Under the pieces are notes generated by a model that saw only the letters and a list, made by a program, of their open reading frames with translations, had not been told where the DNA came from and did no database searches. Both the position numbers and the translations under genes were made by a program. DNA of 64,000 nucleotides. Origin: Candidatus Iainarchaeum sp. (GTDB lineage Archaea > Iainarchaeota > Iainarchaeia > Iainarchaeales > UBA10219). The DNA lies in NCBI GenBank assembly GCA_018304425.1, contig JAGVWE010000006.1, positions 62,001-126,000 of the forward strand. Reading direction: 5' to 3'. This document shows, piece after piece, positions 1-64,000 of the stretch. Positions within the stretch are counted from its first letter, which is position 1; each line of letters starts with the position of its first letter.

Positions 1-6
1 ACTTTT

Positions 7-351
7 ATGGTTAGTGTGACCCAGGCCGGGCTGTTACAGCGGTTGTTGGCAGGCGACCGAACAACGGAGAAACGGGTAGCCAGGGAATTGGGGCTGACCC
101 AGGGCACGGTTTCCCAGGCCCTGAAAGGGCTTAAAAAGCAGGGATTCCTCAAAGACAACCAGGCATGGGCCGGCACCCCCCACGCGCTGGCCCTCAAAAA
201 CTGTTTGGCGAAAAACCGGGTCGGGCTCCCGAAAAACCGGGAAATCGAGGGCGGGCTGGCAGGCAAGGAAGTCGAAGACTGGCCAAGACTGCAGGACTTG
301 ACCAACATGGCTGAAACCAATGACGTGAAACTGCCTCGGGCAGGAAAGTGA
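7..351 (+). CDS. Small HTH protein, probable antitoxin/regulator of a decayed TA pair
   Basis: A 114-residue protein with a helix-turn-helix in its first 50 residues: a VARELGLTQGTVSQALKGLKK segment reads as the two DNA-contacting helices of a winged helix. The C-terminal half is basic and of low complexity, and I recognise no further domain. The next reading frame starts 4 bases after its stop and resembles the start of a nucleotidyltransferase toxin. The pair therefore has the same layout as the better preserved HTH/nucleotidyltransferase pair at 19356-20563. Inference: the DNA-binding antitoxin half of a type IV-like toxin-antitoxin module whose toxin is broken. The ATG at 7 is close to the window edge, so an upstream start cannot be excluded. 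Confidence 0.55.
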   Translation: MVSVTQAGLLQRLLAGDRTTEKRVARELGLTQGTVSQALKGLKKQGFLKDNQAWAGTPHALALKNCLAKNRVGLPKNREIEGGLAGKEVEDWPRLQDLTNMAETNDVKLPRAGK

Positions 352-355
352 AACC

Positions 356-511
356 GTGTTCCAAAACTTCACGGCAGAACAACTCCGGGAAATCGTCGAG
401 GAAATCGCCCGGGTCCTGGAAACGTGTTTGACGGTGTACGCGTTTGGCGGCGCCGTCATGGTCTTCGACGCCCTCAAAAACGGCTCAAAACCGCAAAAAA
501 GACGCCGTTAA
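356..511 (+). pseudogene. Truncated nucleotidyltransferase (toxin-like) remnant
   Basis: A GTG-initiated 51-residue frame directly after the HTH gene. It encodes an acidic helix (EQLREIVEEIARVLE) and then VYAFGGAVMVFDALKNG, which matches the start of DUF6036-type nucleotidyltransferases (the GG motif followed by a loop and the catalytic S/T-x-D-x-D). Just where the catalytic aspartates should come, the frame turns into lysine/arginine residues and stops. Shifting frame at about 489-497 gives a KKDAV string that could be the lost motif. The fold and metal site cannot form, so I call it a pseudogene produced by a frameshift plus deletion. It is too short to classify firmly. Confidence 0.45.
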
Positions 512-569
512 AACCAGGATTGCACCAAAAGGTTTAATGGGGCCCACACACTAAAAGGATGGGATTGAC

Positions 570-1517
570 ATGGTTTCCATCGGCGTAATCGGAATGGGCA
601 AATGGGGGTACAACCACGTGAACACCCTGGCAAACCTGGGCCACAAACCAGCCGCCATCGCAGACCCCGCGCCCCACGCCCAAGCCAAGGCAGCGTCGCT
701 GAACGTTGAACACTTCTCCGACTACCGGAAAATGCTGCCAACCGTGGAAGCCGTGGTCATCGCCGCGCCCACCAACCTCCACTACCGGATTGCCTTGGAC
801 TGTTTGCAGGCAGGCAAGCACGTGCTCGTCGAAAAACCCATCGCGGAAACGGTTGTGGAGGGAAAGAAACTGCAGGCCCTGGCCGCGAAGAAAAAACGGG
901 TGCTGGCGGTAGGCCAATTATTCCGCTTCAACCCCGCGCTCGCCGAATTGAAGCGGCAGCTGAAGGAAGCCGGCCGGCCTCACTACCTCACGGCGCGGTT
1001 CATCCACTCCAGCAACCCCCCGCGCACGGACAGCGGCGCGATAGACAATTTTGGCACGCACGCCTTTGACTGGCTCAACTATTTGCTGGACGCGAAGCCC
1101 AAAAAGGTTTTCGCGTTGAAGCACCACTTCCTGTCCCGGGAACGCGAGGACGCGGCCGTGTGCCTCCTCGACTACGGCAAGTTCTTCGCCTCCGTGGAAC
1201 TGGGCTGGCTGCATCCCCTCAAGCGACGGGATGTCTGGCTGATTGCGGAGAAAAACAAGGTGCACGCGGACCTGCTGGAACAACGGGTTGAGGTAACGCC
1301 GATAATGGTGGGCTATGAAGGCAACCAGGTGGGCGCGAAAACCGAGGCCCGCGTGCAAAAAACGGAGCCCCTGGAAGCAGAGTTAATCCACTTCCTGGAC
1401 TGCATCGAGACCGGAAAGCGGCCGCTCAACGACGCGCAGGCCGGCCTGGACGCCCTCGAGGTATGCCTTGCCTGCCACAGGGCCGCGGAAACCGGGAAGC
1501 CGGTAGACTTAAAATAA
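570..1517 (+). CDS. Gfo/Idh/MocA-family NAD(P)-dependent sugar oxidoreductase
   Basis: A 315-residue dinucleotide-dependent dehydrogenase. The N-terminal Rossmann motif is at residues 5-13 (GVIGMGKWG), and the family signature EKP, with the lysine that positions substrate, is at residues 88-90. Length and two-domain layout are typical. Proteins of this family next to a DegT aminotransferase usually oxidise C3 of a UDP-HexNAc or UDP-HexNAcA (WbpB type) so that the partner can aminate it. The next gene is such an aminotransferase, so the pair probably makes an amino sugar for the surface glycan. The exact substrate is inference. It is the first gene of a (+) operon running to 5703. Confidence 0.85.
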   Translation: MVSIGVIGMGKWGYNHVNTLANLGHKPAAIADPAPHAQAKAASLNVEHFSDYRKMLPTVEAVVIAAPTNLHYRIALDCLQAGKHVLVEKPIAETVVEGKKLQALAAKKKRVLAVGQLFRFNPALAELKRQLKEAGRPHYLTARFIHSSNPPRTDSGAIDNFGTHAFDWLNYLLDAKPKKVFALKHHFLSREREDAAVCLLDYGKFFASVELGWLHPLKRRDVWLIAEKNKVHADLLEQRVEVTPIMVGYEGNQVGAKTEARVQKTEPLEAELIHFLDCIETGKRPLNDAQAGLDALEVCLACHRAAETGKPVDLK

Positions 1518-1538
1518 GTGCCAACGAGGTGTAATGCC

Positions 1539-2624
1539 ATGCAAGTGCCATCCGGTAGACCCGCCATGACGCCTGAAATGATTGAGGCCGCGGTGCAGGT
1601 CCTGAAGAGCGGCCGTTACGTCAAGGGCCCCAAGAACGAGGAATTCGAGCAAGGCTTTGCCGCCTACTGCGGGGCCAGCCGGGGAATCTCCGTCAGCAAC
1701 GGCACGATAGCCCTTTACCTGGCCCTCCAGGCCCTGGACGTGAAAAAAGGCGACGAAGTGCTGGTGCCAGCCAACACCTTCATTGCCACGGCCGAGCCCA
1801 TCAAGCTGTTGGGCGCCAAACCCGTCTTCGTGGACTGCAACGAGGCCTACCTGATTGACTTGAAGGACGCCGAGAAAAAGGTGACGAAAAAGACGAAGGG
1901 CCTCATCCCCGTGCACTTGTACGGGCAGCCCTGCGACATGAAGGAAGTGAGCGACTTCAAGAAACGCCACGGCTGCTGGGTGCTGGAGGACTGCGCGCAA
2001 GCCCATGGCGCGGAATACGGCGGGCGACGCGTGGGCTCGTTCGGGGAAATGGCTTGCTTCTCGTTTTTCCCCTCCAAGAACATGACGGTGGCAGGCGACG
2101 GCGGCATGGTGCTGAGCAGCGACGAAGGGCTGGCGAAGACCGTGGAAATGCTGCGCGACCACGGAAGGGACTTCCACGCGCCCAATGGGGCCAACGTGCA
2201 CCCCCTGCTGTCCCTCAACTACCGCTTGTCCGAAGTGCTGGCCGCCATCGGCAACGAGCAACTCAAGCTGCTGCCTGAATTCGTGAAGGCCCGGCAACGG
2301 ATTGCCAGACGCTATGACAAGGAGCTGAGGAACGACGTGGTGAAGCCCGTGGTGCTGCCGAACCGCTCCCACGCCTACCACTTGTACGTCCTCCGCACCA
2401 GGAAGAGGGACGAGTTGATGGCCTGGCTCAAGAAAGAAGGCGTTGCCACCGGCATCCACTACCCCATACCCGTGCACAAGCAGCCGTCCATGGACTGCCA
2501 AGGACAACGCGTGCCCAACGTCGAAAAATACGCGGACGAAATCCTGTCCATCCCCATGTACCCCTCGCTGACCGAAGAAGAACAGGGCTTCGTCGTCGAG
2601 AAAATCAACGCCTTCAGGTTTTGA
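1539..2624 (+). CDS. DegT/DnrJ/EryC1/StrS-family PLP sugar aminotransferase
   Basis: A 361-residue fold-type I aminotransferase. The PLP lysine is K180 in FSFFPSKNMTVAGDGG, and the cofactor-binding aspartate is in VLEDCAQAHGAEY near residue 151. Because the lysine is present, this is a true aminotransferase rather than a ColD/RfbH-type dehydrase, which has histidine there. It should convert a 3-keto nucleotide sugar, probably the product of the preceding oxidoreductase, into a 3-amino sugar. I chose the ATG at 1539 over the GTG at 1518, which directly follows the upstream stop, because a GAGGTG ribosome-binding-like sequence lies 8 bases before 1539 and the family normally starts here. Confidence 0.88.
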   Translation: MQVPSGRPAMTPEMIEAAVQVLKSGRYVKGPKNEEFEQGFAAYCGASRGISVSNGTIALYLALQALDVKKGDEVLVPANTFIATAEPIKLLGAKPVFVDCNEAYLIDLKDAEKKVTKKTKGLIPVHLYGQPCDMKEVSDFKKRHGCWVLEDCAQAHGAEYGGRRVGSFGEMACFSFFPSKNMTVAGDGGMVLSSDEGLAKTVEMLRDHGRDFHAPNGANVHPLLSLNYRLSEVLAAIGNEQLKLLPEFVKARQRIARRYDKELRNDVVKPVVLPNRSHAYHLYVLRTRKRDELMAWLKKEGVATGIHYPIPVHKQPSMDCQGQRVPNVEKYADEILSIPMYPSLTEEEQGFVVEKINAFRF

Positions 2625-2641
2625 ACGGAAAAGGAACCCCC

Positions 2642-3271
2642 ATGGCTGCTGCCGGAAAAGCCGAGTACTTTCAGCGGGAACTGTCCTTCGAAGAAAAATT
2701 CTTCCACCCCGGCCCGGCCGGGAAAAGCCTGGAAGCCGGCTGCGGCAACGGGGTCTTCCAGCAGCGGCTGGGCCTGGACTCCTATGGCCTTGACTTGGAC
2801 CTGGGCTACCTCCAGGCAAACCCCTGCAGGCACCTGGTGTGCGCGTACATGGAGCGCATGCCATTCAAGGACGCCTGCTTCGACCACGCGTACGCCATCA
2901 CCTCCCTGCAGTACACGGACTTCGGGAAGGCCTTCGCGGAACTCCTGCGCGTGACCCGAAAGGGGGGCCGCATCGGCTTCACGCTGCCCAACGCCTTCTC
3001 GCTGGCCGGCCTGCACCGCGCCCTCCTCCTGCTGCTGAACCACTACCGCTTCCAAGGCAAACCACTGCCAAGGCCGAAAATGGAGGCAACGCCGTGGCTG
3101 ACCGCCCGGGTCCTCGGCGATGCCCGGGTGAAAGCCGTGAAGGCCAGCGGCTCGGAAGTGGCGTTCTATCCCTGGGGAAAGGGACACTGGCCTTGGCTGG
3201 AGGCCCGGCTGCCCTGCTTCCTTAAAGTATTGTTCGGCCGGGAAGTATTCTATTTACTGGAGAAAAGGTAG
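2642..3271 (+). CDS. SAM-dependent methyltransferase (type 11 like)
   Basis: A class I methyltransferase of 209 residues. Motif I is LEAGCGNGVF near residue 30, followed by an acidic residue after the second strand (GLDLDLGY) and a GGRIGFTLPN segment typical of type 11 enzymes. It is strikingly similar over its whole length to the minus-strand gene at 17199-17837 (shared LGLDS-GLD-DLGYL-ANPCRHLVCA and a common C-terminus, LFGRE-(F/Y)Y-L). In the sugar operon it probably methylates a glycan or glycolipid precursor; substrate unknown. ATG 2642, preceded by AAAAGGA, is preferred to the TTG at 2621 that overlaps the upstream gene. Confidence 0.8.
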   Translation: MAAAGKAEYFQRELSFEEKFFHPGPAGKSLEAGCGNGVFQQRLGLDSYGLDLDLGYLQANPCRHLVCAYMERMPFKDACFDHAYAITSLQYTDFGKAFAELLRVTRKGGRIGFTLPNAFSLAGLHRALLLLLNHYRFQGKPLPRPKMEATPWLTARVLGDARVKAVKASGSEVAFYPWGKGHWPWLEARLPCFLKVLFGREVFYLLEKR

Positions 3272-3280
3272 GGGCCAAAG

Positions 3281-4453
3281 ATGCGAGTCTGCATTGTCTC
3301 CAAGACCTCGAAAGTTGACCGCCTGACACCCGTCAGCAACTACAAGTACGTGGGCGGCGGCGGCATTTCCACGCACACCCTGGCCTTGGCCCTCGAAGGA
3401 CTGGGCCACGAAGTCCTGATTGCCGGGCACCCCGACGAAATCGGGAAAGGATTTGACGTGGTCCTGCACCAGAACACCAAGCTGTTGCCGGAGACCCAGC
3501 GGAAGGCCGAGGAGCTGGGCCTGCCCTTCGCCGTGACCGTGAACGGCATGATTTCCTGCCCCAAGGCCACGCACGTGAAAAGCCGGGACTACTTCGGCTA
3601 CGAATGCCGGAAGTGCTCGTTGCCCGGCCTCCTGCACTGCTTTGCCACGGACAAGGACATGGGTTACAGCTGGTTCAGGGCGGATGAAAACAACCGCGCG
3701 GCCCTGTTGTTGACGGCCCTGCCAAGGTACCAGTTGCTGCGCGCGCGGATGCAGGCGTTGGCGAAAGCCGGCCAGGTAATCCCCATCGACCAAATCCTGC
3801 GCTCGACGCTCGTCGAGGCAGGAGTGCCGGCGGAAAGGATTGAGGTCTGCCCGCAGCCGGTCAGCGAGGACTTCTTGCGGGATTCCGGGGAACGGGTGTT
3901 CGCGGAAAAGACCTTCGTGTTTTCGGGGGGCACGCAGTGGATCAAGGGCTTCGAGGCCAGTGTGTGGGCCGTTGAACGGGTGCCAAAAGCCCGGCTCGCC
4001 GTGTTGGGCCACCAGGTGCCGGAAAGGGTGCAGTGGGCGAAGAAGGTGCTGGGTAATCGCGTCACGTTCCCGGGCAACATCGACAACCGGGAAATCGGCA
4101 AGTATTTTTACTCGGCGTATGGCGCCCTTTTCTCAAGCGTCTGGTTCGAGGGCTATGCCCGCGCGTTCTCCGAGCCCATGATGTGCGGGACCCCGGTCAT
4201 TGCCTTTCCCGACCGGGGAGGCGGCGATTACATGGAGCACGAGCGAACCGCGTTGGTGGCGCGCGAGCGCTCGGTGGAGGCGTACGCCGAGCAAATCAAG
4301 CGATTGGTGGAAGACGAGGGGCTGCGGAACCGGCTGGGCAGGAACGCGCGGGAATACGCGGTGGAAAACTTTTCCGCGGACAAGGTGGCCGGGCGGTACG
4401 AGAAGATGCTGAAAGCCGTTGCCAGGCAGGGGAGCGGGAAAAAATGTCGTTGA
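3281..4453 (+). CDS. Glycosyltransferase family 4 (GT-B fold)
   Basis: A 390-residue retaining glycosyltransferase. The N-terminal GGGGISTHTLALALEGLGHEV segment is the usual acceptor-side glycine loop. The C-terminal donor half contains FVFSGGTQWIKG and SSVWFEGYARAFSEPMMCGTPVIAF, the E-x7-E-type motif of GT4. It should transfer a sugar from a nucleotide donor in the cytoplasm. Unusual: a cysteine-rich insertion between the halves (GYECRKCSLPGLLHC) that could hold a metal. It lies 9 bases after the methyltransferase and overlaps the deacetylase start by 10 bases, so it is translationally coupled. Confidence 0.85.
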   Translation: MRVCIVSKTSKVDRLTPVSNYKYVGGGGISTHTLALALEGLGHEVLIAGHPDEIGKGFDVVLHQNTKLLPETQRKAEELGLPFAVTVNGMISCPKATHVKSRDYFGYECRKCSLPGLLHCFATDKDMGYSWFRADENNRAALLLTALPRYQLLRARMQALAKAGQVIPIDQILRSTLVEAGVPAERIEVCPQPVSEDFLRDSGERVFAEKTFVFSGGTQWIKGFEASVWAVERVPKARLAVLGHQVPERVQWAKKVLGNRVTFPGNIDNREIGKYFYSAYGALFSSVWFEGYARAFSEPMMCGTPVIAFPDRGGGDYMEHERTALVARERSVEAYAEQIKRLVEDEGLRNRLGRNAREYAVENFSADKVAGRYEKMLKAVARQGSGKKCR

Positions 4454-5703
4454 AGCTCATGGTTTACCGGAGACTGTGTTCCATAATTTATTACAGCGGG
4501 TTGCTTTCGGTGTTCAAGGCGTTGAACCGGAGGAAGGTGCGCGTGCTGACCTATCACCGCATCGACGAAGTGGACGCGGACTTCGTGGCAAGAAACATCT
4601 TGAACATCGCGGTGCCAAGGCCCTTGTTCGAACGGCAACTGGATTATTTGAGGAAACGCTATGACGTGATTCCGATGGCGCGGTTCGTGGCGGCCCTGGA
4701 GGGGAAGGCCGCGTGGCCGGAAAACGCCGTGGTGCTCACCCTGGACGATGGCACGAAAGACAATTACCGGAACGCGTTTCCCGCGCTGAAGGAAAGGGGG
4801 TTGCCGGCCACCTTCTTTGTGGTCACGAATGCCGCGGGCGGGGAACTGCCGGACTACTACACGTATTATTTCGTGTTCGACCGGCTGGGGGCGGAAAAAA
4901 TGTTGGCGGCCTTGAACCAGGCCCTGGGCAAAGAACACAGGGAAATGTTTGAGGCCAGGCTCGAGTTCCTGTCCCTGGGAAAGGCGCGGCGGCAGGAAAT
5001 CCTGGCCGGCCTTTGCCGCGAGCACGGCTTAAAGCTGCCGGGAGGCTTGTGTGGCAAGCATTTCATGGACTGGAACGAGCTCTCCGTGCTACATAAGAGC
5101 GGCTTGGATGTGGAGCCCCACTCCGCCTCGCATGCCTTGCTCAGCCGCGTGCCCGCCGAAGAGGCGCGAACCGAAATCAGGGAATCCAAGGCCGCCATTG
5201 AACGGCGGCTGGGAAAGAAGTGTGGGGTGCTGGCCTATCCCTTTGGCTGGGAGCGTTCTTGGAGCCCGGCCATTGTTGGAATGCTGGGGGACGCGGGCTT
5301 CCAGGCGGCTTTCCTGGCGGTTGACGGTCTGAACGACGAAAACTCGGGCCGGTTCACGCTCAAGCGATGCAATGCCGTGCCCAACAGCCTGCCGGAGTTC
5401 GCCTGCGAGGTCGAGGGCCTGCGCGCGGAAATGAATAAAATCGTGAAGGCCCTGTTATTCTTCAGGGTAACCCTGTACAACCGAAAAGAAGCCGAAACCC
5501 GGGACCTGAATGAACGGCAAAAAAGAGCGCTGGCCTACCTCGAAAAGAACCCCGCCATAACCTCCAAAAAATACGCCAAAATAGCCAATATTCCTTCGCC
5601 TCCCGTGGCCATAGCCGACTTAAACAAGCTCGTACACCTGGGTGTAATCAAGAGAATAGGAAAAACCAGGGGCGCTTACTACATCCTCAACCAACAACCT
5701 TAA
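4444..5703 (+). CDS. NodB-type polysaccharide deacetylase fused to a C-terminal winged-helix domain
   Basis: A 419-residue protein. Residues about 35-330 are a NodB carbohydrate-esterase 4 domain: an LTYHRI strand, the metal/catalytic motif LTLDDG (D101, D102), HSASH (H226, H230) and LAYPFG near 263-267. It should remove N-acetyl groups from a glycan. Residues about 354-416 are a winged helix (NERQKRALAYLEKNP, then TSKKYAKIANIPSPPVAI and VKRIGKTRGAYYIL) of the kind found at the end of Fic proteins and transcription factors, which is unexpected on a deacetylase. The DNA for this tail is AT-richer than the rest. ATG 4444 overlaps the GT4 gene. The open frame extends upstream, but that part is only a shadow of GT4. 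Confidence 0.8.
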   Translation: MSLKLMVYRRLCSIIYYSGLLSVFKALNRRKVRVLTYHRIDEVDADFVARNILNIAVPRPLFERQLDYLRKRYDVIPMARFVAALEGKAAWPENAVVLTLDDGTKDNYRNAFPALKERGLPATFFVVTNAAGGELPDYYTYYFVFDRLGAEKMLAALNQALGKEHREMFEARLEFLSLGKARRQEILAGLCREHGLKLPGGLCGKHFMDWNELSVLHKSGLDVEPHSASHALLSRVPAEEARTEIRESKAAIERRLGKKCGVLAYPFGWERSWSPAIVGMLGDAGFQAAFLAVDGLNDENSGRFTLKRCNAVPNSLPEFACEVEGLRAEMNKIVKALLFFRVTLYNRKEAETRDLNERQKRALAYLEKNPAITSKKYAKIANIPSPPVAIADLNKLVHLGVIKRIGKTRGAYYILNQQP

Positions 5704-5955
5704 AGATACTTAAAAATAGTTAATGATTAGCTTAATAATTGAAAATAAATCACGCGGCAGGAACCCACTCAAAGACTAACCAAAAAGCTATTTGGAGGAC
5801 CGGACTTGACTCATGCAAGACCATTAAATCTGGTGGAAGGTGAAGCGCTGATGAGGCTGGTGGCAGTCATTCCCGCGCAAGGGCCCTCCAGGCAGTATGC
5901 CGTGCCCATATACTTAAATACCTTTTGTGTAACGATAGTAATCTGTTGAATTACC
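5704..5955. other. Intergenic region with a duplicated fragment of the downstream GT2 gene start
   Basis: 252 bases without an intact gene. It contains a copy of the 7996 GT2 start: bases 5851-5879 match 7996-8024 with one mismatch in 29, and a nearby GACTTGACT (5803-5811) matches 7961-7969. After 5879 the similarity stops abruptly. An AT-rich TATA candidate at 5913-5921 serves the AbiE pair that follows. This reads as the left scar of an insertion. Confidence 0.6.
5913..5954 (+). promoter_or_regulatory. AbiE promoter with inverted-repeat operator candidate
   Basis: CTTAAATAC at 5913-5921 is a TATA-like box about 40 bases before the antitoxin ATG. An inverted repeat, GTAAT at 5938-5942 and ATTAC at 5950-5954 with a 7-base gap, ends one base before the start codon. 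AbiEi antitoxins are known to repress their own promoters at inverted repeats, so this is a plausible operator, though the arms are short. Confidence 0.4.
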
Positions 5956-6771
5956 ATGTGTGCACAGAAGATATTTTTTGGTCCTTTGGAGTCGAGGCTC
6001 TTGTTTGCCCTAGAAGAACAGGGCCTAAGTGTATTCTCCTTCCGAGATGCCATGCGGCTACTGCGGGCATCCAACGATGCCACCAAAAACGTGCTGTACC
6101 GGCTCAAAAGAAAGAAACGAATCCAGGAAATACTCAAAGGAAAATACTTGTTCGTCCCCGCACGAGCCGGAATCGAAGGCCAATGGACTGAAGACGTTTA
6201 CCTCGTGCTCTCAAAAATAATGAAACCTGACTACTATGTTGGCTTTTGGACGGCCTTAAACTATTGGGGCATGACCGAACAAATCCCCAATACCGTTTTC
6301 GTGGCCATCACTTCGAGGGCGAGAGACTTTGAATTTGGCAGCCAAAAAATAAAGTTCATTACGCTGGCAAAAAACAGGTTCACTGGTCTTATTTCACAGC
6401 AAACAAAGTGGGGCGAGTTCAACATTTCAAGCAAAGAGAAAACCATCATCGACTGCCTCCTGTTCCCCCAATACTGCGGCGGCCTAACGGAAGCAGCTAA
6501 AGCCCTGTGGAACGCAAGAAAAGAATTAAACTGGAATCTCCTGCTAGGCCTCATTGAAAAAATAGGCGTTGGCACACCCAGGCGAAGGCTGGGCTTCCTA
6601 CTAGAACAACTAAACCTGCAGGAAGACGTCCAACGGCGCCTGCAGGAACCCCTCAAGGGTTTCGCGTGGGCCGACCCCTCCAGGCAAAAAAAGGTTTTAG
6701 CCTATGACAAGAAATGGGGCCTAAAAGTAAACGTCGACAAACAAGCATTAACCCACTGGATGGAAACCTGA
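5956..6771 (+). CDS. abiEi: AbiEi-family antitoxin (type IV toxin-antitoxin)
   Basis: A 271-residue protein. It has an N-terminal winged helix (residues about 15-60: VFSFRDAMRLLRASNDATKNVLYRLKRKKRI, then a wing GKYLFVP) and an AbiEi C-terminal region (YYVGFWTALNYWGMTEQIP, VFVAIT, and KEKTIIDCLLFPQYCGGL, a conserved signature). In this family the winged helix represses the operon and the C-terminal region counters the nucleotidyltransferase toxin without stable binding. The toxin gene begins on the very next base. The pair sits between a deacetylase and a GT2 gene whose start is duplicated on the other side of it. Codon use is AT-richer than in the neighbouring sugar genes, which fits acquisition. 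Confidence 0.88.
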   Translation: MCAQKIFFGPLESRLLFALEEQGLSVFSFRDAMRLLRASNDATKNVLYRLKRKKRIQEILKGKYLFVPARAGIEGQWTEDVYLVLSKIMKPDYYVGFWTALNYWGMTEQIPNTVFVAITSRARDFEFGSQKIKFITLAKNRFTGLISQQTKWGEFNISSKEKTIIDCLLFPQYCGGLTEAAKALWNARKELNWNLLLGLIEKIGVGTPRRRLGFLLEQLNLQEDVQRRLQEPLKGFAWADPSRQKKVLAYDKKWGLKVNVDKQALTHWMET

Positions 6772-7953
6772 ATGAACGCAGACCAATTAAAACGCCTCGC
6801 CGGAAAAGAGGGCATTCCGTTTGGAACAATCGAAAAAGACTATGCACTGACCATAATCCTCTCTCGGCTCGGCCAACAAGGCTTTGCAAGGGACCTCTTC
6901 TTCAAGGGAGGCACGGCAATCAAGAAAATCTACTTCCACGACACAAGGTTCTCGGAAGACCTTGACTTTACCTGCCAGTCCACGGAGGCACCCAAAAAAC
7001 TCCTCCAATGGCTGGAAAAAGAAATAACAGGCAAACAAATCGAATGCATCAAATTCGGCGAAATAAAAGAAAACGAGGAAACCACGAAAAGCGCGAAAAT
7101 ACGGTTGGCCTACTCGGAAACCTCGGGCCACCAGACCAGCATTAAATTCGACTTAAGCCTCAGAGAACAAGTTCTTTTACCCTCTCAGACGACCGAGTTA
7201 CTCGAAGAATACGACCAACCCGCCTCAAAAATTCTGCCAATGGATTTAACTGAAATCATGGCCGAAAAAATACGTGCCCTCCTCACCCGAAAGCTGCCAA
7301 GAGACTTATACGACGTCTGGTTCCTCGCAAAAAGGCACGTCTCCATCGATGCAACGATAGTAGAACAAAAGCTATCGTATTATGGGCGAAAACTCGACGC
7401 CCAACAAATAAACCAGGTAATCCAGGAAACCCGCGCAAACTGGAAAACCGACCTTGAACGGCTTCTCCCGAAAACACCGGAATACTCGGAGGTGGTGCGT
7501 GAAACAATCCAGGTATTCACTAAAAACAGGTGGTTTGACATGATAGCCCCAATCGAAATAAAGGAAATCGACGCAGGGCACGTTGAGAAAGTCAACGACT
7601 TTGCCTCCGCGCAAGCGTTCTACGTGACGCTCACGGGCGAACCACACCCGGAGTGGACAGCAATACTTAAGAACTTACACGACAACTGGATTTATTTGTT
7701 GAGGCGCCGAATCGCCGTCCAGGGCAACAAAATAATGATGGTGTTCGGAGATGAAAACGAAATAGCGCCCCACATCGATCACCTCAAAAAACTCATTAAA
7801 GAAACCAATGACCGGGCAAGCAGGGTGAATCAAACCAGGGTTGAACAACAAAAGCGCACCCAAAAAATCGAACTCGACCGGCTCCTCGAAGCCGAAAAAG
7901 CAAAGAAAAAACTGAGAAAAATCAATGCAGGCCTACAAACGGGTACGCCATAA
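6772..7953 (+). CDS. abiEii: AbiEii-family nucleotidyltransferase toxin
   Basis: A 393-residue protein with a minimal nucleotidyltransferase fold: FFKGGTAI at residues 43-50 and FSEDLDF at 60-66 supply the GG and S-x-D-x-D catalytic motif. The MDLTEIMAEKIRALLTRKLPRDLYDVWFL segment is the classic AbiEii helical signature with R-D-x-x-D-x-W. Family members transfer nucleotides onto tRNA or other targets and arrest growth. Residues about 250-393 form a C-terminal extension ending in a basic coiled coil that I do not recognise; it may determine the target. Starts immediately after the antitoxin stop. Confidence 0.88.
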   Translation: MNADQLKRLAGKEGIPFGTIEKDYALTIILSRLGQQGFARDLFFKGGTAIKKIYFHDTRFSEDLDFTCQSTEAPKKLLQWLEKEITGKQIECIKFGEIKENEETTKSAKIRLAYSETSGHQTSIKFDLSLREQVLLPSQTTELLEEYDQPASKILPMDLTEIMAEKIRALLTRKLPRDLYDVWFLAKRHVSIDATIVEQKLSYYGRKLDAQQINQVIQETRANWKTDLERLLPKTPEYSEVVRETIQVFTKNRWFDMIAPIEIKEIDAGHVEKVNDFASAQAFYVTLTGEPHPEWTAILKNLHDNWIYLLRRRIAVQGNKIMMVFGDENEIAPHIDHLKKLIKETNDRASRVNQTRVEQQKRTQKIELDRLLEAEKAKKKLRKINAGLQTGTP

Positions 7954-7995
7954 GGGTGATGACTTGACTAGCGCAACGGCACAGGGTTGGAAGAA

Positions 7996-8655
7996 ATGAA
8001 GCTGGTGGCAGTCATTCCCGCGCACAACGAGGCGCAAACCATTGCCGGGGTGGTGAAAGCGGCCCAGAAGTTCGTGGACCTGGTCCTGGTGGTGGACGAT
8101 GGCTCCACGGACGCGACGAAGGCCGAAGCCGAGCGGGCCGGGGCGCGCGTCTACCGGAGCCTGGTGAACATGGGAAAGGGGTTTGCCTTGCGGTTGGGCG
8201 TGGAACAAGCCGTGCAAGCCGGCGCGGAAATCGTGGCCTGCCTGGACGCCGACGGCCAGCACAACCCGGTGGACATCCCGGGCATGGTGAAGATGCTGGA
8301 AAACGAAAAGCTGGACCTGGTGGTGGGAAGCCGGCCCTTGGACGAGGCCATGCCTCCCATCATGCGGCTGGGCAACCTCGGCATCTACTGGCTGACCCTG
8401 GCCTTGTACGGCATCAGGGTGAGGGACACCCAGTCCGGGTTCCGGGTGTTCAAGGCCAGCCGTTTTCCTTCCCTCAAATGGGAGGCCAACGGCTACGAGG
8501 TCGAGTCCGAGATGCTTTGCCGGATGGCCCGGAATGGCTTAAAGTGCAAAGAATATCCTATTAAAACCCTTTACAGGGACAAGTACAAGGGAACGAACGT
8601 AGCCGATGGCTTGCGGATTGGCTTGAATTTGGTGTGGTGGAAGCTGTTCGGATGA
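7996..8655 (+). CDS. GT2 glycosyltransferase, dolichyl-phosphate sugar synthase type
   Basis: A 219-residue inverting GT-A enzyme: VAVIPAHNEA at the N-terminus, VVDDGSTDAT, and ACLDADGQHNP (DxD metal site), followed by SGFRVFK, as in DPM1/Alg5-like enzymes and UDP-GlcNAc:polyprenyl-phosphate transferases. No C-terminal membrane helices, so it is probably peripheral and works with the small membrane protein encoded next. It should load a polyprenyl phosphate or extend a lipid-linked glycan. ATG 7996 is chosen over TTG 7987. The first 29 bases are duplicated at 5851-5879, across the AbiE module. Confidence 0.87.
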   Translation: MKLVAVIPAHNEAQTIAGVVKAAQKFVDLVLVVDDGSTDATKAEAERAGARVYRSLVNMGKGFALRLGVEQAVQAGAEIVACLDADGQHNPVDIPGMVKMLENEKLDLVVGSRPLDEAMPPIMRLGNLGIYWLTLALYGIRVRDTQSGFRVFKASRFPSLKWEANGYEVESEMLCRMARNGLKCKEYPIKTLYRDKYKGTNVADGLRIGLNLVWWKLFG

Positions 8656-8689
8656 GGGTTAAAGGGTGAAGGGAAAGCGGGAGAGACCT

Positions 8690-9016
8690 ATGAGTATCAT
8701 CCTGGTGGGCCTGGTTTTTTCGGCGGTCATGCTGTACTTCACGCACTTGTATTACCGCCGGGGCCAGTTCAGCCGCAGGGATTTCGCTTTTTGGGCGCTT
8801 ATCTGGGTGGGCTTCGGCGTGCTGCTCCTGACCTATCAGGGCATCCAGCAGCTGAGCCACCTGTTTGGCGTCATCCGGTTCCTGGACTTCGTGACCATCC
8901 TGGCCGTCATGGCCTTGTTCGCCTTGATGTTCTACGTCTTTGAACGCATGCGGTTGCTGCAGAAAAAAATCGAGAAAATCGTCGAAGCGGTAGCGTTGAG
9001 GGAGGCGAAGAAGTGA
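8690..9016 (+). CDS. DUF2304 small membrane protein
   Basis: A 108-residue protein with three predicted membrane helices (IILVGLVFSAVMLYF, FAFWALIWVGFGVLLL, FVTILAVMALFALMFYVF) and a basic, helical C-terminal tail (RMRLLQKKIEKIVEAVALREAKK). This matches DUF2304, a family that almost always accompanies DPM1-like GT2 genes in archaea and bacteria. It is thought to anchor or assist them at the membrane; its biochemistry is not established. Start at ATG 8690 after GGGAGAG rather than the GTG at 8666. The stop overlaps the GTG start of the epimerase at 9013. Confidence 0.8.
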   Translation: MSIILVGLVFSAVMLYFTHLYYRRGQFSRRDFAFWALIWVGFGVLLLTYQGIQQLSHLFGVIRFLDFVTILAVMALFALMFYVFERMRLLQKKIEKIVEAVALREAKK

Positions 9017-10035
9017 AAGCGGTCGTGGTGGGGGGCGCGGGATTCATCGGCTGCAACCTGGCGGACTCCCTGATGGGAGAAGGCAACCAGGTAACGGTGT
9101 TCGACAACCTCTCGCGACGGGGCAGCGCCGAGAACCTGGCGTGGCTCCGGTCCAGGCACAAAGGCCTCGAATTCGTGAAAGGAGACATCCGCCTGGACCA
9201 CGCGAAAATGGAGCAAGCATTCTCCGACGCCGATACGGTTTACCATCTCGCCGCGCAGGTGGCGGTAACCACTTCCGTGGCCAAGCCCCGCGAGGACTTC
9301 GAAATCAACGCGCTCGGCACCTTCAACGTGCTCGAGGCCGCGCGGAACTGCGGCGGAAACCCCTCCCTGATTTATGCCTCGACCAACAAGGTCTACGGCG
9401 GCATGGAGGACGTGAAGATAGTGAAGAAGGGCCGCAAGTACGCGTACAAGGACTTCCCCCAGGGCATCCCCGAAAACCGGTTGCTGGACTTCCACAGCCC
9501 CTACGGCTGCTCCAAGGGCTGCGGCGACCAGTACGTCCGCGACTACGCACGCATTTACGGGATGAAGAACGTGGTGTTCAGGCAAAGTTGTCAGTACGGC
9601 CCCCGCCAGTTCGGCGTCGAGGACCAGGGGTGGGTGGCGTGGTTCGCGATTGCCGCGGTGCTCGGCAAGAAGATAACCATTTACGGGGATGGCATGCAGG
9701 TGCGGGACGTGCTCTACATCGATGACCTGGTGCGCGCCTTCAGGGTTGCGACACAGAAAATCAACGCGGCCAAGGGCAAAATCTACAACATCGGCGGCGG
9801 CCCCGAGAACACGATGTCCCTGCTGGAACTCATTGACTTCCTGGAAAAGCACCTGGACCGGAGAATCAATTACGCGCACAGCGACTGGAGGCCGGGCGAC
9901 CAGCCGGTGTACGTTTCCGACATCCGCAAGGCCGGAAAGGAACTCGGCTGGGAGCCGAGGATTTCCGTGGAAAACGGGGTCGCGCGCCTCATCGAGTGGG
10001 TGAAGGAAAACAGGCACTTGTTCAAGGGGTTTTAA
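9013..10035 (+). CDS. NAD-dependent epimerase, CDP-paratose 2-epimerase (RfbE) like
   Basis: A 340-residue extended short-chain dehydrogenase. The Rossmann motif is VVGGAGFIGCNLA at the N-terminus, ASTNKVYGG precedes the active site, and YGCSKG supplies the Y-x3-K pair. The run SCQYGPRQFGVEDQGWVAWF closely resembles the signature of RfbE CDP-tyvelose/CDP-paratose 2-epimerases. With the CDP-glucose synthesis genes at 26658-28343 this suggests a CDP-linked deoxysugar branch, although the genes are 17 kb apart and a 3-dehydrase is not visible. GTG start coupled to DUF2304, with GGAGG upstream. Confidence 0.8.
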   Translation: MKAVVVGGAGFIGCNLADSLMGEGNQVTVFDNLSRRGSAENLAWLRSRHKGLEFVKGDIRLDHAKMEQAFSDADTVYHLAAQVAVTTSVAKPREDFEINALGTFNVLEAARNCGGNPSLIYASTNKVYGGMEDVKIVKKGRKYAYKDFPQGIPENRLLDFHSPYGCSKGCGDQYVRDYARIYGMKNVVFRQSCQYGPRQFGVEDQGWVAWFAIAAVLGKKITIYGDGMQVRDVLYIDDLVRAFRVATQKINAAKGKIYNIGGGPENTMSLLELIDFLEKHLDRRINYAHSDWRPGDQPVYVSDIRKAGKELGWEPRISVENGVARLIEWVKENRHLFKGF

Positions 10036-10051
10036 GGCAAAACAACCAAAA

Positions 10052-10075
10052 AGTATTTTAATAGTGAAACACTAT
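10052..10075 (+). promoter_or_regulatory. VapBC promoter with inverted repeat
   Basis: AGTATTTTAATAG (10052-10064) is a TATA-like box. It overlaps an inverted repeat, ATAGTG (10061-10066), AAA, CACTAT (10070-10075). The ATG of the antitoxin is at 10088. The repeat is placed so that bound antitoxin would block the promoter. Confidence 0.45.
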
Positions 10076-10087
10076 GATTATGTGGTG

Positions 10088-10291
10088 ATGCATTTGTCTG
10101 CCATAACCATCCAATTCAAGGGCGCGCCCGATGAAGTGCTTAAAGCCCTGGTCAAAAAGGGTTTCGCAAAAACAAAGGCCGAAGCGGTACGATTCGCATT
10201 ACTCCACTTGGGCGAGGAATACGGACTCATTACGCGGCGGCTGCATGCTAAAGCGGAAGCCTATGCCTATGCTGAAATAAAGGGAACATGA
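10088..10291 (+). CDS. VapB-type antitoxin of a VapBC pair
   Basis: A 67-residue protein: a short beta-like start (SAITIQFKGAP) followed by VLKALVKKGFAKTKAEAVRFALLHLGEEYGLI. This is the ribbon-helix-helix pattern of archaeal VapB-like antitoxins, with a charged helical tail that would wrap the toxin. Its stop overlaps the ATG of the PIN-domain gene by 4 bases. An inverted repeat lies just upstream. ATG 10088 is preferred to GTG 10064, which lies inside the inverted repeat. This module interrupts two sugar epimerase genes that would otherwise form one operon. Confidence 0.7.
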   Translation: MHLSAITIQFKGAPDEVLKALVKKGFAKTKAEAVRFALLHLGEEYGLITRRLHAKAEAYAYAEIKGT

Positions 10292-10671
10292 TGTACGTCG
10301 ACGCAGACCTATTTTATGCACTATTAAGGGCCGGTGACCGGCACGCTGAACTTGCACAGACTGTGTTGGCCAGCAAGGAACAGCAGTACACTTCGGTCAT
10401 TTGCCTTCTGGAACTGGAAATCGTGGTAAAACGTGAGTTGAGTGATGAAATGAGTAAGACCTTGCTAAGCGCTTTCAAAGCCCGCTTCCCAAAAGTGAAG
10501 ATAAAACCGCTCGATGAACGGGCATTTAGGAAAAGCCTTGAGCTAAGGCAAAAATATGGCCTTGGAATATTTGATGCTGTGCACGCCGCGGTGGCACTCC
10601 TAAATGACGGGCGGATTGCTTCAACCGACAAAGCATTCGAAAAAATCCCCGGCCTTCAGGTCGTGGTCTGA
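10288..10671 (+). CDS. VapC-type PIN-domain ribonuclease toxin
   Basis: A 127-residue PIN domain. The metal-binding acidic residues are visible in order: D5 (YVDADLF), E42/E44 (LLELEIVVK), D96 (IFDAVHAA) and D114 (ASTDKAF). The family cleaves tRNA or rRNA when not neutralised by VapB. Length is typical. It overlaps the antitoxin by 4 bases, and its stop abuts the ATG of the next epimerase, so that epimerase may be co-transcribed with the toxin-antitoxin promoter. Confidence 0.85.
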   Translation: MMYVDADLFYALLRAGDRHAELAQTVLASKEQQYTSVICLLELEIVVKRELSDEMSKTLLSAFKARFPKVKIKPLDERAFRKSLELRQKYGLGIFDAVHAAVALLNDGRIASTDKAFEKIPGLQVVV

Positions 10672-11796
10672 ATGGCGACGAAAAAAGTCTTGGTCACGGG
10701 GGGAGCCGGCTTCATCGGCTCGCACCTGGTGGACGCGCTGGTGAGGGAGGGGCACGAGGTAACGATTCTGGATTGCCTGGACCCGCAGGTGCACGAGGGC
10801 GGGAAGAAGCCGGCGTACTTGAACAAGCAGGCGGAGTTCGTCAAAGGAGACGTGCGAGAGGAGAAGACGCTGAAAAAGGTCTTGAGGGACGCGGAAGTCG
10901 TGTTCCACGAAGCCGCGGCAGTGGGGGTGGGGCAGTCCATGTACCAAATAAGGCATTACATGGACGTGAACACCCTGGGCACGGCCAGGCTGCTGGATGG
11001 GCTGGTGAACGGCGAACACGACGTGAAGAAGTTGATGGTCGCGGCCTCCATGAGCTCCTATGGCGAGGGCTTGTATGAGTGCCCGGGCGGCTGCGGCCTG
11101 GTGGAACCCCCGTTAAGGGGCGAGGAACAGCTGAAGAAAGGCGTTTGGGCAGTGCTGTGCCCGGCCTGCGGCAAAGAGCTTACGCCCTTGCCTACTCCGG
11201 AATCCAAGCACCAGGCCTCGAACAGCATTTACGCGTTGTCCAAGGAAGACCAGGAACGCATGGTGCTGATGATTGGCAAGACGTATGGCTTGAAGTCAGT
11301 GGCCCTCCGTTACTTCAACGTGTTCGGGCCCAGGCAATCGCTCTCGAATCCGTACACGGGGGTGGCCGCCATCTTCATGAGCCGCGTGAAGAACAACCAT
11401 GCCCCCGTGGTGTACGAGGACGGCCTGCAGACGCGGGACTTCGTTTCCGTGCACGACATCGTGTCCGCGAACCTCGCGGCCATGAAGTCCGGCAACGCGG
11501 ACTACGAAGCGTTCAACGTGGGGGGAAACAACCCCTTGACGATCCTGCAGGTCGCGGAAAAAATCATCGACTTGCAGGGCGCCAGGCTCAAGCCGGAAGT
11601 GACCCGCAGGTTCCGCAAGGGAGACGTACGGCATTGCTTTGCCGACATCTCGAAAATCCAGGACAAGCTGGACTGGCGGCCGAGAGTGAACTTCGAGGAA
11701 GGCATGTGGGAAATCATGGAATGGAGCCAAGGCGTCAAGGCAGTGGACCGCTTCGAGAAGGCCGCCAAGGAATTGAAGGAAAAAGGGCTGGTGTAA
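10672..11796 (+). CDS. NAD-dependent epimerase with zinc-ribbon insertion (dTDP-L-rhamnose 4-epimerase like)
   Basis: A 374-residue extended SDR enzyme: VTGGAGFIGSHLV at the N-terminus, MAASMSSYGEGLY in the serine/threonine position, and YALSKED giving Y-x3-K. Between them a four-cysteine insertion (YECPGGCG, about 30 residues, then LCPACGKEL) is a likely structural zinc ribbon. The same insertion is found in dTDP-L-rhamnose 4-epimerase-like proteins. The C-terminal part (FNVFGPRQSLSNPYTGVAAIF, YEDGLQTRDFVSVHDIV) is typical. Substrate assignment is by family resemblance only. Begins on the base after the VapC stop. Confidence 0.8.
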   Translation: MATKKVLVTGGAGFIGSHLVDALVREGHEVTILDCLDPQVHEGGKKPAYLNKQAEFVKGDVREEKTLKKVLRDAEVVFHEAAAVGVGQSMYQIRHYMDVNTLGTARLLDGLVNGEHDVKKLMVAASMSSYGEGLYECPGGCGLVEPPLRGEEQLKKGVWAVLCPACGKELTPLPTPESKHQASNSIYALSKEDQERMVLMIGKTYGLKSVALRYFNVFGPRQSLSNPYTGVAAIFMSRVKNNHAPVVYEDGLQTRDFVSVHDIVSANLAAMKSGNADYEAFNVGGNNPLTILQVAEKIIDLQGARLKPEVTRRFRKGDVRHCFADISKIQDKLDWRPRVNFEEGMWEIMEWSQGVKAVDRFEKAAKELKEKGLV

Positions 11797-11811
11797 GGGC
11801 CCAACAGCGCA

Positions 11812-11846
11812 AGCTTATTAATATGGTTTGCTATAGTGTTCTATAG
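11812..11846 (+). promoter_or_regulatory. PemK-module promoter and inverted repeat
   Basis: CTTATTAATAT near 11815-11823 is a TATA candidate. CTATAG (11831-11836), TGTT, CTATAG (11841-11846) is a perfect inverted (and direct) repeat two bases before the antitoxin ATG, so a bound repressor would sit over the transcription start. Confidence 0.45.
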
Positions 11847-11848
11847 TT

Positions 11849-12082
11849 ATGACTTCCATTACCACCATCCAATTAGAGCAGGCCACCAAGAAGAAATTGG
11901 AGCGCTTTAAGGCCTCCAAGCGCGAGACTTTCGACGAGGTGGTCAACCGGCTCATCCGCGTGGTGTCCAAGACAGAAAAAGAACTGCTGGCAGACAAGAT
12001 GAGTTCCTACTTGTTGAGCGAGAAATCCCTTGCCAAGGATTGGCTGTCTAAAGAGGAAGACGACGCATGGAAGGACTTGTAA
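11849..12082 (+). CDS. RHH-type antitoxin of a PemK-like pair
   Basis: A 77-residue protein beginning TTIQLEQATKKKLERFKASKRETFDEVVNRLIRVV, a ribbon-helix-helix layout like the archaeal DUF7557/VapB-type antitoxins. The acidic C-terminal tail ends in DWLSKEEDDAWKDL, of the kind that masks a PemK/MazF active site. It overlaps the toxin gene by 16 bases. A palindromic repeat lies immediately before the start. Confidence 0.72.
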   Translation: MTSITTIQLEQATKKKLERFKASKRETFDEVVNRLIRVVSKTEKELLADKMSSYLLSEKSLAKDWLSKEEDDAWKDL

Positions 12083-12405
12083 AAGGCGACGTGGCCGTCG
12101 TACCGTTTCCTTTCTCCAACCTCGCCCAGGCCAAGCGGCGCCCAGCCCTGGTATTGGCCGTACTGAGTGGCGACGACCTCATCCTCTGCCAAATCACAAG
12201 CAACGCCAAATACGACCAGTACGCGGTTCCGCTGCTTGCCAGCGATTTCCAACGCGGGGGGCTCGCGACCGCCAGTTTTATTCGGCCAAACAAACTGTTC
12301 ACGGCTGACAAGGCATTAATCGTCTACAAGGTTGGCACGGCATCCAAGAAGAAACTGCAGGAAGCGGTTGACCAGGCCGTCAAGACCCTTAAAGGCGAGA
12401 CCTAA
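12067..12405 (+). CDS. PemK/MazF-family endoribonuclease toxin
   Basis: A 112-residue protein with the PemK-like barrel signature: KGDVAVVPFPFSNLAQAKRRPALVLA at the N-terminus (the usual G-D-x-x-x-x-x-F/P-x-x ... K-x-R-P-A-L-V), ITSN in the middle, and GGLATASFIRPNKLFT, which holds the conserved S-x-x-R/K-x-x-K region. Members cut mRNA at short motifs. It sits in the same operon as the upstream RHH antitoxin and 15 bases before the DUF2079 gene, so read-through into a glycan gene is possible. Confidence 0.8.
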   Translation: MEGLVKGDVAVVPFPFSNLAQAKRRPALVLAVLSGDDLILCQITSNAKYDQYAVPLLASDFQRGGLATASFIRPNKLFTADKALIVYKVGTASKKKLQEAVDQAVKTLKGET

Positions 12406-12420
12406 CCAGGGGAAAAACCA

Positions 12421-14271
12421 ATGAACACCCTCGCCAGTGCCAGTCCACCCCGCTTAAGTGGAGAGTCGCTTGCCTTTGTCGGGCTTGCGGTTTACGCGCT
12501 CCAGTCTTTTCTTGGCAACGCGGAGTTGCTGGAGGGCGCGCAGGCCCTGCTATTCTCCGTTGCCGCGGTAGGCGGGCTTTGGCTGGCTTATTCCTGGCAT
12601 TTAAGGGCCTGCTTTGGCTTGAGTTGGGGAAAGGCCTTGGCCTTGGATGCGCGGTCTTTCGCGCCCCTGCTAGTGCTGGGGTTGTCGCATTTCATGGACG
12701 CGTTCAAGGACGTGCAGGCCATCAATGGGGTGGATGCAGCCGGCATGGCTTCCAAACTCTTCCTCAAACTCCTACTGGCGTTCGCGCTTTCAGCCATGGC
12801 CGTTGTCAAGGTGCACGACTTCCCGGGAAAGGTGGGGCTGAGGTTCAACCCCCGGAAACTCGTGGTGGGCGGGGCACTCGCTTATTTCCTGGTCTTCTTC
12901 GGGTTGTCCGTGCTGGAATACTATTCGTTCCGCATCCCCTACCCTGACCTTACTTACTACGAGCAAAGCCTTTGGACCACGCTGCACGGGAGGTTCTTGG
13001 AGAGCAGCCCGAGCGCCTTCAACTTCCTGGGCAACCACACCTCCTTCAACCTCTTGTTGTTGCTGCCGTTTTACGCGGTCTACCGAAACTCGTTGACGCT
13101 GCTCGCCTTCCAAAACCTTTTCCTGGCCTCGGGTGCCCTCGCCGTTTACCTCTTGGCGAAAAAAATCGTTGGCAACCGGAAAACCGCGGCCCTGCTGGGC
13201 CTCGCCTACTTGTTGTACCCGGCTACCCAGTTCTTTTCCACCCACGAATTCCACCCCGTGGCCCTGGCGGTTCCGGCCTCGCTGTTCGCCTTCTATTACC
13301 TGGTCAGCCGGCGCATGAAGCGGTTCTGGCTGTTTTTCCTGCTGGGCTTGATTTCCAAGGAAACCGTGGCCCTTACCTATGGCTTCCTGGGGCTCTATGC
13401 CATGATTATATTGAGGCGGCCGAGGCTGGGGGCGCTGGTTGCGGGGATTTCCGCGGCCTGGTTCGTGCTGGCCATCCTGGTCATCATCCCCTACTTCCGG
13501 GGCACGCCCTACGCCTACCTGGGGGGCCCGGAAAACTTTTACCCGGACTTCGGGGGCACGCCCTCCGAAATCGTGGTCAAGATAATTTCCGACCCGCTGC
13601 ACACGGTTTCCTACATGGTGAACGCGAAGAACCTGGGCTGGCTGGCCCTGCTCTTGTTGCCCCTGGCCTTCCTTCCCCTGGCCGGCATCGAAGCCCTCCT
13701 GATTGCGTCGCCCGCGTTTTTGCAGAACCTGCTGGCCAGGTATTATGCGACGAGCACGATTTACTTCCAGTACAATGACCTGGTCATTCCCTTCGCGTTC
13801 GTGGCCGCGGTGTACGGGTTCAAGCGGGTCTCGGCTTGGCTGGGTGACCCGAGAAAAGTGCAGGCCCTCACCGCGTTCCTGGTAAGCGCGGCCGTGCTGT
13901 CCAACGTGTTCTTCTCGCCTTCGCCGCTCACCCTGCTGGACCCCCTGCCCACCCAAGGAGGCTTTAGCTTCGAGCGTTACACGCCAACGGAAACCGATTG
14001 GGAGCTGCATCGCGTGATTGAAACCATGATTCCGGAAGGAGCCGCCGTGACCGTGAACTCGCCGCAACTCATCGCGCCCCTCAACGACCGGTTCTACGTC
14101 AAGCCCTTCCTGCAGGTGGAGGGTGCGGAGTACGTGCTGGTGGACTTGGGACGAATGGGCGTGGGCGCAAGCCTTGAAGAACAGGAAACCCTAGTCAAGG
14201 AATTGGCCGAGAAAGAGGGTTTGGAGACGGTTTACGCGAACGGCCGGGTTCTGTTGATGAAACGGCCCTAA
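12421..14271 (+). CDS. DUF2079 multi-pass membrane protein, GT-C-like
   Basis: A 616-residue polytopic protein with about a dozen hydrophobic helices. The loop PYPDLTYYEQSLWTTLHGRFLESS followed by FNFLGNHTSFNLLLLLPFY, and HEFHPVALAVPA further on, are recognisable DUF2079 features. The acidic residue in the first extracytoplasmic loop is in the position used by GT-C glycosyltransferases. Inferred role: transfer of a sugar from a polyprenyl phosphate donor on the outer membrane face. A soluble C-terminal domain of about 120 residues follows the last helix. The stop overlaps the convergent GT2 gene by 4 bases. Confidence 0.75.
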   Translation: MNTLASASPPRLSGESLAFVGLAVYALQSFLGNAELLEGAQALLFSVAAVGGLWLAYSWHLRACFGLSWGKALALDARSFAPLLVLGLSHFMDAFKDVQAINGVDAAGMASKLFLKLLLAFALSAMAVVKVHDFPGKVGLRFNPRKLVVGGALAYFLVFFGLSVLEYYSFRIPYPDLTYYEQSLWTTLHGRFLESSPSAFNFLGNHTSFNLLLLLPFYAVYRNSLTLLAFQNLFLASGALAVYLLAKKIVGNRKTAALLGLAYLLYPATQFFSTHEFHPVALAVPASLFAFYYLVSRRMKRFWLFFLLGLISKETVALTYGFLGLYAMIILRRPRLGALVAGISAAWFVLAILVIIPYFRGTPYAYLGGPENFYPDFGGTPSEIVVKIISDPLHTVSYMVNAKNLGWLALLLLPLAFLPLAGIEALLIASPAFLQNLLARYYATSTIYFQYNDLVIPFAFVAAVYGFKRVSAWLGDPRKVQALTAFLVSAAVLSNVFFSPSPLTLLDPLPTQGGFSFERYTPTETDWELHRVIETMIPEGAAVTVNSPQLIAPLNDRFYVKPFLQVEGAEYVLVDLGRMGVGASLEEQETLVKELAEKEGLETVYANGRVLLMKRP

Positions 14272-15014
14272 TGGTAGAGCCCGCGCAGGTCGTTGAGTTT
14301 TATCCGAAGCAGGTCCACGAGCATCTGGGGCGGCACCCGCCAGAGGTTGACCTTGCTATCGCCGACGTTGCTCCACTGCACGGGGAGCTCGCGGGTTTTC
14401 AGGCCGAGCCGCTTGGCGATGAAAACGATTTCGGCGTCAAAGCAGAAGCCATGCACGGTCTGCCTTGAAAATATTTTTTTGGCGGCCGAAGCCGTGAACA
14501 ACTTGAAGCCGCACTGCGTGTCCTGGACCTGGACGTCGTTGAACAACAGGAGGCCGCAGAGGAAGCGGAAGAGTTGACGGAGCACGCGGCGCAGGAACGG
14601 CTGCCGGGCGAGAATCCGCGCGCCCCCGATGTCCCGGGAGCCGATGAGGACGTCGAAGTCCTTGGCGAGCGGCAGGAACTCGTCCAGGCCCTCGATGGGC
14701 GCGGACAAGTCAACGTCCGAGAACAAGACCAGGCTTCCCCTCGCTTCGCGCATGCCGTGCCGCACCGAATAGCCCTTGCCCTGGTTGGAGCCGTTGGAGA
14801 GCAGCCGGGTGCCTGGATGCCGCCGCGCGAATTCGTTGACCCGGCGCGGGCTGTCATCCGTGGAACCATCGTCCACGAGGAGGAGCTCGTAGTCGAAGCC
14901 CTTCCGGCCACAGTAAGCGGTGATTTTTTCAAGGCAGGCCTGGATGCGGCTGGCCTCGTTGTACATGGGCACGACGATGGAGAGGAAGGGTTGGGCACCG
15001 GCTTTGGAGGCCAT
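14268..15014 (-). CDS. GT2 glycosyltransferase, dolichyl-phosphate beta-glucosyltransferase (Alg5) like
   Basis: A 248-residue GT-A enzyme: SIVVPMYNEASRI, LLVDDGSTDDSPRRV, LFSDVDLSAPIEGLDEFL (the D-x-D at the metal site) and TQCGFKLF, the pattern shared by Alg5 and related dolichyl-phosphate glucosyltransferases. One hydrophobic segment near residues 150-165 could touch the membrane. It probably makes polyprenyl-phosphate-glucose or a similar donor for the DUF2079/GT-C enzymes encoded around it. Transcribed alone from the minus strand, with an AT-rich box (15033-15046) about 25 bases upstream. Confidence 0.85.
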   Translation of the reverse strand: MASKAGAQPFLSIVVPMYNEASRIQACLEKITAYCGRKGFDYELLLVDDGSTDDSPRRVNEFARRHPGTRLLSNGSNQGKGYSVRHGMREARGSLVLFSDVDLSAPIEGLDEFLPLAKDFDVLIGSRDIGGARILARQPFLRRVLRQLFRFLCGLLLFNDVQVQDTQCGFKLFTASAAKKIFSRQTVHGFCFDAEIVFIAKRLGLKTRELPVQWSNVGDSKVNLWRVPPQMLVDLLRIKLNDLRGLYH

Positions 15015-15101
15015 AAGGGTTAAAAGGCCTCAAACATTTAAAAAACAAGGCAGGGCCCTGTTTTAGTAAAAGCCGGAGTAGAAGCCGGCAAGCGGGCGTT
15101 T

Positions 15102-16055
15102 ATGGCGGAAAAAATCGGGACCAGCATCCTCATCCCCTTCCAGGAAATGAATGACCTGGTTCAGGAGTCCGTGGAAGGATGCAAGGCGTTGCCTGGCAGG
15201 GGCCATGAAATCATTTTGTTGCCGGACGCGGAAATCGCGTTCGTGGCCGGCGTGAAGACGATGGTCACGGGCAGGGTCCGGCCCTCGGCGAAAAGAAACC
15301 AGGGGTTCAAGGCCGCGAAGGGAAAGTTCATTGCCTTGATTGACTCGGACGCCTTTCCCAGGAAGGACTGGCTCGCGAACGCGTTGAAATACTTTGATGA
15401 CCCGAGAGTGGGCGCGGTCGGCGGCCCCAACCTGACCCCTCCAGGCGATTCGTTCGAGCAGAAAATGGGCGGCCTGCTCCTGGCTTCACCGCTCGTCGCC
15501 GGACCGCATGCGGTCAAGTACCGGGTGGAAAAAATGCATGAATGCGTGGACATGCCGTCCTGCAACCTGGTCCTGCGAAGGGAGTTGCTGGAAAAAATCG
15601 GGGGGTTTGACGAAACCATGCTGACCGGTGAGGACGCGAAGGCCTGTCACCTCATCCGCGGCCTTGGAAGGAAAGTGCTGTACGCCCCGGACGTCATCGT
15701 GTTCCACCACCGGCGCAAACTCTTCGCGCCCCACCTGAAGCAGATGATGAATTATGGCCGGGATAGGGGCATACTCATCCGCACCGGCAACTCGGGCGGC
15801 TATTCCCTGGTCAGTTTCGCGCCCGCAGCCCTGGTGGTTTTCTCGCTGGCCAGCGTGCCCGCGGCGTTCTTTTGGGGGCCGCACCCGGTCCTTTGGCCGC
15901 TCGGCCTCTACCTGGCGGCCCTCGCGGCCTGGGCCCTGGCCAAGAGCCCCGTAAACTCGGCGCATCTGTTCCTGGGCGGGGTTTTGACGCATTACGCGTT
16001 CGGCATAGGCTTTATTAAAGGGTTTTTGCATCCAACCCATAAGGGGAGCTTCTGA
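15102..16055 (+). CDS. GT2 glycosyltransferase with C-terminal membrane helices
   Basis: A 317-residue protein: an N-terminal GT-A domain (TSILIPFQEMNDL, AKRNQGFKAAKGKFIALIDSDAFP with the DxD at the end, MPSCNLVLRRELLEKIGGFDETMLTGED), which is the GT2 layout of rhamnosyl/galactofuranosyl-type transferases. The C-terminal 90 residues contain about three hydrophobic helices (FAPAALVVFSLASVPAAFFW and following). The basic aromatic ending may sit at the membrane. It overlaps the radical SAM gene by one base, so the two are coupled. Confidence 0.82.
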   Translation: MAEKIGTSILIPFQEMNDLVQESVEGCKALPGRGHEIILLPDAEIAFVAGVKTMVTGRVRPSAKRNQGFKAAKGKFIALIDSDAFPRKDWLANALKYFDDPRVGAVGGPNLTPPGDSFEQKMGGLLLASPLVAGPHAVKYRVEKMHECVDMPSCNLVLRRELLEKIGGFDETMLTGEDAKACHLIRGLGRKVLYAPDVIVFHHRRKLFAPHLKQMMNYGRDRGILIRTGNSGGYSLVSFAPAALVVFSLASVPAAFFWGPHPVLWPLGLYLAALAAWALAKSPVNSAHLFLGGVLTHYAFGIGFIKGFLHPTHKGSF

Positions 16056-17185
16056 TGGCTGCGAGCGTGCTGGACTACGCCAGCGACGTGAAAAAGATTT
16101 TCTTCAACAAAGGCGCGCTGCCCACCCAGCTCATTTACTACGTCACCAACCGCTGCAACGCGAAGTGCCACCACTGCTTTTTCTGGGACGAGCTGAACGT
16201 GCCGATGAACGAGCTCACGCTCGATGAAATCCGGCAAATCACGAAGACCCTGGACTCCCTGTCCTTCCTCATCATGACGGGAGGAGAACCCTTCATGCGC
16301 AAGGACATCGCCGAACTCGCGAAGGCCTTTTACGACAACTGCGGGGTCCGGAACATCGTCATCCCCAGCAATGGCATCCTCAAAAACCAGACCCTGGAAG
16401 CAGTAAAGAAAATGTCCGGGTATTGCCCGAACGCGCACCTCGTGGTCAACATCTCCTTCGACGGACTGCGCGAGCAGCACGACTACAACCGGGGCGTGCC
16501 CTGCTTCGACAAGGCCTGGGACACCCTCAAGGCATTGAAAGAACTCAAGAAAACGCACCCCAACCTGAATGTGGGCACCATCATCACGTACACGGCCTTC
16601 AACCAGCACAACATCAAGGAAGTCTACGAGTTCATCCGCGATAACATGCAGCCGGACTCCATAACCATGAACTTCGTGCGCGGCAAGCCGAAGAACCCGG
16701 ACACCAAGAACGTGAACGTCGAAAACTTCGAGGGCGTCAGCCGGGAAATCGAGGAGGATTTGCTCACCGGCAAGCTGGAGGGCTTCAACAACTTCCCGTT
16801 GGCGGACGTGAGCCGCGTGACCAACATCCTCATCCGCGAGCATGTGGCGCGCACCGTGCGGGAAAACCGGGAACTGATGCCCTGCCTGGCCGGCACCCTC
16901 AGCGGCGTGCTTTACTCAAATGGAGATGTTTTCCCCTGCGAGCTCCTGGACCGGAAAATCGGCAACATACGGGATTTTGGCTTCGACTTCCGGAAGCTAT
17001 GGGAAACCGAGCGCGCGCGGAAGACCCGGGACTTCATCAAGGACACGAAGTGCTTCTGCACCCACGAGTGCTTCTATTACACGAACATGCTCATGAACCC
17101 CTTGAACCTGCCCAAGGTCGCGGCCAAGATAGCGAAACTCAAGGTCAACCGCGCGCTCCACAAACTCAAACAGGGGGCACAGTAA
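16055..17185 (+). CDS. Radical SAM protein with SPASM-like C-terminus
   Basis: A 376-residue enzyme. TNRCNAKCHHCFFWDE provides the C-x3-C-x2-C cluster motif for [4Fe-4S]/SAM, and MTGGEPFMRKDI is the GGE motif. Near the C-terminus, PCLAGTLSGVLYSNGDVFPCELLD and TKCFCTHECFYYTN supply extra cysteines in a SPASM-like arrangement for auxiliary clusters. Such proteins modify peptides, sugars or lipids by radical chemistry. The neighbours are glycosyltransferases, so modification of a glycan or its lipid carrier is possible; the substrate is not deducible. Confidence 0.82.
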   Translation: MAASVLDYASDVKKIFFNKGALPTQLIYYVTNRCNAKCHHCFFWDELNVPMNELTLDEIRQITKTLDSLSFLIMTGGEPFMRKDIAELAKAFYDNCGVRNIVIPSNGILKNQTLEAVKKMSGYCPNAHLVVNISFDGLREQHDYNRGVPCFDKAWDTLKALKELKKTHPNLNVGTIITYTAFNQHNIKEVYEFIRDNMQPDSITMNFVRGKPKNPDTKNVNVENFEGVSREIEEDLLTGKLEGFNNFPLADVSRVTNILIREHVARTVRENRELMPCLAGTLSGVLYSNGDVFPCELLDRKIGNIRDFGFDFRKLWETERARKTRDFIKDTKCFCTHECFYYTNMLMNPLNLPKVAAKIAKLKVNRALHKLKQGAQ

Positions 17186-17198
17186 CCCCGGGGGCGAT

Positions 17199-17837
17199 TC
17201 ACTGCCTCTTTTTCTGCAGAATATAATAGGTTTCCCGGCCAAACAATATTTTAACAAAATTCGGCAAAAGGGCTTCCAAGGCCGGAATAACGCACTTTCC
17301 CTTGATTGGGATAACCGTGAAAAACACTTCTGCGCCGCTCATCTTCACAACTTTGAAGCGGTTGTCAAACAGCATGGCAAAACTCGTGAACGGGTTTGCA
17401 TAGGTTTTCTGCCTTGGCAAGGGCTCGCCCTTGAAACTGTAATGATTTAACGCAATCAGGATAAACCGGTGGAGGCTTGCAATCGACAAAAGGTTTGGCA
17501 AGGTAAAGCATAGGAAGCCGCCTTTTTTTGTGACGCGAAGTACTTCTCCGAATCCCTTGGGGTAGTTTGCATATTCCAGCGCGCCAATTACAAAAACGCT
17601 GTCAAAGCTTTCTTCCTTGAGTGGAGTGTCATCTATGGAAGCGCACACAAGGTGCCTGCATGGATTTGCTCTCAAATAACCAAGGTCGATGTCTAGGCCG
17701 AACGAATCAAGCCCCAGCAGCCGCTGGAATATACCGTTGCCGCATCCCAGTTCCAAATTCTTTTTTCCTTTGAAAGGCAGAAAAAAATCCCTCTCAAATG
17801 TTGGCGCCCTCACAAAATACTCTGATTTTTCAACCAT
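17199..17837 (-). CDS. SAM-dependent methyltransferase, AT-rich paralogue of the 2642 gene
   Basis: A 212-residue class I methyltransferase with motif I NLELGCGNGIFQRLLGL and a GGFLCFTLPNLLS segment. It aligns with the product of 2642-3271 along its entire length, including ANPCRHLVCA and the C-terminal LFGRETYYIL. Its DNA is visibly AT-richer than the island around it, suggesting acquisition from a relative. I start it at the ATG at 17837 (MVEKSEYF, equivalent to KAEYF in the paralogue) because an AT-rich box, GAAAATATTT at 17864-17873, lies the right distance upstream. A longer start at 17858 is possible. It is a lone minus-strand gene convergent with the radical SAM gene. Confidence 0.8.
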   Translation of the reverse strand: MVEKSEYFVRAPTFERDFFLPFKGKKNLELGCGNGIFQRLLGLDSFGLDIDLGYLRANPCRHLVCASIDDTPLKEESFDSVFVIGALEYANYPKGFGEVLRVTKKGGFLCFTLPNLLSIASLHRFILIALNHYSFKGEPLPRQKTYANPFTSFAMLFDNRFKVVKMSGAEVFFTVIPIKGKCVIPALEALLPNFVKILFGRETYYILQKKRQ

Positions 17838-17968
17838 GTTGGCATGCCCCGTGTTCAAAACTTGAAAATATTTCTTGTTGTGTGTGTGCGAGAAGACCCA
17901 GTACTTTAGTGCTGAGGTAAAATTCCAGCCTTAAAGCAAGGGAGATGCCAAAAATCTCTTACCAACAG

Positions 17969-17978
17969 TTTATATTAG
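17969..17978 (+). promoter_or_regulatory. TATA box candidate for the split surface-protein gene
   Basis: TTTATATTAG lies 33-42 bases before the ATG at 18011 and is the only strong AT-rich box in this spacer on the plus strand. It argues for initiation at 18011 rather than at the ATG at 17945, which lies upstream of the box. Confidence 0.4.
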
Positions 17979-18010
17979 TTTTGCATGATATACTTGGCAT
18001 TGGGAATCCA

Positions 18011-18196
18011 ATGCACTCGAATAATTTGAAAACTTGGGTTGTGCTGCTTTCATTTTCTTTCTTCCTTTTTAACAATTTACCCAATGTTGCCGCGGTTTTT
18101 TCTCACTATCAAACGATTGACTTGAGTACAACCGCGTTGAGCGGCAATGTTACCACAGACTATGTTGCCACTATTCAGATTCCCTCAAGTACTTGA
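18011..18196 (+). pseudogene. 5' part (signal peptide) of a frameshifted surface-protein gene
   Basis: The frame encodes MHSNNLKTWVVLLSFSFFLF, a clear signal peptide with cleavage expected after NVAA. About 30 residues of a beta-rich secreted protein follow (TTALSGNVTTDYVATIQIPSST) before a stop at 18194-18196. The next frame overlaps this stop and continues with secreted-protein-like sequence that lacks its own signal peptide. Adding one T to the ACTTGAGTG around 18191-18199 would join them as ...IPSSTLSVPAEIS. So this is the start of one gene of about 380 residues, broken by a one-base deletion that may be natural or a sequencing error. An in-frame ATG at 17945 would add 22 residues. Confidence 0.6.
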
Positions 18197-19158
18197 GTGT
18201 TCCCGCCGAAATTTCCGCTCAACAAGCCTTTGAAGCCGGCGCCACCGAGATCCCAGTCAACCCCAACAAACCCCAAATACTGTCAGTGGACGCCGGCCTC
18301 CAAATAGCATTAACCAGCCAAACGAATACGACTGCCAGGGTCCTCCAAGCAGAAAAACTGAATACAGCCTCCACCGGAATGGATGCCGTGCCCCCCGAAT
18401 TACACTTTTTGACCGGATACGAGATTCAAATCGAGGGAGAAGTACAACCCACTATTACCATCAGTTATGACGAAGCCCAGGTCAAAGTCAACGAAAAAAC
18501 TATCAAGCCCTTCAAATTCAAGGACGGTTCCTGGCAGGAGCTACCGGGATTTGTTTTGAACCACATCACGAATTCAGTGACGTTCACGGTCAACACGGCC
18601 GAGACGCCCTATGCTTTGTTGGATGACTCTGGTGCAACGCCTTCCTGTGCAAACATGGCCTGCGACGACGGCAACGAGTGCACGGCCGACGGCTGCTTCG
18701 AAGGCCAATGCGTGACCGGGCCGCTCCCAAACGGGATTGCCTGCAGCACGGGCATATGCAAGGAAGGTACCTGTACGGCCCAACCCCAGCAACCCCCAAA
18801 AGAAGAAGCAAAAACCACGACAGAAGAAACTCAGCCAGCCGAACAAGCAATGGAAACCCCTGAACCCACCAAGCAACTCGAACCCACACAAGAACCCTGC
18901 GGCGGCCTCTCCTGCAACGACAACAACCCCTGCACCATCGACTTATGCAAAGACAACGCTTGCGCGTACGCAGCAGCCATTGACGGAACGACGTGTGCAA
19001 ACGATGCCAGCTGCCAAGGAGGAATATGCCTCAAAGTGGTTGGCGCCGAGGCCCCCGCTCCGGTCCAGGACCTCTTTGCGTTGCCCCTGGTCATTGTCCT
19101 CGTAATCATCGGGGCCATCATCGTCACCCTGCAAATAGTTTTCCTGCTGAAAAAATAG
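18193..19158 (+). CDS. Cys-rich, C-terminally anchored surface protein (3' part of split gene)
   Basis: 321 residues read from a TTG, without a signal peptide of their own. A beta-rich region (residues 1-145) is followed by two copies of a cysteine-rich module (CANMACDDGNECTADGCFEGQC..., then CGGLSCNDNNPCTIDLC...), separated by an acidic, threonine/glutamate/proline-rich linker of about 45 residues. A final hydrophobic helix (ALPLVIVLVIIGAIIVTLQ) ends in LLKK. Repeats of the D-D-G-N-x-C-T type occur in large secreted proteins of bacteria and archaea; disulfides are likely. This is an extracytoplasmic protein with a C-terminal membrane anchor. Its true N-terminus is almost certainly the 18011-18196 frame. 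Confidence 0.65.
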   Translation: MSVPAEISAQQAFEAGATEIPVNPNKPQILSVDAGLQIALTSQTNTTARVLQAEKLNTASTGMDAVPPELHFLTGYEIQIEGEVQPTITISYDEAQVKVNEKTIKPFKFKDGSWQELPGFVLNHITNSVTFTVNTAETPYALLDDSGATPSCANMACDDGNECTADGCFEGQCVTGPLPNGIACSTGICKEGTCTAQPQQPPKEEAKTTTEETQPAEQAMETPEPTKQLEPTQEPCGGLSCNDNNPCTIDLCKDNACAYAAAIDGTTCANDASCQGGICLKVVGAEAPAPVQDLFALPLVIVLVIIGAIIVTLQIVFLLKK

Positions 19159-19299
19159 TGCGGAGACGGTTGACATTCGTCTCACCCATTAGGGTGGAGA
19201 TTCCCTGTATGCGGGGAAAACCACGCCGTAGCGCGTGCGCCGATTCTACGCCATGACCCCACAGCATGCTACAAGGGCTCGTATTGCCAACAAGGAGAT

Positions 19300-19345
19300 A
19301 GATTTAAATATATCTATGGACATAGATATATCTATGGTTGTAGAT
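19300..19345 (+). promoter_or_regulatory. TATA box overlapped by a 24-base palindromic operator
   Basis: TTTAAATATAT (19303-19313) is a strong archaeal TATA box. ATATATCTATG (19308-19318), GA, CATAGATATAT (19321-19331) is a perfect inverted repeat with 11-base arms overlapping the box. A weaker half-repeat follows (ATCTA at 19330-19334, TAGAT at 19341-19345). The HTH gene starts at 19356. Autorepression by its product is the natural reading. Confidence 0.65.
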
Positions 19346-19355
19346 AGGTGGTAGC

Positions 19356-19863
19356 ATGGTGAATCTGGCCGCGCCCAAAACCCTGGAATTCATCGAGTTC
19401 ATCCTCGAACAGAAGACCTTTACCCAGTACCGGGCCAAGAAGGAGTTGGGGCTGTCCATGGCCTTGGTCAATCAGGTCACGCGTTACCTGCTTGCCCGGA
19501 ACCTCATCACCCGGCAAAAAAGCGAGCGCCAATACGCCTTGCGGGACGCCGCCGGCCTCATCACTTCTATCTCGTTGTTCCGGAACATGCAGGACATTCA
19601 ACTGCTCGAAGTAGGCGCCTCGCTGGAAAAAGAGGAAGCCATGAAACTGTTTTCGCCTGACACCGTTTTCTGCCTGGACACGGCGCTAGCCAATTACACG
19701 AACTGGTGGCGTTCGAACCGCGTCTGCGCCTACATAGACCCCATCAACTTGGAGGGCCTGCAAATCCGGTTCGCCTTCAGCCCCGGCGACACCACCCTCG
19801 CAGATCAACGCCGCCGAACCCCTGTTCAAAAAACTCTGGGGGCAAGACATTGCCAAACATTGA
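19356..19863 (+). CDS. HTH antitoxin-like protein of an HTH/nucleotidyltransferase pair (frameshifted C-terminus)
   Basis: The N-terminal 60 residues form a winged helix (KTFTQYRAKKELGLSMALVNQVTRYLLARNLITRQKSERQYAL), followed by an AbiEi-like segment with FCLDTALANYTNWW and VCAYIDP. After FSPGDTT at about 19791-19800 the reading frame becomes nonsense. The +1 frame there reads SQINAAEPLFKKLWGQDIAKH and stops at 19861-19863, overlapping the toxin start as expected of such operons. One extra base in ACCACCCTCG explains this; it could be natural or an assembly error. Without correction the frame runs to 19886. Role by analogy: DNA-binding antitoxin that represses its promoter through the palindrome upstream. 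Confidence 0.7.
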
Positions 19864-20563
19864 AGAACTCTACGCCAAAGAACTGACCGACCTGTCGTTG
19901 GCTGAGCTCAAGAAGTTCTTGGCCTGGTGCAAGGCCCGGCCCGGCAAACTCATTCCCGTGGTCGGCGGCTGGGCAGTCTACGCTTACGTCCCCCAAATCG
20001 GCTCCATCGACATCGACGTCGTCCTGACAAAGCAGGACGAAGCACCAACAAGGGGCTTCCTGGAAGAAAACGGTTACAAGCCCAAGGAAGACGAACCAAC
20101 TGTCTACCTCCAGGAAATCGGCAAAATAACCCTGCGCTTCGACTTGATCCCCTATGACAGCGAATGCCAAGCCCGCGGCATCCAGATACCCTGGAACCTC
20201 CTCGACCAGCACTCGGCCGAAGTCGTCTTCCAAGGCCAAAAAATGCGCGTCCCCACAAAAGAACTCCTCCTCATCCAAAAAGTCACCGCCTACCGAAGCC
20301 GAGAAGACATGGCCAGGGTAGGCCATATACGGTTCCCCAACGGTGAAAAGAGCTACCTGGAAAACAAGATAGCCAAAGACAAGAAAGACATCAAAAACCT
20401 CATCGACTCCGGGGCAAACTTCGGAAAAACGTACGAAATAGTCGACAAATTGGGCTTCAGAACAGTCTTCGACGACGCCCTAAAAGAACTCGGCATCATC
20501 CAAACAAGAAGCAAAACCATTGCAATGAACGCCCACATAGTTAAAGAAGAAAAAAAGCCGTAA
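19850..20563 (+). CDS. Nucleotidyltransferase-fold toxin (AbiEii/DUF6036-like)
   Basis: A 237-residue protein read from a TTG at 19850 that overlaps the corrected antitoxin end. LIPVVGGWAVYAYVPQIGSIDIDVVLTK gives the GG and S-x-D-x-D catalytic motif of minimal nucleotidyltransferases. FDLIPY contributes the third acidic position, and KMRVPTKELLLIQKVTAYRSREDMARVGH resembles the conserved lysine/helical part of this superfamily. It should transfer a nucleotide to RNA or protein when free of its antitoxin. The C-terminal 70 residues are lysine-rich. It is the complete counterpart of the broken copy at 356-511. Confidence 0.75.
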   Translation: MPNIEELYAKELTDLSLAELKKFLAWCKARPGKLIPVVGGWAVYAYVPQIGSIDIDVVLTKQDEAPTRGFLEENGYKPKEDEPTVYLQEIGKITLRFDLIPYDSECQARGIQIPWNLLDQHSAEVVFQGQKMRVPTKELLLIQKVTAYRSREDMARVGHIRFPNGEKSYLENKIAKDKKDIKNLIDSGANFGKTYEIVDKLGFRTVFDDALKELGIIQTRSKTIAMNAHIVKEEKKP

Positions 20564-20589
20564 TGGCTAGCACCAAACAGGGCAACTAA

Positions 20590-21363
20590 CTAGGGTTTCC
20601 TGGCTTCCACGAGGAGGCCCACGCTGGTTTTCGAGTTCCGGAACAGGGCTTCGTCCAAGGCCACGAGCCTGCCGACCCACCGCACCAGGAAGTTGTCGGG
20701 AATGGCCTTGGGCCGGATGAAAGCCGTTCCTCCCCCTCTTCCCTGGTTGGAGGCATCGGGTTTGACGAGGAACTGGAAGAGGCTGGAGAGATAGTTCTCG
20801 CAGAGCCCGGCCAGGAAACGGGTGAGCCGCTTCCTCTTCTCGACGACGAAGCCGGCCACGGCCAGTTTGTTCCACAGCTCTTCCTCCGAGTAGAGGCGCA
20901 AGTGGCCGAAGCCCCACATGCCGATGGGGAGATGCAAGCCGAAGACGCCGAGCAAGGCGTTGACGGGGTCATAGGTGAAGGGAAACCGCTGATGGGGCAC
21001 TGAAACAATCAACTGGCCGCCCGGGCGAAGCAAGCCATAGATTTCGGCGAGCACGCTTTCGTCGCCGGGAACGTGTTCTAGGGTCTCCAAGCAGAGGGCC
21101 ACGTCAAAGGACCGGGGCTGCAAGGGCAGCCGCGTGACGTCCCCCACCAGCAGGCACTGGTTGCCGGCCTTCAGCCGCTGGCCGCAGGCGATGTCGGGCT
21201 TGCACAAGTCAACACCCACCACGGCCTTGAAGCGGGGCGCGAGCAGGCCCCCGATTTCGCCGGCGCTGCAGCCAATGTCCGCCAACCGCTCGCCGCCCCG
21301 GACAAGGCCCAGAACGGCTTTCACGCGGGCATGATACGTCGGGGCCAGGAATTTCAGGTTCAC
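20590..21363 (-). CDS. SAM-dependent methyltransferase
   Basis: A 257-residue class I methyltransferase: motif I RLADIGCSAGEIGGLL, an acidic loop VVGVDLCKPD, and FDVALCLETLEHVPGDESVL, then LLRPGGQLIVSVPHQRFPFTYDP, the standard type 11 order. The last 90 residues are a basic extension. I chose the GTG at 21363 because GGAGGAGG lies about 6 bases before it. An ATG at 21390 overlapping the GT4 stop by 4 bases is the alternative. Last gene of a three-gene minus operon (methyltransferase, GT4, methyltransferase). Substrate not deducible, but likely a glycan. Confidence 0.82.
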   Translation of the reverse strand: MNLKFLAPTYHARVKAVLGLVRGGERLADIGCSAGEIGGLLAPRFKAVVGVDLCKPDIACGQRLKAGNQCLLVGDVTRLPLQPRSFDVALCLETLEHVPGDESVLAEIYGLLRPGGQLIVSVPHQRFPFTYDPVNALLGVFGLHLPIGMWGFGHLRLYSEEELWNKLAVAGFVVEKRKRLTRFLAGLCENYLSSLFQFLVKPDASNQGRGGGTAFIRPKAIPDNFLVRWVGRLVALDEALFRNSKTSVGLLVEARKP

Positions 21364-21386
21364 GTCAGTTCCTCCTCCTTTCTCCC

Positions 21387-22535
21387 TCATTTGAGTTCGG
21401 CTTGCTTGAACAACCGGTACACCTTTTCCAGTTGGTTGGCGAGGTCCACCCAGTTCAGGCGGCTCTCAGCGGTGTCGCGCGCGTGGACGGCAACGACCTG
21501 GTTGAAGGCAGGCCTCCGCACGATTTCGTCCAAGACCTGGCCGAATTCCGCGGCGTCATGGACGAGGAAGCCGTTGCGCCGGTCTTCAAGGAAGTCGTTG
21601 ACCACTCCCACCGGGTTGGCGATGATGACCTTTCCCGCGGCCAGGTATTCGCCGAGCTTGACGGGAAACCTGGACTTGTTGGCGAGGTTGTCCTTCAAGG
21701 GCAAGGCGACGGCATCGGCTTCGGCGAGCAGCCCGGGGATTTGCTGGCGGGGCACGAAGCCGAGGAACCGCACTTTCCCCGTAACCCGCAGTTGCCGGGC
21801 GAGTTCCTCGAACTCGGCGCGGCGCGGGCCGTCTCCCACGACGAGGAGTTCGACACCCAAGGCAATGGAGTGCTTCAAGCCATGCAAGACCAGGTCCAGG
21901 TCACAGGACTTGAACAGGTGGCCAAGGAACAACAACTTGAAAGAGGTTCCGGGCAGGTGGGGGCTTGGCTGGAAGGCCTCGAGGTCGGCGCCGTTGGCGA
22001 TCAGGAAGACGTGGGGCGAAAACTTTTTGGCCTCTTTTTCGAGGAAAGGGGTTACCGCGACGATGCCATCGCAGTGGCGGAGCGCGAAGCCCTGGAACCA
22101 GTCCAGGAAGCCGCGCAACGGCCAGGGGTCCTGGTCGGCGAAGCCGCCTCGGCCCTCCCAGTCATCCCAATCCAGTAACAGCCTGGCCCCGAAGAGGCGG
22201 GCCAGGAGCCAGGCCGGGATGAACGAGGAAGGCAGGGGCTTGAAGCAGTGCACGAGGTCATACCGGCGGAAGCCGTAAAGCAGTTTGAGGGGGATGCCGA
22301 GGAGGAGCGTGGGGTAGAGGCTGCCCAGCCAGGGCGTGAAGCGGGGGTTCAGCCTCGAGTGCTTGCCGGAAAGGGGAAGCGCGTTGCCCCCTGTGCGGGG
22401 GTTGCCGCCGTCGAAGAGAATAGCCACTTCGTGGCGGCGGGCCAGCTGCGAGGCCAGGCCCAGGAGGCGGGAAGCGTTGCCGCTCGCGCAGTCGGAGTAG
22501 GACACCATCAGGATTTTCATCCGGTCCAGGCTCAT
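21387..22535 (-). CDS. Glycosyltransferase family 4
   Basis: A 382-residue GT-B enzyme. The N-terminal KILMVSYSDCASGNASRLLGLASQLARRHEV is the acceptor half. The donor half has FKLLFLGHLFKSCDLDLVLHGLK, VVGDGPRRAEFEELARQL, VRFLGFVPRQQIPGLLAEADAVALPL and KLGEYLAAGKVIIA, the canonical GT4 order including the glutamate that contacts the sugar. ATGA overlaps with both neighbours indicate translational coupling in the minus-strand operon. Confidence 0.88.
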   Translation of the reverse strand: MSLDRMKILMVSYSDCASGNASRLLGLASQLARRHEVAILFDGGNPRTGGNALPLSGKHSRLNPRFTPWLGSLYPTLLLGIPLKLLYGFRRYDLVHCFKPLPSSFIPAWLLARLFGARLLLDWDDWEGRGGFADQDPWPLRGFLDWFQGFALRHCDGIVAVTPFLEKEAKKFSPHVFLIANGADLEAFQPSPHLPGTSFKLLFLGHLFKSCDLDLVLHGLKHSIALGVELLVVGDGPRRAEFEELARQLRVTGKVRFLGFVPRQQIPGLLAEADAVALPLKDNLANKSRFPVKLGEYLAAGKVIIANPVGVVNDFLEDRRNGFLVHDAAEFGQVLDEIVRRPAFNQVVAVHARDTAESRLNWVDLANQLEKVYRLFKQAELK

Positions 22536-23029
22536 TTGAGGACCTTCAGCGTGGCGCGGATTTGGCCGGGAAAGGTGAAAAACATTTCAATCAAGTAGGG
22601 CTGCCAGGACAGGATGCCGCGGATTATTTTCCCAAGCGGGCCTTGGAGGGTGCCGAGTTCCCACACGAGTTTCACCAGCGTGAAATTCTTTTTGCGGCCG
22701 CCCCAGTCGCAGCCCGCGTTCAGGAACTCGTCTTGGAACGCGCGGCAGCCGTAGAGGCGGGGGTGTTCGACGAAGGCGCAGCTGGCGTTGAAGTGGGGCA
22801 CGATGATTTCAATCAAGGCCCCGGGCCTTGACACGCGCCAGAGTTCGCGGAGGAATTCAATCGGCTGGTCGGTGTGCTCGAAGACGTGGGAGAGCCGGAG
22901 GGCGTCGAAGGAGTTGTTGCGGAAGGGCAGGACCTGGAAGCAGTCCGCTTTCACGTCCGCATCCGCGTAGAGGTCGAGGTTCACCCAGCCCTCGCGGTAG
23001 TCTTTGTAGGAGCCTATGTTGAGTTTCAT
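22532..23029 (-). CDS. Small methyltransferase-like protein
   Basis: A 165-residue protein: MKLNIGSYKDYREGWVNLDLYADADVKAD, then LPFRNNSFDALRLSHVFEHTDQPIEFLRELWRVSRPGALIEIIVPH. This is a shortened methyltransferase type 11 core, with a glycine-poor motif I (LNIGSYKDY) like that of the predicted SAM-dependent methyltransferases in bacterial glycan loci. The C-terminal third (WQPYLIEMFFTFP) is like the tails seen next to GT genes. First gene of the minus operon; the ATG at 23029 lies about 30 bases after the TATA-like box 23054-23065. Confidence 0.72.
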   Translation of the reverse strand: MKLNIGSYKDYREGWVNLDLYADADVKADCFQVLPFRNNSFDALRLSHVFEHTDQPIEFLRELWRVSRPGALIEIIVPHFNASCAFVEHPRLYGCRAFQDEFLNAGCDWGGRKKNFTLVKLVWELGTLQGPLGKIIRGILSWQPYLIEMFFTFPGQIRATLKVLK

Positions 23030-23053
23030 GGATAGAAACGTTATCACGGGAAA

Positions 23054-23065
23054 GCCTTAAAATGG
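23054..23065 (-). promoter_or_regulatory. TATA box for the 23029-20590 operon
   Basis: Read on the minus strand, the sequence is CCATTTTAAGGC, centred about 30 bases before the ATG at 23029. It is almost the mirror of the plus-strand box at 23123-23135. Confidence 0.5.
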
Positions 23066-23067
23066 TT

Positions 23068-23114
23068 GCATGCCGCAGCATGCCCGCTTTAACCGGGCAG
23101 GAACGCGAATCCTG
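23068..23114. repeat. Three consecutive inverted repeats between divergent promoters
   Basis: GCATGC (23068-23073) pairs with GCATGC (23078-23083). GCCCG (23082-23086) pairs with CGGGC (23094-23098) across 7 bases. CAGGA (23098-23102) pairs with TCCTG (23110-23114) across 7 bases. All three lie head to tail between the two TATA boxes and could be operator sites or structured nucleic acid. Confidence 0.55.
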
Positions 23115-23122
23115 TACCAAAT

Positions 23123-23135
23123 CCATTTTAAAGCC
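23123..23135 (+). promoter_or_regulatory. TATA box for the 23179-25070 operon
   Basis: CCATTTTAAAGCC, about 50 bases before the ATG at 23179. Near-identical to the minus-strand box at 23054-23065, so the two operons probably share activation properties. Confidence 0.5.
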
Positions 23136-23178
23136 TGCAGGGGAAATAATGTACTGACTGGGCGGGGGATGAGCCGGC

Positions 23179-24141
23179 ATGACTTCGATTGGGTTGAGTG
23201 TCATCAGCTATAACCGGAAGGACGACCTCCGCAAGGCGTTGAAGTCCGTGTTCGCGCAGTCGCGGAAGCCCGACGAAGTGCTGGTGGTGGACAATGCTTC
23301 GGTCGATGGTGCGCCAGCGATGGTGGAAAAAGAGTTCCCCCAGGCAAGGCTCCTGCGGCTGGAAAAGAACCTGGGCTTGTGCGGGGGGGCGAACGTGGCC
23401 TTCGAGGCCTTGCACACCGACCTCGTGGGCATCGTGGAAAGCGACACGGTTTTGTCGGGGAACTGGGTGGAAGAAGTCGTGAGAGACTTCGAAGCCAGGG
23501 GCCATGAACGCGTGGGCATCGTGTGCCCAAAGTACATTCAGCGGCTGCCATCAGGCTGCGTGGACGTGGAGATTCCTCCCAAGGAAAACGGCTCGATTTC
23601 CCACACGAATGGCATCTTCGCCATCCACAAAAAGGTGTTTGAGGGAAAGAAGGAGAAACTGTACTCGGAGCCGTACGAGATGTACGCCCAGGAGTTTGAC
23701 TTGAGCGCGCGGGTCTTCAACCAGGGTTACTGGATCAAGCGGAACCTGGCTGCGGCAACCTATCACAACGTTCGAAACGACGCGGCACGCGCACCCAGCG
23801 AGTGGGTGTTCAAGAACCAGTTCCGGAACAACCTCTGGAGCCTGTGGCGGTTTTACTCCAAGCGGAACATCCTGGCGTTCACCCTGCCCTTCTTGGTTTA
23901 CTTCCTGTTTTACGTGAAAAGCCCCTGGATTTGGCTGTGCGGCCTGGCCGAGGCCTTGGCCGGCCTGCCCTGGTGCATGGCCACGCGCAAGGTGCCGGCC
24001 AGCGGGGAACACGCCTTCTATAGAAGCATTTTAGCCAATTTAAGCCATATCCGGGCCATGCGACACTATGGGTATGGCTCCAGGCCCCAGGAAAAATACC
24101 ATTACCTGGACGAAAAAACGTTGCCGGAGGCCGCTGCATGA
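23179..24141 (+). CDS. GT2 glycosyltransferase, rhamnosyltransferase-like
   Basis: A 320-residue enzyme: IGLSVISYNRKDDLRKALKSVFAQSRKPDEVLVVDNASVDGAPAMV and RLEKNLGLCGGANVAFEALHTDLVGIVESDTVL, with E-S-D replacing the usual D-x-D. The NGIFAIHKKVFEG and YEMYAQEFDLSARVFNQGYWI segments are typical of GT2 rhamnosyl-like transferases. A hydrophobic stretch (ILAFTLPFLVYFLFYV and WIWLCGLAEALAGLPW) near the C-terminus anchors it to the membrane. It overlaps the next gene by 4 bases. Confidence 0.82.
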   Translation: MTSIGLSVISYNRKDDLRKALKSVFAQSRKPDEVLVVDNASVDGAPAMVEKEFPQARLLRLEKNLGLCGGANVAFEALHTDLVGIVESDTVLSGNWVEEVVRDFEARGHERVGIVCPKYIQRLPSGCVDVEIPPKENGSISHTNGIFAIHKKVFEGKKEKLYSEPYEMYAQEFDLSARVFNQGYWIKRNLAAATYHNVRNDAARAPSEWVFKNQFRNNLWSLWRFYSKRNILAFTLPFLVYFLFYVKSPWIWLCGLAEALAGLPWCMATRKVPASGEHAFYRSILANLSHIRAMRHYGYGSRPQEKYHYLDEKTLPEAAA

Positions 24142-25070
24142 TGGCTACGTGGAGAGCACTGGGTGAAACCCAAAAAGCATTGGTCTTGGGGGCTATGGTG
24201 GTCCTGGTGCGGGCGGCTTACCTTGCCTTGTTCCCGGAGAACGCCTTGACCGACTACCAGTTCCACTTGCAGGTGGTGCAAGACATCCATGCCGGCGTGA
24301 ACGTGTACGGCTACATGCCTACTCCGTTGTTCCACGTGCTGGGCGCGCTGGTTTTCTTCGGGCAGGAGCGCTTATACCTGCTGCTGATCAACCTGTTCTA
24401 TGTTTTCGCAGCGTACCGGTTTGCCGGGACGCTGCCCAACCGGTGGCTGGGCTTCTCCTTGATTGCCTTGAACCCGGTTTCCCTGATTTATGGCGTGAGC
24501 TTTTACCCTGATTTGTTGGCTGCCGCCTTCGTGCTGTTGGCCGGTTCTCTCGTCAATGCCGGAAAGCGGTGGGCGGTGGTGCCGGCGCTGGCCGCGGCCT
24601 TCACGAAGGTCAACGCCGCCGCGGCCACTGCGCCGTACCTGCTCTGGTGCGCGGCCCGCTCCGGGTTGCTCGAGAAAAAAAACCGGCTGGTGCTGGCCGC
24701 ACTGGGCCTGGCCTTCCTCGGCGGCTTCCTCTACCTTGCCACGCTCGTGACCGGGAACTTGCTCCAGCCCTCGTGGAGAAACCTCTCCATCACGCTGCCC
24801 TTGTCGGCGTACTTCCTGCTGCCTGCCCTGCTGGCGCGGCGCACGCGCACGAACCTGGCTGGCTTCGCCGTCCTGGCCGGGTTCTCGGCGTACATGTTCG
24901 CCTCAAGCCTGGTCATCGAGGCCCGGTATCTCCTGCCCTTCCTGCCCTACGTCTACCCGTTGCCAAGGCTGGAAGGACGCAAGAAACAAGCCCTGCTGGT
25001 GCACGGCCTCCTCGGCTTTTTGGGCGCCCTGCTGTTCCTAGGGCATTTCAGGGCCAAGCTGGGAGCATGA
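24138..25070 (+). CDS. Multi-pass membrane protein, probable GT-C glycosyltransferase
   Basis: 310 residues with about eight hydrophobic helices. The first loop, ALTDYQFHLQVVQDIHAGVNVYGYMPTPLFHVLGALVFF, carries an aspartate in the position of the catalytic acid in GT-C enzymes, and the length suits a short member of the PIG-M/ArnT-like group. Coupled to the GT2 gene by an ATGA overlap. Inferred to use a polyprenyl-phosphate sugar on the outer face of the membrane. Family assignment is by general pattern only. Confidence 0.6.
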   Translation: MMATWRALGETQKALVLGAMVVLVRAAYLALFPENALTDYQFHLQVVQDIHAGVNVYGYMPTPLFHVLGALVFFGQERLYLLLINLFYVFAAYRFAGTLPNRWLGFSLIALNPVSLIYGVSFYPDLLAAAFVLLAGSLVNAGKRWAVVPALAAAFTKVNAAAATAPYLLWCAARSGLLEKKNRLVLAALGLAFLGGFLYLATLVTGNLLQPSWRNLSITLPLSAYFLLPALLARRTRTNLAGFAVLAGFSAYMFASSLVIEARYLLPFLPYVYPLPRLEGRKKQALLVHGLLGFLGALLFLGHFRAKLGA

Positions 25071-25125
25071 AAGGACGAGTAGCGACTTGTTTTCGGCGAG
25101 CAATCCAAACCAATAAATAGGTGAA

Positions 25126-25143
25126 TTGTATAAGTATATACAA
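25126..25143 (+). promoter_or_regulatory. TATA box and inverted-repeat operator of the RelE-like pair
   Basis: TTGTATA (25126-25132), AGTA, TATACAA (25137-25143): a perfect inverted repeat with 7-base arms that itself forms the AT-rich promoter box, about 20 bases before the GTG at 25155. Confidence 0.5.
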
Positions 25144-25154
25144 GTGGTGAAGGC

Positions 25155-25421
25155 GTGAACTCCTTGGAAACAACCCTGCATTTTCCGCGGTTGGACACCG
25201 TGCTCATGGTGGAGCAGGCCATCCAGGACGCGGAAGACTATCCCAGCCGCATGAAGCTGTGGAAGAGCCTTCCCAAGCAGGTCCAGTACCAGACCTTCAA
25301 ACTGATCCTGGAATACCTGGAAAAATCCCATAAAATCGTTTTCACCAAAGACAACAAGGTCATGTGGATTGCTACGAACCCCACACTCGACGCACTCGTC
25401 GACAAGGGGAAGGAATACTGA
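25155..25421 (+). CDS. Antitoxin-like protein of a RelE-type pair
   Basis: An 88-residue protein, TTLHFPRLDTVLMVEQAIQDAEDYPSRMKLWKSLPKQVQYQTFKLILEYLEKSHKIVF, a compact helical/winged-helix fold of the archaeal antitoxin-like group whose genes precede RelE/ParE-like toxins. The stop codon is directly followed by the start of the toxin gene. It begins at a GTG, with a GGTGAAGG sequence before it and a palindromic promoter upstream. DNA binding is inferred from the operon layout. Confidence 0.65.
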   Translation: MNSLETTLHFPRLDTVLMVEQAIQDAEDYPSRMKLWKSLPKQVQYQTFKLILEYLEKSHKIVFTKDNKVMWIATNPTLDALVDKGKEY

Positions 25422-25766
25422 TTGTATCGCACCAAGGGCATCCCGGAATTCGACCGTTACTGCGAGGAACTCGACAGGCAAGCTATGGACGGGAACGGTG
25501 AAGAAAAGTATTTAGTCAAGATAATCGGCAACGGCATCGCGAAACTGAGATTCGACTTCAAGTACGGCGACCACATCCCGCGAAACCGGATTCCACGCGA
25601 ATACTTCGACAAATACCAGGTCAACAACCTGTGGAAACTCAACCTCGACTCCAACTGGCGGCTGGTTTACACCATGCGGGGAACCAAGGAAGACGTGATG
25701 TCCCTGTTGATCGAAGTCCTCGACCACAAAGCCCATGACCGGAAATTCGGCTACCATGCCGGTTGA
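25422..25766 (+). CDS. RelE/ParE-superfamily toxin
   Basis: A 114-residue protein starting at a TTG immediately after the antitoxin stop. YLVKIIGNGIAKLRFDFKYGDHIPRNRIPREYF followed by NNLWKLNLDSNWRLVYTMRGTKEDVMSLLIEVLDHKAHDRKFGY shows the beta-hairpin and the W/L-R-L-x-Y-T core with the C-terminal D-H-K-x-Y/H-x-x-x-F/Y motif of RelE-like ribosome-dependent or -independent RNases. The length is normal. It is convergent with the GT2 gene at 25789. Confidence 0.75.
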   Translation: MYRTKGIPEFDRYCEELDRQAMDGNGEEKYLVKIIGNGIAKLRFDFKYGDHIPRNRIPREYFDKYQVNNLWKLNLDSNWRLVYTMRGTKEDVMSLLIEVLDHKAHDRKFGYHAG

Positions 25767-25788
25767 AGCCGTTGACCTCCTCCCGACC

Positions 25789-26604
25789 CTAATCCCCGCG
25801 GTTCGCCCCGAACAGTTCCTCGTACCACGCGAACCAGAAGGCCGTGAAGAGGAACGCGAATTTCTTGAACTGCAGCCAGGAAAGCGGGTAAAAGATGTTG
25901 TAGGCCGCCCTCGCAATCCAGTGCAGGTTATGGTATTTCCGGATGAGCTGCACGTATCCCCGGCTTCCCCGCAGGCACTGCTTCCAGAGGCTCTGGTTGG
26001 CCCCCGACTTTTCCAGGGGACCAAAGTGCCAGACTTTCGCGTCTCTGCAGCCAAAGACCGGGTACTTGCCGCGCAAGCGGTAGCCCAGCTCGACGTCATC
26101 CCAGTAAATGTCTTCCACGAACGGGTTCTTTTCCAGGACCTCACGGTGGAAGGCCGCATTACAACAGTTGATGAACTCGCCTCGTTCGGCGAGGCCCGAG
26201 GCGAAGATGCCGCGCTCACTGCCGTCCTGGGAGTGAATCAGGACCTGGCCCTGCATGACCTTGGCTTCCGGGTGCGAGGCAAAAAAGCGGTGGATGGCCT
26301 CAATCCAGTCCGGTCTGGGCTCGGCATCGAAGTCCGTGAACGCCACGATTTCCCTGGAACTGTGCTGGACTCCGATGTTGCGCTTGAAGCCCGCGTTGTC
26401 CCGCCCCGGGGGAGGAAGGGCTTTCACGATTTGGTCGACGAACGGCTCCGCGATTTCCGGCATGCGGTCCGTGAAGGCGTCCACGAGGATGACTTCCTCG
26501 GGTTTACGGGTCTGCCGCTGCAAGGCCTTGAAGAAGGCAGGGGCATGCCGTTCCTCGTTCCGGGAAACCAGTATAAGGCTGATGCCGGGTGCATGGACGG
26601 GCAT
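25789..26604 (-). CDS. GT2 glycosyltransferase
   Basis: A 271-residue GT-A enzyme. It has ISLILVSRNEERHAPAFFKALQRQTRKPEEVILVDAFTDRMPEI, then FKRNIGVQHSSREIVAFTDFDAEPRPDWIEAI with the D-x-D motif, and CCNAAFHREVLEKNPFVEDIYWDDVELGYRL. The W-D-D catalytic base motif is visible. A hydrophobic end (FAFLFTAFWFAWYEELF) suggests membrane association. Single minus-strand gene, divergent from the CDP-sugar pair at 26658. Confidence 0.82.
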   Translation of the reverse strand: MPVHAPGISLILVSRNEERHAPAFFKALQRQTRKPEEVILVDAFTDRMPEIAEPFVDQIVKALPPPGRDNAGFKRNIGVQHSSREIVAFTDFDAEPRPDWIEAIHRFFASHPEAKVMQGQVLIHSQDGSERGIFASGLAERGEFINCCNAAFHREVLEKNPFVEDIYWDDVELGYRLRGKYPVFGCRDAKVWHFGPLEKSGANQSLWKQCLRGSRGYVQLIRKYHNLHWIARAAYNIFYPLSWLQFKKFAFLFTAFWFAWYEELFGANRGD

Positions 26605-26657
26605 TACGCTAATGGGCTTGAAAACCTTTAAAAACAGTAAGAGACAGCCTATTATCC

Positions 26658-27371
26658 ATGGGCCTATCCATGGACCTGCAAACCCTGATTCTCTGCGGGG
26701 GGAAGGGCACCCGCATGGGCCCCTCGAATGGCTCGCCCAAGCACATGCTGGAAGTCGGCGGCAAGCCCGTGCTCTGGCACCTCATGAAATCCTATGCCCA
26801 CCACGGCTTCAAGGACTTCGTGCTCTGCCTGGGGTATAGGGGAGAGGCCATCCGCAGGTATTTCAGGCATGAACGGCAGTGGAACATCGAATTCGTGGAC
26901 ACGGGCCTGGAAACGAACACAGGCGGCAGGGTGAAACGGGCCAGGCCCTACATCGAGGGCGAAAATTTTTTCTGCACGTATGGGGACGGCTTGTCCGACG
27001 TGGACCCCGGAAAACTGCTGGCCTTCCACTTGCGGCATGGAAGAACCGCGACCGTGACCGCCGTGCGGCCGGCCAGCCAGTTCGGCTTGCTGGAAATCAA
27101 CGGCCGAAACCACGTTACCGAGTTCGTGGAAAAGCCGGTGCTCGACCACTGGATCAACGGCGGCTTCTTCGTCTTCGGCAAAAAGGTCTTCAAGTACATC
27201 CAGGACAACGAGGTGCTGGAGCGGCAGCCCTTTGAGCGGCTGACCCAGAAGAAGGAGATGATGGCGTTCAAGCACAAGGGATTCTGGGAGTGCATGGACA
27301 CCTTCAAGGACTACATGAAGCTGAACAGCTTGTGGGAAACCGGGAAAGCCAAGTGGAAGGTGTGGCCGTAG
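26658..27371 (+). CDS. rfbF: Glucose-1-phosphate cytidylyltransferase-like nucleotidyltransferase
   Basis: A 237-residue enzyme: LILCGGKGTRMGP with S-P-K-H-M-L-E-V is the pyrophosphorylase signature, and the order FVLCLGYRGEAIRRYF, FVDTGLETNTGGRVKRARPYI, YGDGLSDVDPGKLLAFHL matches RfbF, which makes CDP-glucose from glucose-1-phosphate and CTP. FWECMDTFKDYMKLNSLW at the end is characteristic. The next gene, starting on the following base, resembles CDP-glucose 4,6-dehydratase, which supports the assignment. The start could also be the ATG at 26670. Confidence 0.85.
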   Translation: MGLSMDLQTLILCGGKGTRMGPSNGSPKHMLEVGGKPVLWHLMKSYAHHGFKDFVLCLGYRGEAIRRYFRHERQWNIEFVDTGLETNTGGRVKRARPYIEGENFFCTYGDGLSDVDPGKLLAFHLRHGRTATVTAVRPASQFGLLEINGRNHVTEFVEKPVLDHWINGGFFVFGKKVFKYIQDNEVLERQPFERLTQKKEMMAFKHKGFWECMDTFKDYMKLNSLWETGKAKWKVWP

Positions 27372-28343
27372 ATGGCCGGGAAAAACTTCTGGCAAGGACG
27401 ACAGGTGCTGGTCACGGGAGCGGACGGCTTCATCGGCAGTTGGGTGGCCAAGGGCCTCCTCGAACAAGGCGCCCAGGTGCGAACCATCGTGCGGCAGCCC
27501 GGGCTTGCCTGCTCCATGGATGCCCTGGGCATCCGGGAAAAGCTGGACGTGAAACCCGGCGACATCACCGACTACAAGGCCGTGGAAACGGCTTTTAACG
27601 GGGTTGACAGCTGTTTTCACCTGGCGGCCCAGGCCTTCGTCGAGCAAGCCAACAGGAACCCCCTGCCGACCTTCGAGTCCAACATCAAGGGCACGTGGAA
27701 CATCCTCGAAGCGGCAAGGAAGGGAGCCGGCGTGGAACGGGTCATCGTGGCCTCCTCGGACAAGGCCTATGGCGTGCAGAAAAAGCTGCCCTACACCGAG
27801 GACAGTCCCCTCCTGGGAAGGTTCCCCTATGACGCCTCCAAGGCCTGCGCGGACGTACTCGCGCAAGGCTATGCCACCAGCTATGGCTTGCCGGTCTCGA
27901 TCACGCGGAACGCCAACACCTTTGGGGGCGCCGACCTGAACCTGAGCCGCATCGTGCCCGGCGTAATCAAGTGGGTGCTGCACAACGAGGTTCCAGTCAT
28001 CCGCAGCGATGGCAAACCAAAGCGCGACTACGTGTACGTCAAGGACATCGCGAACGCGTACCTGCTCCTGGGAGAAAACCTGCACCGCCGGGAAGTCCGG
28101 GGGAACGCTTTCAACTTCGGCTCGGGAAAGCCAGTGAGCGTGCTGGAGTTGTTCACGCGCATCATCCGCTTGTGCGGCAAGAAAGTCAAACCCCACATCC
28201 TCAACGAGGCGAGAAACGAAATCCCCGCGCAGTGGCTCTCCAACCGGAAGGCAAAGAAAGTGCTGGGCTGGAAACCCCGTTACTCCCTTGACCAGGGGCT
28301 GCGGGAAACCATTGACTGGTACAAGGCCTATTACCGGTTGTGA
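27372..28343 (+). CDS. rfbG: CDP-glucose 4,6-dehydratase-like SDR enzyme
   Basis: A 323-residue protein: FWQGRQVLVTGADGFIGSWVAKGLLEQG, ASSDKAYG in place of the usual TSDKCY, and FPYDASKACAD giving Y-x3-K. The overall order, with a short C-terminal KVLGWKPRYSLDQGLRETIDWY, fits RfbG/CDP-glucose 4,6-dehydratase, which yields CDP-4-keto-6-deoxyglucose. Directly behind rfbF. The next steps (3-dehydrase RfbH, or a reductase) are not in this window, though the RfbE-like epimerase at 9013 could act later in the same branch. Confidence 0.8.
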   Translation: MAGKNFWQGRQVLVTGADGFIGSWVAKGLLEQGAQVRTIVRQPGLACSMDALGIREKLDVKPGDITDYKAVETAFNGVDSCFHLAAQAFVEQANRNPLPTFESNIKGTWNILEAARKGAGVERVIVASSDKAYGVQKKLPYTEDSPLLGRFPYDASKACADVLAQGYATSYGLPVSITRNANTFGGADLNLSRIVPGVIKWVLHNEVPVIRSDGKPKRDYVYVKDIANAYLLLGENLHRREVRGNAFNFGSGKPVSVLELFTRIIRLCGKKVKPHILNEARNEIPAQWLSNRKAKKVLGWKPRYSLDQGLRETIDWYKAYYRL

Positions 28344-28358
28344 AACGCATCCCGCCGG

Positions 28359-29291
28359 CTAGCGGCGGTAGCGCAGCTTCCATCCTGTCTTGGTGTCGGC
28401 CTGGCTGAAGGCCGCGGCCGCCATGGCCAGGCCTGCCAGCACCCACCACCAGAAAAAGCCGAGAATTGCTTTGAACCGATGGACGCGGGGCAACTGGCTC
28501 AAGCCATACCCGAACAACGGCCCATAGAAACCGGCCAGGCTCGCCTTATACTGGCCGTATAACTGGTTCACTTGGCGTTTGGCGAGGAAGCCGCGCTTGC
28601 GTTGTCGGAAGTAATCCATCCACCCAATGCGTTCCCAGCAGACCTTGAAGTAGGGCCGGCTTTCGGGCTCGAAGGTGAGGACGTCGAAGCCGTTGGCCTG
28701 GAGCTGGTACAAGCGCTCCGCGTCATCGGCCAGGGTTTGCTGCGCGCCGATGGCGCTCTTGCGGAAAAAGTTCACGAAGAACGGATAGGCCGGGTTGGGG
28801 CTGACCACGTCCTTGCCCGCGCGCTTTTCGACGAAACGCCGGTAGCGGAACTCGGCGAGGAACAGGGTGTTCCAGGCATCCCCCAAAAAAAGAAGGTCCT
28901 TGTTCTCCCGCATGCGTTGCGGGGTGTAGGTCGTGGAATACCAGTCGCCGAGGCCCCCACATTTTGGGTCGGCGAAAAGCGTTACCAGTTTCCGGAACTC
29001 CTCCGCCGAGCAGTCGAACACCCAGTCGGCGTCGTGCACGCAAACGATTTCGTGCCGGGCCAGGGACACCAGTTTCTCCATGACCTGGTGCTTGCCTTGC
29101 CGCTCGCGGAAAACCACCGTGTCAGCGAAGGAAAAGCCGCGCACGATTTCTTCGGTGCCATCCGTGCAGCCGTCCAGGCCCACCAGGACCTGGAGGGAGG
29201 GAACGCTTTCCCGCAGCTGCGCGAGGCGGCGCAGGGCGTGGGCGATTATTTTTTCCTCGTTGTGCGCGGGAATAAGGAAGCTGACGCTCAT
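28359..29291 (-). CDS. GT2 glycosyltransferase with C-terminal membrane segment
   Basis: A 310-residue GT-A protein: VSFLIPAHNEEKIIAHALRRLAQL, VLVGLDGCTDGTEEIV, and ARHEIVCVHDADWVFDCSAEEF with a D-x-D. The C-terminal 60 residues contain a hydrophobic anchor (ILGFFWWWVLAGLAMAAAAF). The last gene of the heptose/flippase operon (ATGA overlap with gmhB), so it may transfer the heptose made by its neighbours; that is inference from position. Confidence 0.78.
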   Translation of the reverse strand: MSVSFLIPAHNEEKIIAHALRRLAQLRESVPSLQVLVGLDGCTDGTEEIVRGFSFADTVVFRERQGKHQVMEKLVSLARHEIVCVHDADWVFDCSAEEFRKLVTLFADPKCGGLGDWYSTTYTPQRMRENKDLLFLGDAWNTLFLAEFRYRRFVEKRAGKDVVSPNPAYPFFVNFFRKSAIGAQQTLADDAERLYQLQANGFDVLTFEPESRPYFKVCWERIGWMDYFRQRKRGFLAKRQVNQLYGQYKASLAGFYGPLFGYGLSQLPRVHRFKAILGFFWWWVLAGLAMAAAAFSQADTKTGWKLRYRR

Positions 29292-29839
29292 TTTCCTTCA
29301 CGTCCCACGATCCAGGCAACGGCGGCCGGCAAATCCGCGCACTCGAAGTCGGCCCTGGCTTCGGCCTGACAATCCAGGCCAGCGTGCCCGGTCGCCTCTT
29401 TTCCGGCCAGGATGTCGCGGGCCATGTCCCCCACCAGATAGGAAGCCCGTAAATCGAGGTCATGCGCCTTGGCTGCCTGTTTTAGCATGCCTGGCTTGGG
29501 TTTGCGGCAATCGCAGTCCAACCGGTATGCTTCGACTTCGGCCAGGGTGGAGTGCGGGCAGTAGTAGAAGCCATCGATTTTCCCGCCCTCCCCTGCCACC
29601 AGCTTCCGGAGGCGGTCGTTGATGGCCCTTACCTCTTTTTCCGTGCACAGGCCGCGCGCCACCACGGGCTGATTCGAGACGACCAGCACCTTGAAACCGG
29701 ACTTATTGAGGACGGCAATGGCTTTGCCTGCGCCGGGCAGCAGCCGGAGCGCGGCCGGCTCGTGGAGGAGGTGGACTTCCTCGTTGATGGTGCCATCGCG
29801 GTCCAGGAAAACAGCGCGATTCAAGACGGCGCGGTTCAT
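29288..29839 (-). CDS. gmhB: D-glycero-D-manno-heptose 1,7-bisphosphate 7-phosphatase (HAD)
   Basis: A 183-residue HAD phosphatase. AVFLDRDGTINEE holds the nucleophile/general acid pair (D-x-D). VVSNQPVVARGL is motif II, and YYCPHSTL with DCDCRKPKPGML forms the zinc-binding loop and lysine motif typical of GmhB. YLVGDMARDI is motif IV. It removes the 7-phosphate from heptose 1,7-bisphosphate. It abuts gmhA and overlaps the GT2 gene, within a complete ADP- or GDP-heptose pathway; the presence of hddA/hddC points to GDP. Confidence 0.9.
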   Translation of the reverse strand: MNRAVLNRAVFLDRDGTINEEVHLLHEPAALRLLPGAGKAIAVLNKSGFKVLVVSNQPVVARGLCTEKEVRAINDRLRKLVAGEGGKIDGFYYCPHSTLAEVEAYRLDCDCRKPKPGMLKQAAKAHDLDLRASYLVGDMARDILAGKEATGHAGLDCQAEARADFECADLPAAVAWIVGREGK

Positions 29840-30394
29840 CTACATCAATTCCCTGATGCGTTGCATCATCAGGTGGTCCAGCACCAGGTGCAGGTCCTCG
29901 CAGGGGCCGTACTCGTGGCTGGGCACGACGATGCTCAGGTCGGCCAACGGCTTCAACTTGCCGCCGCCGAAACCGGTCCAGGCGACGGTCTTCGCGCCCC
30001 GTTCCTTGGCGTACTCCACGGCTTTCAAGACGTTGGGGCTGTTGCCGGACGCCGAAATCGCGAGGACCACGTCCCCTTTTTGCAGGAAATTCTTCAAGGG
30101 CTCGACGAAAATGTCTTCATAGCTTGAATCGTTGCCCCACGCGGTCATCAGGGGAACGTTGTCGTTCAGGCAGATGGCCTTGAAGCGCGGCTTGCCGGGG
30201 AGGAGGCAGCCCTTGTTCAAGTCGTTGGCGACGTGGGAGGCGGTGGCCGCGCTGCCTCCGTTGCCGAAGACGAAGACCTGGTGGCCTGCCTGGCAGGCCT
30301 GCAGCAGGGCCTGGATGCAGGCATCGATGTCCTTGCAGGGCAGGCCGTCGATGACCTTTTTCAGGTTCTCTAAATAGGCTTGGGTTGAAACCAT
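29840..30394 (-). CDS. gmhA: Sedoheptulose-7-phosphate isomerase (SIS fold)
   Basis: A 184-residue SIS-domain protein: VFVFGNGGSAATASHVANDLNKG and VLAISASGNSPNVLKAVEYAKERGAKTVAWTGFGGGKLKPLADLSIVVPS are the family phosphosugar-binding loops, and the final EDLHLVLDHLMMQRIREL carries the conserved E/H pair of GmhA. It isomerises sedoheptulose 7-phosphate to D-glycero-D-manno-heptose 7-phosphate. Located two bases after hddA and contiguous with gmhB. Confidence 0.92.
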   Translation of the reverse strand: MVSTQAYLENLKKVIDGLPCKDIDACIQALLQACQAGHQVFVFGNGGSAATASHVANDLNKGCLLPGKPRFKAICLNDNVPLMTAWGNDSSYEDIFVEPLKNFLQKGDVVLAISASGNSPNVLKAVEYAKERGAKTVAWTGFGGGKLKPLADLSIVVPSHEYGPCEDLHLVLDHLMMQRIRELM

Positions 30395-30396
30395 GT

Positions 30397-31371
30397 TCAG
30401 TCCTCCTCGTAGACGATGCGGCTCCCCCCTTCTTCCAGGGAGAACGGCGTTTCCTTCAACGGCCTTAACGCCTGCCGCAAGGCGTTTTGCCGGCGTTTCT
30501 CACAGTAGAAGGCCAGGAAGCCCCCGTTGCCCGAGCCACAGATTTTGCCGCCCACCGCGCCGGCCTTGAGGGCCCGGGCATAGTATTGGTCAATCAAGGG
30601 GTTGGAGACGTTGGCGGCCAGCCGCTTCTTGAGCAGCCAGTTCTTGTGCAAGAGGTTCCCGAACCGCGTGAGGTCATCGGCGTGCAATGCATCATAGGCG
30701 TCGTAGGCCAGCGCCTTCAGGAGGTGCAGGAACACGAGGTTTTTCTTCGTGTTCTTTTTCTGTTTGGCGAGCACGCTCTTGGAGTCGCGGGTGAGGCCGG
30801 TGAAGAAGAGCAGGAGGTTCGCGTCGAGTTCGCGCAGGGAGTTCTTCGAGCAGCGCACGGGATGCACGGAAACCGTTTCATCGGGGTTGAATTCGAAGAG
30901 GTTGAGGCCGCCGAAGGCCGCGGCGTACTGGTCCTGCTTGCCGATGGGTTCGCGGAGCAGGCCGATTTCGACGTGGCATGCCTGTTCGGCGAGGGACCGC
31001 GCTGGCTTTTTTTTCCCCTGGTAGGCGTGCAGGACGTTGAGGAGGCCCACGGCGAAGGAGCTGCTGCTGCCCAGGCCCGAGCCCTTGCTGGGGATGTCGG
31101 CCAGGGAAAGCAGTTCGATGCCGGAGTCGATGCCCGCGGCCTTCATGCAGGCGTTGAACAACGGGTGCCTGACCTGCTGGCGCCGGTCGATGATTTCGGT
31201 CTGCGAGTACCCGAGGCGGATGCCTTTCTCGAAGCGCTTGTTGGCGATGAGGTAAACGTATTGGTCGATGGCCGTGCTCAGGACCGCGCCGCCGTGCCTC
31301 GCGTAATAGTCTTTGAAGTCGGTGCCGCCACCGCAAAAGCTTATCCTCAAGGGCGTCCTACTGGCGATCAA
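30397..31371 (-). CDS. hddA: D-glycero-alpha-D-manno-heptose-7-phosphate kinase (GHMP family)
   Basis: A 324-residue GHMP kinase: RTPLRISFCGGGTDFKDYY at the N-terminus is the HddA/FKP-kinase signature, IPSKGSGLGSSSSFAVGLL is the ATP loop, and GKQDQYAAAFGGLNLFEF holds the catalytic aspartate. GGKICGSGNGGFLAFYC is the third GHMP motif. It phosphorylates heptose 7-phosphate at C1 with alpha configuration, which commits the pathway to GDP-heptose. It overlaps hddC by 14 bases. Confidence 0.9.
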   Translation of the reverse strand: MIASRTPLRISFCGGGTDFKDYYARHGGAVLSTAIDQYVYLIANKRFEKGIRLGYSQTEIIDRRQQVRHPLFNACMKAAGIDSGIELLSLADIPSKGSGLGSSSSFAVGLLNVLHAYQGKKKPARSLAEQACHVEIGLLREPIGKQDQYAAAFGGLNLFEFNPDETVSVHPVRCSKNSLRELDANLLLFFTGLTRDSKSVLAKQKKNTKKNLVFLHLLKALAYDAYDALHADDLTRFGNLLHKNWLLKKRLAANVSNPLIDQYYARALKAGAVGGKICGSGNGGFLAFYCEKRRQNALRQALRPLKETPFSLEEGGSRIVYEED

Positions 31372-32077
31372 GGCCGAATTCCTCCTTTACCTGCTTATAC
31401 CGTTCGAGGGTGCCGATGTCCCGCATATAGTCTGTTGAAACAAAGCCATATAATGGTTTACTGGCCCCCTTTGCGGCTGCCTTCACGAGGGCGGGGAAGA
31501 CGTCGCGGCCGAAGTCCAGGGGAGTGGCATGGGGAATGCCCTTGAAGATGGCGGGTTCCAGGACGTAGCAGCCCGCATTGGTGAGACCCCCGAGCACGGC
31601 AGCTGCCTTGCGGCCGAAGAACGTGATGCGGTTTTGGGAGTCGAGTTCGGCGAGGTCGCTGTCTGCCGGGTGGTCGGAGGGGTGGAGGACGAGCGAGGCC
31701 AGGCCCCCGTGTTCCTGGTGGAAGGCGATGAGCTTGGAGTAATCGAGTCGGCTGGCGACGTCGCCGTAGACGACAAGGAAGGTTTCCCCTGGCTGGGATT
31801 CGAGTTGCCGGACGCTGCCCGCGGTGCCGAGGAATTCCGGGTCCACCGAGTACGTGATGTGGGCCTTGAACCGTTCCCCGTAGCCGAAGTAGTCGGAGAT
31901 TTTTTCGCGCTGGTGGGAAACGCATAAGAGGAGGTCTTGGATGCCGTGCCGGACCAGTCCTTCCACGAGCCACTCAAGCAGGGGCTTGCCGGCCACGGGC
32001 AGCATGACTTTGGGCGTGTCCTGGGTCAGGGGCCTCAACCGTTCCCCCTTTCCTCCCGCGAGGATGACGGCTTTCAT
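31358..32077 (-). CDS. hddC: D-glycero-alpha-D-manno-heptose 1-phosphate guanylyltransferase-like
   Basis: A 239-residue sugar nucleotidyltransferase with an intact signature: KAVILAGGKGERLRPLTQDTPKVMLPVAGKPLLEWL, and VVYGDVASRLD at the metal site. NAGCYVLEP and DYMRDIGTLERYKQV complete the fold. Position next to hddA/gmhA/gmhB makes GTP plus heptose 1-phosphate the likely substrates, as in HddC. Overlaps both the flippase (4 bases) and hddA (14 bases). Confidence 0.85.
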   Translation of the reverse strand: MKAVILAGGKGERLRPLTQDTPKVMLPVAGKPLLEWLVEGLVRHGIQDLLLCVSHQREKISDYFGYGERFKAHITYSVDPEFLGTAGSVRQLESQPGETFLVVYGDVASRLDYSKLIAFHQEHGGLASLVLHPSDHPADSDLAELDSQNRITFFGRKAAAVLGGLTNAGCYVLEPAIFKGIPHATPLDFGRDVFPALVKAAAKGASKPLYGFVSTDYMRDIGTLERYKQVKEEFGLDRQ

Positions 32078-33681
32078 GGCTTTGCCTCCGGCCGGGCGAA
32101 GGCCTGCAGGAACCGGCCGACGCGGCCGATGCGGGCGAACAACTGCCCGTCCTGCCGGGGAAAGGGCTTCAGGTAGAGGGAAACCGCGGCGTAAACGCCG
32201 GCAGCCACCAGGACGAGGAACAGGAGGCTGGACAGGGAATGGACCTGGTCCCTGAACAGGTAAACAAACAAGCCCATGCCCAGGGTGGCCGCGAGGGTCG
32301 CACTCAAATCGCGGAAGGGGATGCGGAGCCGGACTTTTCGCCGGGTGAGGAAGAACTCGAGGAGCATCATGACCAGGAAACCGGCCGCGTTCACCAAGGC
32401 AACCGTGAGGATGCCTTGCCCGGACTGGAGGAGGAGGACGTTGGCCGCGGTGGTGACGAGGAAAACCGTTTTCGCGTAGAGCCCGATTTCCGGGCGTTCA
32501 ATCGTGTTGTAGATGTTGACGATGGAGTGCCGGAAGGAAAGCAGGCCGTGGGAGACGGCTGCCACGATGAAGACGTTGACGGCCACCAGGTATTTGGGGT
32601 CGAACACGAATTGAATGGTTTGGGGCGCGAGCAGGACGAGGCCCAGCAGGGTGGGGAAGACGAAGAAGGCCGTGAACCGCGAATAGGCTTGGAAGAAGTA
32701 TTCGAGTTCGCCGAGGTTCTTGGACTGGGTGAAGCGTTTGACGACCGAGGGGAACACGACCAGGGCCGAGACCACGGCAGGGGAATAGGCCATGAGCACC
32801 TGGGGCATTTTCACGCCGAAGGAGTACCAGGCGATGGCGGTTGTGCCGGCGAAGTAGCCGATGAGGAGGTTGTCGATGGTGAGGTTGGTGACGAGTTCGC
32901 CGAGGTAGCTGAGCTGGCTGAAGGCCCCGTACCGTAGCACGCGCTTGAAGTCCGAGAACTTCGCGCCCAGGTCGGGGAGGTCGAGGAGCGCGGATTTCAG
33001 GGAGAGGAAGCCTATCGAGGCCGTCAGGAGGCTGGAGGCGAGGATGACGGCCAGTACGGTGCCCAGGGGCCCAACCGGCCCGGTGAGCCCAGTCGACCCC
33101 GTCAACCCGGCCAGCCCGGTCACGGAGAGGCCTTGGGAGAGGGCCAGGAACGCGAACACGAGGACGAACCCGGTGTAAAACACGCGCATGACGGCGCGGG
33201 GCTTTTGCCGGAGCAGCGCGTTGAGCGTCCAGTCGAATACCCCGGTGAGGAGTTGGACGAAGTTGATGAAGGCGAAGAGCCACACGTAGAGGGGGTGGAA
33301 GCCCGTGCTCTTGAACACCGCGTTGAAGACGCCTGGGAACAGGCCCAGCAGCACCAGCACCAGCAACCCGTTGGCAAGGGTGAGCTTGACTGAAAAGCCG
33401 AAGAGGTCCTTGGCGGAGCGGTAGTTTTTTTTCGCCATGTAATCCGGGATGAACCGGGCCAGCGCGTAGAGGACCGCTCCCGAAACCAGTCCGAGGAAGG
33501 TGACCGTGCTGAAGAACAACGAGTAAATCCCGAACTCGTCCACGGGCAGGAACTTGATGAGGACCAGGGTCACGAGGAACTGCAGGAGGATGCCGGCGTT
33601 GGCCGCCACGTAATTGAACAAGGCGCCTTTCGCCGTGCGCTGGTACAAATCGTCGAACTCGCCGTCCATGTCTAGTCTCAC
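32074..33681 (-). CDS. Wzx-type polysaccharide flippase with a collagen-like loop
   Basis: 535 residues with about 14 hydrophobic helices, matching the MATE/MVF-like polysaccharide exporters (GALFNYVAANAGILLQFLVTLVLIKFLPVDEFGIYSLFFSTVTFLGLVSGAVLYALARFIPDYM is the usual first module). It should flip a lipid-linked oligosaccharide across the membrane. Unusual: residues about 185-210, between two helices, read GLAGLTGSTGLTGPVGPLG, six G-x-y triplets encoded by a 9-base repeating pattern (33063-33126), a collagen-like insertion. It is between the nucleotide-sugar dehydrogenase and hddC with 4-base overlaps on both sides. Confidence 0.85.
   Translation of the reverse strand: MRLDMDGEFDDLYQRTAKGALFNYVAANAGILLQFLVTLVLIKFLPVDEFGIYSLFFSTVTFLGLVSGAVLYALARFIPDYMAKKNYRSAKDLFGFSVKLTLANGLLVLVLLGLFPGVFNAVFKSTGFHPLYVWLFAFINFVQLLTGVFDWTLNALLRQKPRAVMRVFYTGFVLVFAFLALSQGLSVTGLAGLTGSTGLTGPVGPLGTVLAVILASSLLTASIGFLSLKSALLDLPDLGAKFSDFKRVLRYGAFSQLSYLGELVTNLTIDNLLIGYFAGTTAIAWYSFGVKMPQVLMAYSPAVVSALVVFPSVVKRFTQSKNLGELEYFFQAYSRFTAFFVFPTLLGLVLLAPQTIQFVFDPKYLVAVNVFIVAAVSHGLLSFRHSIVNIYNTIERPEIGLYAKTVFLVTTAANVLLLQSGQGILTVALVNAAGFLVMMLLEFFLTRRKVRLRIPFRDLSATLAATLGMGLFVYLFRDQVHSLSSLLFLVLVAAGVYAAVSLYLKPFPRQDGQLFARIGRVGRFLQAFARPEAKP
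33063..33126 (-). repeat. 9-base repeat array inside the flippase gene
   Basis: On the minus strand, about six successive 9-base units each begin GGG and encode one G-x-y triplet or a G-x-x unit. The units differ by a few bases, which suggests slippage growth followed by drift. Confidence 0.6.
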
Positions 33682-34961
33682 CTCCCGATGCCCTTGTACC
33701 GGATGCCGGCGGCAAGGATGCCTTCCTTGTCCAGGGCATTGCGGGCATCGAAGACCGCTTTCACGTTCCAGGCTTTCAGTTGCCGGGGGGAAAGGCTTTT
33801 GACGAAGGAACGGTGGTTGGTGGCGAGGAGGACGCAGTCGGCTCCCTGCACGGCTTCTTCGAGGGAACGGACATTGCTTTTGCCGGGGACGAACGGGTCG
33901 AAGGCCTTGAGGGACTTGTTCTTGGCGGACAACAAGCGCAGGATTTCCAGGGCCGGGCTCTCCCGCACGTCATCCACGTCCGCCTTATAGGAAAGGCCTA
34001 AAAGGGCCAGGTGGGCGGTTTCAACGGGTTTGCCGAGGCTGGCCAGCAGTTGCTCGACGAGGGAAACCGCGTAGACGGGCATGGCGTTGTTCAGGGAGCG
34101 CGCCAGCGAGACAAACCGGTGCTCGAAACCCTTTTCCCGTGCGCGCTCGATGAGGTAATACGGGTCCTTGGGGATGCACGTTCCCCCGACTCCCGGCCCG
34201 GGATAAAAGGGCATGAAGCCGAATGGTTTCGTGGAACAACCCTTGATGACCTCCAAGACGTCGATGCCGAGCTTGTCAAAGGACATCGCAATCTCGTTGA
34301 TGAACGCGATGTTCACGTCCCGAAAGGTGTTCTCCATGATTTTCACGGCTTCCGCGGCCTTGATGGAGTTCAAGGGGGTTACGCTGGCCGCCAGGATTTT
34401 CCGGTAGAATTTCACGGCCTCGGTCGTCGAGTGTTCGTCGACGCCGCCGACGACCCGTGGGATGTTTTCAAGTGCGAACTCCTGGTTGCCGGGGTCGATG
34501 CGTTCCGGGCAGTGCACGAGCCCGAAATCCTTTCCGGCCCTGAGGCCGCTTTGCTCGAGCAGGGGTTTCACGATTTCATCCGTGACCCCGGGATACACCG
34601 TGGACTCGATGACGACCAGCATGCCTTTCCGGAGATGCCGGGCAAGGGTCCGGCAAGCCGATTCCACGAAGCCCAGGTCGGGGTGCTTGTCTTGCGTGAC
34701 GGGGGTTGGGACGCAGACCAGGACGATGTCCGCCCCTGAAAGCGCGAGCCCCGCGTCACCGGTGGCAAGCAGTTTCCCTTTCACGGCCTTGACTGCCTTG
34801 ATTAAAGCGGGGTCCCGGATGTGGCTCTTGCCTTGATTGACCTGGTCTACCACCCTGGGATTGAGTTCAAGGCCATGGGTTTTGAAGCCCTTTTTGGCTA
34901 CCAGGCAGGCCACCGGCAGCCCCACATACCCCAGCCCCATGACAGCCACGGTTTTCGGCAT
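33678..34961 (-). CDS. Nucleotide-sugar dehydrogenase (UDP-ManNAc/UDP-GlcNAc 6-dehydrogenase type)
   Basis: A 427-residue UDP-glucose/GDP-mannose dehydrogenase-family enzyme: VAVMGLGYVGLPVACLVAKKG, VVIESTVYPGVTDEIV and HCPERIDPGNQEF are the WecC/WbpA-type signatures. The catalytic cysteine is in GPGVGGTCIPKDPYYL, and LSYKADVDDVRESPALEI is the C-terminal NAD-side motif. It oxidises C6 of a UDP-HexNAc to the uronic acid. This could supply the UDP-HexNAcA substrate of the oxidoreductase/aminotransferase pair at 570-2624. First gene of the flippase/heptose operon. Confidence 0.88.
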   Translation of the reverse strand: MPKTVAVMGLGYVGLPVACLVAKKGFKTHGLELNPRVVDQVNQGKSHIRDPALIKAVKAVKGKLLATGDAGLALSGADIVLVCVPTPVTQDKHPDLGFVESACRTLARHLRKGMLVVIESTVYPGVTDEIVKPLLEQSGLRAGKDFGLVHCPERIDPGNQEFALENIPRVVGGVDEHSTTEAVKFYRKILAASVTPLNSIKAAEAVKIMENTFRDVNIAFINEIAMSFDKLGIDVLEVIKGCSTKPFGFMPFYPGPGVGGTCIPKDPYYLIERAREKGFEHRFVSLARSLNNAMPVYAVSLVEQLLASLGKPVETAHLALLGLSYKADVDDVRESPALEILRLLSAKNKSLKAFDPFVPGKSNVRSLEEAVQGADCVLLATNHRSFVKSLSPRQLKAWNVKAVFDARNALDKEGILAAGIRYKGIGR

Positions 34962-35051
34962 AAAATCCCGTTAACCCCCAAATAACAGCAGAATAAGCTA
35001 AATAATCATTGCATATATTTTTAAAGGCGTAAACCGGACAATCGTGAAACC

Positions 35052-36554
35052 ATGCCCCTGCCCCGCTTGCACCCTGGACTCGTTCCCTTGATTGCCGCCG
35101 CGGCAACCGTGTTGCTTTCGCTGGGGTTCCTGCAGGCCCGGCCGTTCCCCGACGAAGGCATCTTCGTGACCGGCGGCTGGCTGGCCAGCCAGGGCCTGCT
35201 GCCGTACCGGGACTTCTTCGACATCCACAGCCCCGGCATTTTCTTCGTGCTGGGAAGCTTTTACCGGCTGCTTGGCTCCGGCCTGGGCCTCGACCTGGCG
35301 GGCATGGACTTCCTCTTGGCAGGCCGCTTGCTGGCCGTGCTCGTGAACGCGGCCACCCTCCTAGCCATCTATTTCCTGGCCCGCAAAATATTCGACGCCT
35401 GGACGGGAGCCCTGGCCGTGGTCCTGCACGCGGTCTGGCTGCCGGTCTTCTACGGTTTCTGGGCGGTGATTGAGCCGTTCACGGCCTTCTTCTCGGCGCT
35501 GTCCGTGCTGGCCCTGCACCGGGTGGTGGCCGAAAAACGACGCGAGCCCCTGGACCTGCTCTGGTTGGGCCTCGCCCTGGGCTTCACCCTGGTGTTCAAG
35601 CAGACGCTCCTGGTCTTCGTGGCCGCCATGGTCTTGGTTGCCGCGGCCTACCTCATCGCCTACCGGCAGACCCGGCACCTGGTTTCCCTCAAGACCCTGG
35701 CAGCCGTGGCCGGCTTGGCGACGCCGCTCCTGCTGGTGTTGTTGCCCTATGCCTTGTCCAATGCCTTGCCGGCCCTCATGCAACAGACCCTTTCCTATGC
35801 CGTGGAAAACGCGGGGCTGTTGTCGAACCCAGGCCTCAAAGCCGAGTACCTGGCGGTGCCCCTGCTGTTGTTCTTTTTCACGCCACTGGGCTTTTACTGG
35901 GCGGCAAGGAAGGGCTTGAACCCCTTCGACTCGGCATTCTGGGAACGCGTCATCCTGTTTGCCTGGCTGCTTTCCACCCTGCCCAACCTCTTTCCGTTCG
36001 TGGGCTGCTGCCACCATCTCCTGCCCTTGTCTCCGCCGGCGGCCATCATTTCCGCGGGCGTGGTCATGAAAATCATGGGCAACCATTATCCGCGGCTGAA
36101 AAAAGTGGCCTTCCTCGCGTTGTTGCTGGTCCTGGCCTTGAACGCCTTCGTCGCCCTCCGCTTGGTGGGCAAGGACGAGTTCAAGGGCGTGAAAGAAGTC
36201 GCGGCCTTCCTCCAGGCGAATTCCACGCAGCGGGACCGGATTTTCGTGGTGCACGATGACCCCGAAGTCTACTTCCTCGCCCAACGGCTGCCGGCCACGA
36301 AATACATCTACTATCCCTTCCTTTCACCGCAGGGATTCCAGGGGATGCAGGCCGAAATCAAGGCGGACCTCCAGGCGTTCAAACCCTGGTTTGTGGTGGA
36401 CTTCTCCGGCACCGGTGAGCCCTTGAACCCCGCGCGGAACGCGGAAGCCGAGCAATGGGTGCTCGACGAGTACGATAAAGTCAAGACCTTCGAGTTCGAG
36501 TCGCGCTACAACGACTACTACCGGTACGCGTACGTGTACCAACGGAAGGGATAG
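35052..36554 (+). CDS. GT-C glycosyltransferase, ArnT/PMT (GT39)-like membrane protein
   Basis: A 500-residue polytopic protein. After a first helix (PLIAAAATVLLSLGFLQ) comes ARPFPDEGIFVTGGWLASQGLLPYRDFFDIHSPGIFFVLGSFYRLLG, with the D-E catalytic motif and the Y-x-D-x-x-x-x-x-P pattern of ArnT/PMT-like enzymes. About ten further helices, then a soluble C-terminal domain of 150 residues. It probably transfers a sugar from polyprenyl phosphate to an outer-face acceptor. A TATA-like box (CATATATTTTTAAAG, 35013-35027) lies about 30 bases upstream. Monocistronic between two minus-strand operons. Confidence 0.8.
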   Translation: MPLPRLHPGLVPLIAAAATVLLSLGFLQARPFPDEGIFVTGGWLASQGLLPYRDFFDIHSPGIFFVLGSFYRLLGSGLGLDLAGMDFLLAGRLLAVLVNAATLLAIYFLARKIFDAWTGALAVVLHAVWLPVFYGFWAVIEPFTAFFSALSVLALHRVVAEKRREPLDLLWLGLALGFTLVFKQTLLVFVAAMVLVAAAYLIAYRQTRHLVSLKTLAAVAGLATPLLLVLLPYALSNALPALMQQTLSYAVENAGLLSNPGLKAEYLAVPLLLFFFTPLGFYWAARKGLNPFDSAFWERVILFAWLLSTLPNLFPFVGCCHHLLPLSPPAAIISAGVVMKIMGNHYPRLKKVAFLALLLVLALNAFVALRLVGKDEFKGVKEVAAFLQANSTQRDRIFVVHDDPEVYFLAQRLPATKYIYYPFLSPQGFQGMQAEIKADLQAFKPWFVVDFSGTGEPLNPARNAEAEQWVLDEYDKVKTFEFESRYNDYYRYAYVYQRKG

Positions 36555-36633
36555 CCAAGCGGTTCAAGAAGCGGATGCTGCGGTGACTGTAGGCTTTAAT
36601 GCGACTTCGTGCCTAAAGTAGTTGGTGGTGCAA
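36555..36633. other. Short intergenic spacer, no gene seen
   Basis: Seventy-nine bases after the GT39-like stop. A weak AT-rich stretch (GGCTTTAATGCGAC near 36592-36605) could promote the 52-residue frame that follows; nothing else is recognisable. Confidence 0.3.
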
Positions 36634-36792
36634 GTGGTCAAAGCGCGCTCGATAATGGAATTATTTGGGACTATAAAAGACCCAAAAATGACTACTCAAG
36701 AGTTCAAGGACGAATTGAGGCGGGTTGAAGCCGCCAGCGAACGAAGGCGTTTCGGGTCGCTTCGAAAAAAGAAAAGTCGGCCACGTAGGTAA
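36634..36792 (+). CDS. Small antitoxin-like orphan protein
   Basis: A 52-residue frame from a GTG (or 45 residues from the ATG at 36655). It reads VKARSIMELFGTIKDPKMTTQEFKDELRRVE and then a basic tail, SLRKKKSRPRR. The L-F-G-T/S-I-K-x-x-x-x-x-x-E-x-x-x-x-L-R pattern is seen at the C-terminal, toxin-binding end of archaeal VapB/AbrB-type antitoxins. No PIN gene follows; the next gene is a minus-strand GT2. Likely a leftover of a lost toxin-antitoxin module; real expression is uncertain. Confidence 0.4.
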   Translation: MVKARSIMELFGTIKDPKMTTQEFKDELRRVEAASERRRFGSLRKKKSRPRR

Positions 36793-36806
36793 TGTTTGGT
36801 AGACGT

Positions 36807-37496
36807 TCAGATTTTCAACCGCAACTCGACCAGGTCGGAGAGCATGCGGAGGTTGTTGAGGCCGAGCCGCATCTTAGAGCCCTCAACGTGGCCCCACTCA
36901 ATGGGAATGGTTTTGAGCTGGTAGCCCTTGCGCTTGAGGCGGTACAGCCATTCGACGTCGAAAATCCAGCCATCCGAGACCAACTCATTGGCCAGTTCCC
37001 GGGCCAGGGGCCTGGAAAGGCCCTTAAACCCGCATAACGCGTCGTAAAAGCCGATGGGAAACAAGAGGTTCACGAGGAAGTTGAAGGCCTTCCCGAGCAG
37101 GATGCGGCGCAGGGGCTGGGAGACCACGATGCGCGTCCCCGGCTCCTTGCGGGAAGCCACGACCACCGGGTTCGCCTGGAGCGCGGCCTCCATCTTGTCG
37201 AGTTCCCTGGCGGGAGTGGAGCCGTCCGCGTCCATGAAGACCACACCCGCGTTTTTGGCGGCCGCGTAGCCCGTGCGGATGGCCGCGCCCTTGCCCCTGT
37301 TTTTTTCGTGGCGCAGCAGCACGACGTCCTTGCCGAGTTTTTTGACGACGTCAACCGTCTTATCCTTGCTGCCGTCGTCGACGACGATGAGCTCGACGGG
37401 GTAGGCCGCGCGCCGCTTGAAGGCCACAAGCTCGGAGAGAAAGGGCTGGATCCGGGTTTCCTCGTTGTAGGCCGGGATGATGACGGATAGCGCCAT
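36807..37496 (-). CDS. GT2 glycosyltransferase, dolichyl-phosphate glucosyltransferase-like
   Basis: A 229-residue GT-A enzyme: LSVIIPAYNEETRIQPFLSEL, LIVVDDGSKDKTVDVV, RHEKNRGKGAAIRTGYAAAKNAGVVFMDADGSTP with the D-x-D, and DALCGFKGLSR. This is the Alg5/DPM1-type pattern, with no strong C-terminal membrane domain. Start at the ATG 37496, which has GTGAGGG 8 bases upstream, rather than the GTG at 37517 that overlaps the decarboxylase gene. Last gene of the UDP-sugar operon. Confidence 0.85.
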   Translation of the reverse strand: MALSVIIPAYNEETRIQPFLSELVAFKRRAAYPVELIVVDDGSKDKTVDVVKKLGKDVVLLRHEKNRGKGAAIRTGYAAAKNAGVVFMDADGSTPARELDKMEAALQANPVVVASRKEPGTRIVVSQPLRRILLGKAFNFLVNLLFPIGFYDALCGFKGLSRPLARELANELVSDGWIFDVEWLYRLKRKGYQLKTIPIEWGHVEGSKMRLGLNNLRMLSDLVELRLKI

Positions 37497-37513
37497 GGGA
37501 ATGCCCTCACACC

Positions 37514-38464
37514 TCACACCAGTTGCTGCCGGAAGTAATCAATCGTGAGCCCTAACCCCTCGTCCAGGGAAACCCTTGGCCTCCACCGGAGTTCGCGCCG
37601 GGCCTTGGAGATGTCCGGCTTCCTCCGGGTCGGGTCGTCTTCGGGCAGCGGCTTGAAAACGATTCGGCTCTTCGAGCCGGATAGTTTCCTTATTTTTTTC
37701 GCGAAGGCGAGCACCGTGAACTCGGCGGGGTTGCCGAGGTTGGTGGGCCCGGGAAACCGGGAGTTCATCAAGGAGTGGAGGCCTTTCACGAGGTCCGAGA
37801 CAAAGCAGAAGGAGCGGGTCTGGCGGCCATCCCCGTAAACCGTCAGGGGCTGGCCTAAAACGGCTTGCTTGACCAGGTTCGGCACGACTCTCCCGTCTTT
37901 TAGGTCCATGCGCGGCCCATAGGTGTTGAAGATGCGCGCAATCCGGGTCTCCACCTTGAAGCGCCTCCGGTACACCATGACCAGGGCTTCCGCGTACCGC
38001 TTGCTCTCGTCATAGCAGGAACGCAAGCCGATGGGGTTGACGTTGCCCCAGTAGTCCTCGCGCTGGGGATGCACTTTTGGGTCGCCGTAGACTTCCGAAG
38101 TCGAAGCCTGCAGGAAGCGCGCACGGTTCCTGAGGGCAAGGTCCAGCATGTTCTTGACGCCGTACGAACCGACCAGAATGGTTTCCAGGGGCTTCTTGTA
38201 ATACCCCACCGGCGAAGCCGGCGAGGCCAGGTTGTAGACTTGCCTTAGTTTCACGCCGGGCTTGAAGGGCCGGGTGATGTCCTGCTTCCTGAACCTGAAC
38301 CGGGGATGGCCCAGGAGGTGCGCGATGTTCCGCTTGTTGCCGGTAACAGTGTTGTCCACGCATAGCACGCGTTCGCCTCTCGCAACCAGGTAATCGCATA
38401 AGTGGGAGCCGATGAAACCCGCGCCCCCCGAAACCAATATCCACTTCGCCTTGCCAACCGCCAT
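37514..38464 (-). CDS. UDP-glucuronate decarboxylase (UDP-xylose synthase) family SDR enzyme
   Basis: A 316-residue extended SDR: WILVSGGAGFIGSHLCDYLVARG, then LASPASPVGYYKKPLETI, STSEVYGDPKVHPQREDYWGNVNPIG and CYDESKRYAEAL with Y-x3-K. The string from ASP-VGYY to YWGNVNPIG is nearly diagnostic of UXS/UDP-glucuronate decarboxylases. With UDP-glucose dehydrogenase at 42297 in the same operon it completes UDP-glucose to UDP-glucuronate to UDP-xylose. ATG 38464 overlaps the galE-like stop region. Confidence 0.88.
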   Translation of the reverse strand: MAVGKAKWILVSGGAGFIGSHLCDYLVARGERVLCVDNTVTGNKRNIAHLLGHPRFRFRKQDITRPFKPGVKLRQVYNLASPASPVGYYKKPLETILVGSYGVKNMLDLALRNRARFLQASTSEVYGDPKVHPQREDYWGNVNPIGLRSCYDESKRYAEALVMVYRRRFKVETRIARIFNTYGPRMDLKDGRVVPNLVKQAVLGQPLTVYGDGRQTRSFCFVSDLVKGLHSLMNSRFPGPTNLGNPAEFTVLAFAKKIRKLSGSKSRIVFKPLPEDDPTRRKPDISKARRELRWRPRVSLDEGLGLTIDYFRQQLV

Positions 38465-38465
38465 G

Positions 38466-39422
38466 TCAACGCGCCCCCCGGTGCGGCTCCCGGGCAAACC
38501 ATTCCACGGTTTGCTTCAAGCCCACGTCAAAGGAATGCCGGGGCGTGAACCCCAGCAGCCGCTTGGTCTTGGCCATGTCGGCCTGGGTGTGCAGCACGTC
38601 TCCCGGGCGGAGCGGCTGGTATTCCGGCTTCACCGAACGGCCCAGCAAGGCATTTACTTTGTCCAGTAGTTCGCGGACCTTGATGGAGTTGCCCTGGCCC
38701 ACGTTGAAGACCTCGCCACAAGCCCGTTCCCCGGCCCTTAAAGCCGTTAGATTGGCATCCACGACGTTCTTTACATAGGTGAAATCGCGGGACTGCATGC
38801 CGTCGCCGTAGATGACGGGCGAGCGGCCTTCGAGCACGGACGAGATGAAGCGCGGGATGACCGAGGAATACTGCGAGCTGGGGTCCTGGCGTTCGCCGAA
38901 GACGTTGAAGTAACGCAGGCACACGGTTTCAAGGCCGAGGCACTCGTAAAACATGCGGCAATAGAGTTCGCCTCCCAGTTTCGAGACCGCGTAGGGGGAG
39001 AGCGGGCCGGGGAGAAGCGATTCGCCCAGCGGCATCTTTTCGGCGTTGCCGTACGCGGAGGAAGAGGCCGCGTAGACCACGCGCTGGACATTGTTTTCCT
39101 TCGCCACTTTCAGCACCGTGTAGGTGCCATCCACGTTGACGCGGTTGTATTCGAGGGGCCGCTTGAAGGACTCAGGAACCGAGCGCAGCGCGGCTTCGTG
39201 GAAGACAAAGGCGCAGCCCTTCATGGCCCGTCCCAGCGTGTCCTCATTGAGGATGTCGCCTGACTGGAAATTGATTTGCTTCATCACGGCCGCGAGGTTC
39301 TGGCGGCTGCCCGTGGAAAGGTTGTCGAGCACGCGGACTTCAAAGCCCTTTTCGAGCAGGCCCTCCACCAGGTGCGAGCCGATGAAGCCGGCTCCCCCCG
39401 TAACCAGAACCCTTTCAGCCAT
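38466..39422 (-). CDS. UDP-hexose 4-epimerase (GalE/WbpP-like)
   Basis: A 318-residue SDR epimerase: RVLVTGGAGFIGSHLVEGLLEKGFEVRVLDNLSTG, FHEAALRSVPESFKRPLEYNRVNVDGT, AASSSAYG and SPYAVSKLGGE with Y-x3-K. The sequence FNVFGERQDPSSQYSSVIPRFI is typical of the WbpP/archaeal GalE subgroup, which accepts UDP-glucose or UDP-GlcNAc. It lies one base after the nucleotidyltransferase gene (ATG 39422). An in-frame upstream ATG at 39482 is inside the preceding gene and is not needed. Confidence 0.85.
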   Translation of the reverse strand: MAERVLVTGGAGFIGSHLVEGLLEKGFEVRVLDNLSTGSRQNLAAVMKQINFQSGDILNEDTLGRAMKGCAFVFHEAALRSVPESFKRPLEYNRVNVDGTYTVLKVAKENNVQRVVYAASSSAYGNAEKMPLGESLLPGPLSPYAVSKLGGELYCRMFYECLGLETVCLRYFNVFGERQDPSSQYSSVIPRFISSVLEGRSPVIYGDGMQSRDFTYVKNVVDANLTALRAGERACGEVFNVGQGNSIKVRELLDKVNALLGRSVKPEYQPLRPGDVLHTQADMAKTKRLLGFTPRHSFDVGLKQTVEWFAREPHRGAR

Positions 39423-39423
39423 T

Positions 39424-40209
39424 TCATCCCCCGTTGAATTCCTCGCGGGCCTTGCCAAGCTGCTCGAAGGAACCGATGTCAAACCACTTGTCCTTGAAGA
39501 CGAAGCCCATGACTTGCTCGCGGGTGTGCAGCCATTCCAGGAAATAGCCGGGCGCGTCCGCCTTCCCGCCTTCCGCCAGGAACTGGCCTATGAGGCCAAT
39601 GGCGGCCTTTGGGAAGAAGTAGATGCCGGTGGAAATCAGGTTGGACTTGGGTTCGAGGGGCTTTTCCTCAAACCCCTTGACGAGGTTGCTGCCGTTGAGT
39701 TCCACCACCCCGAACTTGCCGGCCACCTCTGCCTTGGAGAGCCCGCCATACAGGCCCACGAGGGGCTTTCCAGCGCAGACCTTGCCTTGCGAGGCTTTTC
39801 GCTGCGACTCAAACAACTCATAGGGGACGTTCAACGAGAAGTTGAACAGGTTGTCCCCGTTGACGACCATGAAGTCCTCGTCCAGCTTTTCCTCGTCGAA
39901 GACGTACTTGAGGTCTCCCATGGTGCCCAGCCGGTCCTCGTTGGACTGGGTGTGGTCGTTGATTATCTTTATCTTCACGCCGAAGTCGCGGTGCTTTTCC
40001 TGGAACTCTTCCAGCCAGTAGTCGAAGTTCTCGTAGAACCGGGCGTTCGTGACGATGAGGACTTCATCAATGGCCTTGACTTCCCGTATCTTGGAGAGGA
40101 TGTGCTCGAGGATGGGCTTGCCCTTGACTTCAAGCAGGGCCTTCGGCGTGTCCCTGGTCAACGGATACAACCTGGTAGCATAGCCTGCCGCCGGAATGAT
40201 GGCTTTCAT
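39424..40209 (-). CDS. Glucose-1-phosphate nucleotidyltransferase (GalU/RmlA-like)
   Basis: A 261-residue pyrophosphorylase: KAIIPAAGYATRLYPLTRDTPKALLEVKGKPILEHIL carries all the catalytic residues (G-x-x-T-R-L-x-P, P-K). FMVVNGDNLF is the metal site, and STGIYFFPK and DKWFDIGSFEQL complete the fold. Placed between a galE and gluconeogenic genes, and upstream in the pathway of ugd, it most likely makes UDP-glucose (or dTDP-glucose). The P-A-A-G-Y start is closer to GalU/archaeal UTP-using enzymes. Confidence 0.82.
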   Translation of the reverse strand: MKAIIPAAGYATRLYPLTRDTPKALLEVKGKPILEHILSKIREVKAIDEVLIVTNARFYENFDYWLEEFQEKHRDFGVKIKIINDHTQSNEDRLGTMGDLKYVFDEEKLDEDFMVVNGDNLFNFSLNVPYELFESQRKASQGKVCAGKPLVGLYGGLSKAEVAGKFGVVELNGSNLVKGFEEKPLEPKSNLISTGIYFFPKAAIGLIGQFLAEGGKADAPGYFLEWLHTREQVMGFVFKDKWFDIGSFEQLGKAREEFNGG

Positions 40210-40225
40210 TGGAATAACCTGTAAA

Positions 40226-41368
40226 CTACTTGGTCATCAGCTTGCGGACCGCGGCCGCGCTGCCCTGGGAGTTGAAGGCGGTCATGAAAATCCTGGCCTC
40301 GCTGTAGGCAACGGCTTCAATCGTGTCCTTCGTGGACTGCCGCACGCTGTAAATACGCGTAAAGAACTCCTTGATGGCGAATTTGCCGTATTTGCCGAAG
40401 ACCTCGACGTCGGACTTCATGCCCTTCTTCCGGGCTTCCCCGCCATAGGCCTTGAGCGTCCAGTCCCAGATGTCCTGGTAGAGGCCGGGCTCGCATACCT
40501 TGAAGACGTCGTAGACGAGGTTCATCCAGAAGGTGCCCACGTTGGCTTTGCTGATGTATTTCTTGGGGAACTGCGTCGCAATCAGGTGCCTCGGGGTTCC
40601 CGTTACCCCGTGCTGGGCGATGCGCACCTTTTGTCCCAGCCGCTCCAGGGCCTGCGCGATTTCAAGGGTACGCGGCAAGTCAATCGACAACTGCTCGATG
40701 GGCATTCCCCGGTCATCGTAGAGGTTGCCGTGCGTGCTGCCATTGGAAGTGGCCAGCACGTGGGGGAAAACGCCGTTGGCGTTCAAGGCCTTGACGAAAG
40801 TGGTGGCTTCCTCGGGCTTCGTGATGATCATGCCGTGCTGGTCCTTCCAGCCGACTTCGCCGACTTCGACTTCGAGGCCAAACGGGGTCTTGCCCATGCG
40901 CTGCTGCAGCCATTTGACCATGTGGGTCGTGCACTCGATGTTTTTCTTGAGCTGGTCGGCAACGGTTTTCCCCTGCAAGTCGAACAGGAAGCTGGCGTCA
41001 ACCGCAAAGCTGGTGTAACCGGCCTTGATTTGCGCGTCAATCAAGGCCTTGAGCTTGTCCATTTCCTCCTGCGAGCCCTTCTTGACCGGCAGGTGGTCGG
41101 CGTGCAGCGCCCATATATCCCAGCCCACTTGCTTGGCGGCCTTCTTGCATTCGGCCGCGAACGTTTCAGGCGTGAGGCCGGTGTAGCCGCCGTCCAGGTC
41201 GCACTCGGACTTGGCCAGCTCCAGGATGACCGCCGAATCCAGGTCCCTGGCCGCCCGGAGGATGCCGGGAATGACCAGGGCGATGCGGGCATTGGCCGCC
41301 ATGACAATGGCTTCAAGGTCTTTCACGGCCTCGAAAAGGTAGTTCCCCGGAATAGGTCTGCCATGCAT
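40226..41368 (-). CDS. fba: Class II fructose-1,6-bisphosphate aldolase-like enzyme
   Basis: A 380-residue class II (zinc) aldolase. ALHADHLPV gives the H-x-D-H metal ligand/catalytic aspartate, TSFAVDASFLFD the next barrel strand, LEVEVGEVGWKDQHG the glutamate region, ATSNGSTHGNLYD the second metal histidine, and IAQHGVTGTP the third. NVGTFWMNLVYD is the phosphate-binding end strand. It should interconvert fructose 1,6-bisphosphate with DHAP and glyceraldehyde 3-phosphate. Archaea more often use class Ia enzymes or the bifunctional FBP aldolase/phosphatase. The class I FBPase in the adjacent gene suggests a gluconeogenic pair. Confidence 0.78.
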   Translation of the reverse strand: MHGRPIPGNYLFEAVKDLEAIVMAANARIALVIPGILRAARDLDSAVILELAKSECDLDGGYTGLTPETFAAECKKAAKQVGWDIWALHADHLPVKKGSQEEMDKLKALIDAQIKAGYTSFAVDASFLFDLQGKTVADQLKKNIECTTHMVKWLQQRMGKTPFGLEVEVGEVGWKDQHGMIITKPEEATTFVKALNANGVFPHVLATSNGSTHGNLYDDRGMPIEQLSIDLPRTLEIAQALERLGQKVRIAQHGVTGTPRHLIATQFPKKYISKANVGTFWMNLVYDVFKVCEPGLYQDIWDWTLKAYGGEARKKGMKSDVEVFGKYGKFAIKEFFTRIYSVRQSTKDTIEAVAYSEARIFMTAFNSQGSAAAVRKLMTK

Positions 41369-41392
41369 GATGACGCTCCATTACTCCCTAAA

Positions 41393-42283
41393 TTACTCTT
41401 TAAAGCAGCGCTCAACTAAGGCGATTTCCTTTTTGCCGCCCACGTAGAGCGGCACTCTCTGCGACAATTGGGTGGGCAAAACCTCTAAAACCTTTTGCAT
41501 GCCGGTGCTGGCATCCCCGCCAGCGGCCAGGCAAAGGAAGGCGAGGGGCGCGCACTCGAAGAGGAGGCGCAGCTTGCCCTGCGGGGCCTCCCGGGTGGCA
41601 GGATAGGTAAAGAGGCCGCCGTAGTGCAGGATTTGGTTGAAGTCCGCGACAAAGCTGCCCGAAAACCGTATCTTATAGCCCTGGGCTTCCAGGCCCTCGA
41701 TGAACCGCGCATGCGCCGGCAGGTACTCGGATTTCGCCCCCCCCGGCCCGAAAATCTTCTTGGAACCCAGGCGCAGGTTCTCCTCGCGCAAGCGGAACTT
41801 GCCTTTGGGGTCGGCCACGAACTCGTGCACGCCGCCGGCGCCCGCCACGCAGTACACGAAGGTAGTGAGGGGACCGTAGAGGATATAGCCCGCGGCGAGC
41901 AGGTCTCTTCCGGGCTTCCGAACCGAGTCCTTGTGGACGCCGAAAATGGTGCCCACCGCGAGGTTGGTTTCAATGCAGCTGCTGCCGTCCAGGGGGTCCA
42001 TGCAGACCGCGAACGGCCCTCCCCCGCCTTCCACGACCTCGGCTTGTTCCTCGGAAGCGATTTCCCGGGTCAACCGGCTTTCCTTCAGGGCCGCGATGAA
42101 GTGGGCATCGGCCCACTTGTCAAGCTCCATTTGCTGCTCACCGTACACGTTGCGGGTGTCGGACAGGCCCTCTACCTGGAGGAACGCCTGGCGCACGGCC
42201 AGCCCCTCGCGCGCGAACAACTGGATGAGGCGCGCGAGCTTCGCGGGGACGTTCTGCTTCTTCAGGTGCTCGGACAACTCCAT
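41393..42283 (-). CDS. fbp: Fructose-1,6-bisphosphatase, class I
   Basis: A 296-residue enzyme with the class I signature VCMDPLDGSSCIETNLAVGTIFGV (D96, D99) and EEQAEVVEGGGGPF ahead of it. SGSFVADFNQILHYGGLFTYP and LFECAPLAFLCLAAGGDAS are the substrate and C-terminal motifs. It hydrolyses fructose 1,6-bisphosphate to fructose 6-phosphate, the entry to the sugar-nucleotide pool. ATG 42283 is the natural start; the upstream frame overlaps ugd. It lies between ugd and the class II aldolase, so the operon joins gluconeogenesis to UDP-sugar synthesis. Confidence 0.9.
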   Translation of the reverse strand: MELSEHLKKQNVPAKLARLIQLFAREGLAVRQAFLQVEGLSDTRNVYGEQQMELDKWADAHFIAALKESRLTREIASEEQAEVVEGGGGPFAVCMDPLDGSSCIETNLAVGTIFGVHKDSVRKPGRDLLAAGYILYGPLTTFVYCVAGAGGVHEFVADPKGKFRLREENLRLGSKKIFGPGGAKSEYLPAHARFIEGLEAQGYKIRFSGSFVADFNQILHYGGLFTYPATREAPQGKLRLLFECAPLAFLCLAAGGDASTGMQKVLEVLPTQLSQRVPLYVGGKKEIALVERCFKE

Positions 42284-42296
42284 TGCTTTCCCGCCT

Positions 42297-43580
42297 TCAC
42301 TGGCCGACGCCGTAATACTCGAAGCCCGCGGCCTCGACTTGCTTGCGCGAGTAAAGGTTGCGGCCGTCAACGATTACCCGGCCATTCATCAGGGCTTTTA
42401 CCTTCCGAAAATCGATTTCCTTGAACTCGTTCCACTCGGTCAACACCAACAGGGCGTCCGCCCCCTGCGCGCAGTCGTACACGGACTCGCAGTACGTGAT
42501 GCCAGTCAACACCTTCTTCGCGGCCTCCTCGGCCACGGGGTCCATGGCCGAAACCAGGGCGCCCTTTGCCTTCAGGGCCCGGATGACTTCCAAGGAAGGG
42601 GCCTCCCGCAGGTCATCGGTGTTGGGCTTGAACGCCAGGCCCAAAACCCCTATCCGCCTCCCTTTAAGGCTTCCCAGGGCCTTCTCTAGTTTCCGGACGG
42701 CCAAGGTTTTCTGCAGGCGGTTGACTTCCTCAACCCCCTTCAAAATCCGGAAGTCATAGCCGGCCTTTTCCGCGGTCTTGGCCAGGGCCTTCACGTCCTT
42801 GGGAAAACAACTGCCCCCATAGCCAACCCCCGCGTTCAAAAAAGCGGGCCCGATTCTCGCGTCCAGGCCCATGCCTTCCGCGACTTTTTTCACGTCCGCC
42901 CCGACCAGGTCACAGACGTTGGCAATCTCGTTGATGAAGGAAATCTTCGTCGCGAGGAAAGCGTTGCTGGCGTACTTGATGAGCTCGGCGGACTTGACGT
43001 CGGTGAAAATCATTTTTGCGCCGAGGGGCGCGTAGATTTCGCGCATGCGCTTCTCGGCCGCCACTGAACCGTTGCCGATGACGACCCGGTCCGGCTTCAT
43101 GAAGTCGTTGATGGCCGAGCCCTCGCGGAGGAACTCCGGGTTGGACACGACGTCGAACTCGCCCGCGTAAAACTTTGTCACGGTGTCCCTGACGAGGCTG
43201 CCGGTTCCAACCGGGACCGTGCTCTTGTTCACGATGACCTTGTAGCCGTTCATGTTTTTCCCGATTTCTTCGGCGACCTGGATGACGAACCGGAGGTCGG
43301 CGTCGCCGTCCACGGACTCCGGCGTTCCAACGGCGATGAAAACGACGTCCGACTTTTCCACGGCCCCTCCGAGGTCCAAGCTGAAGGAAAGCCTCCCGGC
43401 CTTCGCGTTTTTTTCCACCAGTTCCTGGAGGCCGGGCTCGTAGATGGGAATAACTCCCCGGCGAAGGGATTCGATTTTTTCCTTGACCGCGTCCACGCAA
43501 ACGACTTCGTGGCCCAACTCGCTGAGGCACGTGCCCAGGACCAGGCCGACATAGCCGCAACCCATGACCGCAATCCGCAT
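42297..43580 (-). CDS. ugd: UDP-glucose 6-dehydrogenase
   Basis: A 427-residue enzyme: RIAVMGCGYVGLVLGTCLSELGHEVVCVDAV, VFIAVGTPESVDGDADL, VNKSTVPVGTG and VVSNPEFLREGSAINDFMKPDRVVIG are the UDP-glucose dehydrogenase signatures. The catalytic cysteine is in GVGYGGSCFPKDVKALA, and LAFKPNTDDLREAPSLEVI ends the protein. It forms UDP-glucuronate with two NAD+. Start at ATG 43580; the open frame runs further upstream to 43925 but that part overlaps the divergent gene and has no dehydrogenase sequence. First gene of the seven-gene minus operon. Confidence 0.92.
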   Translation of the reverse strand: MRIAVMGCGYVGLVLGTCLSELGHEVVCVDAVKEKIESLRRGVIPIYEPGLQELVEKNAKAGRLSFSLDLGGAVEKSDVVFIAVGTPESVDGDADLRFVIQVAEEIGKNMNGYKVIVNKSTVPVGTGSLVRDTVTKFYAGEFDVVSNPEFLREGSAINDFMKPDRVVIGNGSVAAEKRMREIYAPLGAKMIFTDVKSAELIKYASNAFLATKISFINEIANVCDLVGADVKKVAEGMGLDARIGPAFLNAGVGYGGSCFPKDVKALAKTAEKAGYDFRILKGVEEVNRLQKTLAVRKLEKALGSLKGRRIGVLGLAFKPNTDDLREAPSLEVIRALKAKGALVSAMDPVAEEAAKKVLTGITYCESVYDCAQGADALLVLTEWNEFKEIDFRKVKALMNGRVIVDGRNLYSRKQVEAAGFEYYGVGQ

Positions 43581-43629
43581 GAAATGACACCCAATTAGCA
43601 AAGGTATAGCCATTTTGAGGCAAAATACC

Positions 43630-43667
43630 TTTAAATATGTGATGGATGCATATAGTGTATGAGCTAG
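43630..43667 (+). promoter_or_regulatory. TATA box and short repeats before the RHH-nucleotidyltransferase gene
   Basis: CTTTAAATATG (43630-43640) is a TATA-like box about 30 bases before the ATG at 43669. Downstream, CATA...TATG (43648-43660) and an imperfect direct repeat TAGTGTATGAGC / TAGTATGAGC (43655-43676) could bind the RHH domain of the product. Confidence 0.4.
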
Positions 43668-43668
43668 T

Positions 43669-44481
43669 ATGAGCAGGGAACGGGTTACGATTACCATCCG
43701 CAAGGACCTCCTGACCCAGGTGGACCGGCTAGTGGATGGGTCGACCATCCGGAGCCGGAGCCAGGCCATCGAGTCCCTGCTGAGCAAGCTGCTTTCCGAA
43801 TTCCGGATAGGGCGGGCGCTCATCCTCGCGGGCGGGAAGAGCAAGCACTTCGCACCCGAGGAATCGCGGTTCCTGATGGAGCTACAGGGCAAGCCCCTCA
43901 TCGAGCAGGTCATGAACGCCATCAACAGCTTTCACATCAGCAATTTCCTGGTGTATGTCGACGGGTTCAACCGCAAGGCCATCGACGTGCTGGGCGCGCG
44001 CCGGCTGCCCTATCACGTGGACTTCCTGACCGAAGGGGAATCGAAGGGGACCATCGCCCCACTGCTCAAGGCCAGGCCCCAATTGAAGGAAACCTTCCTG
44101 GTGTCCTATGGGGATACCATCTGCTCGCTGAACCTCCACGACATGCTGGCACTCCACAAACAGAACAAGGCGCTCGCGACCATCGCCCTGACAACCGTGA
44201 GCAACCCGAAGGACTATGGGGTCGTGATGCTGCAGGGCGGGAAGGTCAGCGAGTTCATCCAGAAACCGGAACAGGAAGCCAAGAGCTACCTCATCAACGC
44301 CGGCTACTTCCTCTTCGAGCCGCAGATTTTCGACTACCTCACCCCGAAGATGACCAGCCTGGAGAACGAGTTGTTCCCCTTGCTGGCGCAAAAGGGGCTG
44401 TTATACGGGTATCCCTTCCAGGGCAAGTACCTGAACGTGAACACCCCGGCCGAGCTGGAACGGGCGGAAATGCTGCTGTGA
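43669..44481 (+). CDS. Ribbon-helix-helix domain fused to a degenerate sugar nucleotidyltransferase
   Basis: A 270-residue chimera. Residues 4-42 (RVTITIRKDLLTQVDRLVDG, then SRSQAIESLLSKLL) form a CopG/Arc-type RHH DNA-binding unit. Residues 48-270 follow the sugar-1-phosphate nucleotidyltransferase fold (LILAGGK, GKPLIEQVMNAI, VSYGDT at 146-150, EFIQKPE, NAGYFLFEP). The catalytic signature is altered: the usual G-T-R-L-x-P reads KSKHFAP, and the P-K-x-L-x-x-V lysine is missing (ESRFLMEL). So sugar-nucleotide binding may survive but pyrophosphorylase activity is doubtful. I infer a transcription regulator sensing a nucleotide sugar. Divergent from ugd and its operon. Confidence 0.8.
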   Translation: MSRERVTITIRKDLLTQVDRLVDGSTIRSRSQAIESLLSKLLSEFRIGRALILAGGKSKHFAPEESRFLMELQGKPLIEQVMNAINSFHISNFLVYVDGFNRKAIDVLGARRLPYHVDFLTEGESKGTIAPLLKARPQLKETFLVSYGDTICSLNLHDMLALHKQNKALATIALTTVSNPKDYGVVMLQGGKVSEFIQKPEQEAKSYLINAGYFLFEPQIFDYLTPKMTSLENELFPLLAQKGLLYGYPFQGKYLNVNTPAELERAEMLL

Positions 44482-44514
44482 AATAGCCAAGCACCAAGGG
44501 AGGAAGGAAAGTAT

Positions 44515-44536
44515 TTATAGTTCGTATACACTATAA
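44515..44536 (+). promoter_or_regulatory. Inverted-repeat operator of the DUF3368/UPF0175 pair
   Basis: TTATAG (44515-44520) and CTATAA (44531-44536) form an inverted repeat across 10 bases. The left arm overlaps a TATA-like GTATTTATAG, and the ATG is at 44545. Confidence 0.4.
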
Positions 44537-44544
44537 TATATTGT

Positions 44545-45081
44545 ATGACAAATAGGCTGGTGGTATCGGACAGCAGTTCGCTGATCCTTGCCACGAAGGC
44601 CGCGGTCCTGCAAACGCTGTGCATGTGCTTCGCAGTCCAAATCCCTGAAGCCGTATTCGAGGAAACCGTGGAAGCGGGCAAGCGCGCTGGAAAAGCGGAT
44701 GCGTTAAGGATCGAAGAAGCCGTCGAAACCGGAAGAATAAAGGTCGCAAAAGTTGCGGCGCTAAAGGACAAAAAAATCGAAAAATGGCTGAAAGAACTCT
44801 GCCTGGGTGAAGGTGAAGAACAGGCCCTCAAGCTCTGCCTGCAAGTGAAAGCCAATCTCTTTCTGGTCGATGACCGCCAAGCTATCAACGCGGCGAAACT
44901 GCTGGAAATAAATTGGTCGACGTTGCCGGGCTTGATCGTGGGCCTCGCCGAAAAAAACAGGCTGGCGCCAGAGAAGGCATTGGATGCCCTCCGCGTCCTC
45001 CAGGAAGAAGGAAGATATAAGCTGGATTTCATCCTCGACGCATTCAAAAAAATCGAAGCATTGAAGGAGGCGAAAAAATGA
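44545..45081 (+). CDS. DUF3368-like PIN-domain protein (toxin)
   Basis: A 178-residue protein: VVSDSSSLILATKAAVLQTL with the first catalytic aspartate, IPEAVFEETVEAG with an acidic residue, LGEGEEQALKLCLQ and LFLVDDRQAINAAKLLEI. This is the order in DUF3368, a predicted PIN-type nuclease usually encoded with a UPF0175 antitoxin, as here (4-base overlap with the next gene). The C-terminal 40 residues (PEKALDALRVLQEEGRYKLDFILDAFKKIE) are a helical cap. Toxic RNA cleavage is inferred from the family; the toxin is encoded first, the reverse of the usual order. Confidence 0.72.
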   Translation: MTNRLVVSDSSSLILATKAAVLQTLCMCFAVQIPEAVFEETVEAGKRAGKADALRIEEAVETGRIKVAKVAALKDKKIEKWLKELCLGEGEEQALKLCLQVKANLFLVDDRQAINAAKLLEINWSTLPGLIVGLAEKNRLAPEKALDALRVLQEEGRYKLDFILDAFKKIEALKEAKK

Positions 45082-45392
45082 AGACCCAACTGGTTTCGGT
45101 AAGGCTCCCTGAAGAGGACCTCAAGATAATCGAACAAAAGACCAAGGAAGAAAAAATGGCTAAAACCACGGCTTTGAAGCAGATGCTGGCTCTTGGCATC
45201 AAGCAATACCAACTCGCAAGAGCCGTCGAAAGATACGGGCGGGGAAAGACCAGCCTCGGCAAGGCCGCCGAAGAAGCCGGTCTCACAGTATGGGAAATGA
45301 TGGACTGCCTCAAGGAAAAAGGCGTGCCCAACCCCCTCACCGCCGAAGACTTTCGACAAAGCCGCAAAAACCTCGAAAAGGCGTTGCAGTAA
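45078..45392 (+). CDS. UPF0175-family antitoxin with RHH-like start
   Basis: A 104-residue protein: TQLVSVRLPEEDLKIIEQKTKEEKMAKTTALKQMLALGIKQYQLARAVERYGRGKTSLGKAAEEAGLTVWEMMDCLKEKG. The first half is ribbon-helix-helix like. The YGRGKTSLGKAAEEAGLTVWEMMD part is the UPF0175 signature, a small HTH-like unit. It overlaps the DUF3368 gene and should neutralise it. The second half is closely similar to the 63-residue protein at 45585. Confidence 0.78.
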   Translation: MKTQLVSVRLPEEDLKIIEQKTKEEKMAKTTALKQMLALGIKQYQLARAVERYGRGKTSLGKAAEEAGLTVWEMMDCLKEKGVPNPLTAEDFRQSRKNLEKALQ

Positions 45393-45584
45393 CCGATTGA
45401 ATGGAACCCCGCCTACCGCGCAAAATGACTATTCATTTTTATCTGGCTTCCACTAACATTAAAGAAATAGCTAATAAACACATTATAAGGCATTAAAATA
45501 ATTAAACACGCAGCCTAAATCCGTCCAATTGCCTTAAGAGGCAATTTTAATAGGTTACTGGCCATAAACTTCTGGAGGCGACAG
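45393..45584. other. AT-rich intergenic region with an operator-like hairpin
   Basis: 192 bases, much AT-richer than the surroundings, with no gene. AATTGCCT (45527-45534), TAAG, AGGCAATT (45539-45546) is a perfect inverted repeat that runs into a TATA-like TTTTAATAG (45545-45553), about 35 bases before the ATG at 45585. The upstream part has only AT-rich runs. Confidence 0.5.
45527..45553 (+). promoter_or_regulatory. Promoter and inverted repeat upstream of the UPF0175-like/nucleotidyltransferase operon
   Basis: The inverted repeat with 8-base arms (45527-45546) abuts TTTTAATAG (45545-45553), a TATA-like box in the right place for the 45585 gene. A repressor bound here would cover the BRE/TATA position, so the small DNA-binding protein encoded first may control the sugar genes behind it. 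Confidence 0.55.
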
Positions 45585-45776
45585 ATGATGAAATCCGTGG
45601 AGAAATCGTTCCTTGCAGATGCGCTGAAAGCGTACGAAAACGGCCAGCTTACGCTCTGGCGAGCCGCAAAAAAGGCCGGCCTGTCCTTGTGGGAGATGAT
45701 GGACGAATGCCAGCGCAAACAGGCTCAGGTGCCTTATTCGGTCAAAGACTTCGCAGAAGACATGGGGAAAGCATGA
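45585..45776 (+). CDS. UPF0175-like small DNA-binding protein, solo
   Basis: A 63-residue protein: KSVEKSFLADALKAYENGQLTLWRAAKKAGLSLWEMMDECQRKQ and a short acidic tail. It is similar to the UPF0175 half of the 45078 antitoxin (YGRGKTSLGKAAEEAGLTVWEMMD), but lacks the RHH start and has no toxin gene. Instead its TGA overlaps by four bases the ATG of a sugar nucleotidyltransferase. ATG 45585 is followed by a second ATG at 45588, and GGAGG lies upstream (TGGAGGCGAC, 45573-45582). It may be a transcription regulator of the glycan operon. Confidence 0.7.
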   Translation: MMKSVEKSFLADALKAYENGQLTLWRAAKKAGLSLWEMMDECQRKQAQVPYSVKDFAEDMGKA

Positions 45777-46480
45777 TTCACAAGGCATTCATCCTCGCCG
45801 GCGGCAAGGGGGAACGGTTGAGGCCCCTGACGGATGAAACGCCCAAGCCCATGCTGGAGGTCTCCGGCAAGCCCATCCTCCAGCATGCCATCGACTGGCT
45901 GGAATACCATGGCGTGCAGGAAATCGTGTTAGGCGTGGGCTACCAGCACGAAAAAATCATGCACTACTTTGGCAACGGCCGGCCGTCGGGCGCGAGGATA
46001 ACCTACAGCGTGGAAGGAAAACCCCTGGGCACCGGGGGCGCGGTCAAGGCCGCCCAGGAAATGCTGGGCAAAGAGCCATTCATCATGCTGAACGGCGACA
46101 ACCTGATGGACGTCGATTACCGGAAAATGGCGGCAGTCCACGAAAAAAACAAGGCGCTGGCCACGATTGCCCTGGTGGAAGTCAAGGACGTGACCGGTTA
46201 CGGCGTGGCCCGGCTCCAGGGAGAAAAAATAACAGAGTTCGTGGAAAAACCCGCGCCTGGCCTGGAGCCCAGCAAGCGCATCAATGCCGGCTGCTATGTC
46301 CTGGAACCCAAAGCCCTGGACTTCATCCCCGACGGCTTTTCCCTGATTGAAAAAACCGCTTTTCCCGCGCTCGCCAAGAAAGGCCGGCTCTACGCGTTTT
46401 CCCATGTTGGACAATGGTTTCCCACCGACGACCCCCCGAAATGGGAGGCCGCGAAAAAGGCCTGGAAGCCACCGGTGTAA
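45773..46480 (+). CDS. Sugar-1-phosphate nucleotidyltransferase
   Basis: A 235-residue enzyme with an intact catalytic signature, FILAGGKGERLRPLTDETPKPMLEVSGKPILQHAIDWL. FIMLNGDNLMDVD holds the metal site, and GYGVARLQGEKITEFVEKPAPGLEPSKRINAGCYVLEP the substrate loops. It resembles mannose-1-phosphate guanylyltransferases and heptose/HexNAc pyrophosphorylases, so GDP-, UDP- and dTDP-linked products are all possible. ATG 45773 overlaps the small DNA-binding gene, so translation is coupled. An upstream reading extension is a shadow of that gene. The end (FPTDDPPKWEAAKKAW) is usual for the family. Confidence 0.85.
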   Translation: MIHKAFILAGGKGERLRPLTDETPKPMLEVSGKPILQHAIDWLEYHGVQEIVLGVGYQHEKIMHYFGNGRPSGARITYSVEGKPLGTGGAVKAAQEMLGKEPFIMLNGDNLMDVDYRKMAAVHEKNKALATIALVEVKDVTGYGVARLQGEKITEFVEKPAPGLEPSKRINAGCYVLEPKALDFIPDGFSLIEKTAFPALAKKGRLYAFSHVGQWFPTDDPPKWEAAKKAWKPPV

Positions 46481-46501
46481 GGAAGAGGCAAAGGTGAAAA
46501 C

Positions 46502-47626
46502 GTGGACAAACGCGTGGCAGGCGTCCTAGGCGCTTTCCTGGGCTTGCAGCTCCTGGCCTTGTTCCTGGGCCCGACCGGTTACGTGGGCACGGACGGGGAC
46601 GCGCACCTCCGCTACTACGAGTTCCTCGCCCAGGAAAAGCGGCACCCGGTCACGGCGGACTTCAAGGGCATGGCGGACCGCGAACTATTCCAGGTGCCCA
46701 TCCTCTCCTACCTGCTGAACTACCCGGCCTGGGCGCTGGCAGGCTCGACCGGAGTCCGGTTCATGAACCTCGCGTGGACTGCGCTGGCCCTGCTGGTGTT
46801 CTGGCGTTTCGTGCTCAAAAGCCGCTGCAAAAAAAACAAGTGGCTGTGGCTGGCCCTGCCCTTGCTGGCCTTCCTCCCCCACACGGTTTTCTACGCGCAG
46901 GCGGTGGGCCCCGAAGCCGTGCTGCTGCTGGCCTCCGCCCTCTCCACGGCTTTCTTCCTGCGGTTCCTGGACGGCAAAGGCAACGCGGGACTGAACGGCC
47001 TCGCGACCGGCCTGCCCTTGCTCGTGAAATTGAATGGCCTGGCCTTGCCTGCCGCAGCCCTGCTTTATTTGGGCTGGCGTTACTGGAAAGACAAAAAACT
47101 ACCTGCCCGAGTCAAGCCCTTCCTTGCCGGCATGCTGGTGGTAATCGCCTGGTTCTTCGCCAACAACCTCTACCACTTCGGGAGGCTCATCCCGTTCGCG
47201 ATGCCCTACACCCTGCGGCCACTGGCGAATTACCCGGCCTGCCTCCGGGAAACTCTGACCTCGTTCTGGGGCGGGCTGCCGGCCACGGAAACGCATCTCC
47301 CCCTACTGGCCGTCAAAGGCCTCCTGCTGCTGGTCCTGGGACTGGCCTTCCTCCGGTTCTTCCTGTCGAAGAACCAGCAAAGGGGCTTCCCGGCCTGCGT
47401 GGCCCTGACCTCCCTGGGCTTGTACGCCTTCAACGCCTTGTTCGCCTCGGGCAGCGAGTGGTGCACGCACTCCCGTTACCTCATCCCCCTCTACCCCGTG
47501 CTCGCCCTCGTCGTCGTGCAAGGCCTTCGGCAGGACAAGCCCAAGCCCCGGCTGCTGCAGGCCTGGATGGGATTGCTTTTTATTAGTGCCGTGGTTGAAA
47601 TTGCCTTGTTTGCCGCGTTCCGGTAA
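46502..47626 (+). CDS. Multi-pass membrane protein, probable GT-C glycosyltransferase
   Basis: 374 residues from a GTG, with about nine hydrophobic helices. TGYVGTDGDAHLRYYEFLAQEKRHPV after the first helix places an acidic D-x-D near the start, as in GT-C enzymes, and YAQAVGPEAVLLLASALSTAFFLRFL is typical of these families. It would take a lipid-linked sugar on the extracytoplasmic face. Operon partner of the nucleotidyltransferase (21-base gap) and GT2 (8-base gap). Family by pattern only. Confidence 0.62.
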   Translation: MDKRVAGVLGAFLGLQLLALFLGPTGYVGTDGDAHLRYYEFLAQEKRHPVTADFKGMADRELFQVPILSYLLNYPAWALAGSTGVRFMNLAWTALALLVFWRFVLKSRCKKNKWLWLALPLLAFLPHTVFYAQAVGPEAVLLLASALSTAFFLRFLDGKGNAGLNGLATGLPLLVKLNGLALPAAALLYLGWRYWKDKKLPARVKPFLAGMLVVIAWFFANNLYHFGRLIPFAMPYTLRPLANYPACLRETLTSFWGGLPATETHLPLLAVKGLLLLVLGLAFLRFFLSKNQQRGFPACVALTSLGLYAFNALFASGSEWCTHSRYLIPLYPVLALVVVQGLRQDKPKPRLLQAWMGLLFISAVVEIALFAAFR

Positions 47627-47634
47627 GTGAAACC

Positions 47635-48321
47635 ATGCCACCAGAGAAGGGACTCAGCGTCATCATCCCCTGCTTCAACGAGGAAGAAAACGTCGCGGAA
47701 TGCGTGAACCGCGTGCCGGCCATGCCGTGGAAGACCGAGGTCATTGTGGTGGATGACGGCAGCATCGACGACACCTCGGAAACCGCGCGCAAACTGAAGA
47801 AGCCCGGCCTCAAAGTCATCAGCTACAAGCCCAACAAGGGCAAGGGCTACGCGGTCCGCATGGGCATCGCCAAGGCAAGTCATGACGTGGTCGTCATCGT
47901 GGACGCGGACATGGCCACCATGCCCGAGGAAATCCCGGACGTGGTCAAGCCCATCATGGAAGGCAGGGCCGACTTCGTGAACGCCTCGCGCCTGGTCTAC
48001 TCCATGGAAGCGGGGGCCATGAAATGGTTTCACGTGCCCGTGAACCACTTGTTCGCCTTCCTGGTCGGCTTGCTGGTGGGAGCGCGGCTGACGGACAGCC
48101 TGTGCGGGTTCAAGGCCTTCCGGAAAAGCATGCTATTCGAGCACCTGCAGGAAGACGGCTGGCCGGACTTCGAAATGCTCATCCAGGCGGGAAGGAACGG
48201 CATGCGCGTAGTGGAGGTGCCCACCCATTACATGGCGCGGAGGAAAGGGGCCTCCAAGATGAAGAGCTTCCGCCACGGCTTCGCCATGCTCTTGATGCTC
48301 TTGAAAGCGGTGTTCGAATGA
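47635..48321 (+). CDS. GT2 glycosyltransferase, dolichyl-phosphate sugar synthase type
   Basis: A 228-residue GT-A enzyme: LSVIIPCFNEEENVAECVNRV, VIVVDDGSIDDTSETARKL, KGKGYAVRMGIAKASHDVVVIVDADMATMPEEI with the D-x-D, and SLCGFKAFRKSM, matching the DPM1/Alg5-type group. The LFAFLVGLLVGA segment could contact the membrane. Its ATGA overlap with the methyltransferase indicates coupling. Confidence 0.85.
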   Translation: MPPEKGLSVIIPCFNEEENVAECVNRVPAMPWKTEVIVVDDGSIDDTSETARKLKKPGLKVISYKPNKGKGYAVRMGIAKASHDVVVIVDADMATMPEEIPDVVKPIMEGRADFVNASRLVYSMEAGAMKWFHVPVNHLFAFLVGLLVGARLTDSLCGFKAFRKSMLFEHLQEDGWPDFEMLIQAGRNGMRVVEVPTHYMARRKGASKMKSFRHGFAMLLMLLKAVFE

Positions 48322-48995
48322 GTTCGGTCAAGGAAGTGCAGGCGCACTTCGACGGCATCGCGAAAGACTACGATTATTACAAGAAAAAGAACTGGTACTA
48401 TTACCAGAACCTCAAGGAATTCTTTGCCGGGCTCATTCCCCCGGGTTCGAGCGTCCTCGAAATCGGCTGCGGCACGGGCGCCCTCCTCCACCACGTCCGG
48501 CCGAAGAGGGGATTGGGCATCGATTCCAGCCGGGCCATGCTGGAGATTGCACGGAAACGGTTCCCCGAACTCGAGTTCCGGCAAATCCCCGCCGAAGAAC
48601 TGCAGGGAAAAGAGAAATTCGATTACCTGGTGATGGCCGACGTCGTCGAACACCTGTCCAACCTCGAGCAGGCCCTGGCCAAGACCGCTGGCTGCTGCCG
48701 GAAGGGCTCGGTGCTGATCATCACTTCCATCAACCCGGTCTGGGAACCCATCCTGGACCTCGCCGAAAGGCTTGGCCTGAAAATGCCGGAAGGGCCGCAT
48801 GACTGGCCGGGCCAGGAAAGGCTGCGGCAATTGCTGGAACGCCAGGGCTTCCAAGCCAGGAGCACGGGCTATCGGCTGCTCATACCCAAGCACGTGCCCT
48901 TCCTCTCGGATTACGCGAACAAGCACTTCGCGCGGGTGCCCTTCCTGCGGGGCCTGGGGGTCATCCAGTTCCTGGTGGCCGAATTCAAGCCATAG
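48318..48995 (+). CDS. SAM-dependent methyltransferase
   Basis: A 225-residue class I methyltransferase: VQAHFDGIAKDYDYYKKKNWYYYQNLKEFFAGLIPPGSSVLEIGCGTGALLHHV is a typical type 11/UbiE start with motif I E-I-G-C-G-T-G. LGIDSSRAMLEIARKRF and FDYLVMADVVEHLSNLEQAL follow. A later VWEPILDLAERLGLKMPEGPHDW loop occurs in methyltransferases of glycan loci. The longer upstream frame is a shadow of the GT2 gene; ATG 48318 overlaps it by four bases. Confidence 0.85.
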   Translation: MSSVKEVQAHFDGIAKDYDYYKKKNWYYYQNLKEFFAGLIPPGSSVLEIGCGTGALLHHVRPKRGLGIDSSRAMLEIARKRFPELEFRQIPAEELQGKEKFDYLVMADVVEHLSNLEQALAKTAGCCRKGSVLIITSINPVWEPILDLAERLGLKMPEGPHDWPGQERLRQLLERQGFQARSTGYRLLIPKHVPFLSDYANKHFARVPFLRGLGVIQFLVAEFKP

Positions 48996-49033
48996 GGTTT
49001 TATTCCATTCGCGGCTCAAATCAAGGGATTTCC

Positions 49034-49564
49034 ATGGACTTGAAAGCCTGCATCCGGAAGATCCCGGACTTCCCCAAGAAAGGCATCCTCTTCTACGACA
49101 TCACGACCCTGTTAAAGGACCAGGCCGCGTTGAAGCACGTCATCGACCAGGTCTACGAGCACTACATCAAGAAAGAAGCGGCCCCCGCCAAAATCGTGGC
49201 CGTGGAAAGCAGGGGCTTCATTTTCGGCGCGGCCCTCGCCTACAAACTGCACGCCGGCTTCGTCCCCGTGCGGAAACCCGGCAAGCTGCCGGCCAAAACC
49301 CTGTCCACCAGTTACGCCCTCGAATACGGGAAGGACTCGATTTGCATGCACGAAGACGCCATCGTCCAAGGCGAGCGCGTGCTCATCGTGGACGACCTGC
49401 TCGCAACGGGGGGAACGGCCAAGGCCGCCATCGACTTGGTGGAAAAATGCGGCGGCAAAGTCATCGGCCTGGCCTTCGTCGTCGAACTCGGCTTCCTGCG
49501 GGGCCGCGAAAAACTCAAGGGATACGACGTGTTCTCGCTCGTCAACTACGTGAAAGAGGAATGA
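49034..49564 (+). CDS. apt: Adenine phosphoribosyltransferase
   Basis: A 176-residue type I phosphoribosyltransferase: IRKIPDFPKKGILFYDITTLLKD at the N-terminus and VAVESRGFIFGAALAYKL are APT signatures, and RVLIVDDLLATGGTAKAAIDLVEKCGG is the PRPP-binding loop. It converts adenine plus PRPP to AMP. Its ATGA overlap with MTA phosphorylase, which releases adenine, makes a direct pathway: methylthioadenosine to adenine to AMP. Begins a small (+) salvage operon after the glycan island. Confidence 0.92.
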   Translation: MDLKACIRKIPDFPKKGILFYDITTLLKDQAALKHVIDQVYEHYIKKEAAPAKIVAVESRGFIFGAALAYKLHAGFVPVRKPGKLPAKTLSTSYALEYGKDSICMHEDAIVQGERVLIVDDLLATGGTAKAAIDLVEKCGGKVIGLAFVVELGFLRGREKLKGYDVFSLVNYVKEE

Positions 49565-50346
49565 CCTTGATTGGCATCATCGGCGGCAGCGGCTTGTACG
49601 ACCCGGAACTATTGGAAAACAAGAAGACCGTGAACGCGAAAACGCCGTACGGCAAACCCTCGGACAAGATAACTACTGGCACCATCCAAGGCGTGAAGGT
49701 CGCGTTCCTGCCCCGCCACGGCGCGAAGCACACCCTGAACCCCAGCAACATCCCTTACCGGGCCAACATCTGGGCCCTGAAGAAACTCGGCTGCCGCCGA
49801 ATCCTCGCGCCCTGCGCAGTGGGCTCGCTCCAGGAAGACGTGGAACCCGGGACCCTGGTGTTCCCCGACCAGTTCATTGACCGCACCTACAAGCGCGAAA
49901 CCACGTTCTACGACAAAAAACGGGTCTGCCACATTTCGGTGGCGGAACCCTTTTGCGGCGAACTCCGCGAGCGCCTCGTCAAGTCAGCCATCCAACAGGA
50001 CATCCCCTACCGCCGCGACGGCACGTATGTCTGCATCGAGGGGCCAAGGTTTTCCACCAAAGCCGAGTCAAGGCTTTACCGGGGCTGGGGCGCCCACCTC
50101 ATCGGCATGACGCTCTGCCCCGAAGCCGTGCTGGCCCGGGAAGCCGAGCTATGCTATGCCCCCATCGCCATGATAACGGATTACGACACCTTCAAGGAAC
50201 AACCCGTGACCACCGAGGAAATCCTTTCCACGATGAAGGCCAATGTGGAAAAGGTCAAGAAACTCCTGCTCGACGCCATCACGAAAATCCCCGCCGAGCG
50301 GGAGAAGTGCGGGTGCGGGAACGCGTTGAAGGGCGCACTCATCTAG
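49561..50346 (+). CDS. mtnP: S-methyl-5'-thioadenosine phosphorylase
   Basis: A 261-residue phosphorylase: TLIGIIGGSGLYDPELL and VAFLPRHGAKHTLNPSNIPYRANIWALKKLGCRRILAPCAVGSL are the PNP/MTAP family signatures, and YVCIEGPRFSTKAESRLYRGWGAHLIGMTLCPEAVLAREAELCYA holds the substrate pocket. It splits methylthioadenosine (or related 5'-deoxyadenosine) with phosphate into adenine and the ribose 1-phosphate derivative. Product use is by mtnA at 51828. Coupled to apt by overlap. Confidence 0.92.
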   Translation: MTLIGIIGGSGLYDPELLENKKTVNAKTPYGKPSDKITTGTIQGVKVAFLPRHGAKHTLNPSNIPYRANIWALKKLGCRRILAPCAVGSLQEDVEPGTLVFPDQFIDRTYKRETTFYDKKRVCHISVAEPFCGELRERLVKSAIQQDIPYRRDGTYVCIEGPRFSTKAESRLYRGWGAHLIGMTLCPEAVLAREAELCYAPIAMITDYDTFKEQPVTTEEILSTMKANVEKVKKLLLDAITKIPAEREKCGCGNALKGALI

Positions 50347-50371
50347 GCCCATGGTCGGCTCCCATAGCCAA

Positions 50372-50410
50372 AGGTTTAAATAAACGTTAATAGTAACTCT
50401 AATATTAACG
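50372..50410 (+). promoter_or_regulatory. TATA box and inverted repeat of the RHH gene
   Basis: GGTTTAAATAA (50373-50383) is a strong archaeal TATA box. CGTTAATA (50385-50392) and TATTAACG (50403-50410) form a perfect inverted repeat with 8-base arms across 10 bases, between the TATA box and the ATG at 50430. It has the geometry expected of an RHH operator. Confidence 0.6.
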
Positions 50411-50429
50411 CCCGCGTGGGTGGAAAACA

Positions 50430-50705
50430 ATGAAGCAGTACGTCACGAATGTGGAGCCAGCCCTCATCAAGGAAGTCGACAAAATCGTCAAGAAGAAACA
50501 GCATTACAGTTCCCGCAACGAGTTCATCCGGGACGCCATCCGAAGCAAGGTGAAAGAACCACGGGCCATGAAACTCCGGGAAGCGCTGAGAAAAATCAGA
50601 GAAACTGCATTGAAGCGGGGTTGGAATGGAGAGATGCCAACCAAAGCGGAACGCGAAAAAATCCTGCAAGAATTTCTGAAAGAAAAAGGTCTTTCACTCG
50701 ATTAA
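50430..50705 (+). CDS. RHH (CopG-like) antitoxin or regulator
   Basis: A 91-residue protein: KQYVTNVEPALIKEVDKIVKKKQHYSSRNEFIRDAIRSKVKE is a textbook ribbon-helix-helix unit with S-R-N-E-F-I-R-D-A. A long charged helix follows, of the sort that binds a toxin (EALRKIRETALKRGWNGEMPTKAEREKILQEFLKEKG). A palindromic promoter precedes it. The nearest PIN-domain gene is on the opposite strand, overlapping its last 12 bases tail to tail, an unusual layout for a pair. Confidence 0.78.
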   Translation: MKQYVTNVEPALIKEVDKIVKKKQHYSSRNEFIRDAIRSKVKEPRAMKLREALRKIRETALKRGWNGEMPTKAEREKILQEFLKEKGLSLD

Positions 50706-51131
50706 GTCCCTGGGTGCTACGACGCGAATCAAACCCGCAGCAAGCACAAAATCTTTTTTGTTGAAAGTCATCAAGGCATCGCAATGGGCTTCGATGGCAA
50801 TCGCTGCATGGAGGGCATCCATGGAAGGAACGCCTTTTCCGCGAAATTCCTCGGCCAAAGAAGTGCACCGCCCAGTAGACTCGGTAACTTCGACAGATAT
50901 TTCTCGCTCTCGGAAGAAATCGAGCACTTCTTGTGCGGAGTGGTATGCAATCCGCTTGATTTCCCGAAACACGTAATCAGACAACACTACGGTAAACCGT
51001 TCCGGGCACGCGTCAAAGAAATCCTCGACGTCTTGGTACATCAACTTGAATGGCTTGCCCATGTCGGCCTTAACGAAGGCGATGAAAATGTTGGCATCCA
51101 GGTAGACACGCTGTTTAGGGGCTGGCGACAT
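50694..51131 (-). CDS. VapC-like PIN-domain toxin on the opposite strand
   Basis: A 145-residue PIN domain. Acidic residues: D12 (VYLDANIFIAFV), E57 (YVFREIKRIA), D105 (VPSMDALHAAIA) and D127 (FNKKDFVL). Family members are RNases, active as toxins. It is encoded tail to tail with the RHH gene, overlapping its end by 12 bases, and no antitoxin lies upstream on its own strand, so either the RHH protein acts as antitoxin in trans or this is a solo PIN. ATG 51131 chosen (MSPAPKQRVYLD); an upstream in-frame start at 51188 is possible. Confidence 0.75.
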   Translation of the reverse strand: MSPAPKQRVYLDANIFIAFVKADMGKPFKLMYQDVEDFFDACPERFTVVLSDYVFREIKRIAYHSAQEVLDFFREREISVEVTESTGRCTSLAEEFRGKGVPSMDALHAAIAIEAHCDALMTFNKKDFVLAAGLIRVVAPRDLIE

Positions 51132-51223
51132 GCACGACCCTCCGAAGGGTTTCGGCAACGGGTGCGGTGCCAGCCATAATAGCCACACGCCAACCAGTTT
51201 TTAGGCTTTTCGACGATTGCCGA

Positions 51224-51817
51224 TTACTTCAGGGCGCGCGCCTTTTCCAGCATCTCGACGGCGCGCTTGCCGCATTCATCCAGGGTCTTCCCCAAGCAGT
51301 AAAAGCCGTGGCCCTTGACGACCACGAAATGGGTTTGCTTGAGCGCGGACAGGACTTCCTCGACTTCCTTGCGCGTGCCGTACTCGACCTCGGACTTGGT
51401 TTCCGGAACCCCCAACGCCCTTGCATGGGCCAGGATGTCCGGGGAATGACCGTGGAACACCGCGTTCGCGTCCCGCCTCGACCGGTAAATCGCCATGTGC
51501 ACCATGGACTCGGAGCTCGGCTCGTACTTGCCGGTGACCGCGACCCGGACATCCACCATGTTCACGTCCTCGACGTTGACGAACTCGTCTTCCACGATTT
51601 TCCCGAGGTCGGCGCCGGTGCGAGTGATGAGGCAGCCGTTCTTGTAGCGCGCCGACAGGTTGCCGGAGGTGCCGGCGCCTTCTCCCTGAGGGGGACAAAA
51701 CCCCTTCGCAGCCAGCTCATGCGCCCACTTGACCAGGTCCTTGGCCTTGTCGACCTTGAAGGAAGCCCGGTTCATGAACACGGTCTCGAACTTGGTTCCA
51801 CGATAGGATTCAGGCAT
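51224..51817 (-). CDS. Class II aldolase (fuculose-1-phosphate/methylthioribulose-1-phosphate aldolase type)
   Basis: A 197-residue class II aldolase/adducin-family protein: GAGTSGNLSARYKNGCLITRTGADLGKI is the N-terminal phosphate-binding part. SSESMVHMAIYRSRRDANAVFHGHSPD supplies the E and H-x-H metal ligands, and VVVKGHGFYCLGKTLDEC the last. Behind mtnA, it probably cleaves the ribulose 1-phosphate derivative from methylthioadenosine or 5'-deoxyadenosine into DHAP and an aldehyde (DHAP shunt) rather than dehydrating it. MtnB-type dehydratase is the alternative. ATG 51817; ten bases after mtnA. Confidence 0.8.
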   Translation of the reverse strand: MPESYRGTKFETVFMNRASFKVDKAKDLVKWAHELAAKGFCPPQGEGAGTSGNLSARYKNGCLITRTGADLGKIVEDEFVNVEDVNMVDVRVAVTGKYEPSSESMVHMAIYRSRRDANAVFHGHSPDILAHARALGVPETKSEVEYGTRKEVEEVLSALKQTHFVVVKGHGFYCLGKTLDECGKRAVEMLEKARALK

Positions 51818-51827
51818 GTCAACCAAT

Positions 51828-52862
<1,035 letters not shown>

Positions 52863-52866
52863 GGAA

Positions 52867-53412
52867 TCACATGGGGTGGCCAACCCGGTACCGGCGCTTG
52901 CCGCTTCGCTCTGCTGCGCCGGTGGGGTCGGGTCTGCCCGTTGCCCCAGGCCACCAGCCCTTGGGCTCCAATTGCTGGACTACCGCATCAATGACGTCTC
53001 GGTCCTCGATGCCAAGGACATTCATAAGCCTTGCTTCCACGGCACGTGCGGCGGTGCGAAGGGATTTTTTCATAGGAATAGGAAGTTCACGAACGTCAAG
53101 CCACTGGCCCAATGCATCACGGACGCGCATGAGTTCCACAATCGGTGGCATCGCTTCCTTGAGTTCCGGCAGCTCGCGTGCAACAAAGCGATAACGCGGC
53201 ACCCGGTTCAATCGCACGCCAAGCGCGACTTCCATTCTGCGAACCGCTTCCCGGGCCTGTTGCAGGCGCGCAGCCCGCGCGGCCCGTAACCGGGCAACCG
53301 CCACCGGGTTCGATTTCTTTATTTTCTTGGCAAAAATCACATAGTTCTTCGGGGCCTTCACGGGCCTTGGATGATAGTCCATGGGGTTCGGCGGTCTGGG
53401 CTTTCGCGGCAT
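52867..53412 (-). CDS. Unrecognised basic helical protein upstream of mtnA
   Basis: A 181-residue protein that I do not recognise. The first 50 residues are proline/lysine/arginine-rich (MPRKPRPPNPMDYHPRPVK). Residues about 40-130 are alpha-helical and charged (VARLRAARAARLQQAREAVRRMEVAL, MPPIVELMRVRDALGQWLDVRELPI). No cysteines, no signal peptide, no membrane helix. It ends four bases before the mtnA start, so it is probably transcribed with mtnA. It carries the same 18-base promoter (53441-53458, minus strand) as the two HTH-rich genes at 54025 and 55757, 29 bases before its ATG, pointing to leaderless mRNA and shared control. Confidence 0.6.
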   Translation of the reverse strand: MPRKPRPPNPMDYHPRPVKAPKNYVIFAKKIKKSNPVAVARLRAARAARLQQAREAVRRMEVALGVRLNRVPRYRFVARELPELKEAMPPIVELMRVRDALGQWLDVRELPIPMKKSLRTAARAVEARLMNVLGIEDRDVIDAVVQQLEPKGWWPGATGRPDPTGAAERSGKRRYRVGHPM

Positions 53413-53440
53413 TTAATCCACTATAAGAGAAGCCGTCGAA

Positions 53441-53458
53441 CTATTTAACGGTTTCGGG
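53441..53458 (-). promoter_or_regulatory. Shared promoter element, copy 1
   Basis: On the minus strand the sequence is CCCGAAACCGTTAAATAG, 18 bases, identical to 53986-54003 and 17/18 identical to 55718-55735. TTAAATAG is the TATA box and GAAACC sits in the BRE position. The ATG lies 29 bases downstream. Confidence 0.7.
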
Positions 53459-53535
53459 TTCCGCCTTCCTTGCCGTTCACTTCCATTCCTTGGCCCCCAA
53501 CCTGAATTCCAGTCTTTTCCCCGGCATGCAAACCA

Positions 53536-53850
53536 CTAGCCTTGCACGTCCAGTACCCTGTACCAGCGTTCGCCGAAGGCATCCTCCAACATGGATGCAT
53601 ACCCCTCCCCACAGAGGTTTTTGAGACGACGCTCCACATCCCCGTAGAGGCGCATGGCTGCCTTGGTCAATACCGTGTCCCTTTCTCCCGTATGCTGGCC
53701 AAGCCAGATAACGAGCCGCCTGGCGGCATCGCGGGCGACAAACAATTGGCGAAACGGCTCGGGTTGCGTACTGATGATATTCACGCGCTTGCTGCGCGGA
53801 AGGCCTTTGTCCCACTTCACGGCTGGCACGGCATCGAGGGAAGACAACAC
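53536..53850 (-). CDS. Hypothetical protein
   Basis: A 104-residue frame from a GTG. The sequence RQLFVARDAARRLVIWLGQH, TKAAMRLYGDVERRLKNL and GYASMLEDAFGERWYRVLDVQG looks like a small mixed alpha/beta protein with plausible composition. The antisense frames in the same stretch look worse. I recognise no domain, and no clear TATA box lies within 60 bases of the start. It lies between the two divergent copies of the shared promoter element. Confidence 0.4.
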   Translation of the reverse strand: MLSSLDAVPAVKWDKGLPRSKRVNIISTQPEPFRQLFVARDAARRLVIWLGQHTGERDTVLTKAAMRLYGDVERRLKNLCGEGYASMLEDAFGERWYRVLDVQG

Positions 53851-53985
53851 GACCGTCCCTTGAACAAACCCCGATTGTAGCGGTGTTTCCTGGATTGGCC
53901 CATGCTGCCTCGGCGCGTCATGGAAACAATTACGCTACAGGGACTTAATTAACGTTTGCAGGCCTAGGCATCAGGCAGGCAGCGA
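53851..53985. other. Intergenic spacer before the first HTH-rich paralogue
   Basis: 135 bases with no gene seen. An AT-rich palindrome, CTTAATTAACG (53944-53954), could serve the minus-strand hypothetical gene but is about 95 bases from its start. Confidence 0.3.
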
Positions 53986-54003
53986 CCCGAAACCGTTAAA
54001 TAG
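53986..54003 (+). promoter_or_regulatory. Shared promoter element, copy 2
   Basis: CCCGAAACCGTTAAATAG followed by GGC. The ATG at 54025 lies about 22 bases downstream of the box, which implies leaderless mRNA. Confidence 0.75.
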
Positions 54004-54024
54004 GCTGGAAGCCTTGACTATTAC

Positions 54025-55713
54025 ATGGCTTTCAGCACGCGGGGCATTCGGATGCGCAATCCGCGGACGCACCGGATGCACTGGGTCGAGTTTGCTGGCA
54101 CCGTGCCCATGAAGCAGGCACCGAGGCGCTGGATTCAGGTGCCAGAACCGAGTGCGTGGAAGCAGGAAGGCGGGAAAGAGAATGCAAGCGCGGCGTTCAA
54201 AGCATCCCACAGGGACTTGACAAAATATTATCGGGCAAAGCGGGGCGTGCACGGCCCTGGGGGCATGCCGGCGGACACGCACCGACGCGCCACGCAATTG
54301 CTACAGTTCCTGAAAAAGTTCCCCCCCCAGCCCAGCGCCGTCGAAGTCATGGCCAACCTGGCCTTCAAGAAGGGCCTGACCAAGAAAGCCTTGGGCCCTT
54401 GGGCCACCATGCTGCGGTGGTTCCATCAAAAAAATCCGGGCGTGGTATCGGGTTACCCGCAGTGGACGGCAGTGGCCGTGAACACGGGCACCCTGGCTAG
54501 AGTCGATGAGCTGCTGGACCGGCGGCCTGAATTGTTCGACTCCGGAAAAATCGCGGACGCCTTGTCAATCAAGCCAACCAAGACGAACATTCAAATCATC
54601 AACACGGCCGTCGCCATCCTGGATGCCATGAAATTCGTGCAACGGTGGCAGGGGGAAAACAAGGGCCGCATGCAGGTGGTGGCGTCCAGGCACCGCTTCA
54701 AGGTGCGGTCCGCCCCCTTTGACCGGTCCGTGTTCAAGGTGCTCGATGCGCTCGTGAAGGGAGCGACGACCACGGCCGAAATAAAGGCCCAGGGAATCAA
54801 ATACCCCAAGGGACCCCTCAAGCGGCTGGAAGACCACGGCTTTATCGCGGTCAGGAAAGGGAGGGCCCGGAAGTTTTCGCTCGAAGTGACAGCAGTCGGC
54901 CACGAAGCCCATTTTGGCCAAGTGAACCGAAAAAGCGGGACGATTTCGCCGGCCTTCCGGCGGTTGCTCGAAGACAAGCGGAGCCCAGGCATCCACAAAC
55001 GGGCGCGGGACAAGGAAGCCCTCCGAAAGTGGGTGGAGGTGTGGGCGGCAAGGCTTGGCCCGGAAACCCCGCTTCCGCGCGTGATTGCACAAACGCTGGG
55101 AATATCACAAAAATACGTGAATTTAGTCATTTATGAGAACCGGTTTCCCTTGGTCGGTGCCGACCGCATGCCGCGCGCCCGCGCGTTTATCGCGGAGTTA
55201 AGCCGGGAAGTGCCGGGCATGGCCGAGAAATGCCAGACCATCGAAGGCGTGCTGACGAAAATGGAGGCGTTCGACCACGCCCGGCAGGCAGCGAAAGAAT
55301 TCGGGAACAGGATAGCCAAGCGCTTTGGCCTCGATTTGAAAGCGCGCCCACGCCTCGAGTGGAAGGATATGGCCGTGGAAGAAATCAGGGCGTCCCGCAA
55401 ACGCATCGGCGAACTGTGGAACGCGCGGCAGGAACTGGAAGAAGTGGCGAAAAGCGTGCCGAGAAAATCGCCTTCCGGCAGGCACCTCCGAAGAACGGTG
55501 CAGGCCGTGGACGCCGAACTCTGCCGGTTGACTGGTGCGGGCGACCCCAGGAGGCTGGAAAACGTACTGGTCGTCGTGGCACCGAAGGGAACCGATTGGC
55601 ACCTGTGGCTCGGCATAACCGGCTTGCCCCAACCAATTAGACGGCCCTTCAACGAGAACGAAGGCAACCGAAGGGCAGCCGCCGGGAGTAGTCGACCTTC
55701 GGCCTGGCAGTGA
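54025..55713 (+). CDS. Large HTH-rich protein of unknown family, copy A
   Basis: 562 residues, not recognised. After a basic N-terminus there is a helical region (PSAVEVMANLAFKKGLTKKALGPW), then a winged-helix-like unit (FDRSVFKVLDALVKGATTTAEIKAQGIKYPKGPLKRLEDHGFIAVRKGRARKFSLEVTAVGHEA, residues about 235-295), then a further HTH-like segment (PLPRVIAQTLGISQKYVNLVIYENRFPL near 350-380). The last 60 residues read like disordered tail. The protein is basic, has no signal peptide or membrane helix, and aligns in segment order with the next gene. A DNA-binding or RNA-binding role is likely; nothing more specific can be said. Confidence 0.65.
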   Translation: MAFSTRGIRMRNPRTHRMHWVEFAGTVPMKQAPRRWIQVPEPSAWKQEGGKENASAAFKASHRDLTKYYRAKRGVHGPGGMPADTHRRATQLLQFLKKFPPQPSAVEVMANLAFKKGLTKKALGPWATMLRWFHQKNPGVVSGYPQWTAVAVNTGTLARVDELLDRRPELFDSGKIADALSIKPTKTNIQIINTAVAILDAMKFVQRWQGENKGRMQVVASRHRFKVRSAPFDRSVFKVLDALVKGATTTAEIKAQGIKYPKGPLKRLEDHGFIAVRKGRARKFSLEVTAVGHEAHFGQVNRKSGTISPAFRRLLEDKRSPGIHKRARDKEALRKWVEVWAARLGPETPLPRVIAQTLGISQKYVNLVIYENRFPLVGADRMPRARAFIAELSREVPGMAEKCQTIEGVLTKMEAFDHARQAAKEFGNRIAKRFGLDLKARPRLEWKDMAVEEIRASRKRIGELWNARQELEEVAKSVPRKSPSGRHLRRTVQAVDAELCRLTGAGDPRRLENVLVVVAPKGTDWHLWLGITGLPQPIRRPFNENEGNRRAAAGSSRPSAWQ

Positions 55714-55717
55714 ATCG

Positions 55718-55735
55718 TCCGAAACCGTTAAATAG
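55718..55735 (+). promoter_or_regulatory. Shared promoter element, copy 3
   Basis: TCCGAAACCGTTAAATAG followed by GGC. One mismatch to copy 2, and the ATG at 55757 lies about 22 bases downstream. Confidence 0.75.
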
Positions 55736-55756
55736 GCCGAAATGGAAGGATAATAC

Positions 55757-57292
55757 ATGGCTACCTTGCGGAAGTTCATCGGCAAAGTGCCCCTCGTCAA
55801 GCGGGTGACCATCCAGACGCGGGCAGGCCCCAGGGAAATCGTGAAGCCCGCGCTCAGGCCCTGGATGCGACAGGAAAGCACGGCCTATGCAGGCAAAAAG
55901 GAGAATGAACCCGAAGCCAATGCCCAGTATAAGAAAGACGTAGCCGAGCTGGCGCAAGAATACGCCAAGGAAGTGGACCGTTTTGCGGGACACCCGCGTT
56001 CCCGCATTGTGGACAGCGCGCGGCGCATGGCCGAGGTGCTCGAATATTTGGCGGCCTTGCCGGAAAAACCGCACGCCAATGAAGTGCTGGCCGGCCTGGC
56101 CTTCGCCAAAGGCCTCGAAAAAGGGCGGCTACAAGAATATGCGAATAGCCTGGTGCGACTCCAGCGGTTGCGGAAAAAACTGTTCTACGGTTCGACCATC
56201 AAGATACGGGAACTCGTGAACGCGGACATCCTGCACAAGGTCGACGTCGTGCTGAGGCGCGCCCCCAAAATCATGAATCCCGCGGAAATCGCGGAAAAGG
56301 CTGGGATTGCATCCACGAAAATCAACCGGGATGCGGTGGCAACGGCGGTGAATGTCCTCTCCACCATGAAACTGGCACAAAAACAACCCCTGTCAGCGAA
56401 AGGGAAATCGTTCCGCGTCGTGAACGCCTGGTATAGGCACCGCGTACGGTCCTCACCCGAGGAAAACACCCAATACCAGCTCATGCAGGCACTGGCCAAG
56501 GGACCCCACACGGGGGAACAATTGCAGGAAGCATTGGATTTGCGCAGCAACAGCGGTACCCAGGAGGCTTTGAACACGGCCATCTCCAGGGGGCTTGCCA
56601 CGGCCTCCCGTGGCCGCAGCGGAACGCTCGCGCTGACGATAACCGAGCTTGGCAAGGAGCTCCTCGAAGAACAAGCGGGCCGGAAGCGCATCGTTCCCCG
56701 GTTGCGACGCAAATTGCTGGGGGAAAAAAACCATGGACTGACGCCGACGGAAGAATACTCCTACCAATCGCTGTTACGGTGGGCACGCGTCCAAGCGTTC
56801 AGGGCCGAAAATCCGGGATTGACGGACGCTCAAGTCGCCGAGAGAATGGGTGAAATGAAATGGTACCCGACGTTCATTAATCGAAAAAACTGGGTGTTGC
56901 CCGTGAACGCCCAAAGCCCGGAAGCCCGAATCCGGCGGGCGCAGAAACTCTGGCACGTCATGCGGGAACGCGATCCCAAGCTGGCCCCCTTCCTGGCCCG
57001 GAAAATCGAGGCGGATGCAGCGGCCCATGGCATCCCGGTGGAAAAGGAGGTGCCGGCCAACGGGCTACAGCAACACGTCCGCAACATGGGGTTCCGGTTG
57101 CTCAGGCCAAACGAGGAGGGACTACTACTGACGAGGCCGCAGGAAGATGCCCTAGTAGCCCGTTTTACCATGGCACCGGAAATGCAAACGCTTTCCCCGG
57201 CGGGTCACGCGGCCATGCTTGAATTCCTGGAACGCGTTACTACGCTTTCCCCGGGTGCCCTGCACAGGCTACGCCAGGCATGGAGAGTTTGA
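55757..57292 (+). CDS. Large HTH-rich protein of unknown family, copy B
   Basis: 511 residues. A diverged tandem paralogue of the preceding gene: PHANEVLAGLAFAKGLEKGRLQEYANSLVRLQ matches PSAVEVMANLAFKKGLTKKAL. AEIAEKAGIASTKINRDAVATAVNVLSTMKLAQ matches ADALSIKPTKTNIQIINTAVAILDAMKFVQ. The winged-helix block (YQLMQALAKGPHTGEQLQEALDLR, then LALTITELGKELLEE) and a C-terminal HTH-like block (LTDAQVAERMGEMKWYPTFINRKNWVLPV) follow in the same order. The two share a near-identical promoter but are far apart in sequence, so they have kept separate roles. Function unknown. Confidence 0.65.
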   Translation: MATLRKFIGKVPLVKRVTIQTRAGPREIVKPALRPWMRQESTAYAGKKENEPEANAQYKKDVAELAQEYAKEVDRFAGHPRSRIVDSARRMAEVLEYLAALPEKPHANEVLAGLAFAKGLEKGRLQEYANSLVRLQRLRKKLFYGSTIKIRELVNADILHKVDVVLRRAPKIMNPAEIAEKAGIASTKINRDAVATAVNVLSTMKLAQKQPLSAKGKSFRVVNAWYRHRVRSSPEENTQYQLMQALAKGPHTGEQLQEALDLRSNSGTQEALNTAISRGLATASRGRSGTLALTITELGKELLEEQAGRKRIVPRLRRKLLGEKNHGLTPTEEYSYQSLLRWARVQAFRAENPGLTDAQVAERMGEMKWYPTFINRKNWVLPVNAQSPEARIRRAQKLWHVMRERDPKLAPFLARKIEADAAAHGIPVEKEVPANGLQQHVRNMGFRLLRPNEEGLLLTRPQEDALVARFTMAPEMQTLSPAGHAAMLEFLERVTTLSPGALHRLRQAWRV

Positions 57293-57304
57293 ATTACCCC
57301 CCCA

Positions 57305-57808
57305 CTACCCCAACCCGCCTGCGAACAATCCGAGGCTGGCCAGGGTGACGAGGACGCCGGCTAGGAGGACGCCGAGGGCGCTGGCGAGGGCAAAGCGTTG
57401 CCAGCTCAGGTTGACGAGGTAGGCGGCCAGGGCCCCGGTCCAGACTCCGGTGCCGGGAAAGGGCACGGCGATGAACAAGGCGAGGCCCAGCCACCCGAAT
57501 TTTTCGATGAAAGCATGGCTCTTGCGTTCGGCGCGGGCGGCGGCCTCGGCGTAGAGGAAGGCCAGGGGTTTGAAGCACAGGAAGCGGCCCAGGAAGAGGT
57601 GCAGGGCTTCATAGACGAGGATGCCGACCGCGAAATTGGCGGCCACGGCGACCACGAAGACGAGTTGCCAGGGCAGGCCATAACCTGGCAGGACCCAGCC
57701 ATAGCCGAGGCCCACGTCCCGGGACATGATGCCCAGGGGAATGGCTGCGCGTAACTCGAACACGGGGAGCATGGAGATAAAGGCGATTAAGGCGAGTTTA
57801 ACGAGCAT
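57305..57808 (-). CDS. Sm_multidrug_ex (COG2426) membrane protein
   Basis: A 167-residue protein: ISMLPVFELRAAIPLGI at the start is the family hallmark (P-x-x-E-x-R-x-x-I-P). Three to five membrane helices follow (LVFVVAVAANFAVGILVYEAL, GWLGLALFIAVPFPGTGVWTGALAAYLV, FALASALGVLLAGVLVTLASLG). The family is annotated as a putative small multidrug export protein, but its transport substrate is not established. Convergent with the second HTH-rich gene and divergent from the 57863 gene. Confidence 0.8.
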   Translation of the reverse strand: MLVKLALIAFISMLPVFELRAAIPLGIMSRDVGLGYGWVLPGYGLPWQLVFVVAVAANFAVGILVYEALHLFLGRFLCFKPLAFLYAEAAARAERKSHAFIEKFGWLGLALFIAVPFPGTGVWTGALAAYLVNLSWQRFALASALGVLLAGVLVTLASLGLFAGGLG

Positions 57809-57862
57809 GCAGGAGAGTGAACTGCATTAAGAATAAATAGTTGTAGTAATCAATTATAAGCG

Positions 57863-60800
57863 ATGAAACGGGCTACCCGCACTGCGTTGGTCGTTGCCTG
57901 GCTGGCCCTGTTGGTGGCCGGGGCCTGGGCCGCGGCGCCCACGATTTCCGGCCTCTCCCCCGATGGAAGCACGACCGTCACCAGCAACCAGCCCACCATC
58001 CAGTTCGAGGTCAGCGAGAACGGGGCAGGGGTAACGGACTATAACGTGTCCATTGACGGAACCAAGGTGAAGGGCAAAGGGGATACGGGAATAACCGTGC
58101 AGCCGGTGGATACGGACACCAACCGCATTTCGTTCAGCGTTTCAAGCGCCTTGTCCGACGCCACGCACACCCTCAAAATCGGGGCCACCAGCGCGGATTC
58201 ACCGGCCCAATACGTTGAGACCGGGACCGTGAACTTCACGGTTTCCGCGACCACGGCTTCCAACGCCCCCACCAACCCCCGCATCAGCGTGCCGCCGTTC
58301 ACGCGGACCGTGAAGCCCAAGCTCCAGTTGAAGGCGGACGGCAGCCCGGCCAAGATGCGGTTCAGCTGCTCGCAGACTGGTCCATGGGACGCCAACCACT
58401 CGTATGCGACGAGCTACAGCGACTTCAACATCTTGGACCAGAACGTGGGTTGCTCGGCCAGTGAGGGCCTGCATGCCATCTGGGTGCAGTACGCGTTCGC
58501 CGCCAGCAACTGGAGTGACGCCAACACGGCTTCCACTTTCTACGATGTTTCGAAGCCCTCGAAGCCCGGGAACCTCTCCGTGGCCATCCGCGACACCGAT
58601 AATGCGGTCAACGTGAAGTGGGACGAGAGTTCGGACAGCTCGGGCAGCAAGCCCCGGTACAACGTGTACCGGTCCATGGACTTGAACTTCGTGGGCAAGG
58701 AACTCGTGTCCACGGGGCTGGCGGCCAACCAGTTCTTTGACAAGAAGGGGTTGAAGGACGGCACCACTTATTATTACCGGGCCACGGCCGTGGACAGCGC
58801 GGGCAACGAGTCGGAGCCCAGCGACGCCAAGCAAATCGTGGCCAAGGTCATCATCACCGGGGACACGGAGAAGCCCGGGGACGGCGGCAAAGCCATTTCC
58901 GAGGGAGACCTCAAGATTGTCCTGGTGCGGGCCGACGGCAAGGAAACCCTGTCCGTGCGCAAGGAAAAGGTGACGCTCAAGGGCTCGTTCGGCAAGAAGC
59001 TCATCAACGTGAATTTGCTGTTTAAACTGCCGGGCGGGAAGACCCTGGAATTGATTGACGCCTCCAAGCCCGCGGAATCCGATAACCTGGACGGGTTTTC
59101 AAAGGAAGTGGATGCCTCGGAGGCGAAGAGCGGCAAGGGCCAGATACTATTCAAGGCCAAGGACCCGGATACCGACAAGCTGTTGTCCCGGGCCATTGAG
59201 TTCGACGTCGACACCGATGAACCGGTGGCGGACTGGATTAACCCGGAAAAGGAGAAGGCCTCGTTTGCCGGCAAGGTCTTGTTGAAGGTCAAGGCCAACG
59301 ACAAGGGCTCGGGCCTCGAGAAGGCCGTGTTCTCGTACAAGGAGGCCAGGACGGGAAAGGCAGGGGAGCTGGGAACGGTTACCAGGGACGACAACGGGTT
59401 TTACTCCCAGGAATGGAAGTTTGACGGCTACTATAACGGGGCCTACTCGGTTTCCGTGACCGTGTACGACAAGGCCGGCAATTCCGTGACCGAGTCGCTC
59501 AAGGAAGTCAACCTTTCGGGGGCCAAGAACCCGGACAAGGAAGTCACGGAAGCCAAGGTTGTCGAGGCCGAGGCCCGGCAAGCCGACATCGACAAGTTCG
59601 CGGACCGGCTCAAGCAGAAGAACGTGGTGTCCTCGAAGCTGACCAATGCCCGGGATTCCTTCACGGCGAAGATTGCGGAAGCCAAGAGCCTGCAAGCGGC
59701 CAAGAACTATGCCGAGGCCCAGAAGCGGGTCGCGGAGGCCCTGGCGATTGTCACGGGATTGCCAAACCTCATTGAGGTACGGGAGGCCCGGAAAGTCGAT
59801 TACGTCCTCGACGCGAATGCGTTGGAGAAGGGCGTCAAGGAAGCCGGTTTGGACGAGAAACTGGTGCCCAAGGCGGTTGACTTAATCAAGAAGTCGAAAG
59901 CCCATCGCTCGCTGGAAGTGCTGGAAATCAAGGAGGGAAGCGATTCGACTTTCCAGGTGAACGTCGTCGTGTCGGTGTCGAACCCGGGCACGGAAGCGGT
60001 TTCGCTCAAAGTCATTGAAGTGATTCCCAAGGAGTTCGCGGCCAAGGCCAGTGACTTGCGCAGCCAAGCTGATTTCAAGGTGTTGAACGCCGACCCGTCC
60101 ATCGAGTTCAGGGCCGAACTCGGGAAAGGCGCTTCCCAGGAGTTCGTGTACTCGCTGAGCAAGGCGTTGTCCAAGGAAGAGGCCCGCGTGTTCCTGGACG
60201 CGGAGCCCTTGAAGGCGTTCCCCGCGCCGCCCCTGGTCTTGGAGGCTAGCCAGGCAGTCGGCGAAGTCAAGCCCAAGGCAAGGATTGACTTGACGCCGGT
60301 CCTCGCCTTCCTCGCCGTGTTGGTGGTGGCAGGGCTTGCCTTCTTTTCCTGGAAGAAGTTCGGGGGCGAAGGCCTGGGCGGGGTGGGCGCAATGATGGCC
60401 GGCTTGTTGGAACAGGTTCAGGCCGGGTTGAAGGGAGCCATGCCAGGCAAGAAGAAAGCCGAAGGCCTTTCACGGCCGTCAGGCAAGCGCGTGGACTTCC
60501 TCGACGAAGGCGAGGGCGAAGGAGTCATCAGCTTCAAGAAGGCCCGGGAAGCCCGGGGCTTTGGCGGCAAACGCTATGAGCCCTTGTTCTTGGGCGGTGA
60601 CGAGGACTCGGCGGCCAAGAAACCGGAGAGAAAACTGCATCCCCTGGAGCGGCTCATCGAAGAGCACCCGCGGCCGGCTCCCCCCAAGCACGTGTTCAGG
60701 GAACCCCTGCCGGTGCGCGAGCGAAGCGAGCGCAGGGAGCGAAGCGAGCCCCCGAAGGACTTCTTCGAGGGATTGAAGAAGCGATTCGAGCCCAAGCCCA

Positions 60801-60871
60801 CAGAAGAAGCCGAGGAAAAGCCCGTGCCCCGCAAGAAGGCCGGCAGCAAGTGGGGATACGGCAGCGAGTGA
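57863..60871 (+). CDS. Large secreted, C-terminally anchored surface protein with FN3 domain
   Basis: A 1002-residue protein. A signal peptide (residues 1-24, ARTALVVAWLALLVAGAWAA-like) is followed by an Ig-like domain (APTISGLSPDGSTTVTSNQPTIQFEV), a second beta-domain, an FN3 domain at about 233-325 (GNLSVAIRDTDNAVNVKWDESSD, YYYRATAVDSAGNESEPSDAKQ), further beta-domains, a charged helix near 560-620, then a beta-domain. A membrane helix at 811-831 (PVLAFLAVLVVAGLAFFSW) and a cytoplasmic tail of about 165 charged residues end it. Probably a surface or S-layer-associated protein, perhaps a target of the glycans made upstream. An AT-rich box (TAAATAGTTGTAG) precedes the start. Confidence 0.72.
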   Translation: MKRATRTALVVAWLALLVAGAWAAAPTISGLSPDGSTTVTSNQPTIQFEVSENGAGVTDYNVSIDGTKVKGKGDTGITVQPVDTDTNRISFSVSSALSDATHTLKIGATSADSPAQYVETGTVNFTVSATTASNAPTNPRISVPPFTRTVKPKLQLKADGSPAKMRFSCSQTGPWDANHSYATSYSDFNILDQNVGCSASEGLHAIWVQYAFAASNWSDANTASTFYDVSKPSKPGNLSVAIRDTDNAVNVKWDESSDSSGSKPRYNVYRSMDLNFVGKELVSTGLAANQFFDKKGLKDGTTYYYRATAVDSAGNESEPSDAKQIVAKVIITGDTEKPGDGGKAISEGDLKIVLVRADGKETLSVRKEKVTLKGSFGKKLINVNLLFKLPGGKTLELIDASKPAESDNLDGFSKEVDASEAKSGKGQILFKAKDPDTDKLLSRAIEFDVDTDEPVADWINPEKEKASFAGKVLLKVKANDKGSGLEKAVFSYKEARTGKAGELGTVTRDDNGFYSQEWKFDGYYNGAYSVSVTVYDKAGNSVTESLKEVNLSGAKNPDKEVTEAKVVEAEARQADIDKFADRLKQKNVVSSKLTNARDSFTAKIAEAKSLQAAKNYAEAQKRVAEALAIVTGLPNLIEVREARKVDYVLDANALEKGVKEAGLDEKLVPKAVDLIKKSKAHRSLEVLEIKEGSDSTFQVNVVVSVSNPGTEAVSLKVIEVIPKEFAAKASDLRSQADFKVLNADPSIEFRAELGKGASQEFVYSLSKALSKEEARVFLDAEPLKAFPAPPLVLEASQAVGEVKPKARIDLTPVLAFLAVLVVAGLAFFSWKKFGGEGLGGVGAMMAGLLEQVQAGLKGAMPGKKKAEGLSRPSGKRVDFLDEGEGEGVISFKKAREARGFGGKRYEPLFLGGDEDSAAKKPERKLHPLERLIEEHPRPAPPKHVFREPLPVRERSERRERSEPPKDFFEGLKKRFEPKPTEEAEEKPVPRKKAGSKWGYGSE
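60719..60749 (+). repeat. 13-base direct repeat in the cytoplasmic tail region
   Basis: GAGCGAAGCGAGC occurs at 60719-60731 and 60737-60749, encoding RERSERRERSE within the charged tail of the large surface protein. Confidence 0.6.
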
Positions 60872-60914
60872 AACCCGGAGAAAGGCTTTTATTCCGGCGA
60901 GCGGGTAGGTTAGT

Positions 60915-61334
60915 ATGGGATTGAAAAGCCCCTACTTGAACAGGCTCCACCGCGTGCTGAGTGCAGCCCACGCCGATTATTTGGTGGCGCCCTGGGACGC
61001 GAGCCGGGAACAGCGCCGGAATTTGCGGCGCCGGACGAGAATCGCCGCAAACGTGATGCTGGCCATGGGAGAACTGTCGCCCGCCCAGCAACGAGCCGTG
61101 AACGCCGCCAGGGAACACTGGACTGCAAGCGGCTTTGACAGGGAACACAGGCTAAGCCTGGCTGACGCGGCGCTCCTGCGGGACGTGGCCGCACTCCCTT
61201 CCGTGACCCTGATCGCGTTGAAAAGGGGCCAGCCCTACGACCAGGTGGAGCGCAGGATTAGGCAGCTGATGGAACGATACCAACTCACCTTGCTTTATTT
61301 TCATAGGGCGCTTATGGAACAGGGCAAAGGCTAG
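60915..61334 (+). CDS. Unrecognised helical protein
   Basis: A 139-residue protein, all alpha-helical by composition: NRLHRVLSAAHADYLVAPWDASREQRRNLRRRTRIAANVMLAMG and DQVERRIRQLMERYQLTLLYFHRALMEQ. It has no membrane helix, signal or known motif. It sits 44 bases after the large surface-protein gene, with a possible TATA box (GCTTTTATTCC, 60884-60894) 20-30 bases before the ATG, and its stop overlaps the convergent KaiC-like gene by 4 bases. Function unknown. Confidence 0.6.
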   Translation: MGLKSPYLNRLHRVLSAAHADYLVAPWDASREQRRNLRRRTRIAANVMLAMGELSPAQQRAVNAAREHWTASGFDREHRLSLADAALLRDVAALPSVTLIALKRGQPYDQVERRIRQLMERYQLTLLYFHRALMEQGKG

Positions 61335-62197
61335 TAGTTTCCGCCCGTGTAGCTGATGTCGAAGCCCTTGTTGCCCAACCGATAGGCGACCATGCGTTTT
61401 TCGTGGGCGCAGCTCCGGAGTTTGAGGAGTTCCAAGGCGTTTTCGCGGCGCTTGTCGGTCTTCATGTTGTACAAGACCACGACGCCGTCGGCGAGGAACT
61501 CTTCCACGCCCGTGCGGGAATAGAGTTGGGGGTCCTGCTCGGTTTCGCCGATGACGAGGTTCACCGAGTTATTGTATTCAAGCGTTTCGAAGAGTTCGCG
61601 GAGGTACTTCCGGTAGTTTTCCTCGGCCTCGAAGCCGATGGACAAAGCGGAAAGCGAGTCGATGGCGATGCGGTCGGGCACGAAGGGCAGCTCCATCTTC
61701 CGGAACTTGATGCGCAGCGAACCCGTTTTTTCGGCGAGCCTTCCCTCCACGCTGCGCGCAATCTTGGTGGGGTCGAATTTCACGATGGCCACCATGCCCT
61801 GCCGCTCGAGGGCGTCAAAGTCCCAGCCATAGTTCTTGACCATGTGCTTCTTGACTTTGTGGGGCTCTTCCTCAAAGGAAATGAAAATCCCTTTCTCCCC
61901 AGCGAGGGCGCCGTGGTAAATGGATTGCAGGCAAAAAGTGGTCTTTCCCGTGCCGCAGCCGCCCGTAACCAGGGTCGTGGAACCGCGTTCGAGGCCGCCG
62001 TCCTTGATGAGCTTGTCGAAGCTGCTGACGCGGGTGGGCAGGGTTTCAATGGGTGCCCTGCTGACTTCCTTGGGTTTCAGGCGGAGGATGTCTTCCTCGG
62101 CCGCTTCTCCCGGGGCTTCCTCGTCATCCCCGAAGGAAATCACGCGGCTCTTGCGCCACTTGCTGAGCTTTTCCTCGAGTTTGCTCTCTTCGTCCAT
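61331..62197 (-). CDS. KaiC/RecA-like RadC-type ATPase (KaiC domain)
   Basis: A 288-residue P-loop ATPase: TLPTRVSSFDKLIKDGGLERGSTTLVTGGCGTGKTTFCLQSIYHG with Walker A at residues 79-87, IFISFEEEPHKVKKHMVKNYGWDFDALE, PDRIAIDSLSALSIGF (Walker B) and NLVIGETEQDPQLYSRTGVEEFLADGVVVLYNM. These are the KaiC/GvpD-like signatures of archaeal single-domain proteins. The N-terminal 45 residues are charged and probably disordered. Such proteins are often linked to signalling or motility; here the neighbours are surface proteins. Targets unknown. Confidence 0.85.
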   Translation of the reverse strand: MDEESKLEEKLSKWRKSRVISFGDDEEAPGEAAEEDILRLKPKEVSRAPIETLPTRVSSFDKLIKDGGLERGSTTLVTGGCGTGKTTFCLQSIYHGALAGEKGIFISFEEEPHKVKKHMVKNYGWDFDALERQGMVAIVKFDPTKIARSVEGRLAEKTGSLRIKFRKMELPFVPDRIAIDSLSALSIGFEAEENYRKYLRELFETLEYNNSVNLVIGETEQDPQLYSRTGVEEFLADGVVVLYNMKTDKRRENALELLKLRSCAHEKRMVAYRLGNKGFDISYTGGNY

Positions 62198-62292
62198 TCC
62201 AGTGCCTCACCCGTACTCCATTCCCTTGCTATATAAATAAAAGCCTTGCCGTATGGAAAGCCCCTGCCTGGCCCAAACGGCTTCCAACGGCC

Positions 62293-63525
62293 TTATAGGG
62301 CTCCTTCTTCGCCTCCCTGGCTCTTCAAGATCTTGTCGATTTCGATGAGGCGGGCCTCGGCTTCGCCCAAGCGCTTCTTGAAGGTGTTCTTGTCGATGAC
62401 CATGCGGTCAAAGTAGTCCGCCTGGATCTTGCGGATGCCTTCCCGCAACCGCCCGCGCTCGGCCAACAAGGACTTGCGGTCAAGCTGGCCACGCACCTTG
62501 GAATAACCCGTGTAAGCCGCGGCCCCCAGGAGGACCAACGCGAAGACGATGATCAAGCCATTGTTTTTGAGGAACAAGGCCGTTCGGTCCACGGTAATCA
62601 CGAGGTCAATCACCTTTTTCCCCTCGTTTCCGGCGGAGTCCGCGACCGTCAAGGCAAAGGACAGGGAACCGATGTGTTTTTCCTCGGCCTCGAATTTGCC
62701 GGCAAAAGTGCTTTCCACGCCGGACACGGGCTGCAACTCCAGCTTGGAGCCATTGAATTCAAGCCACGCCTTCCCCCCCGTCAAGGGCTTGCCGCTGGGG
62801 TACGAGGCCTTCACTTTGAAGGGGATCTCGGTCTCCAAGTCAAAGTTGGAGATGCTGGGCTCCAGGACTTCCAGCTTGAGGTCGGCACGGTCAATGCCCA
62901 CCACCAAGGTGTTGGCGCCCCCCAAAGACTTTTCCCCGGTTTTTTCGGCCAGCACGTGCAGGAACCAGTTCCCGCCCTGGGCATCAAAGGGCACCAGATA
63001 GTCAGCGGAATACACGCCCAAACCGGTTTCCTCCAGGGGGCGGGGCTCGCCGGACACGTCGAAGAACACCACGTTGGCGCCGCTGACGGGTTCCCCTGAC
63101 TCGGAGAGCTTCACGCTAATCGACAACGACTCGGTCTTATAGTGCTTGACCGGTGCCGGGCTCACGAAGGTAACCAGGTAATAATCGCTGTCCGCCGTGG
63201 GCTTGACCTCGGTTTCGGCTTCAGCCGAGGCCTGGCCCTCCACGGCCTTCACCGTCCACTGACCGGAGGGCACCAGGAAAGAAATGCCTTGGAACAAGGA
63301 GTACTTGCCTTCCGCGTTGCACGGCACCGCCTGCGCAAACGGCTTGGCCTTGCCCTTTTCCGTCCACGCCGAAACTTCAACGGTTTCATTGGCCGTGCAC
63401 TGGCCGGAAACCGCCATTTCCTGGCCCTTGAAATAGGTCTGCTTGTCCAATTCCACGGTCAACGCCTGGACCCCCACGAAGGCCAGGCAAAAAACCAGCA
63501 AAAACAGGGCCCGCCCGGAATTCAT
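62293..63525 (-). CDS. Secreted C-terminally anchored surface protein with cytoplasmic helical tail
   Basis: A 410-residue protein: a signal peptide (ALFLLVFCLAFVGVQA), several beta-sandwich domains (TVELDKQTYFKGQEMAVSGQC, later LEVLEPSISNFDLETEIPFKVKASYPSG), a membrane helix near residues 320-340 (LIIVFALVLLGAAAYTGY), and a helical cytoplasmic tail (RLREGIRKIQADYFDRMVIDKNTFKKRLGEAEARLIEIDKIL). The tail repeats the R...I-Q-x-x-Y-x-x-G/R-x-I-x-K-x-x-F/Y pattern of the neighbouring gene. It overlaps that gene by 4 bases. Possibly a surface assembly or sensory component for the KaiC-like ATPase; this is inference. Confidence 0.7.
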   Translation of the reverse strand: MNSGRALFLLVFCLAFVGVQALTVELDKQTYFKGQEMAVSGQCTANETVEVSAWTEKGKAKPFAQAVPCNAEGKYSLFQGISFLVPSGQWTVKAVEGQASAEAETEVKPTADSDYYLVTFVSPAPVKHYKTESLSISVKLSESGEPVSGANVVFFDVSGEPRPLEETGLGVYSADYLVPFDAQGGNWFLHVLAEKTGEKSLGGANTLVVGIDRADLKLEVLEPSISNFDLETEIPFKVKASYPSGKPLTGGKAWLEFNGSKLELQPVSGVESTFAGKFEAEEKHIGSLSFALTVADSAGNEGKKVIDLVITVDRTALFLKNNGLIIVFALVLLGAAAYTGYSKVRGQLDRKSLLAERGRLREGIRKIQADYFDRMVIDKNTFKKRLGEAEARLIEIDKILKSQGGEEGAL

Positions 63526-64000
63526 TTGGCTGCCTCCAGTTGCTGTTCCAGCTTGTCCAATTCCTCGCCATACTTTTCCGTGAGCCGCGTGAACTCGGAC
63601 TTGGGCAGCGTGCCCTCGTCATAGTACTTGTTGTTTATCTCCTCGATCATGGCCTTGAGCTGCTGCCTGCGCATCCCCATCTTTTCCTTTGACTTCTTGG
63701 AAGAAAACTGGAAGAAGCCATAGCCTCCTCCCCCGACCACCAAGACCAACACCACCAACACCATCAACCAGTTCTTCTGCAAGACGAAGGCAAGCGATTC
63801 CCCGGTGACCTCGATGCTTACCTCCTTTTCCACGGCATTGCCATGCTGGTCCCTGACCACGAACTTGACCGGCCGGTTGCCCTGGTCCTTTTCCTGCAAG
63901 TAATACGTGCCGCCAAAAATCCCGGTCTCCAACGCCGTGAGCGGGGCCTCCGCGCCGCTGACCACGAGCTTGACCTCGGCTTCCTCGACCTTGGAGCCAT
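63522..64000 (-). CDS. Secreted surface protein, C-terminal part (continues past window end)
   Basis: The visible 159 residues include the end of a beta-domain (GSKVEEAEVKLVVSGAEAP, then NRPVKFVVRDQHGNAVEKEVSIEV), a membrane helix (NWLMVLVVLVLVVGGGGYGFF) and a helical tail (RRQQLKAMIEEINNKYYDEGTLPKSEFTRLTEKYGEELDKLEQQLE). It matches the end of the 62293 gene in layout and tail motif, so the two are tandem paralogues. The start lies beyond base 64000. The helical tail with Y-Y-x-E/x-G-x-L/I-x-K resembles those of archaeal surface proteins with cytoplasmic tails. Confidence 0.7.
   Translation of the reverse strand, partial: GSKVEEAEVKLVVSGAEAPLTALETGIFGGTYYLQEKDQGNRPVKFVVRDQHGNAVEKEVSIEVTGESLAFVLQKNWLMVLVVLVLVVGGGGYGFFQFSSKKSKEKMGMRRQQLKAMIEEINNKYYDEGTLPKSEFTRLTEKYGEELDKLEQQLEAAK

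Follow-up and report, generated by a model that had tools for sequence, protein, structure and literature searches.

A ribbon-helix-helix domain fused to a sugar nucleotidyltransferase with a degenerate active site: a probable nucleotide-sugar-sensing repressor in an archaeal genome

What does a protein do that joins a DNA-binding domain to an enzyme fold lacking its catalytic residues? This question is raised by a gene within the window analysed here (a 64,000-nucleotide stretch of a 1.48-Mb archaeal genome), for which the first-pass annotation had proposed a transcription factor with a dead nucleotidyltransferase domain, situated beside the operon that it could control. The answer favored here is that its product is probably a pseudoenzyme-based repressor that senses a nucleotide sugar and that acts on its own gene and probably on the divergent operon. 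The architecture, lesions, retained residues, fold, operator, conserved synteny and purifying selection have been shown computationally; DNA binding, the identity of the ligand, the sign of the response and control of ugd are inferred. The gene and its parts (in window coordinates) are:

43669..44481, + strand: RHH-pseudo-nucleotidyltransferase gene, 270 aa (ORF and translation; 17 full-length same-order orthologues)
43678..43794, + strand: ribbon-helix-helix (RHH) DNA-binding domain, residues 4-42, with strand RVTITIR (Pfam RHH_1)
43810..44478, + strand: sugar-nucleotidyltransferase (NT) fold, residues 48-270 (Pfam NTP_transferase; AlphaFold2 model)
43837..43872, + strand: degenerate catalytic loop, residues 57-68, KSKHFAPEESRF replacing xGTRLxPxTxxxPKP (family alignment)
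44113..44115, + strand: D149, first metal ligand, retained (90/90 aligned proteins)
44263..44265, + strand: K199 of the E/QKP motif, sugar-phosphate contact, retained (90/90 aligned proteins)
44428..44442, + strand: YLNVN, residues 254-258, in place of WxDxG, the second metal Asp having become Asn (family alignment)

Pfam NTP_transferase matches residues 50-228 of the fusion with an E-value of 1.6e-21, and RHH_1 matches residues 5-42 with an E-value of 0.001 (19.4 bits, which is 1.1 bits below the 20.5-bit cut-off); among 18 orthologues, RHH_1 is matched at E ≤ 0.01 in 11, the best E-value being 2.1e-5. Seventeen full-length orthologues from the same order (43-60% identity) all carry the RHH part and share both the fusion and its lesions; hence, judged from the sequences, the pattern is far beyond chance. 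These matches and orthologues bear out the earlier reading of the open reading frame as an RHH unit (residues 4-42) joined to an NT fold (48-270). A frameshift or assembly artefact was ruled out, inasmuch as the fusion is found again in tens of independent genomes; also ruled out was an RHH unit belonging to a toxin-antitoxin system, given that the partner is part of the same protein and the surroundings do not vary. Because the same genome contains seven further loci with NTP_transferase domains, the RHH-NT copy is not required for catalysis.

Following LAGG, the loop of the fusion reads KSKHFAPEESRFLMEL rather than GTRL...PK; when aligned to GMPPB, H60 occupies the position of the catalytic Arg and R67 that of the Lys. 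Both the Arg and the loop (GxGTRLxPxTxxxPK in PF00483 enzymes) are missing from all orthologues and, in one alignment, the Arg occurs in 21/21 RHH-free NTs and 7/9 RHH fusions grouped as intact, but not in any of the ~60 fusions of the dead group. The first-pass annotation, which regarded the arginine and the lysine alike as lost, was right about the former and about the loop; its statement regarding the lysine needs correcting, since that position is K in 15/17 and R in 2/17 Diapherotrites sequences and R in 3/3 Aenigmatarchaeota sequences (i.e., K or R in 20/20 rows). It also missed a lesion, namely the replacement by Asn of the second metal Asp (WxDxG): N256 and N258 occur in 20/20 rows (17 Diapherotrites and 3 Aenigmatarchaeota), and thus the two-Asp metal site of PF00483 enzymes is incomplete, although D149 is present. 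In the more distant Woesearchaeota set the corresponding change is to His (40/40).

Other parts of the pocket survive, as had been noted from the sequence: the GDT (D149), QKP (K199) and NAGYFLFEP motifs are present in the fusion, and D149, K199 and the NAG Gly (G212) are conserved in 90/90 aligned rows. Among orthologues D149, K199, G127 and G212 are invariant, and most of these are also conserved in the distant clade. The roles of these residues (metal Asp, EKP Lys, NAG Gly) are carried over from RmlA-type enzymes. On that basis it is inferred that the lesions remove the NTP chemistry and leave the portion of the pocket in which the sugar and diphosphate are held; both the loss of catalysis and the retention of binding are inferences. 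Thus the fusion resembles RmlA, GalU and HddC (PF00483) in its fold, first metal Asp and EKP and NAG motifs, but differs from them in lacking the catalytic loop and second metal ligand and in having an added RHH domain.

Might the protein nevertheless still be an enzyme? PutA is a metabolic enzyme with an N-terminal RHH domain and represses its own gene (PMC5293562); like PutA, the fusion has an RHH domain at the N-terminus of a metabolic-enzyme fold. A PutA-like trigger enzyme, combining some unusual residual catalysis with autorepression, could account for the retention of R67/K and D149, for related fusions (L056, L059 and L065) that retain GTRLRP..PK and WxDxG, and for an operator (described below) that also precedes some intact-loop fusions; it is nonetheless distinctly unlikely, for every orthologue has lost the catalytic Arg and the second metal Asp along with most of the loop, and the Asn substitution is fixed rather than tolerant. 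PutA is an active flavoenzyme of unrelated fold, whereas the NT domain here is dead: the defining combination of an active enzyme with an RHH autorepressor is lacking, inasmuch as active-site residues are lost (catalytic inactivity itself being inferred).

An AlphaFold2 model of the fusion (18 alignment rows; mean pLDDT 83.7) places the NT domain closest in fold (VIA) to chain E of 7d72, the human GMPPA/GMPPB complex with GDP-mannose (Z 28.3; 1.9 Å over 222 residues). A Woesearchaeota member in which the loop is wholly absent is predicted to retain the same NT fold (Z 27.3 to 7x8k, a product-bound plant enzyme). Within the monomer model RHH helices are formed at residues 12-21 and 30-44, but the strand is unformed (pLDDT 54-70); such low confidence is expected of a dimeric fold, yet the model is no proof of an RHH fold. 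No RHH proteins are among the matches listed for the fold search with the fusion model, because the NT domain fills those matches and the strand is unformed. A PDB sequence search with the RHH part found no match at E ≤ 0.1; the best PDB match to an RHH-only profile is E. coli NikR (E 0.19), a weak one.

The surroundings of the gene point to the pathway that might be sensed:

42297..43580, - strand: ugd (UDP-glucose 6-dehydrogenase), heading the divergent UDP-sugar operon, which extends to ~37514 (NCBIfam; synteny)
43581..43668, no strand: intergenic region separating the divergent ugd and fusion genes (locus comparison)
43630..43637, + strand: TATA box TTTAAATA, 18 bp ahead of the operator start (offset comparison)
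43648..43672, + strand: probable operator GCATAT-AGT-GTATGA-GCTA-GTATGA, the third half-site of which overlaps the start codon (motif comparison; genome-wide search)
45773..46480, + strand: intact sugar NT paralogue without an RHH domain (GERLRPLT...PKPM; WFPTD) (Pfam; family alignment)

The ugd product matches NCBIfam NDP-sugDHase at 474 bits, above the cut-off, and the operon that it heads also encodes a nucleotidyltransferase and sugar-nucleotide SDR enzymes. The placement proposed earlier, divergent from this operon, recurs at all 17 Diapherotrites loci for which upstream DNA is available (the window and 16 orthologous loci), as well as at L076 and L078 in Aenigmatarchaeota and at L160 and L162. 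The genes of the Woesearchaeota set instead mostly face ADP-heptose genes (encoding GmhA, the HldE kinase domain, GmhB and an epimerase), being divergent from them in 34 of the 38 cases for which upstream DNA is available. Thus the neighboring pathway varies with the clade, but is nearly always one of nucleotide-sugar synthesis. Within L086-L126 (Woesearchaeota and Nanoarchaeota; e.g., L106:85-2893 and L112:1-2870), no intact sugar NT was found alongside the ADP-heptose genes, and HddA with an HddC-like enzyme occurs only in L101.

This neighborhood bears upon another possibility: that the protein is a GMPPA-like regulatory subunit, its dead NT domain allosterically inhibiting a nearby intact NT upon binding a nucleotide sugar, with the RHH domain serving merely for autoregulation. 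GMPPA is a non-catalytic protein of NT fold that senses a nucleotide sugar, binding GDP-mannose and inhibiting GMPPB (PMC11228364), and the GMPPA/GMPPB complex is the top structural match; furthermore, an intact NT lies downstream of the fusion in most Diapherotrites loci, and it is the fusion gene that the operator serves. This possibility is considered unlikely, however: apart from L101, and L125 where it is slightly further off, the Woesearchaeota set has no intact NT adjoining the fusion, and constant divergence from a biosynthesis operon suits a regulator of that operon. GMPPA acts in eukaryotes by inhibiting an enzyme allosterically and has no DNA-binding domain, whereas the fusion possesses an RHH domain. 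An RHH domain was looked for on the neighboring NT at 45773 and was absent; in four related genomes the equivalent copy does have one.

The predicted operator TCATAnnnnnTATGAnnnnnTATGA, for which there are no binding data, is common to the intergenic regions of 17/17 loci at two or fewer mismatches, and in 16/17 it starts 17-18 bp after the TATA box. Within archaeal promoters a position 17-18 bp past the TATA box lies over the transcription start, where a repressor acts; this fixed offset therefore puts the operator at a repressor position. The RHH-superfamily trait of short half-sites repeated within the regulated promoter is thereby found at 17/17 loci. At one or fewer mismatches, TCATAnnnnnTATGAnnnnnTATGA occurs 18 times in 19 genomes (~20 Mb), every time before an RHH-NT gene (15 dead fusions and 3 intact-site RHH fusions), as compared with two sites for a control pattern in the same search. 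No wider regulon was detected by this one-mismatch pattern search of 19 genomes, which does not exclude weaker or two-half-site targets. In the Woesearchaeota set TCATAC/GTATGA lies within 90 bp upstream of 35 of 41 genes, versus 1.5 for shuffles and 2.2 for random stretches. In about six loci the third half-site lies over the start codon, which accounts for part of its ATG and so weighs against the repressor reading; the overlap implies a nearly leaderless transcript and is seen at 43667-43672 of the window and at L039, L041, L046, L048 and L050. In three of these (L046, L048 and L050) the dead fusion is followed downstream by another RHH fusion, whose loop is intact and which has the same operator motif upstream, and in L057 an intact-loop fusion, the only RHH fusion seen there, is likewise preceded by the motif; such sharing of an operator by intact and dead fusions suggests cross-regulation and bifunctional trigger enzymes.

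The half-site was identified from the DNA prior to comparison with E. coli NikR, whose operator is GTATGA-N16-TCATAC (PMC7055735). Like NikR, the fusion has an N-terminal RHH domain with a nearly identical DNA-contact strand (RVTITI versus RVTITL, within QRVTITL in NikR), a separate C-terminal ligand domain and GTATGA/TCATAC half-sites (PMC7055735). It differs in that its half-sites are tandem at 9-10 bp rather than N16 apart, and in that the small metal-binding sensor of NikR is absent, the C-terminal domain being an NT fold instead of a nickel-binding domain. At E 0.19 the resemblance is statistically weak, and recognition of GTATGA by the strand of the fusion would be an inference by analogy. 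By analogy, then, there is a precedent for each part--NikR for an RHH sensor, PutA for an RHH domain on an enzyme, GMPPA for a dead NT sensor--and no description of an RHH-dead NT regulator was found in the literature, a search limited to open-access sources, whose silence is not proof.

The repressor mechanism proposed is as follows. RHH dimers would bind tandem GTATGA/TCATAC half-sites between the TATA box and the fusion start codon, beside the ugd promoter; the C-terminal NT domain, though without catalysis, should remain able to bind a nucleotide sugar or sugar phosphate; and occupancy of this pocket would alter DNA binding, so that transcription of the fusion gene, and most likely also of the divergent ugd/UDP-sugar operon, would be matched to the nucleotide-sugar pool. 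End-product feedback, with a UDP-sugar (e.g., UDP-glucuronate or UDP-xylose) as co-repressor, is favored over induction by a precursor. Because the gene has its own conserved operator and lies opposite sugar genes, the fusion most likely senses activated sugars and switches their synthesis. Of these steps, autorepression via the GTATGA sites has the strongest support, followed by nucleotide-sugar sensing; control of ugd is the least secure, since the operator is situated towards the fusion gene and since ugd and the fusion are far apart (247 and 317 bp) in two loci, where ugd's own promoter may be out of the operator's reach. The initial proposal, a transcription factor whose NT domain is dead, is accordingly supported, by comparative evidence alone, through the unvarying divergence from ugd, the conserved operator, the catalytic loss with pocket retention, and selection (dN/dS of ~0.05-0.1).

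NTs of this fold often form dimers or tetramers. Conceivably, therefore, the NT remnant serves solely for oligomerization of a constitutive, ligand-independent RHH repressor, as the dimers that RHH proteins require and the three-half-site operator would allow. This is very improbable, however, given that D149, K199, G127 and G212 remain invariant among orthologues (and mostly so in the distant clade), and that the neighbors change by clade yet almost always belong to a nucleotide-sugar pathway. The dN/dS ratio for the fusion was counted where dS is unsaturated; for close pairs dN is 0.07-0.12 versus a dS of 1.0-1.8, from which it follows that the dead NT domain is held by purifying selection.

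How did such a regulator arise? When one genome per species was scanned, all RHH-NT fusions found belonged to DPANN lineages: Aenigmatarchaeota members at 45-48% identity and about 40 more distant ones, mostly from Woesearchaeota (28-36%), which are also dead; more distant fusions occur in two larger genomes, G119 and G148. In a tree built without the trait columns, the root of which is not fixed, the fusions of Diapherotrites and Aenigmatarchaeota cluster together (support 100/99) and those of the Woesearchaeota set form a second cluster (100/99); a 95/87 branch separates both dead groups, together with L062 and L063, from the intact enzymes. Fusion homologues retaining the full signature, which together with activity of the enzyme the first-pass annotation would have taken as refutation, do exist (L056, L059 and L065), so that this condition is touched in part, but they occupy another part of the tree and all orthologues are dead. 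The RHH motif VDGxxIRxRSxAxE is common to intact and dead fusions, which makes a single ancient fusion of an RHH domain to an active enzyme likely, insofar as sequences can indicate this without a fixed root. L060 is dead independently in the tree, which puts the number of losses of the catalytic loop at two or more. L156, L165 and L060 are RHH-NT fusions with differently eroded loops, suggesting repeated independent catalytic loss; the first two, being outside the tree, look like additional cases.

A broader conjecture, the case for and against which is evenly balanced, is that these proteins constitute a DPANN family of nucleotide-sugar-sensing transcription factors derived from an autorepressing RHH-NT trigger enzyme, in which catalysis was lost, probably more than once, and in which each lineage guards a different pathway (UDP-glucuronate in Diapherotrites and Aenigmatarchaeota, ADP-heptose in Woesearchaeota) via a GTATGA-type operator. 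Very few DPANN regulators come with a prediction of signal, target and binding site; for the RHH-NT fusion all three can be named. It offers a handle on the control of surface-sugar synthesis in minimal DPANN cells and an instance of the transition from enzyme to transcription factor in which intact, partly eroded and dead relatives coexist; many DPANN 'sugar nucleotidyltransferase' annotations probably denote regulators instead.

Several small genes nearby also merit mention. Between the fusion and the intact NT is an overlapping pair, 44545-45081 (+) and 45078-45392 (+), encoding a PIN-like protein followed by RHH_1 plus UPF0175, which is probably toxin-antitoxin-like; immediately before it, at 44524-44548, is an AT-rich imperfect palindrome, GTATACACTATAATATATTGTATGA. 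A second small UPF0175-like ORF (AYENGQLTLWRAAKKAGLSLWEMMDE), at ~45530-45785 (+), overlaps the start of the intact NT at 45773. Further along, a small RHH gene at 50430-50705 (+) overlaps, tail to tail, a PIN-like gene at 50694-51188 (-).
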